Part shown: piece after piece, positions 1 through 22,658 of the stretch
Numbering within the stretch: position 1 is the first letter of the stretch
How the letters are laid out: each line of letters starts with the position of its first letter
IMG/VR virus record: IMGVR_UViG_3300035670_001316
Location: 1-22,658 of that record
Source: a virus
Length of the DNA stretch: 22,658 nucleotides
Direction: 5' to 3' (one strand)
The notes under the pieces: model-generated
What the model was told of the DNA's origin: nothing
The model's database searches: none
The model's input: the letters and a program-made list of their open reading frames with translations, nothing else
Program-made: the position numbers and the translations under genes

Positions 1-137
1 TGCTCGCGGCTCTCGACCTTGGCGAAGGACTCGGGCGAGTCCTGGACGAGGACCGCCTCAAGACGAGGGTCCTCGATGATGTCGCCCGGGGCGAACTGAC
101 CCGCCGAGGAAGCGTACTTGGAAACGCACTTGAGCAC
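1..137 (-). CDS. Small phage protein of unknown function, 3' end cut by the window
   Basis: About 45 codons are visible, starting with GTG at 137 and running off the left edge without a stop. The start is chosen because AAAGGA lies 7 bases upstream and the gene follows the stop of the upstream structural gene by 15 bases. The visible protein begins VLKCVSKYASSAGQF, then APGDIIEDPRLEAVLVQDSPE. I do not recognise the family. It sits downstream of capsid and two small virion-type proteins, where HK97-type phages usually carry small head or connector proteins, so a structural or assembly role is a context-only guess. Confidence 0.6.
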   Translation of the reverse strand, partial: MLKCVSKYASSAGQFAPGDIIEDPRLEAVLVQDSPESFAKVESRE

Positions 138-152
138 GGGATGATCCTTTCT

Positions 153-563
153 CTAATCCGACTGAAGCATGACATGGACCTCGAAGGTCGCGTCGGCAGT
201 TCCGCTCTCGGTTGCTACGATCCGGAGCTCCGGCAGGAGCGGTCCGGTACAGAGGGCATAATAGGCCGCGGCACCGTTCGCCGTGATCGCGATCGGGGTC
301 ATCGACAGGTCGGCCCACTCGTGATCTGAGTCGATCCGGCCTTGAAGCTTGACCGTGAACTGGTTGACCCCGGGGTTGTTCCCGGACCCTGCGGTCTGGT
401 TGACGAAGACGCCCGCGTCCTTGAAGAAGCCTCGATAGATCCGCTCCTGCGGGTCGTTCAAGGTCCAGTAAGACCGGAACATATCCCCGTTGGCTGAGGC
501 CGTCCGCTGAAGAAGCGGAAGGGCGTCAACCGCCTTGGCGACTCCGAAGACAGGACCGTTCAT
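153..563 (-). CDS. Putative virion structural protein (136 aa)
   Basis: Starts ATG at 563 with a strong GAGGGGG ribosome-binding site just upstream, which is also the arm of a hairpin (see 568-616). The protein has no membrane segment and no cysteine pattern. Its C-terminal half is rich in short beta-type stretches (for example QFTVKLQGRI, MTPIAITANGAAAYYAL, TFEVHVMLQS), typical of small beta-sandwich head or connector proteins. It lies two genes after the major capsid protein on the same strand. I do not recognise a family, so the virion role is inferred from position and composition only. Confidence 0.6.
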   Translation of the reverse strand: MNGPVFGVAKAVDALPLLQRTASANGDMFRSYWTLNDPQERIYRGFFKDAGVFVNQTAGSGNNPGVNQFTVKLQGRIDSDHEWADLSMTPIAITANGAAAYYALCTGPLLPELRIVATESGTADATFEVHVMLQSD

Positions 564-567
564 CTAT

Positions 568-616
568 CCCCCTCTTGTGGTTCGAGGGGGCCGGGTTGCC
601 CCGACCCCCCCGGCCC
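568..616 (-). promoter_or_regulatory. Two competing hairpins over a ribosome-binding site
   Basis: In the 57-base gap between two structural genes, CCCCCTC (minus strand 590-584) can pair with GAGGGGG (574-568), which holds the ribosome-binding site of the 136-aa gene. Just upstream, GGGCCGGG (616-609) can pair with CCCGGCCC (595-588). The two stems share bases 588-590, so they cannot both form fully. This could set the relative expression of the two genes, or the upstream stem could slow transcription. There is no T-run for a classic terminator. Confidence 0.4.
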
Positions 617-620
617 TTAC

Positions 621-1055
621 TTACGCGCCCTGACAATCAAGCAGGACGTAAACGATGACCGCGAGATCCGCGGTGACCGCATCCCACGAGGCCGAAGTCG
701 TGATCTCGACCCCGAGCTTCTGGGCCGCGACGAATGGCATCGAGGCTTGGTTGAAGACCGCGGTCGCCGCCTGACCCGTCGTGATGGTCTGGGTCGAGGC
801 CGTCTGCTCGGTCCCGTCGAGCGTGACACCGACGGTCAGGGAACCCGCCGTCGCTGCTGCACTCGTGTTGACCGAGATTCCGACGATCGACCCGGCCCAC
901 GGCATCGACAGTTCTGAAACTGCCAATGCCATCCCGCCGGACACCTCTTGGATGTTGATCTGCGCGTCGGTCTGGCTGGCCGCCACCGCGTCTTGAACGA
1001 ACACGAAGGGGACAACCTGACCGCGTGCCGCGATCTGCTCGAACTGCTTAGGCAT
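621..1055 (-). CDS. Putative capsid decoration or small structural protein (144 aa)
   Basis: Starts ATG at 1055, 12 bases after the major capsid stop, with GGTGAG upstream. The protein is rich in Ala, Thr, Ser and Val and alternates hydrophobic and polar residues across almost its whole length (SIVGISVNTSAAATAGSLTV, GVTLDGTEQTASTQTI), the look of an all-beta surface or cement protein. It has no cysteine motif or membrane segment apart from one Cys near the end. Its place directly after the capsid gene is where many siphoviruses encode head decoration proteins. The assignment rests on position and composition, not on a recognised family. Confidence 0.55.
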   Translation of the reverse strand: MPKQFEQIAARGQVVPFVFVQDAVAASQTDAQINIQEVSGGMALAVSELSMPWAGSIVGISVNTSAAATAGSLTVGVTLDGTEQTASTQTITTGQAATAVFNQASMPFVAAQKLGVEITTSASWDAVTADLAVIVYVLLDCQGA

Positions 1056-1067
1056 TCTCGCTCACCC

Positions 1068-2414
1068 TTAGAGGCTGATGTTGTAGATCACGCCCGCGCC
1101 CTCGATGCCGGACGCCGCGCCCGTGGGAGCGTAGCGGCCGAAGCCGAGACGGAAGGACGCAACCAAGCGGGACTGCTGCATGCCGGGCATCCGCTCGAGT
1201 TCGAGGGTGACAGCCTTCCGGATGCCGACCTTGAACGCATTGCGGTTGAACGCCACGATCTGACCCTTGGTGTTGTTCGCCGCGGTAGCCGAGATCTTGC
1301 CGTCGGCCTCGGTGAGACCCATAGCCATCGTCGAGATGACGGGGTTGCCGAGGATGTTGCCGATCTGACCGACGAGGACGCCAGCCTGCGGGCCGAACTT
1401 GTCGACCGTGACGACCTGGTCAAGCTGAGCGATAGCATCCGCGGTCTGCGGGTCGCAGACATAGATGAGGTCGCTCGACCGGACCGGGTGACCCCAATCG
1501 ATCTTGTAGGTGTTGTCCAGCATCTTGCCCTTGAGTCCGGCAAGCTGGCTCAGAGCCACCGAGCCCGCGGCGTTGGTGCTGTTGGCCGTGTTGTCCACGA
1601 GACCGACGTGACGGAGACCATCGAAGGCAAGGTAGAACTTGTCATCCGCGGGGTCGGCGTCATCGCTGTTGATGTTGCCCGTGGCCGCGTTGGTCGTGTC
1701 ACCGTTCAGGATGACCGAGTCGCTGTAGAAGGCCAGCGATGCGGCAACCTGCTGCCGGACGAAGGGCAGGAAGGGGATGATCGCATCCTCTTCGAGCTCG
1801 TAGGTCCAGATCTGGTTAATGAGCATCTTCTTCGCGGTGACGCTGACCCGGTTCGAACCGACCCGGCCAGTGCCGCTCAGGAACTGGTTATCGGTCGTGT
1901 TCTCGGCCGACAGGATGGGCTCGGGCAGATCGGCCACGACGGGCAGGTAAGCCGACGGATGCAGCATCTCGAAGGTGTCGATAAGACCGAAGATGCGGCT
2001 ATCCTGACGAGCGGCATCCCAGAGTTCGGAGACGTACTGGACGCCGACGAGCTCCTGACCGTACCCGGCCGCGCCCTCGTTCTGAGTGCTCTTGCGGTAT
2101 GGGATAGCATCAACGCCCTTCGGGGTGTTGTAGATGTAGCGGTTCGAGACGGCCTCGTACGCGTTGACCAGTTCCTCGGACATCGGCTTGCCGCTGGACT
2201 TCATGATGTCGTGGAGCATCTGGACATCGCCCGAGGTCAAACCGGCGAACTTGCTGCCCGCGGTGTTGGCATCCCCGCCGAAGGCAATCTTCCGGGCCAT
2301 GCCGGGGTTAGCCTTGACGGTGGCCTCGATCTCGGCCATCCGGCCTTCGAGGGACTGACCCTGGGCATTCACCTTGGCGACGAGGTCGCCGAGGAGCTTT
2401 TCGACTTCGCTCAT
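1068..2414 (-). CDS. Major capsid protein, HK97 fold
   Basis: 448 aa, ATG at 2414, three bases after the protease stop. This is the shell subunit. Residues 1 to about 35 (MSEVEKLLGDLVAKVNAQGQ) form a helical, coiled-coil-like stretch that resembles the delta/scaffold segment removed by the prohead protease in HK97-type phages. The rest has family hallmarks: SVTAKKMLINQIWTYELEEDA (the P-domain strand and spine region), RQQVAASLAFYSDSVILNGD and a C-terminal run that includes RKAVTLELERMP. Neighbouring protease, portal and Mu F-like genes fit the standard head cassette. Length is slightly above the HK97 gp5 precursor, within the family range. A long open frame on the opposite strand is only a shadow. 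Confidence 0.9.
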   Translation of the reverse strand: MSEVEKLLGDLVAKVNAQGQSLEGRMAEIEATVKANPGMARKIAFGGDANTAGSKFAGLTSGDVQMLHDIMKSSGKPMSEELVNAYEAVSNRYIYNTPKGVDAIPYRKSTQNEGAAGYGQELVGVQYVSELWDAARQDSRIFGLIDTFEMLHPSAYLPVVADLPEPILSAENTTDNQFLSGTGRVGSNRVSVTAKKMLINQIWTYELEEDAIIPFLPFVRQQVAASLAFYSDSVILNGDTTNAATGNINSDDADPADDKFYLAFDGLRHVGLVDNTANSTNAAGSVALSQLAGLKGKMLDNTYKIDWGHPVRSSDLIYVCDPQTADAIAQLDQVVTVDKFGPQAGVLVGQIGNILGNPVISTMAMGLTEADGKISATAANNTKGQIVAFNRNAFKVGIRKAVTLELERMPGMQQSRLVASFRLGFGRYAPTGAASGIEGAGVIYNISL

Positions 2415-2417
2415 CGC

Positions 2418-3527
2418 TTACTTCCCCTTGATAGCGGCCATGGCCGCGGACAGTGCTTCAACCAGATTCACGGAGGTTACGGATTCTTGTCCAGACCCCC
2501 CCGTCTTTGCCGATTCCTCGACCATCGGGGCCTCGTCCTCGGGCATCTCTTCCTCTTCGCCTTCCTCGTACCCTTCGAGCATCGCGTCGACGAGGGCCGC
2601 GGCCGCGACCAGATGATCGCGGAGTTCCATCATCTGCTCGTTCTTCATCCTGGGCTCCTTGTCGTGGCCGCCCTTGTCATCTTCCATCTGATCCATGCCT
2701 GCCTCCTGCGGCTCTTCGCCGTCGTTCATCTTGACCCGAAGGGCCGTGGGATTCGCGGGAATCGCGACGAGTGACACTTCGAGGAGCTCCTTCTTGACGT
2801 GATGGATCGCCGATCCGACCTTCCGACGTTGCATTGACCGAAAGCCGACGGAGACCGCGTTGAGCATGCCTCGCTCGACCAGTTCCTTCGCCGTCTTGCC
2901 CCGTTCCGTCGGTGCGAACTCGATGTCCACGACCCACCCGGAACCCTCCCTCCGGGGCTCGCCCACGGCCCGGCCGACGATATCCTCGATGCTCTCGTAT
3001 CGGTGCGTGTCGAGGATGACAGGGTTCCGCATGAAGTTGCCAAACTCCCATCCGTCCATCTCGACGACTTCGCCTTGCCGATCGAGGGCATCCGAGGTCA
3101 TCACGAATGATGCCTTCCCGTCCTTGATGGACAGGGGGGCATCCATGATGCTCTTCGCCCGGAGCCGTTCTTTCTCGTCCATGATGACCTGTCTCATATG
3201 GTCCAGTCCCCTTGAGCCTATAACGAGCCATTTAATCTGGGCAACCACCCCCGCAAGCCGGAAGTCGTCGAGATGCCTTGCGGCCCATGCCTCGCGGAGC
3301 CGGACCGCTTCTTCCTCGGTCTCGGTCTCGGGGACCCTGCGGTCCCGGGCCATCGGGGCCAGTCGGTTGAACTGGGTATCCCCGAGGATGTTCCCGCCGC
3401 GATCCCAGATCTCGGGCCATTCGTCCTTGAGCTCCTGCGCCTCGCCGACGGGGAAGAGCGGATACCGCGAGGCCTGCAAGGATACCCGCGAGTCGCCGCC
3501 CTGCTCTGGAAAGTCGGTGATCGGCAT
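2418..3527 (-). CDS. Prohead protease with extra N-terminal domain and acidic C-terminal tail
   Basis: 369 aa, ATG at 3527 sharing a base with the stop of the minor head gene (TGATG). Residues 1 to about 105 form a separate region (WPEIWDRGGNILGDTQFNRL) that resembles a small conserved phage head-cluster protein. Residues about 130-265 are the HK97-type (S78/U35-like) prohead protease: DTHRYESIEDIVGRAV with the candidate catalytic His, VSVGFRSM with the candidate Ser, then LLEVSLVAIPANPTALRV. After residue 270 the chain is very acidic and helical (EGYEEGEEEEMPEDEAP), like a scaffold. It would process the scaffold region and capsid precursor during head maturation. The three-part layout suggests a fused scaffold-protease. 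Confidence 0.85.
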   Translation of the reverse strand: MPITDFPEQGGDSRVSLQASRYPLFPVGEAQELKDEWPEIWDRGGNILGDTQFNRLAPMARDRRVPETETEEEAVRLREAWAARHLDDFRLAGVVAQIKWLVIGSRGLDHMRQVIMDEKERLRAKSIMDAPLSIKDGKASFVMTSDALDRQGEVVEMDGWEFGNFMRNPVILDTHRYESIEDIVGRAVGEPRREGSGWVVDIEFAPTERGKTAKELVERGMLNAVSVGFRSMQRRKVGSAIHHVKKELLEVSLVAIPANPTALRVKMNDGEEPQEAGMDQMEDDKGGHDKEPRMKNEQMMELRDHLVAAAALVDAMLEGYEEGEEEEMPEDEAPMVEESAKTGGSGQESVTSVNLVEALSAAMAAIKGK

Positions 3528-4309
3528 CAGTCCAAGACCTCGGTCTCATTGACCCCGAAGGGGACTTCCTCGATCTCGGGCCCGGGGACCCCGACGATCG
3601 CTTCCATCGAGCACCGACAGTTGATGTCCTCGGCCGCGATGCCGAACTGACCCGGGGCCTTCGTCGTGCCACCGTCCGGGGATTCGAAGTCCTCGCCGAC
3701 CGGGACGGTCTGGTCATGCATCGCGAGATGCGTCTCGCGGGTCCGGTCATCGAGAGCCGAAAGCCACACTTTCGCGGTCACGTTCCCCGACTGCCGGAAG
3801 CCCTCTTCGAGCCCGCCATTGTAGGCCCCGAGGACCTCGGTCCGAGCGATCATCTCAGCCCGGGCAGGGTTGAAGGCCGGAACCGTCTCGACGATCTCGA
3901 TGAGGTTCTCGACCGAGGTCCCCCGCTCCATCTCGCGGGTTAGCTTCCGCTTGAGCTCGCGCCAGGTCGTCTCGGCTACCTGCTGGGCGAACCGTTGCCC
4001 GCGCTCCCGAAGGAACCGCTCCGCGGCCGGGGAGCGCATGTCGAAGTCGAGACCGACCCGGGCCTTCCGCAGACCGCCGAGCCCCCCGGCCCGGAACGTC
4101 CGGTCGATGACCGGGAAGGTCGTCCGGTAGGCCGCCGCGATCTCGGCCTCGTTCTCGTCGTCGTCGTCGAGGTCGAGCCCCCCGGCGTCCGCCTTGATCG
4201 CCGACCCGATCGCCCGCTTGTATTTCTCGACCAGGTCCTTTTGCACCCGCCGGACCGCGTCGAACATATCCCGCTCGAAGGGCCGGACGGCCGCGTCCCG
4301 AGCAGACAT
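3527..4309 (-). CDS. Phage Mu F-like minor head (morphogenesis) protein
   Basis: 260 aa. The C-terminal half has the Mu F/SPP1 gp7 signature: PARAEMIARTEVLGAYNGG, then WLSALDDRTRETHLAMHDQ and finally DINCRCSMEAI. These proteins sit at the portal vertex and help head assembly or DNA injection. It is placed, as usual, between portal and protease. The start is uncertain: ATG 4309 has a poor ribosome-binding site and leaves a 77-base gap after the portal stop, while the same frame stays open upstream to a CTG at 4390 that overlaps the portal stop as CTGA, mirroring the TTGA overlaps elsewhere here. Confidence 0.85.
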   Translation of the reverse strand: MSARDAAVRPFERDMFDAVRRVQKDLVEKYKRAIGSAIKADAGGLDLDDDDENEAEIAAAYRTTFPVIDRTFRAGGLGGLRKARVGLDFDMRSPAAERFLRERGQRFAQQVAETTWRELKRKLTREMERGTSVENLIEIVETVPAFNPARAEMIARTEVLGAYNGGLEEGFRQSGNVTAKVWLSALDDRTRETHLAMHDQTVPVGEDFESPDGGTTKAPGQFGIAAEDINCRCSMEAIVGVPGPEIEEVPFGVNETEVLD

Positions 4310-4386
4310 CGCCGCACGATGAACGACGGACCCATAGGCCGGGACCTTGTCGACCCCCCCGAGAATCGAGACCGGGCCTCGGGGGA

Positions 4387-5670
4387 TCAGGCTTTTCCCC
4401 GAAGGACTCGCAGTTCGGGGGGGGCTTGTTCCTCGACCGGGGCAGGGGGGACCGAGAACAGACCCGGGGCGAGCGGGGGCTCGTCACCCCACGGGTACCC
4501 TTCCCCGCCCTCGGGCAGCAGGTCCGGACGGTAGACCTCAAGAAGCTTGTTCAGGGGGACCCCCATCGCGTAAAGCTTAGTCATCTGGTCCGTGATCTCG
4601 GTCTGGTCCTCTTGAAGGGCCGGGATCTTCGAGAAGTCGAAGACGAGTTCGAGGTCACCGCCGAACATCGGCATCAACTGCTCGTTGATAGCCCCCGCGA
4701 TCCGCCGGGCCTCGGGGATGATGCAGTCGGTGAAGAAGGCCTTGTCCGCCTGTTCGACGTTCGAGTAAGTCGCCCGAGAGAAGTCCTGCAACTTGGTCGG
4801 GGGGATCTTGTATGCCCGGGCCACGTCCGACAGCGTCCAGTTGAGCAACTCCATGAACTGGGCGTCCGAGGGCGACAAGGCCGGGGACTCGATCTTCATC
4901 GGATGCGAGAAGACCGCGAGCCGATGAGCCCGGTCCTTGCCCTTGAGCCGGGTGTTGAGTTGCTCCTCGATCGAGAGCCGTTGTTCCTTCGTCAGGCTGA
5001 TGCCCTGGTCGGCCGGGTACATGATGCCCCCCGGGTTGAGCCCGTTCCTAAAGATGTTCCGATTCGACTCAAGGGCATCGAGGTTCGACTCGACCGAGAG
5101 CCGGGCCGCCTCGAGCGGGGAAAGGCATCGGAACTCGTTCGAGGGGTCTTGGATGCCGTGGATCCAGACCACGTCCTCGGGGGCGAGCCGGATCTCTTTG
5201 TTCTCGGCCTTGTAGAGGTACCCCGCGATATATTCCGTCGGGTGCGGGATGACCTTCATCTTGGACGCGTTGGCGAACCAGAGCTCGATCGGCACGCCAG
5301 AGCGGTCCTTCTCGACGACGATGAAGGCCTCCCCGTAGGTGCACATGGAGACCTCGATGGCCTCGAGGAGCCTCCCAAGGGTCCAGTGCGGATTGACGTT
5401 CTTGAAGAGATCGTAGGCCGACCCCGAGAAGACCTCCTCGCCGTGTTCGCCAGAGTTGTCCATGATCCGGACTGGTATCGCGGCCAGGGCCGAGGACCGC
5501 AGGTCTACCGCGGCATAGACCGCCGTTGAGAGCTCGACGACCCGATGTGCCGCGAGGCCTCGCCGCTCGTCACCGAACGAGAAGTTGCCGAACCCGGTAT
5601 CGGTCGTGACGACGGCCGCACCGAGCCGCCACGCCTTGACCGCCGCGTTCCACCGATCGAGCATGCCCAT
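4387..5670 (-). CDS. Portal protein (HK97-type)
   Basis: 427 aa. Forms the dodecameric ring through which the terminase pumps DNA. Recognisable portal blocks are VVELSTAVYAAVDLRSSALAAIPV near residue 50, the LLEAIEVSMCTYGEAFIVVEKD region, FRCLSPLEAARLSVESNLDA, and WTLSDVARAYKIPPTKLQDF followed by ATYSNVEQADKAFFTDCI, the stem/clip region conserved in HK97-type portals. Start ATG 5670 (a second ATG two codons later is possible) follows a GC-rich hairpin. Length matches the family. The C-terminal 45 residues are Pro/Glu-rich and probably disordered. Confidence 0.92.
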   Translation of the reverse strand: MGMLDRWNAAVKAWRLGAAVVTTDTGFGNFSFGDERRGLAAHRVVELSTAVYAAVDLRSSALAAIPVRIMDNSGEHGEEVFSGSAYDLFKNVNPHWTLGRLLEAIEVSMCTYGEAFIVVEKDRSGVPIELWFANASKMKVIPHPTEYIAGYLYKAENKEIRLAPEDVVWIHGIQDPSNEFRCLSPLEAARLSVESNLDALESNRNIFRNGLNPGGIMYPADQGISLTKEQRLSIEEQLNTRLKGKDRAHRLAVFSHPMKIESPALSPSDAQFMELLNWTLSDVARAYKIPPTKLQDFSRATYSNVEQADKAFFTDCIIPEARRIAGAINEQLMPMFGGDLELVFDFSKIPALQEDQTEITDQMTKLYAMGVPLNKLLEVYRPDLLPEGGEGYPWGDEPPLAPGLFSVPPAPVEEQAPPELRVLRGKA

Positions 5671-5693
5671 GCCCCCGAGGGTACCCCGAGGAA

Positions 5694-5711
5694 GGGGGGC
5701 CGTTCAAGACT
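5694..5711. repeat. 18-bp direct repeat, copy 1 (flanks the C5 methyltransferase gene)
   Basis: The 18 bases GGGGGGCCGTTCAAGACT occur here and again, identically, at 6670-6687, 976 bp apart. This copy covers the last codons and stop of the C5-methyltransferase gene; the other lies just after the stop of the upstream Mom-like gene. Together they bracket the whole methyltransferase unit. Confidence 0.85.
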
Positions 5712-6624
5712 CGGCCTCGGCCTCGGCAATCCTGCTCCCGATCCATCGCATCACGGGGACGGCCATCGAGTTACCGCAGGCCTTGTACCTCGGGCCGTTG
5801 GCCGCGGGCTTGCCTCGATACGGGACGAGGGTCCAGTCGTCCGGGAATCCCTGCAACCGCTCGCACTCTCTCGGGGTCAGGCGTCGGACGCCTTGATGAA
5901 GGACTCCGGCGTACATGCTGGTCCCGAGAGCCGGGGATACCGGGCCGCTGATCGGGTCTTGCGTTGCGTGGAAGGCAATCAGGGTCTCGGTCTCTGCGTC
6001 ATAACGCTTTCCAGTGCCTGTCGTAGGGCATGCGGCAACTTGAACTTGCGGGCCTCGGCCCTGCGAAGGATACCCTCGCACGCTCTCGGGCTCAAAAAGA
6101 ACTCTTGCGGCACGGGCTCCGTCTCCAAGATGTCCGACAACGAAGACGCGACGGCGTCGTTGGGGAACTCCGAAGTACTGAGCGTCAAGGACCCGGTAGG
6201 CCCACCCATACCCGAGTTCTGCCAACGCCCCGAGGAAGGAACCAAAGTCCCGTCCGCCGTTCGATGACAAGACACCGGGGACGTTTTCCCAGACGATCCA
6301 TCGAGGCCGGGCGATGCTGGCAATCCGCAAGAATATGAGTGCAAGGTTGCCTCTGGGATCCTCCAAGCCTCCGCGAAGTCCGGCGACTGAGAAGGACTGA
6401 CAGGGGGTTCCACCGACCAGAAGGTCAATTGCGTCACGTTGAAACTCCTCTTTCTCGTGAATGGTAGTCATGTCCCCGAGGTTCGGCACGGCTGGGAATC
6501 TGTGCGCCAGCACCGCCGAAGGGAACGCGTCAATCTCCGAGAACCACGCGGGCTGCCAGCCCAGAGGCTCCCATGCAACGCTTGCGGCCTCGATGCCGCT
6601 ACAAACCGAACCGTATCTCATCAT
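5704..6624 (-). CDS. DNA (cytosine-5) methyltransferase
   Basis: 306 aa. Transfers methyl from S-adenosylmethionine to C5 of cytosine in DNA; in a phage this normally shields the genome from host restriction. All core motifs are visible: I (SVCSGIEAASVAWE), IV with the catalytic Cys (GGTPCQSFS, PCQ at 74-76), VI (WENVPGV), VIII (QRRRRVFVVG), IX (TPRECERLQGFP) and X (YKACGNSMAVPVMRWIG). The target-recognition region between VIII and IX is short (about 75 residues), so the recognition site is probably short. Two adjacent ATGs exist (6624, 6621); family N-termini usually read MRY, and 6621 gives the better 9-base spacing from GAAGGAG. The gene is flanked by an 18-bp direct repeat. Confidence 0.92.
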   Translation of the reverse strand: MMRYGSVCSGIEAASVAWEPLGWQPAWFSEIDAFPSAVLAHRFPAVPNLGDMTTIHEKEEFQRDAIDLLVGGTPCQSFSVAGLRGGLEDPRGNLALIFLRIASIARPRWIVWENVPGVLSSNGGRDFGSFLGALAELGYGWAYRVLDAQYFGVPQRRRRVFVVGHLGDGARAARVLFEPESVRGYPSQGRGPQVQVAACPTTGTGKRYDAETETLIAFHATQDPISGPVSPALGTSMYAGVLHQGVRRLTPRECERLQGFPDDWTLVPYRGKPAANGPRYKACGNSMAVPVMRWIGSRIAEAEAES

Positions 6625-6625
6625 C

Positions 6626-6642
6626 GGCCCCTCCTTCGGGCC
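6626..6642 (-). promoter_or_regulatory. GAAGGAG-loop ribosome-binding-site hairpin 1
   Basis: On the minus strand GGCCC-GAAGGAG-GGGCC: a perfect 5-bp stem with the ribosome-binding site as its seven-base loop, 6 bases before ATG 6624 (9 before ATG 6621) of the C5 methyltransferase. It belongs to a set of five hairpins with the same loop and different stems. Confidence 0.65.
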
Positions 6643-6650
6643 AAGGGAAA

Positions 6651-6676
6651 GCCCCCCGGGCAGGAAAGCGGGGGGC
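6651..6676 (-). terminator. Hairpin resembling an intrinsic terminator between Mom-like and C5-methyltransferase genes
   Basis: On the minus strand GCCCCCCG pairs perfectly with CGGGGGGC across a 10-base loop, followed by CTTTCCCTT. The stem is strong but the T-run is poor, so partial termination or attenuation is more likely than a full stop. The only promoter-like element I find for the downstream genes is ahead of 7570, so some read-through would be expected. Confidence 0.5.
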
Positions 6677-6687
6677 CGTTCAAGACT
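6670..6687. repeat. 18-bp direct repeat, copy 2 (flanks the C5 methyltransferase gene)
   Basis: Identical to 5694-5711. Here it starts six bases after the Mom-like gene's stop codon and overlaps one arm of the terminator-like hairpin. Confidence 0.85.
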
Positions 6688-6692
6688 GGGAC

Positions 6693-7373
6693 TTAGAAAA
6701 GCGTCAAAGGAACAGGCATCACAATAGGAGCACCGTCGTCGTACCGCGTGGCGTCGGCCTTAGGGTAGGCGTTGACTACAGGGTAAGACAGCTTCGCCAG
6801 CATCACCGATCGCTCGCGTCTGTTGCCGATCAACTTAAAGTAACGGTGCTTCTGCATCGGCGGCACCATCTCGATGCCGTTGGTCTTAGCCCATGCGGTC
6901 GGGTTCGTGATGCCCATATCACGAAGGGTCATCGGGTGCAGTCGCTTGCCGTCCACGATATACGCCTTGTCGTGGCTGACGGTGGCTCCGGTATAGATCC
7001 AGTTGGTTGCCTGATAGACAATGCCCGCATGCCCCATCTCGCTGTCCGCGTAACTGACGACCGCGCATGGCTGGCTTGCCAGCATCCGCAGACTGTTGCC
7101 GATTAGAAAGCTCGCAGCGTTGCGAGTCTTGGTCTGTACCACAAGGCGGGTCAACTCGTACAGCCGGAAGTCACGGTCACGGAAAGCATGACGCTGAATC
7201 GGTGGACTTGGTTGACCGTACACGACGACGCCTTGAACGTGGCCATCCTCGACAAGCGCGAAGGCCTCCCAGAACACGGAAGGCCTTCGGCTGTAGTGCT
7301 TGACCGAGACAAACGTCTCGGCCACCTGCTTGGTCGTGCGTACTACTTGCACAGACGCACCATTGTTCCCCAT
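6693..7373 (-). CDS. Mom/XF1762-like putative DNA-modification protein (GNAT-like)
   Basis: 226 aa. The pattern HYSRRPSVFWEAFALVEDG, GVVVYGQPSPPIQ, YELTRLVVQTKTRNAASFLI, VVSYADSEMGHAGIVYQATN and WIYTG is what I associate with the GNAT-like family that includes phage Mu Mom (adenine methylcarbamoylation) and XF1762-type proteins. The acceptor here is therefore likely to be DNA, with an anti-restriction role; that is inference from family memory and from its neighbours, a C5 methyltransferase directly downstream and another methyltransferase nearby. ATG 7373 overlaps the upstream gene by 31 bases and has only CAGGG upstream; GTG 7352 is an alternative. Base composition is somewhat less GC-rich than the head genes. 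Confidence 0.65.
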   Translation of the reverse strand: MGNNGASVQVVRTTKQVAETFVSVKHYSRRPSVFWEAFALVEDGHVQGVVVYGQPSPPIQRHAFRDRDFRLYELTRLVVQTKTRNAASFLIGNSLRMLASQPCAVVSYADSEMGHAGIVYQATNWIYTGATVSHDKAYIVDGKRLHPMTLRDMGITNPTAWAKTNGIEMVPPMQKHRYFKLIGNRRERSVMLAKLSYPVVNAYPKADATRYDDGAPIVMPVPLTLF

Positions 7374-7570
7374 CCCTGACGAGCAGCGAACTCGTCCCGG
7401 TATGCCTCGATTTTCCCTTCCTTCTCGAGGGCGTAGATGGCAGGAGCATATCTATACAAAGGAGTCAGTCCGAGATTTCCGGTCCAGACCCATCCGTCTT
7501 CGCCAAAAGACTCACCTTCAATGACCAGACCGTTCTCGAGAGCGTGAATGATTTGCTGTTTGTTCGTCAT
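7343..7570 (-). CDS. Small protein of unknown function (75 aa), first gene after promoter A
   Basis: ATG 7570, 10 bases after the GAAGGAG loop of an RBS hairpin. The protein begins MTNKQQIIHALENGLVIEGE and contains WVWTGNLGLTPLYRYAPAIY and YALEKEGKIEAYRDEFAARQ. It is small, soluble and mixed alpha/beta, with no cysteine motif; the last helices could suit a small winged-helix or nucleic-acid contact, but I do not recognise a family. It leads the Mom-like and C5-methyltransferase genes and would be the first product of promoter A. Confidence 0.7.
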   Translation of the reverse strand: MTNKQQIIHALENGLVIEGESFGEDGWVWTGNLGLTPLYRYAPAIYALEKEGKIEAYRDEFAARQGWGTMVRLCK

Positions 7571-7575
7571 GCCAT

Positions 7576-7592
7576 CGGTCCTCCTTCGACCG
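7576..7592 (-). promoter_or_regulatory. GAAGGAG-loop ribosome-binding-site hairpin 2
   Basis: Minus strand CGGTC-GAAGGAG-GACCG, a perfect 5-bp stem, 10 bases (loop end to A of ATG) before the start at 7570. The predicted transcription start of promoter A falls at about 7593, so this hairpin would be the first structure of the mRNA. Confidence 0.7.
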
Positions 7593-7599
7593 TGTATTC

Positions 7600-7641
7600 A
7601 CATTAGCAGGTTTGTATAACCCGTCAAGGGGTTTGAGAAAG
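7600..7641 (-). promoter_or_regulatory. Promoter/operator element A
   Basis: Minus strand: TTTCTC at 7640-7635, AAACC, then -35 TTGACG (7627-7622), 16-bp spacer, extended -10 TGCTAATGT (hexamer 7605-7600). AAACCCCTT and AAACCTGCT repeat 21 bp apart, over -35 and just before -10. The same architecture recurs at 16935-16977 and 19356-19398. Confidence 0.7.
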
Positions 7642-7646
7642 AAAGT

Positions 7647-8804
7647 TCAGGACATCCCGACATCCGCCGATCCGAGCCCGCGGTGAGCATAGACAAGGGC
7701 ATCGACCATGTCGTCATGGTCCGCGACAGGGAAGCCCAGGAGCTCCCGCGAGAAGTCCGGGGGCAGGTCCGGGGCCAGAGTGACGAGGCCTTGCTCGAAC
7801 CGAGCCTGAATCCCGGTAAACCGGGTCACCTTGTCCTTGTCCGGACGGACCCCGACGACCGGAAGGTCCGTCGTCCGCAGAAGCTCGGTGACCACGGCCG
7901 CCTGAAACTGGACTTGCTCGACCGCGACGACTTGCGGACGCCACTTCCCCGCGAAGGCCTTGATGAACCCTAGCACCCCGTGGAAGGGCATCCGGCCCCG
8001 GGCCACGTCGAGGACATACAAGGCCCCGGTCCTGTCCCGACCGAGGGCGACCGCCGCAGTCCAGTCGGCCCCGTCCTTCGTCGAGATCGCGAGGTCCACC
8101 CCGACCGAGACATCGAGGTCTTCCCGGGCCGGGGGCTCGCCGACCCGGATCCATTCCCGCCGGAGCAGGGCACCAGCCGCCGAAACGAACTCGGCACCGA
8201 ACTCCCGACGGAAGACGATCGCGGGCAGGCTCGACCGGGCCGCGTCGACCTCGGCCTCGTCGAGATGCGGATTCGTCCAGGATGGCAGGCACCAGGACCG
8301 GACCTCGGGGTCTTCCCCCTGCCCCTTCTGGACGAGCTCATGGAACCATCCCCCCTCGACATTCGGGGTCGAGATGATGACCGCCTTCCCCTTCCGATCC
8401 GCGAGGGCCGGACGAAGGACCTCTTCCCAGACCCGCCGGGGCACGAAGTCCGCCTCATCGAGGACAAGGAAGTCCAGCCCCTCGCCTCGCAGGTTGTCCG
8501 GGTTATCCGCTGACTTGCAAGCGATGATGCCCCCGCTCGGGAACCGTAGAGTTCGGGTCGACTCGTGAGCCTGAGCACCGACCGCCCGGGACATCACCCG
8601 GAGCATCTCCCACGCGATGCCCGAGATAGCGTACGTCGGGGCCACCCACCATGATTTGCGGCCTTCGAGGGCCATCCGCAGAGCCAGGACGACCCCGAGC
8701 CGGGTCTTCCCCCACCGCCTGCCGCAGACCAAGACCCGGAACCGAGCGGGGTCCCGGGCAACCGCGGCTTGCGCCTCGTGGAGTTCCGGCAACCGGATGA
8801 TCAA
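7647..8804 (-). CDS. terL: Terminase large subunit (packaging ATPase and nuclease)
   Basis: 385 aa from TTG 8804. ATPase: Walker A GRRWGKT at about 28-34 and Walker B LVLDEAD at 113-119, followed by the coupling motif IISTP. RNase-H-like nuclease: GVDLAIS (Asp 237), AVEQ (Glu 296) and DHDDMVDAL near the end. It drives headful or site-specific DNA packaging with the portal. I chose TTG 8804 because it overlaps the stop of a 35-codon gene as TTGA and gives the usual terminase N-terminus (IIRLPELHEAQ); ATG 8891 in the same frame would add 29 unusual residues and has its AAGG directly against the start. Confidence 0.9.
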   Translation of the reverse strand: MIIRLPELHEAQAAVARDPARFRVLVCGRRWGKTRLGVVLALRMALEGRKSWWVAPTYAISGIAWEMLRVMSRAVGAQAHESTRTLRFPSGGIIACKSADNPDNLRGEGLDFLVLDEADFVPRRVWEEVLRPALADRKGKAVIISTPNVEGGWFHELVQKGQGEDPEVRSWCLPSWTNPHLDEAEVDAARSSLPAIVFRREFGAEFVSAAGALLRREWIRVGEPPAREDLDVSVGVDLAISTKDGADWTAAVALGRDRTGALYVLDVARGRMPFHGVLGFIKAFAGKWRPQVVAVEQVQFQAAVVTELLRTTDLPVVGVRPDKDKVTRFTGIQARFEQGLVTLAPDLPPDFSRELLGFPVADHDDMVDALVYAHRGLGSADVGMS

Positions 8805-8908
8805 CAACCACCGCCCGAGGCAATCGCCACCATGACCGCGACATGACCCGATAGGATCAAGATGAGCGAGACCGTATCCCCGAGGGTCCATCCTTGGTCT
8901 GCGGTCAT
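8801..8908 (-). CDS. 35-residue single-membrane-segment microprotein
   Basis: ATG 8908 overlaps the methyltransferase stop as ATGA and its own stop overlaps the terminase TTG as TTGA, exactly the coupling used by other genes here. The product begins MTADQGWTLGDTV and continues LILILSGHVAVMVAIASGG, one convincing membrane segment, ending GGGC. I do not recognise it. Its role is unknown; candidates are a small lysis-timing or membrane-targeted effector, or just a coupling peptide. Too short for statistical support, so the case rests on the double overlap and the clean hydrophobic segment. Confidence 0.5.
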   Translation of the reverse strand: MTADQGWTLGDTVSLILILSGHVAVMVAIASGGGC

Positions 8909-10068
8909 GCGAAGAGCCTCAGTTGCTCGCCGTCGGCCTTGCGGCCCGGGGCAGGGGACGCCGGGATCTCAAAGACCTGCCCGGTCTTGACCGCGGCTGC
9001 CTTGATCCGGGCCTCGGCAATCGCCGCATATTCTGGGGACAGTTCGCACCCGATGAACCGCATTCCCTCGAGGACGGCCGCCTTGCCCGTCGAGCCGGAC
9101 CCCGTGAACGGGTCGAGGACCAGACCGCCCGGGGGCGTGACGAGACGGACCAGATAGCGCATGAGATCGGTCGGCTTGACCGTGGGGTGGACGTTCTTCC
9201 GCTCGACAGGTGCCCATCGCGGGTCATTCTCAAGCCCGCCAGGATTTACTCGGTTGAACGTCCGATCGTCCCACGCCTCCATGCCCTCGTCCCGGTCGGC
9301 CTTGCTTGCCTTGGCCGAGTAGAAGAAGCGGGCAGCGGAGCCGGAGTCGCCATACCCTCCGGCACCTGCCCCTAAGGTATTTCCGAAAGACCATGTTGCC
9401 GGTCGCGTTTTACTTCCAACACCAGGGGTTAGACCTCCAGTCGATTTGCCGACATCAGGAAACATACCCACGACCTCCTCGCTCCCATCGTGGATGACGT
9501 TCGCGGGCCAGCGGCCTGCGTCAAGTTGCGTGATCGTAACCTTTCCGCCGATGCCTTTGAACATTCCGTCTTGATATTTTGGCTTGTCATCTGCCCTTGT
9601 GCCGCCTTGCGTCCCCACCCTGCACCCGTCCACGTTGATCGCCCCGGTCCCGTAGGCCATCACGTTCTGCGCCACCGTGCCCCGCAGCGGCTTGCGCGCC
9701 ATGACGATGGGTTCGTACGCCGGTTTTAGCGCGGTCCCCCATCCTTTCCACGCGCCGTCAAGGTTGTGAGATTTCGGGAATCCTGCACCAAAAATCCACA
9801 TGAGGCATTCTCTAAGGGTCAACCCGGCATCCTCGATGGCACAAGCAAGTCGGTGATAAGTTCTCGGTGCACCGAACGCGAGAAGATGGCCGCCGGGCTT
9901 CAAGACCCGCAGGCACTCGCGCCAGACATCGAGGTCATACGCGATGCCTGACGCGTCCCAGGACTTCCCCATGAACCCGAGTTCGTACGGGGGGTCCGTG
10001 ACGATGGAATCGACCGACTCGGTATCAAGCTCCCGGAGTCGAGCCCGGCAGTCCCCTACGAGGATCAT
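8905..10068 (-). CDS. DNA methyltransferase, beta class (N6-adenine or N4-cytosine)
   Basis: 387 aa, ATG 10068 overlapping the upstream stop as ATGA. Motif order is that of beta-class enzymes: catalytic motif IV TDPPYELGF first (DPPY at 25-28) and the SAM-binding motif I LDPFTGSGST late (319-328), preceded by HPTVKPTDLMRYL and followed by GCELSPEYAAIA. The middle (about 130-270) is the target-recognition region. It methylates the amino group of adenine or cytosine; DPPY is more often adenine. The gene is inserted between the small and large terminase genes, so modification and packaging would be co-expressed. Confidence 0.9.
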   Translation of the reverse strand: MILVGDCRARLRELDTESVDSIVTDPPYELGFMGKSWDASGIAYDLDVWRECLRVLKPGGHLLAFGAPRTYHRLACAIEDAGLTLRECLMWIFGAGFPKSHNLDGAWKGWGTALKPAYEPIVMARKPLRGTVAQNVMAYGTGAINVDGCRVGTQGGTRADDKPKYQDGMFKGIGGKVTITQLDAGRWPANVIHDGSEEVVGMFPDVGKSTGGLTPGVGSKTRPATWSFGNTLGAGAGGYGDSGSAARFFYSAKASKADRDEGMEAWDDRTFNRVNPGGLENDPRWAPVERKNVHPTVKPTDLMRYLVRLVTPPGGLVLDPFTGSGSTGKAAVLEGMRFIGCELSPEYAAIAEARIKAAAVKTGQVFEIPASPAPGRKADGEQLRLFA

Positions 10069-10424
10069 GCATTCCCGCCTTCCTCATCCGCCCACTTGAT
10101 CACGACCTCGGTCTTGTCCGCGCCCTCGGGCCTGCGGTCCTGCCTGCCGAATCGGTCCGGACTCTTCCGTTCGAGGTACCACGCCGCCGCGGTCCAAGTC
10201 TTGTCGGCGAGGGCCGCTTCCCGGATGCAGGCAAGCATCTCGGCCTCGGCCTCACCCTCGGCCGCTTTTACGTCGTCGGCGAAGTCGGGGTCGGCCTTGA
10301 TCCACTCGTAGAAGAAGTCCTTCGAGACCCCTGCCGCCCGGCACGCGGTCTCGTGGTAGTTCCCCGCCCGGATATACCGGAGCAGGGCTTCCCTGACCTC
10401 TGGGGTCCGCTTGGTCTTAGCCAT
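10065..10424 (-). CDS. Putative terminase small subunit (helix-turn-helix)
   Basis: 119 aa from ATG 10424 (GGAAGGA upstream, 8-base overlap with the previous gene). The N-terminal region, TPEVREALLRYIRAGNYHET followed by ACRAAGVSKDFFYEWIKADP, is a helix-turn-helix of the kind seen in small terminases; the central acidic helix and the TWTAAAWYLERKSPDRFGR stretch are common in phage small-terminase-like proteins. It would recognise the packaging site and recruit the large subunit. In most phages the two subunits are adjacent; here a methyltransferase separates them. It could instead be a generic phage HTH protein. Confidence 0.7.
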   Translation of the reverse strand: MAKTKRTPEVREALLRYIRAGNYHETACRAAGVSKDFFYEWIKADPDFADDVKAAEGEAEAEMLACIREAALADKTWTAAAWYLERKSPDRFGRQDRRPEGADKTEVVIKWADEEGGNA

Positions 10425-10752
10425 GATCCTTCCCTCTCTTCTTGCGGTCCGGGTCGGCGACTTCCGAGATCCGCACCTGCCCCCGCTCGGTCTTCCACCG
10501 TGCGACGAGACCATCCTTCGCCCTCATGAACATCACCCGGACCGGGGTCGCATCACCGATACCCGGGGTCAACTCGGGCAAGTGCTCAAGGACGACCGCA
10601 GCCAGGCTCTCGGGGTCCTTCTCGATTCGCTTGCTCGTCGCCTTGTCGATCTCGCCCGCGATGCCGAGGGTGATATCCCCTTCCTCGGTCTGGCCGATTT
10701 GAAACTCGATGCCCTGAGCCACAAGCGACCGGAACAGGGACAAGGCGTTCAT
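10417..10752 (-). CDS. TubC-docking-like phage protein (111 aa)
   Basis: ATG 10752 overlaps the previous stop as ATGA, with GGGGGAGA upstream. The first 60 residues (MNALSLFRSLVAQGIEFQIG, then ITLGIAGEIDKATSKRIEKD and SLAAVVLEHL) follow the helix, two strands, helix, helix layout of TubC N-terminal docking-domain-like proteins, which turn up as small phage proteins of unknown role. The rest is basic at its end (DPDRKKRGKDHG). A second protein of similar layout is at 11553. Functional meaning in phages is not established, and the family call is from pattern memory. Confidence 0.65.
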   Translation of the reverse strand: MNALSLFRSLVAQGIEFQIGQTEEGDITLGIAGEIDKATSKRIEKDPESLAAVVLEHLPELTPGIGDATPVRVMFMRAKDGLVARWKTERGQVRISEVADPDRKKRGKDHG

Positions 10753-10943
10753 TGTCTCCCCCGTTGGTCGATGGTGACCCACTTCCGGCGCTCCCGTCTC
10801 AGTTCCGCACTCGCCTTGCGGTCGAGGTCCATCCACGCATCGTAGCAGGGTCGACAGAGGAGCTCTCGGTGATACCGGGTACCCTCGGGGACGATCGCAG
10901 GCTTGTTGCATCCGGAACATCTGATCTCGGTCGGCTTAAGCAT
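10749..10943 (-). CDS. Small zinc-ribbon protein (64 aa)
   Basis: ATG 10943 overlaps the RusA-like gene by 8 bases. One zinc ribbon is clear: CSGC at 9-12 and CRPC at 30-33, followed by a basic helix (KASAELRRERRKW). It resembles DksA/TraR-like or general phage zinc-ribbon proteins but is too short to call. It may bind nucleic acid or RNA polymerase; that is speculation. The longer in-frame reading starting at 11033 lies inside the resolvase gene and is less likely. Confidence 0.65.
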   Translation of the reverse strand: MLKPTEIRCSGCNKPAIVPEGTRYHRELLCRPCYDAWMDLDRKASAELRRERRKWVTIDQRGRQ

Positions 10944-11319
10944 CGTTGGCCGCCTGAACGATGGCCATCCACCTCGGGGCAGTCTTCGTCCTCGGCCGCT
11001 TGTGAACCGCGAGGTCCACGATCTGATCATCATCTCGCCACGCGATCCCGTTCAGTGCGTCCATGACGCCCCCCGCTAGATTGTCGACGTCTCCCCTTCC
11101 CGACCAGATCCAAAGGTCCAGCCTGACCCTACCTTGCCGGAAGACCGGGCACTCTTTCAAGCGGAAAGCCACCTTGCCCGCGATGGTTCGCTTCCACGTC
11201 ATATAGTCCGCGGGCATGTAGACGTGCCCGGTCTGGGTCGTCCGAGGACGAGGCTTGACCCGAATCGGCATCCCGTCCGAGCGGATGGTCAAGACCCCGT
11301 CCTCGAGAGCGACCGTCAA
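10936..11319 (-). CDS. rusA: RusA-family Holliday-junction resolvase
   Basis: About 127 aa if started at TTG 11319, which overlaps the upstream stop as TTGA; ATG 11271 is the alternative but would cut the first predicted strand (GVLTIRS). The signature is WSGRGDVDNLAGGVMDALNG followed by WRDDDQIVDLAVHKR, containing the acidic residues (Asp at about 77, 79, 87 and 96-98) that coordinate metal in RusA dimers. It cleaves four-way junctions formed in replication or recombination so that concatemers can be packaged. It sits just past the probable origin with zinc-ribbon neighbours. Confidence 0.8.
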   Translation of the reverse strand: MTVALEDGVLTIRSDGMPIRVKPRPRTTQTGHVYMPADYMTWKRTIAGKVAFRLKECPVFRQGRVRLDLWIWSGRGDVDNLAGGVMDALNGIAWRDDDQIVDLAVHKRPRTKTAPRWMAIVQAANDA

Positions 11320-11549
11320 GGGTTCCAAATCGTCTTTAAGTCGTCGCTCAGCCGCTTTCCGCACCCTCGACAAGTCGTCGGCCCCCGGCTTGCGCTTATC
11401 TCGTGAAGACCGCACCCCGGGCAGTGATGATGGCTCGCCGTCATGAACTGACCGCATCCGAGACACTGCCACGGGAACCCGTCGTGTCTCTGGTTTCGAT
11501 TCTGCCGCGGCTGGCTGCCCCCAGAGCGGGACTTGACCGATCCACCCAT
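11316..11549 (-). CDS. Triple-CxxC zinc-binding protein (77 aa)
   Basis: ATG 11549 lies three bases after the upstream stop. After a basic, glycine-rich N-terminus come CLGC (29-32), CPGC (43-46) and CRGC (60-63), with several His between, enough for one or two zinc ribbons. The same bases are open in another frame, but the ordered cysteine pairs and tight spacing make this the real frame. Function unknown; DNA or RNA binding is likely. It is coupled to the resolvase through a TTGA overlap. Confidence 0.65.
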   Translation of the reverse strand: MGGSVKSRSGGSQPRQNRNQRHDGFPWQCLGCGQFMTASHHHCPGCGLHEISASRGPTTCRGCGKRLSDDLKTIWNP

Positions 11550-11552
11550 CCC

Positions 11553-11885
11553 CTAGCACCCCCCGTGACCTCTCGCGGCTTCTAGGGGCTCGTAGCGGGT
11601 CCGGTTCTCTGCTTGCCACTGCGTGAACCATCGGACGATGCCTTCCCGATGATGCCGGAGTCGGTCGAGGATGTCACCGGGTACCTCGCGGTCGCCCGTG
11701 GTCAAGAGCATCCGTCCGAGGTCGTCGAACTCGAACCACGCGTCGGCCGCGATGACATCGAGGATCAACTCGGCAATCTCGCGTGACCCGGCCTCTGGGG
11801 TCCAGCTATCGATCGCCGTCTCTCGGGTCCACTCGGACGAGTCCACAAGGACGGGTCCGGCTGGGGTTCCTGGTCTCTTTCTCAT
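11553..11885 (-). CDS. TubC-docking-like phage protein (110 aa), first gene left of the origin
   Basis: ATG 11885, 10 bases after the GAAGGAG loop of an RBS hairpin. The central region SREIAELILDVIAADAWFEF, DDLGRMLLTTGDREVPGDIL and LDRLRHHREGIVRWFTQWQA matches the layout of TubC N-terminal docking-like domains (helix, beta-hairpin, then P-x-x-L-x-x-L helices with a conserved HR pair). Such domains are frequent next to phage replication genes but their role is not known. The N-terminal 35 residues look flexible. It starts directly beside the dyad-symmetric origin candidate. Confidence 0.7.
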   Translation of the reverse strand: MRKRPGTPAGPVLVDSSEWTRETAIDSWTPEAGSREIAELILDVIAADAWFEFDDLGRMLLTTGDREVPGDILDRLRHHREGIVRWFTQWQAENRTRYEPLEAARGHGGC

Positions 11886-11890
11886 CGGTT

Positions 11891-11907
11891 CGGCCCTCCT
11901 TCGGCCG
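11891..11907 (-). promoter_or_regulatory. GAAGGAG-loop ribosome-binding-site hairpin 3
   Basis: Minus strand CGGCC-GAAGGAG-GGCCG, a perfect 5-bp stem, 10 bases before ATG 11885. It lies between the origin candidate and the gene. Confidence 0.65.
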
Positions 11908-11910
11908 TGC

Positions 11911-12150
11911 TGGGACGCGCTGGGACGCGCTGGGACGTAAAAAACGGCCTCAAAGCCAGTGGTGGTGCGGGTCTCTCGATTTTACGTCCACGTCCAAGCC
12001 AAAAAGCCTTTATATTTATGTCTCTCTTACCTTCTCTAATTTTCTCATGCATAGTTTTTTCGTAGGGACGGGGACGTAAAACAGTAGAACCCGCATCCTG
12101 ATTGAGTTTCAGGCACTTTTTTACGTCCCCCAGCGTCCCCCACGTCCCAG
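11911..12150. other. Probable replication origin: 240-bp dyad of GGGACG iterons around an AT/pyrimidine-rich core
   Basis: Centred at 12030.5. Left arm: three 10-bp-phased GGGACG units (11912, 11922, 11932), the last followed by TAAAAAA, then two inverted CGTCC units (11985, 11991). Right arm mirrors it: two GGGACG units (12065, 12071) followed by TAAAA, then TTTTTTACGTCCCC (12117) and two more inverted units (12134, 12143). Counting by eye, about 62 of 90 positions match between 11921-12010 and its mirror. The middle about 50 bases (12001-12050) are AT-rich and, on the plus strand, pyrimidine-biased. It starts four bases after the primase-helicase stop. Iterons beside an AT-rich unwinding region next to the initiator/primase gene are classic origin features; the precise dyad is unusual. 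Confidence 0.7.
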
Positions 12151-12153
12151 AAC

Positions 12154-14307
12154 TCAATGGAGTTTAAGCCCTTCGACGACCCGCGGCCGTGGCCCGTCGG
12201 TGCCTGGACGCTTGATGTCCTTCTTGAAGTGCCGCTCGATCTCGGCCTCGAAGGTGCGAATAGCGAGCGGGTGATACCCGTTCGTCCCGCACCAAGTCCG
12301 ATAGTCTTCGTGAAGCTTTGCGACCTCGACCACCCCGAACCCGGTCTCCTTGATGCGATCGTCGGCCCACTGAAGGAACGGATTCACGGCCTCGCGATAC
12401 ATGGTCTTGGCGTTGCTCATCTCCAGCGACTCGCCGAGCCCGTCGGCCTTGAGCTGTTCAAGCCCGTCGATCGCCCAGTTGAAGATGCCGGGCAACTCGG
12501 CCCGAAGCTTGTCTAGGATGCCGTAGTCTTTGTCCTCCTCCCGGATCTTCGTGTTGAAGGGGAAGATCATCAGCCGCCGCCAGATCGCATCGGTCCGGTC
12601 CGAGAACCGTGGTAGGACGTTCGTCGAGAAGGTCAATCGAGCGGTCGGGACATCCTGGTACGAGTCACGATACTTCCGCTCGAAGGTCATTTCCTCGCCC
12701 GAGATGAGTTGCTTTAGGATCCCCTCGGCAGCCTTGTCGAGCTCGCCCATCTCGTGTGCGATGTTGGCCGACTTGCCGACCATCGCCGCGAGGTCGAACC
12801 GTTCCCCGAACCGCTCGAGCGGGACCGTCGAGTAGTTCCCCCGGCCGACCAGTTCTTGAAGGATGAGCAGGACGGTCGACTTGCCGTTCGACCCGTCGCC
12901 GACGAGGACCGCGGCCTTCTGGTAGGAGACATCCGGGATCAAGTTAAGCCCGAACCATCGCTTGAGTTGGTCGCGAGTCCCCGGGTCCGGGACGATCTTC
13001 TCGATGACCGAGAGCCACAATGGACAGTCCGCGTCCGGGTCGACCTCGAAGGGGACACACACCGTCGACAGGAGCCCCGGGTCGTGCGGCCGCAACCAGT
13101 CCGGCCGCTCTTCGAGGTACGCCTTGACGTCGACAATCCCATTCTTCGCCACGATGGACAGGGGCCCGCCGTCTATCCACTCGCCATGGTTTACCGAGGC
13201 CGGGATCCGGACCCGAGTCGCGATGTTGGCGACGACATCCCCGACGAAGGCCCGCTTGCACTTGCTCGCGAGGTCCGGGGCCTGCTGCATCCTGCCGAGG
13301 ACTTCGTGACCGACGTCCTCCTCGGTCGTGGCCTCGTAGCACTTGCCGTTGAACCTGTACCAAAAGCCCTTATGCAAGACGAAGGGCCGATCCTCGACCG
13401 CCTCAAGGAATGCAGTCGCGACACTGATCGGCTCGATCTTGTCCTTCTTCCCGTCGCCCTCGGGCTCGGGCATCCTCAGCCCAGAGGCCAGCCCGACCCG
13501 GACAGTCCTTGCCGCTGTCCCGGGTGCGAACCCATCGACGATGCGTTCGGCCATGTCGACGATGACCCGATCCGGCAAGGGGGGAATGACCGCGGTCTCA
13601 TTGGTCGACCGTAGGGCCGCGAGGATTGCCTCGTACCCGAGACCCGCCGCCCGCATCGAGCTCCCGAGCGACCAGACCGCTTGATTCCTCCCGCCCTCGC
13701 GGATGACGCCGTCCTCGTCTGCCCGTACCTTAGACCCTGCGTTTTCCGGTTTCTTGATGTTCCTAAGGGCCTCGTCGAGCCACGCCGGGACGGGTTGCGG
13801 TCCGTCGGCCGACTCGACATCGACCGCGTACATGCGCCCGGTCTTGTGGATTGACCCGGGGGCCACGACGAACCCCCGCTCGCCGCGGACATCGACGCCC
13901 GAGGCCACGAGACCCGCCGAGTTCCGAACATCCCATCCGGGGTGCTGGTAGTAGACGTGCGCCCCGCGCCCGGTACGGACCATGAAGAATGGTCGGTCCT
14001 GGTTGCGATTCTCGAACCAGACGACCGCGTCCTCGTTGTCGAGGTCGAGCAACAGTAGCCCGGTATCCGCCCCGGTCACAATTCCCGCGTTCCGACCGTC
14101 CCGGTACCACTGGGCCGCCTTGGTCGAGTCGTGCTGGGCACCGGGGGCCTGCCATCCCCGGTCGATCGGATGCTTGCCTTGCGACTCGCAATCCGGACGG
14201 CCGCAAGTGCACCGTCCGTCGGGCCTGACATGGTGCACCGCGATGAAGACTTGGCCGAGCCCTGCGACGGACTCGAGCTCTCTCAATCGACTGTCAATGG
14301 GGTACAA
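12154..14307 (-). CDS. Bifunctional primase-polymerase / SF3 (D5-like) helicase
   Basis: 717 aa. N-terminal PrimPol domain (about 15-185): zinc-like CTCGRPDC, the metal-binding LLLDLDNE (DLD 88-90), GRGAHVYY and VRGERGFVVAPGSIH. Linker with the usual primase-associated alpha region to about 300. SF3 helicase: Walker A GDGSNGKS (470-477), B-region NIAHEMGELDK, sensor LTFSTNVLP and arginine finger AIWRRLMIF. C-terminal winged helix (about 640-717), likely DNA binding. It would recognise the origin, unwind it and prime synthesis, like P4 alpha-type proteins. Start is TTG 14307 with AGGAGA 8 bases upstream; no ATG nearby fits. The gene ends right at the origin candidate. Confidence 0.9.
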   Translation of the reverse strand: MYPIDSRLRELESVAGLGQVFIAVHHVRPDGRCTCGRPDCESQGKHPIDRGWQAPGAQHDSTKAAQWYRDGRNAGIVTGADTGLLLLDLDNEDAVVWFENRNQDRPFFMVRTGRGAHVYYQHPGWDVRNSAGLVASGVDVRGERGFVVAPGSIHKTGRMYAVDVESADGPQPVPAWLDEALRNIKKPENAGSKVRADEDGVIREGGRNQAVWSLGSSMRAAGLGYEAILAALRSTNETAVIPPLPDRVIVDMAERIVDGFAPGTAARTVRVGLASGLRMPEPEGDGKKDKIEPISVATAFLEAVEDRPFVLHKGFWYRFNGKCYEATTEEDVGHEVLGRMQQAPDLASKCKRAFVGDVVANIATRVRIPASVNHGEWIDGGPLSIVAKNGIVDVKAYLEERPDWLRPHDPGLLSTVCVPFEVDPDADCPLWLSVIEKIVPDPGTRDQLKRWFGLNLIPDVSYQKAAVLVGDGSNGKSTVLLILQELVGRGNYSTVPLERFGERFDLAAMVGKSANIAHEMGELDKAAEGILKQLISGEEMTFERKYRDSYQDVPTARLTFSTNVLPRFSDRTDAIWRRLMIFPFNTKIREEDKDYGILDKLRAELPGIFNWAIDGLEQLKADGLGESLEMSNAKTMYREAVNPFLQWADDRIKETGFGVVEVAKLHEDYRTWCGTNGYHPLAIRTFEAEIERHFKKDIKRPGTDGPRPRVVEGLKLH

Positions 14308-14341
14308 TATCTCTATCTCCTTACGTGTCGGGGGGATGCCA

Positions 14342-14376
14342 GAATGCCCCGGAGCCTCCTTCGCTCCGGGGCATTC
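14342..14376 (-). promoter_or_regulatory. GAAGGAG-loop hairpin 4, 14-bp perfect stem, ahead of the primase gene
   Basis: Bases 14342-14355 are the exact reverse complement of 14363-14376, with a seven-base loop that reads GAAGGAG on the minus strand. It lies between the ssDNA-binding-like gene and the primase gene and has no T-run on either strand. It is the longest member of the five-hairpin set, and the only one not directly in front of an ATG. Confidence 0.75.
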
Positions 14377-14397
14377 ATCATACCGGATGCCTGACCC

Positions 14398-14814
14398 TTA
14401 GAACGGGATCTTGTTCGCGGCCTTCTTCATGGCCGCGGGGTCCGGAAGGACTGCCTCGACCTTGGTCCGCGCCGTGCCATTGGCCGAGACCTTCTCGCGG
14501 ATCTCGACATAGCACGCCTTGCCGATAAGACCCGCGATGTCCGGGTCACCGTCGGCGTCGACGCCGTCCCATGGCTTGTTGCCGTTGAGTGCCTTGCCCC
14601 ATGCGAAGGCCTTGGACTTCTCGCTCCACGCCTGCGAGGTCGACCCCGAGACGTTCGCCCCCGAGTGCTCGCCGTCGGTGATCAAGAAGACCCACTCGAC
14701 AATATCAACCGGGCCGTCCGTCGTCGTAACGGTCTTTGCATCGAGGCCCGTCAAGGTCGCCTCGTACGTCCCCGCGGGGACCTGGGCGAAGGTAGTCGTT
14801 CGCTTCATCTTCAT
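14398..14814 (-). CDS. DUF669-like putative single-stranded-DNA-binding protein
   Basis: 138 aa, ATG 14814 (or the second ATG two codons on), weak AAGCAGG upstream. The order AQVPAGTYEATLTGLDAKTV, DIVEWVFLITDGEHSGANVS and KAFAWGKALNGNKP is that of DUF669-type phage proteins, small beta-barrels usually placed in replication clusters and taken to bind ssDNA. The tail (MKKAANKIPF) resembles the short hydrophobic protein-docking tips of SSB proteins. It sits between the nuclease-HIRAN gene and the primase-helicase, which fits a replication or recombination role. Confidence 0.65.
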   Translation of the reverse strand: MKMKRTTTFAQVPAGTYEATLTGLDAKTVTTTDGPVDIVEWVFLITDGEHSGANVSGSTSQAWSEKSKAFAWGKALNGNKPWDGVDADGDPDIAGLIGKACYVEIREKVSANGTARTKVEAVLPDPAAMKKAANKIPF

Positions 14815-14829
14815 GTGTTGCCTGCTTTC

Positions 14830-15876
14830 TTACAGATCCGAGCCGTGAAGCTCGATCTCGATGTTGAGTCCGTGGTTCTTGCCGGGACCACCCCCGGTTA
14901 TCTCGGTCACCCGGCAGGAGGCCGTTCCGCCTGCTGCCAAGTGATCCGAGACGATCTCTGCCGTCGGGCTACCCGTCGCCGGGAGGAACCCGATGTGATG
15001 GCCTTCCGCGATGACCTTGACGGCCACCGCGGTCCCGTCGGCCCTGCGGGGACCGTGCGGATTGTCTTTGTCCCACTCGAGGACGAGGGCCGACCCTGCG
15101 GCCAAGACCTCGGGCCAGTTGAACCCGCCGTCCCGGAAGGTTGTCCCGACGACCTTTGAGTTGATGTGCCGCCACTCGCGCGCCGATGCCTTGGCATCCT
15201 GGACGAGGGCCGCCTGACACGCGGCCTTGTGATCGCACCATCGACATTCGATGACCTGCTCATAGCGGGGAAGAGTTCCGGCCTTGACGTGGTCGAGGAT
15301 GAACTGGGCCTTCTCGTCCATCTCGGCCGCGAGTGCCGGGTCAACGTCAAAGGGCAGAACCTGAAACGTCGGGTTCAAGTCCTTGTCTGCCTTCATCCCT
15401 GCGGGGATGGTGCCGTTCTTGTTGACGTAGACGATCGCCCCGAAGGGGCATCCTGCCTGTACCGCGTACCAGTTCGCTTGCGCGACGTGCTCGGGCTTGG
15501 GGCCCTTCTTGGCGACCTCGAGGTATCCCTCGACGTTGATCGTCTTGATGTCGGCTAGGACGTACGATGCGCCGTCCCGGATGATCCGAAGGTCCGAATG
15601 CCCGGTCATTGTGCCGGAGTCCCACGCTTCCTCGGCCGGGACCTCGGGAAGCTTGCCCTGGATGATCTCGTGGATTGCCGTGCCCACCGCGAAGGCAAGA
15701 GCGGTCTTGGGGTTGAGCTCAAAGGTCTCTTCCGGGTCGAGCCTAGACGCGAGGACCTGGGCTCGTCCGCACCGATGGATGCCGGACGGACGGACCTTCC
15801 ACGCGCCCCGGGGCCGGACGGCCAGCCTCCGGAGCGATTCTTCGATGATGTTCTCGACAATGACGCGGGCCGTCAT
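14830..15876 (-). CDS. PD-(D/E)XK (Cas4/AddB-like) nuclease fused to a HIRAN domain
   Basis: 348 aa, ATG 15876 overlapping the upstream stop as ATGA. Residues 1-225 are a PD-(D/E)XK exonuclease: GTAIHEII (His 69), GHSDLRI (Asp 95), ADIKT (Asp 109, Lys 111) and VAQANWY (Gln 133). Cys 36 plus CRWCDHKAAC (211, 214, 220) give the four-cysteine pattern of Cas4/AddB iron-sulfur nucleases. Residues about 238-325 match the HIRAN pattern: KVVGTTFRDGGF, LVLEWDKDNPHGPRRADGTA, VAVKVIAEGHHIGFLPA. HIRAN domains bind 3' ends of ssDNA, so the fusion would place the nuclease at DNA ends or stalled forks. It is followed by an ssDNA-binding-like protein, suggesting recombination-dependent replication. Confidence 0.82.
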   Translation of the reverse strand: MTARVIVENIIEESLRRLAVRPRGAWKVRPSGIHRCGRAQVLASRLDPEETFELNPKTALAFAVGTAIHEIIQGKLPEVPAEEAWDSGTMTGHSDLRIIRDGASYVLADIKTINVEGYLEVAKKGPKPEHVAQANWYAVQAGCPFGAIVYVNKNGTIPAGMKADKDLNPTFQVLPFDVDPALAAEMDEKAQFILDHVKAGTLPRYEQVIECRWCDHKAACQAALVQDAKASAREWRHINSKVVGTTFRDGGFNWPEVLAAGSALVLEWDKDNPHGPRRADGTAVAVKVIAEGHHIGFLPATGSPTAEIVSDHLAAGGTASCRVTEITGGGPGKNHGLNIEIELHGSDL

Positions 15877-16232
15877 TCCGGCCTCCCTTCTGCGGTTGCG
15901 AACAGGACATGGGGCTCGGCCCACTTGGTCAAGGCCTCAAGGCCGTCGTACCACGCCTCATGGATGCGGGCATCACCGAGGACCTTCATGTCGTTTAGGC
16001 TGATCTCGCGGGCCATGAACTCCATCCCGGCGACCTTGACCCCGTAAGGCTCAATCCTGATCGAGGATACCGGGCCGGACGAGTTGACCGCCCACGAGGA
16101 GCCGTCCCGGTCGCCGCAGATCATCGCCTGGACAAAGTCGCCGATGACGTTGACGCAAACCGTCACCGCCTGACCGCCCCACCGAGGGGCCGGGATGGTG
16201 AAAGCGAAGGCATCAGAGACGTACTCAGTCAT
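15873..16232 (-). CDS. Conserved-looking protein of unknown function (119 aa)
   Basis: ATG 16232 overlaps the previous gene by 8 bases, with AAGGAAGAG upstream, and its stop overlaps the nuclease-HIRAN ATG. The chain alternates strands and one helix (FTIPAPRWGGQAVTVCVNVI, GPVSSIRIEPYGVKVAGMEF, then the helical IHEAWYDGLEALTKWAE). I do not recognise a family. Close coupling to the nuclease suggests a shared replication or recombination role, but nothing in the sequence proves it. Confidence 0.65.
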   Translation of the reverse strand: MTEYVSDAFAFTIPAPRWGGQAVTVCVNVIGDFVQAMICGDRDGSSWAVNSSGPVSSIRIEPYGVKVAGMEFMAREISLNDMKVLGDARIHEAWYDGLEALTKWAEPHVLFATAEGRPE

Positions 16233-16509
16233 TCCCGGCCTCTTCCTTGACCGCGAGGATCGCCTCGACGAAGCTCACCGAGACACCGAACGACACCGCC
16301 GAACGAACGATCGCCTTGAGCGTCCGACGGTCCAGCCCGTCGAAGACCTCGGCCGCGAAACCGGGGTCGGTCTCGTAGATGCGCCGGACGGTCTGAACAA
16401 GGGCCCGCTCGGTCTCGTAGACCGCGCCCTCGATCGCGAGTGCCGCCGAGCCGAGGTTGTCGAGTGCGTTGCTGAGCCTAAGGGCTTCCGCCGTGGGGAT
16501 GTTATGCAT
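16225..16509 (-). CDS. Small helical protein of unknown function (94 aa)
   Basis: ATG 16509 overlaps the end of the 54-aa gene and stands 10 bases after the GAAGGAG loop of an RBS hairpin; this decides the start over an in-frame ATG at 16572. The product is almost entirely helical (AEALRLSNALDNLGSAALAI, YETERALVQTVRRIYE, RRTLKAIVRSAVSFG). No cysteine motif and no clear membrane segment. I do not recognise it. Confidence 0.65.
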   Translation of the reverse strand: MHNIPTAEALRLSNALDNLGSAALAIEGAVYETERALVQTVRRIYETDPGFAAEVFDGLDRRTLKAIVRSAVSFGVSVSFVEAILAVKEEAGND

Positions 16510-16666
16510 GAGTCTGGGCCTCCTTCGCCCACTCAATCGCCGGGTGACAGTAGATACCAAGGTCCTTGGCAATCGCCAAGGCCTCGATGAGAGCCTGTAC
16601 GTCGTGCTCTTCGGGGTTGCCGAGGATGTCCTCGACGAGTGCCTCGGTCGTGGTGCGCATCAGCAT
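16502..16666 (-). CDS. Small protein of unknown function (54 aa)
   Basis: Starts at ATG 16666 or ATG 16660; the latter shares a base with the upstream stop (TGATG). The product contains TTTEALVEDILGNPEEHDVQ and ALIEALAIAKDLGIYCHPA and ends AIEWAKEAQTHA. It is acidic and helical. The codons near its end also encode the GAAGGAG hairpin of the next gene. The gene is only visible as the tail of a longer frame that runs through the upstream gene, so it is easily missed. Function unknown. Confidence 0.55.
   Translation of the reverse strand: MLMRTTTEALVEDILGNPEEHDVQALIEALAIAKDLGIYCHPAIEWAKEAQTHA
16515..16531 (-). promoter_or_regulatory. GAAGGAG-loop ribosome-binding-site hairpin 5
   Basis: Minus strand TGGGC-GAAGGAG-GCCCA, a perfect 5-bp stem, 10 bases before ATG 16509. 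It lies inside the coding end of the 54-aa gene (codons for W-A-K-E-A-Q). Confidence 0.65.
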
Positions 16667-16854
16667 GCCACCGCGAAGCAGGGGAGCTCGATGCCTTCGA
16701 GCCAGATGAAGACCCGCTCGGCCGCCGCCCAGTCGCGGGGGCTGAGATCCTTGAGCGGGATCTCCTGAATGTCGGTGGTGCCGAGGATGACTTCGGCAGA
16801 GGTGCGATCGACCGCGAAGGTGGCGGGAGCACCGTTGGTCATCAGGAACGTCAT
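16660..16854 (-). CDS. Small protein of unknown function (64 aa), first gene after promoter B
   Basis: ATG 16854 with AAAGG 10 bases upstream. The product reads MTFLMTNGAPATFAVDRTSA, then EVILGTTDIQEIPLKDLSPR, DWAAAERVFIWLEGIELPCF and AVAC. A short beta-rich N-terminus is followed by one amphipathic helix. No family recognised. It is the first gene after promoter B and has an 80-base leader with a strong 5' hairpin, so its expression may be controlled. Confidence 0.65.
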   Translation of the reverse strand: MTFLMTNGAPATFAVDRTSAEVILGTTDIQEIPLKDLSPRDWAAAERVFIWLEGIELPCFAVAC

Positions 16855-16887
16855 GGGGAACTGCCTTTCTTGGAACTGGGGAACTGG

Positions 16888-16929
16888 GGTGGTCGGGGAA
16901 CCCCGGACAAGGTGTTGACCCCGACCACC
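16888..16929 (-). promoter_or_regulatory. 5'-leader hairpin of the promoter-B transcript
   Basis: GGTGGTCGGGG (minus 16929-16919) pairs perfectly over 11 bp with CCCCGACCACC (16898-16888) across a 20-base loop. With the -10 at 16940-16935, transcription should begin at about 16928-16929, so this stem would sit at the very 5' end. Three AGTTCC words follow between the stem and ATG 16854. No T-run, so mRNA protection or attenuation is more likely than termination. Confidence 0.6.
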
Positions 16930-16934
16930 TTCTT

Positions 16935-16977
16935 ATACTAACAGGTTTCCCGGGACTGTCAACAGGTTTCGAGAAAG
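16935..16977 (-). promoter_or_regulatory. Promoter/operator element B
   Basis: Minus strand: TTTCTC (16976-16971 region), -35 TTGACA (16962-16957), 16-bp spacer, extended -10 TGTTAGTAT (hexamer 16940-16935). The 9-mer AAACCTGTT occurs twice exactly, 21 bp apart, overlapping -35 and -10. The upstream part overlaps the last codons of the zinc-finger gene. Confidence 0.75.
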
Positions 16978-17648
16978 TTCTTCGGGAAGGCCGAATCGTA
17001 GGCCATCCGCCAGAGGACGAGCCGCCCGAGGGTGTAGATGAACTCATCCCGGGACCTGCGGTTCCGATGCCGCGCCTTGATGCAATCGTGACAATGGGGA
17101 TGGATGTACCCTCGCCGGACATCGATCGCGAAACGATCCGCGGGCAGGGTCTGAAGACAGGACGTACACGGGAGCTCTGTGGCCCCGAGATGACGAGACC
17201 TCGGCTTCCCGCGCCCCGTGTTCTTCGTCGAGGCAACGGCCATGGCGACTGCCAGCCGCTCGGCCCTGTTCTTGTTCTTGACGACCTGGACAACCTGCTC
17301 GAGCTCGTCCGGGTCGATGGGCTCCTCGGGCTCCGGCTCCGGCTCGATGTCCTCGACCGGGGCCAACTCGGACCGGAACGAGGACCGGGCCTCGGCGACT
17401 CGGATACGCTCGGCCCTGGCCTTCTTCGCGGCCCGGTCTGCCACGTTGAAACAGTCCTTGCACCGGGCCATCCGTCCGCCCTTCGCGGTCTTGTAGAACG
17501 CCGACTCGTCGAAGGTCTCCCGGCAATCCCGGCACTCCTTGAGCGTCGACTTGAGCCCTAAGGCCTTCATACACCGCTCGCATCGACCGTCTACAAGGGC
17601 CGAGAACAGGAGTGCGCAGTTCCGACAGGACTCAAGACCTCTCGGCAT
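16959..17648 (-). CDS. Protein with three four-cysteine zinc sites (229 aa)
   Basis: ATG 17648 with AGGAAGG upstream, overlapping the previous gene by 17 bases. Three four-Cys sets: 8/11/23/26, 39/42/63/66 and 161/164/186/189. The second and third share the pattern CxxC, about 8 residues, a Phe, basic residues, then CxxC (ECRDCRETFDESAFY and CKDC; PCTSCLQTLPADRF and CHDC), like zinc modules found at the front of phage endonuclease VII/HNH proteins. Between them lies a basic helix and an acidic Pro/Glu linker (EPEPEPEEPIDPDE). No nuclease motif is visible, so DNA or RNA binding or transcription control is the best guess. Confidence 0.7.
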   Translation of the reverse strand: MPRGLESCRNCALLFSALVDGRCERCMKALGLKSTLKECRDCRETFDESAFYKTAKGGRMARCKDCFNVADRAAKKARAERIRVAEARSSFRSELAPVEDIEPEPEPEEPIDPDELEQVVQVVKNKNRAERLAVAMAVASTKNTGRGKPRSRHLGATELPCTSCLQTLPADRFAIDVRRGYIHPHCHDCIKARHRNRRSRDEFIYTLGRLVLWRMAYDSAFPKNFLETC

Positions 17649-18306
17649 CGGAACCCGCCTTCCTGAGCCCCACGAGACGGTCACGAACGACGACAGGGCC
17701 GAGGACTCCTTGCCCGCGCCACCGAGTGTCGGGTTCGGTCTGCTGATTCGGGGACTGCATCACGATCCGAAGCACCCCTCCCTCGTGAATCTCGATCTGG
17801 ACGCCATAGGCCTGCATCCCGAAGGCGTGGTCAATCGCGGCCATGAGATACCCGCCGTTGACCACGGTCTCGCCGTTCCCCCACGTCGGGGCCTCGACCC
17901 GGAACGGACCGATCTCGACGTGACCGCCTTCGATCCGGATGGAGACCGACTTGTCCTTCGAGCCGTGGATCATCGCCATCCTGCGACGTTCGGCCAGATC
18001 CGCAAGGGCAGACCGGATCATTGGCGAGGCCTCGCGCCCGGGGAGGATCGTGACGGCCACGGCCCTGCCGAGTTCGGCATCATGCGGGGTCTCGGGGTTC
18101 CCCATGGTCTGGTCGATGACCTCGAGCGGGGCAGGCCCGCCCGGGTCCTCCTTCTTCCATAGCTTCACCCCGATGACGGCCCCCCGATCGGGTGACCATA
18201 CATGCGCGATGTCCTTCTCGGGGTCGATGATGACCCGGTCGGCGTCGAGAGCCTTGACCGCCTGGTAGATATCCCGGACTGCCTGTGTCGGGAGGATGAT
18301 CCTCAT
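17632..18306 (-). CDS. Putative sliding-clamp-like protein (224 aa)
   Basis: ATG 18306 shares its A with the upstream stop (TGATG). The N-terminus (MRIILPTQAVRDIYQAVKAL, then RVIIDPEKDIAHVWSPD) and the C-terminal unit (TVVNGGYLMAAIDHAFGMQ, then VQIEIHEGGVLRIVMQSP) resemble the strand-helix-strand repeats of DnaN/PCNA clamps, including the YLMAAI helix and the short strand pair after it. Length suits a two-domain clamp. If right, it would tether a host or phage polymerase. This is a pattern-based guess; no polymerase gene is in the window. Confidence 0.55.
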   Translation of the reverse strand: MRIILPTQAVRDIYQAVKALDADRVIIDPEKDIAHVWSPDRGAVIGVKLWKKEDPGGPAPLEVIDQTMGNPETPHDAELGRAVAVTILPGREASPMIRSALADLAERRRMAMIHGSKDKSVSIRIEGGHVEIGPFRVEAPTWGNGETVVNGGYLMAAIDHAFGMQAYGVQIEIHEGGVLRIVMQSPNQQTEPDTRWRGQGVLGPVVVRDRLVGLRKAGSDAERS

Positions 18307-18740
18307 CACATGATCCTCTTCAAGAAGAACCGACGGCCGTTGCCGTGCGTGCATACGACCTTGTCAGTATGGAGCCCGATGTTGATGTTCGGGATGCCAT
18401 CCTCGATCGCCCATCCTCGCTCGGCCCCGGCATCATCCCGGCGGTACAGCGGAAAGAGATGCTTGATGTCTTCATCCGAGAGTCTTGAGATAACCTGTCG
18501 CTCAAGTTGAGTCGTCTGAAGACCGCTTTTTGCCGAGCCTACTTGATAGGGCCTCCATGCCGCGAGCAAGTTACGAACCGCGATCGCTCTTGTTGAAACG
18601 GGTTCCGGCTTCACCGCGGGCTCGGTCTTGACCTCCTCCGGTTCGAGCTCGCTCAGGAGCTCAAGGGCCCTGATCATGAGTGCATGGTCTTGAGTCTCGA
18701 CGGCAAGCCGTGCGAGCTGCTTGAGGTGTTCTGCTTTCAC
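18306..18740 (-). CDS. Protein of unknown function (144 aa)
   Basis: Start GTG 18740 overlaps the previous stop as GTGA, with AAAGGA upstream; this is preferred to a longer frame that would run through the upstream gene. The first 40 residues are two helices (HLKQLARLAVETQDHALMIR), then a Lys/Pro/Glu hinge and a C-terminal folded part (LAAWRPYQVGSAKSGLQ, LFPLYRRDDAGAERGWAIED, VVCTHGNGRRFFLKRIM). I do not recognise a family. It is translationally coupled to the clamp-like protein, which hints at a replication link. Confidence 0.65.
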   Translation of the reverse strand: MKAEHLKQLARLAVETQDHALMIRALELLSELEPEEVKTEPAVKPEPVSTRAIAVRNLLAAWRPYQVGSAKSGLQTTQLERQVISRLSDEDIKHLFPLYRRDDAGAERGWAIEDGIPNINIGLHTDKVVCTHGNGRRFFLKRIM

Positions 18741-18991
18741 TTCTCGATCCTTTCTACGGAGACCCGGCCCCGGGCCGGACGCTCCCATCCCATGACGTCC
18801 AACGCATCGAGGAACCGACGCTCGGCCTCGTCGAGCTTCCGCAGGAGCTCGCGGTTCGGTGGCTCGGTGGAGACTTCCTTGACGACCGCCCAGAACTCCC
18901 ACGCCAGCCGCAAGGCCTGATCCCGCGAGGCAAGGTCGATCTCGGCCCGCTGAAGGGCCCGGAAGACCTGGTCCAGTCCTCGAGCGATCAT
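18737..18991 (-). CDS. Small helical protein of unknown function (84 aa)
   Basis: ATG 18991 overlaps the previous stop as ATGA, so I prefer it to the in-frame ATG at 19021. The product is one long helical protein (QVFRALQRAEIDLASRDQA, LRLAWEFWAVVKEVS, ELLRKLDEAERRFLDALDVM). Its heptad-like spacing suggests a coiled coil or helical hairpin. No family recognised. Confidence 0.65.
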   Translation of the reverse strand: MIARGLDQVFRALQRAEIDLASRDQALRLAWEFWAVVKEVSTEPPNRELLRKLDEAERRFLDALDVMGWERPARGRVSVERIEK

Positions 18992-19176
18992 CGGCCGCGC
19001 TCCGTGGTCAGGGGCTGCCATACCCCGAGGGCCTTGCCGAGTGCCGTAGAGGGGGCGTCGATTGCCCCGACCCCTGCCTTGATGACGTCCAGCCCGAAGA
19101 CCGCCCAGAGGGTTACGACGACCCCGAGGACCACGCCTCGCCGGATCCGGTACTTCTTATCGCTCTTGAGTCTCAC
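18988..19176 (-). CDS. Small membrane protein (62 aa)
   Basis: GTG 19176 with AAGGAGAT ideally placed upstream, overlapping the RHH gene by 20 bases. A basic N-terminus (RLKSDKKYRIRRG) precedes one strong hydrophobic segment (VVLGVVVTLWAVFGLDVI), so it is probably an inner-membrane protein with the N-terminus inside. Position next to a regulator in an early operon suggests a host-interaction or exclusion role, but this cannot be shown. Confidence 0.65.
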   Translation of the reverse strand: MRLKSDKKYRIRRGVVLGVVVTLWAVFGLDVIKAGVGAIDAPSTALGKALGVWQPLTTERGR

Positions 19177-19330
19177 GCTCGATCTCCTTCTTGATGAGCT
19201 CTTCGATGATCGCCCCGGGAGTCACCCCCCGGTCCTGCGCCATCGCCCTGAGTGCCCGGTCGAGTTCCGCAGGAATGCGGAACCCTATTGCCACTGTGTC
19301 GGCCTTGCGGCCTCTTCCGCCAACTCTCAT
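19157..19330 (-). CDS. Ribbon-helix-helix (RHH) DNA-binding regulator (57 aa)
   Basis: ATG 19330 with a near-perfect TAGGAGGT upstream. The product begins MRVGGRGRKADTVAIGFRIP and continues AELDRALRAMAQDRGVTPGA and IIEELIKKEIERE. This is the CopG/Arc-type ribbon-helix-helix layout: basic tail, a strand with alternating residues (TVAIGFRI) that would enter the major groove, helix (PAELDRALRAMAQDRG), turn, and a second helix (TPGAIIEELIKKEIE). Such dimers bind short direct repeats. It is the first gene after promoter C, whose 21-22 bp direct repeats recur at two other operons, making it the prime candidate to regulate all three, including itself. Confidence 0.82.
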   Translation of the reverse strand: MRVGGRGRKADTVAIGFRIPAELDRALRAMAQDRGVTPGAIIEELIKKEIERETQER

Positions 19331-19350
19331 AACGACCTCCTAAAGCCGTT
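19331..19350 (-). promoter_or_regulatory. 5'-terminal hairpin holding the RHH ribosome-binding site
   Basis: Minus strand AACG (19350-19347) pairs with CGTT (19334-19331), with the ribosome-binding site AGGAGGT in the 12-base loop; the stem abuts ATG 19330. The predicted start of the promoter-C transcript is about 19349-19350. Only 4 bp, so weaker than the GAAGGAG set. Confidence 0.35.
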
Positions 19351-19355
19351 GTCTG

Positions 19356-19398
19356 ATAATGACGGGTTTGTCTTATCCCGTCAATAGGTTTGAGAAAG
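19356..19398 (-). promoter_or_regulatory. Promoter/operator element C
   Basis: Minus strand: TTTCTC (19397-19392), AAACCTATT, -35 TTGACG (19384-19379), 17-bp spacer, -10 CATTAT (19361-19356). The second AAACC repeat starts 22 bp after the first. GACGGG and CCCGTC also form an inverted repeat across the spacer. It drives the RHH gene and the operon behind it. Confidence 0.72.
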
Positions 19399-19410
19399 AT
19401 TCCCAAAGAG

Positions 19411-19450
19411 AAACCCCCCCGGTTCCTGTGCCTGTCGGCCCGGGGGGATT
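19411..19450 (-). terminator. Probable intrinsic terminator upstream of promoter C
   Basis: On the minus strand CCCCCCG (19447-) pairs with CGGGGGG (ending 19414), extended by a few more pairs with one mismatch, and is followed by TTTCTCTTT. It would stop read-through from the lysis genes before promoter C. Confidence 0.65.
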
Positions 19451-19541
19451 TCGTTGACCTTCTCGGCGGCTTAGCCCGCCCGCCCTGATAGTTGGAATCG
19501 TGGCCAGGGACACCGTTCTTCGGTCGTCTCGATGATACACG

Positions 19542-19570
19542 AAAGCCCCGGTGCCGGAGCCTCGGGGCTT
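19542..19570 (-). terminator. Second terminator-like hairpin after the lysis genes
   Basis: AAGCCCCG (19543-19550) pairs perfectly with CGGGGCTT (19563-19570); on the minus strand the stem ends in CTTTCG. The loop can pair further. A tandem terminator with the 19411-19450 hairpin is plausible. Confidence 0.5.
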
Positions 19571-19735
19571 AAGGTGAGACCGAAATCTCTTGTGGTGGCG
19601 TTCCGCAGTCTTCTGGGTCTCTGGGTAGAAACGCCGTCGAGGGGGACCGCCAGACCCGGGGGGACCGTCCCCTTCGCGGAGGATGAAGAACCCGGGTCCC
19701 GGAGCGGGGTGAGCCGCGACCGGATTCCTATAGTA

Positions 19736-20041
19736 TCAGGCTTTCGCTTTCCGCGCAAGCTGCCACGCGCCGACGGCCGCGAGGAACGCGGACAAGGCCT
19801 CGATGACCTGCCCGCCGATGACCTGCGGGTCCGCCTGATCGAGCCCGCCAGCCGCGGCCGATGCTGCCACCGTCGAGGCCACGGCAAGGACCGCGGCAAC
19901 CAGTCGCACCCCAGGACCGCCTGACGGCCCCGCAGGGGCCTTCTTGATGGCCTCGGTGACCGCTGCCACGGCCACGCCTTGAACCGCGGGTTGCTGGACG
20001 AGCCAGCCCGCCGCCTGCCCTGCGATATGAATCCAGTCCAT
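19736..20041 (-). CDS. Holin-like membrane protein (101 aa)
   Basis: ATG 20041 shares a base with the endolysin stop. After an amphipathic start (MDWIHIAGQAAGWLVQQP) there are two hydrophobic segments, VRLVAAVLAVASTVAASAAA and IEALSAFLAAVGAWQLA, then a short basic tail (RKAKA). Size, two or three segments, basic C-terminus and the place directly after the endolysin gene fit a holin that makes the membrane hole at lysis. Holins share little sequence, so the call rests on layout. Confidence 0.7.
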   Translation of the reverse strand: MDWIHIAGQAAGWLVQQPAVQGVAVAAVTEAIKKAPAGPSGGPGVRLVAAVLAVASTVAASAAAGGLDQADPQVIGGQVIEALSAFLAAVGAWQLARKAKA

Positions 20042-20499
20042 CAGACCTTCCCCCCGTGCGCACGAATCGCGAGAAGCAGTTCCCGCGGGATCGCTTGATA
20101 CTTGCCTTTCACTTGAGCCCAGGTCGTCGGCTTCTTCCCGACCCGAGGCCGGATATCCACGTGAATGAACCCACGGCCGGGGTAGATGCCGATGCCACCG
20201 ATGCCGGGGATGTTGCTCGCGATTGCCGCCGCCTTGAGTTGCTCGGCGTCGTTCGCCATCACGATGTCGGCCGCGATCCCCGCGCAGTGTTGCGAACCGG
20301 GAGCCCCGCCGATCTTCTTGTTATAAACCGCCGACCGATACCCGGACGAGACCTTGATCGGCCGACCGAGGGCCTCGCGAAGGGGCTCAAGGGCGAGCTC
20401 GCAAAGGTCCTTGAGCCGTTCGAGCACGTCTTCCGAAGGCCTCACCGGGTCACCCGGGGCAACGAACTCGGCCGAGTTGAAGTGCTCCGATAGCATCAT
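20041..20499 (-). CDS. Endolysin, M15 (peptidase M15A) zinc peptidase
   Basis: 152 aa, ATG 20499 overlapping the upstream stop as ATGA. Cuts peptide cross-bridges of peptidoglycan at lysis. Seen: the M15A N-terminal EHFNSAEFV helix start, VSSGYRSAVYNKKIGGAPGS, and zinc ligands His 71 and Asp 78 in SQHCAGIAAD, with His 113 and the HVD motif in FIHVDIR. It has no signal peptide, so it needs a holin. Length matches single-domain M15 phage enzymes, with no cell-wall-binding domain. The surrounding two membrane proteins complete a lysis cassette. Confidence 0.9.
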   Translation of the reverse strand: MMLSEHFNSAEFVAPGDPVRPSEDVLERLKDLCELALEPLREALGRPIKVSSGYRSAVYNKKIGGAPGSQHCAGIAADIVMANDAEQLKAAAIASNIPGIGGIGIYPGRGFIHVDIRPRVGKKPTTWAQVKGKYQAIPRELLLAIRAHGGKV

Positions 20500-20732
20500 G
20501 GCCGGGTACCGTTGAAGTGCGCCACGAACCAGGCAGACCCGGCCGCACCGATCAAGGACAAGGCCTGCCAGAACTTAGCCCATAGGGTCGTCTGGGCCGC
20601 GGTTACGAGACCCTCGACCCGAGAGAGACGGGACTCAAGAGATCGGACCTGCTCGGCAAGTCCGGGGCGACCGACTGACCCGAGGATGGCGTCATGCAAC
20701 TCCTCGAGCATCCTTTCCTGTCTTGCGTCCAT
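20496..20732 (-). CDS. XhlA-like coiled-coil membrane protein of the lysis cassette (78 aa)
   Basis: ATG 20732, with AGGAG overlapping the stop of the tail-fibre gene. An N-terminal helix and coiled coil (LAEQVRSLESRLSRVEGLV) is followed by one membrane segment (FWQALSLIGAAGSAWFVAHF) and a short tail. This is the layout of XhlA/hemolysin-like phage lysis proteins, which support or act as holins. With the second membrane protein on the other side of the endolysin, the phage may use a two-component holin. Confidence 0.7.
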   Translation of the reverse strand: MDARQERMLEELHDAILGSVGRPGLAEQVRSLESRLSRVEGLVTAAQTTLWAKFWQALSLIGAAGSAWFVAHFNGTRP

Positions 20733-20741
20733 CTCTTTCTC

Positions 20742-22658
20742 CTAATACGGGGCCGGGACCGCGTTCGCCGGAAGGACCGGGGAGCCGATCGCGATGTTCT
20801 TCATGGTTGACCAGCCGATTTCACCGCCGTTTGGCGCGGCACCTAGCAGCAACGTCGGCACGCGAAGCCAAGAGGTAGCCCCACCGGTCGTTGCGCTGGC
20901 CACCTCCACGCCGTCTAGGTACAGCCGCAGCCGAATCGTGCGCGTGCCTGAAACGGTATAGTTAACCCACTCCACGCGATACTTATGATATGCGCCATCG
21001 TATAGGCTGCTAGATGGAACATAGGTTGTTGACGAGGTTCCTGCGTTGTTCTGCATGGCAACATTTATATTGTTTGCCGCGCTGCCGACAGACGCGCTCC
21101 GATATAAGCTAGGCCCCCAGATGCTTGGGCTGAAGTAACTGTTTAGTGCGCCGAGATACATGCGCGTTACGCTGTTCGGGTTTGCCGTCTCGCCGAAACA
21201 GATATCGGCCTCGATGTACCCGTTCTGCGTCAACCAATCCGGCCATTCCCAGCCCCTCGCCCGATAGACCGGGTTCGCCTGCGTCTCGATGTACGGGGCC
21301 GAGACAGCAGTCCCGGAAACCGAGGTCAGGTTGTATGTCCCATCCGAGCCGACATAGGCATGAGCATGCGCGAAGTAGACCGTGATTGCCCCCGTGGTTC
21401 TGATGTGCAAGGAAACGTCCGTAGGGTTAGTCAACTTGCGTTGAACCGTGATCCTGCGCCATTGATCGTCGAGGTTTGCGATGACATGGTCTTGCGAACC
21501 CGACCCGGTTCCGCCGACTTCGGAAATCCGAAGGAAGAAGTCTCCGTCAGGGGTAGAGACGCTGTTCTTGACCCATACCGAAAAGACGATCGTCTTGTTA
21601 TGCAGGTTCTCGCAGTTCAAGATCTGCTGTTGAATGCCAGCCACCGCGCCAGCGGCCGTCAGGGTTGCCGCATCCGTAACACCGGACGGTCCGGCCTGCC
21701 TTGGACTCGTCGTGATCGTTCCGCCTGCGACATACCAAAGCCCCCGCGCCGTGCTGCTTGCGGTCTGCTTGTCGAAGCGATTCGACCAGGCGAGCAGGTT
21801 CTCAACTGGACGGACCCCGAGGATATCGCCATACCGCCGCTGAGTCGTGGTCGTCGTCGGGATGTAGCTTGTCGCATTGGCCGCGGTCTGTCCGTTGGCG
21901 AGCTCGACCTGCACGCCCCACCAATATGCGTCCATCTGGTTGCCGCCTGTGCCGTTCCTGATGAACACCACCGCCGTGGTAGTGGTTGCCGTGAACAGCA
22001 CCTCGTGTCGCGTCCAGTTGGCCGAGCTGGTGAAGTCATAATTTATGATGCCACCGCCTGCACCATCTTCAACCCGTAGGCGCAGCGTGACGTTGCCGTA
22101 AGTTGGCCCGGATCGCACGTAAACCGAAAGCACGTAAACCGATCCAGCCACCACCGTGATGCTCTGGCTGCGCCCTGACAGCGTGGCGGCCGTCGCCTGC
22201 GTCATCTGATCGGCCGTTGTGGTCCCGTCAGGTGCAGTTGTTGCGTCTGCCGTGATGGTAGGTGCCGTGCTGTAGTTGACCCATGGCGACGTGCCAATGG
22301 CCTGACTCTGCAGGCATAGGTTGGTCCTGTCCGGCTCGACGACGAGGCCCGCGTCGGTCGCATCATAGGTCCCCGAGTTCCCGAACCGCGGGACGTCGGG
22401 ACCGTACAAGGTCAATCCGGCCGAAGTCGTGAAGGCCGAGGTTGCGGCATAGGCCCGTTGCTGCCGCGTGTTATAGACCACAACGGGGCCGACTTCCGAC
22501 AAGGACTCATCAAGGCCTTCGTACCGCCACCGAGTGCCATAGATGGAAGACGCGATCGTCCCCGTGATCAAGGCCCCGCTCGCTTCCTCGTACCGCAGGA
22601 CCGAGGCCCCGGGGGGGACGAAGAGACCGTCCTTCTCACCGATCGAGACGACCCCGCC
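20742..22658 (-). CDS. Tail fibre / receptor-binding protein with carbohydrate-binding-like domains, 5' end cut by the window
   Basis: The frame is open from the window edge at 22658 to TAG at 20742, about 638 codons; the TTG at 22571 is internal, since 29 in-frame codons (GGVVSIGEKDGLFVPPGASV) precede it. Two tandem CBM4/9-like beta-sandwich modules are visible (NLCLQSQAIGTSPWV, then SITVVAGSVYVLSVYVRSG; and NLLAWSNRFDKQ, then KTIVFSVWVKNS), each with a typical Trp-rich closing strand. The C-terminal about 180 residues look LamG/concanavalin-like (YHKYRVEWVN, RLRLYLDGVEVASATTGG). Such tips bind host surface sugars. Codon use is visibly less GC-biased than in neighbours, as expected for a swapped host-range module. 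Confidence 0.82.
   Translation of the reverse strand, partial: GGVVSIGEKDGLFVPPGASVLRYEEASGALITGTIASSIYGTRWRYEGLDESLSEVGPVVVYNTRQQRAYAATSAFTTSAGLTLYGPDVPRFGNSGTYDATDAGLVVEPDRTNLCLQSQAIGTSPWVNYSTAPTITADATTAPDGTTTADQMTQATAATLSGRSQSITVVAGSVYVLSVYVRSGPTYGNVTLRLRVEDGAGGGIINYDFTSSANWTRHEVLFTATTTTAVVFIRNGTGGNQMDAYWWGVQVELANGQTAANATSYIPTTTTTQRRYGDILGVRPVENLLAWSNRFDKQTASSTARGLWYVAGGTITTSPRQAGPSGVTDAATLTAAGAVAGIQQQILNCENLHNKTIVFSVWVKNSVSTPDGDFFLRISEVGGTGSGSQDHVIANLDDQWRRITVQRKLTNPTDVSLHIRTTGAITVYFAHAHAYVGSDGTYNLTSVSGTAVSAPYIETQANPVYRARGWEWPDWLTQNGYIEADICFGETANPNSVTRMYLGALNSYFSPSIWGPSLYRSASVGSAANNINVAMQNNAGTSSTTYVPSSSLYDGAYHKYRVEWVNYTVSGTRTIRLRLYLDGVEVASATTGGATSWLRVPTLLLGAAPNGGEIGWSTMKNIAIGSPVLPANAVPAPY

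Follow-up and report, generated by a model that had tools for sequence, protein, structure and literature searches.

The SaPI/PICI replication origin consists of two iteron sets that flank an AT-rich region and lies 3' of the initiator gene (PMC6092414). The C-terminal domain of SaPI Rep recognises the iterons directly downstream of its own gene, and the protein is apparently present on them as two hexamers (PMC7581432). A 302-bp element of the Streptococcus thermophilus phage Sfi21 acts as an origin (cited in PMC6356513). In Streptococcus phage 2972, the noncoding region directly after the D5-type primase has two 57-nt arms that are 70% complementary and surround an AT-rich core, an architecture conserved in 48 Streptococcus phage records, and we infer that this region is an Sfi21-type origin. 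Two further systems are relevant, pRN1, where a stem-loop of 100 nt on the 3' side of the PrimPol gene is required, and the satellite phage P4, whose alpha protein is a self-sufficient primase-helicase with a C-terminal winged helix that binds origin repeats (PMC4234260).

The window analysed here is a whole stretch of viral DNA of 22,658 nucleotides (IMGVR_UViG_3300035670_001316). At 11911-12150, directly 3' of a minus-strand gene for a fused PrimPol and D5/SF3 helicase, it carries a dyad of mirror-symmetric iteron arrays. The first-pass annotation considered the dyad a probable new type of origin, a description that is not supported, as the design is published for SaPI/PICI (PMC6092414) and is present in phage 2972.

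The resemblance to SaPI/PICI lies in the position of the putative origin immediately 3' of the initiator gene, in the window and six relatives, in the iteron sets on both sides of an AT-rich region, and in the D5/SF3-type helicase initiator, the window protein being homologous to SaPI5 PriRep. Unlike these elements, the window comes from a tailed phage that itself encodes terminase, portal and head proteins, while PICI satellites are without structural genes of their own; the primase of the window is a fused PrimPol, and in each arm of the dyad a forward set lies outside and a reverse set inside. The pRN1 and BIP-1 systems share with the window a PrimPol, an SF3 helicase, a C-terminal DNA-binding domain (probable in the window) and an origin 3' of the gene (likewise probable in the window), but their origin is a stem-loop without iterons (PMC4234260). 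P4 alpha is likewise a primase-helicase initiator, but unlike the window PrimPol it has a Toprim-type primase (PMC4234260). The S. thermophilus phage origin differs from the window in its iteron sequence, its low GC content and its primase, which is not fused in the same way to a PrimPol. The iteron sequence and layout of P4 ori and crr also differ from those of the dyad.

Results

Architecture of the dyad

The dyad comprises the following elements.

11911..12150, no strand: whole dyad, mirror-symmetric iteron arrays, probable replication origin
11912..11937, plus strand: outer left iteron set, GGGACG at 11912, 11922 and 11932, in 10-bp phase
11985..11995, minus strand: inner left iteron set, CGTCC at 11985 and 11991, reverse
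11996..12064, no strand: core, AT-rich and purine/pyrimidine-biased, probable melting site
12065..12076, plus strand: inner right iteron set, GGGACG at 12065 and 12071
12124..12148, minus strand: outer right iteron set, CGTCCC at 12124, 12134 and 12143, reverse

The ten units, all GGACG, span 11912-12148, and their order, three forward, two reverse, AT-rich core, two forward and three reverse, was verified as first described. A 10-bp phasing had been proposed throughout; it holds approximately for the outer triplets (10 and 10 bp, 10 and 9 bp), but within the inner pairs the spacing is 6 bp. The dyad indeed adjoins the PrimPol-SF3 stop codon (12154-12156), at a distance of 3 bp on the 3' side of this minus-strand gene rather than the four bases given initially.

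No other axis in the window mirrors as well as the one at 12030.5. Agreement, estimated by eye as about 62 of 90 positions, was computed as 60 of 86 beyond the central 48 bp, compared with 41 for the next best axis, an overall mean of 22.9 (sd 4.5) and a maximum of 46 in 60 triplet shuffles. An inverted-repeat search returned 84-nt arms, 71% complementary, separated by a 50-nt gap, and the density of GGGACG, eight units in 260 bp, exceeded the shuffle maximum of five. Within the core, AT content peaks at 74% over 50 bp. The dyad occurs once in the record, and no nucleotide relatives of it were found in annotated phages. An ACCCGC-like element is also mirrored in the window, at 11967 and 12089, and a short ACCCGC(A/G)TC recurs between the right-arm iteron sets in locus L006 and several relatives.

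The initiator gene and its surroundings

The genes that bear on the interpretation are listed below.

12154..14307, minus strand: PrimPol and D5/SF3 helicase, 717 aa, probable initiator (Pfam Prim-Pol 9e-21, D5_N, DUF5906, Pox_D5; SaPI5 PriRep, 7ola, 1.6e-22)
12157..12417, minus strand: codons 631-717, exchangeable C-terminal domain, probable iteron reader (includes the Pox_D5 match, aa 656-696)
11553..11885, minus strand: 110-aa ORF of no known family, downstream of the dyad
10065-10514: small terminase
7647-8891: large terminase
14398-14814, minus strand: weak SSB match, directly upstream of PrimPol
14830-15924, minus strand: Cas4-like exonuclease, upstream of PrimPol
6693-7373, minus strand: Mom-like DNA modification protein (phrog_1384, 3e-43)
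5704-6624 and 8905-10068: DNA methyltransferase matches

SaPI5 PriRep was the sole solved structure matched by sequence, with the alignment extending across the helicase and the C-terminal tail. The AlphaFold2 model of the full-length initiator, made from a 7-row alignment, was uninformative (mean pLDDT 33); that of the C-terminal domain alone had a pLDDT of 58 and gave no significant Foldseek match. Because this model is poor, the winged-helix assignment rests on the Pfam Pox_D5 match and the SaPI5 alignment. A genome_contigs search found no relatives of the PrimPol.

Upstream of the PrimPol gene, the Cas4-like exonuclease and the weak SSB match (14398-15924) form a replication/recombination module. 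Past the 110-aa ORF the gene order is a RusA-type resolvase, then the small terminase. Matches to terminase, portal, head morphogenesis, head protease, major head protein and endolysin in the window identify a tailed phage, which, to judge from the Mom-like and methyltransferase matches, probably modifies its own DNA. A related contig, G002 (loci L026 and L027), carries 127-bp terminal repeats within its 32,567 bp and probably represents the entire genome, about 32.4 kb, of a member of this phage group.

Co-variation of the iterons with the initiator's C-terminal domain

The comparison set consisted of six related loci and one contig 100% identical to the window. The layout directly past the PrimPol stop is common to the six relatives, with the unit order three forward, two reverse, core, forward, reverse, except that the distal reverse set is absent from L010, and the first three units have 9- and 10-bp spacing in all seven loci (the window and six relatives). 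Only in the window does the mirror extend through the intervening sequence; the relatives retain just the unit order. Every unit reads G[GT]ACG in the window versus G[GT]ACC (GGACC or GTACC) in the six relatives. Iteron conservation among relatives, which had been suggested as a check on the origin, was thus found in the layout but not in the unit sequence.

The initiators of the window and locus L005 are 97.5% identical in amino acid sequence over residues 1-630 but 64% identical over 631-717. Window-private residues, defined as positions at which all others agree and the window differs, numbered 16 of 87 in the C-terminal part versus 6 of 630 before it (Fisher p 2e-11). DNA identity between the window and L005 or L008 dropped from about 90% to about 45-75% over the C-terminal codons and about 30-60% over the dyad, and was back to about 90% or more in the next gene past the dyad. 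Divergence at fourfold sites climbed less, from 29% to 46%; this smaller increase is compatible with rapid divergence as well as with recombination involving a diverged homologue, and the two may have acted together. However, the C-terminus of L005 and L008 is closer to more distant relatives (about 0.82) than to the window (0.64), which favours recombination. The DNA-reading tail and its landing sites look as if related phages had exchanged them as a unit. Since the iteron switch accompanies replacement of the C-terminal domain, that domain is most likely the iteron reader; the product of the 110-aa ORF probably does not have this role, as the ORF keeps its conservation across the switch.

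Survey of iteron arrays in viral contigs

Viral contigs were scanned for three GGGACG units at 9-11-bp spacing, and D5/SF3 or VapE-type genes were sought with two self-built HMMs, A3 and A5; all figures refer to the matches listed. Among these, at least 27 loci, in at least 12 protein clusters, had both an array and an initiator gene, and in 11 of the 12 initiator clusters listed the array lay 0-500 bp downstream of the stop codon, compared with 1.7 expected for random placement. The A5 model was built from L045, L046 and L059, survey hits that were first noticed for their position, so two clusters are not independent of the position rule; when these were left out, the array followed the gene in 9 of 10 clusters among the matches listed. 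Pfam domains D5_N, DUF5906 or VapE were present in most of the linked proteins tested, while the 175-aa fragment from L178 gave no Pfam match.

At least two units on each strand were found in all 26 linked arrays but in 31 of 106 unlinked arrays, and the mirror-paired fraction was 0.71 versus 0.24, where linked means up to 1.1 kb from the gene, many survey loci are short, and the counts are again among the matches listed. The scrambled hexamer GGGCAG, planned as a negative control, also followed initiator genes, in 4 of 6 clusters among the matches listed with 0.4 expected; this was taken as evidence that the iteron sequence varies, the proper null being random placement. Array position and symmetry are general, the iteron sequence is not.

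Individual loci illustrate the range. The array after the VapE-type gene of L059 has units at 17F, 26F, 36F and 62R, then 105F and 114F, the core, and 185R, 194R and 203R. The 855-aa PrimPol of L063, found solely through its iteron, has 27% identity over the helicase region and a similar arrangement. Twelve GGGAC units with near-perfect mirrored gaps lie about 375-645 bp past a D5-type gene in L085, L075 and L097; the gaps in L085 are 21, 11, 11, 32 and 9 on one side and 9, 32, 11, 11 and 20 on the other. Six loci (L045, L046, L047, L048, L051 and L058) have another conserved layout of mixed GGGACA/GGGACG units 299 bp past a VapE-type gene, which in L045 is Toprim-fused. In the Bacillus plasmid NZ_MF996511 (L065, 3739-4019), GGTTAATGA/TTAACC repeats surround an AT-rich core past a P4-type primase, an array that is probably of the same origin design.

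The exact-hexamer test found no array after the D5-type gene in several Klebsiella, Salmonella, Vibrio, Microbacterium, Arthrobacter and Streptomyces phages. It scores zero for 2972 and L010 as well, and therefore misses degenerate arrays. A small Thermaerobacter plasmid and pMNOD03, which have related primases, had no clear array. The rule that an array follows the initiator gene is best called common, not universal, and the sequences compared suggest that the design is common in phages, with variable iterons.

Discussion

With a probability of roughly 0.87, the dyad is the origin from which a small tailed phage replicates, used by the adjacent PrimPol-SF3 protein through C-terminal iteron binding, assembly on two arms, melting of the core and priming. 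That the origin is read by the neighbouring PrimPol-SF3 is well supported by the conserved layout, by the way the C-terminal domain and the iterons change in concert, and by the blind survey, in which arrays generally follow such genes; from these observations we infer origin activity and the individual steps. The C-terminal domain, Pox_D5/winged-helix-like, would bind the 9-10-bp-phased GGACG iterons, and the protein would assemble on the two opposed arms. The D5/SF3 helicase may then melt the AT-rich core, and the PrimPol domain would prime synthesis. Given the opposed orientation of the arms, two helicase rings could be loaded for a bidirectional start; by analogy, one helicase assembly per arm would agree with what is published for SaPI Rep (PMC7581432). 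The change in GC skew anticipated in the first-pass annotation was not seen: in the relative G002 neither overall nor third-position skew had a step at the element, a weak test because the genes are largely co-oriented.

Genes for the small (10065-10514) and large (7647-8891) terminase lie within 4.5 kb, so the dyad might instead be a packaging (pac/cos) site recognised by terminase. In L005 and L010, however, the element still adjoins the PrimPol stop despite extra sequence before the downstream genes, the iterons switch with the PrimPol C-terminus and not with the downstream genes, which are about 90% identical, and in the survey arrays of this kind go with initiator genes; a packaging site is extremely unlikely. 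An operator or terminator region that controls the downstream genes, with the initiator or a different regulator binding to it, would fit the location between apparently co-oriented genes and the three weak terminator-like matches in the region, and such a role is compatible with an origin too. Yet no sigma-70-like promoter match falls within the dyad, and ten units, placed in mirrored sets on either side of an AT-rich core, are more than an operator needs and match the published SaPI/PICI origins, making a purely regulatory element highly improbable.

A stem-loop origin of the kind proposed for pRN1 and BIP-1, in which extruded hairpins rather than iterons are recognised, is very unlikely, even though the window folds far better than its shuffles (z -7.9 for the whole dyad, -5.3 for the right arm) and the pRN1 stem-loop is likewise 3' of a PrimPol gene (PMC4234260). 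The arms of the relatives have z-scores from -3.7 to +0.5, while unit order and spacing persist, so that a large stem-loop is not a conserved feature of these loci, and inverted iterons yield stems as a by-product. The corresponding place in phage BIP-1 was inspected for hidden iterons and none were visible; the two designs therefore differ. Of the earlier suggestion that each arm could extrude a hairpin, the strong fold was borne out for the window but is not kept in the relatives.

The preferred reading, an iteron origin read by the C-terminal domain of the initiator, makes the window and its near relatives a natural domain-swap experiment, with near-identical initiators that differ in their C-terminal domains and iterons. 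Such pairs make the recognition code and the compatibility of phage replicons directly testable. A simple rule could find the origins of many environmental phages by sequence: search just past the gene for a D5/SF3 or VapE-type protein for an AT-rich core with mirrored 9-11-bp iterons on both sides. There is an even chance that mirror-symmetric iteron origins directly after D5/SF3 and VapE-type genes constitute a broad class among tailed phages. The C-terminal domain and the adjacent iterons would then be an exchangeable cassette whose specificity decides which replicons are compatible, and a single iteron base (GGACG versus GGACC) might correspond to a few residues in the recognition region.
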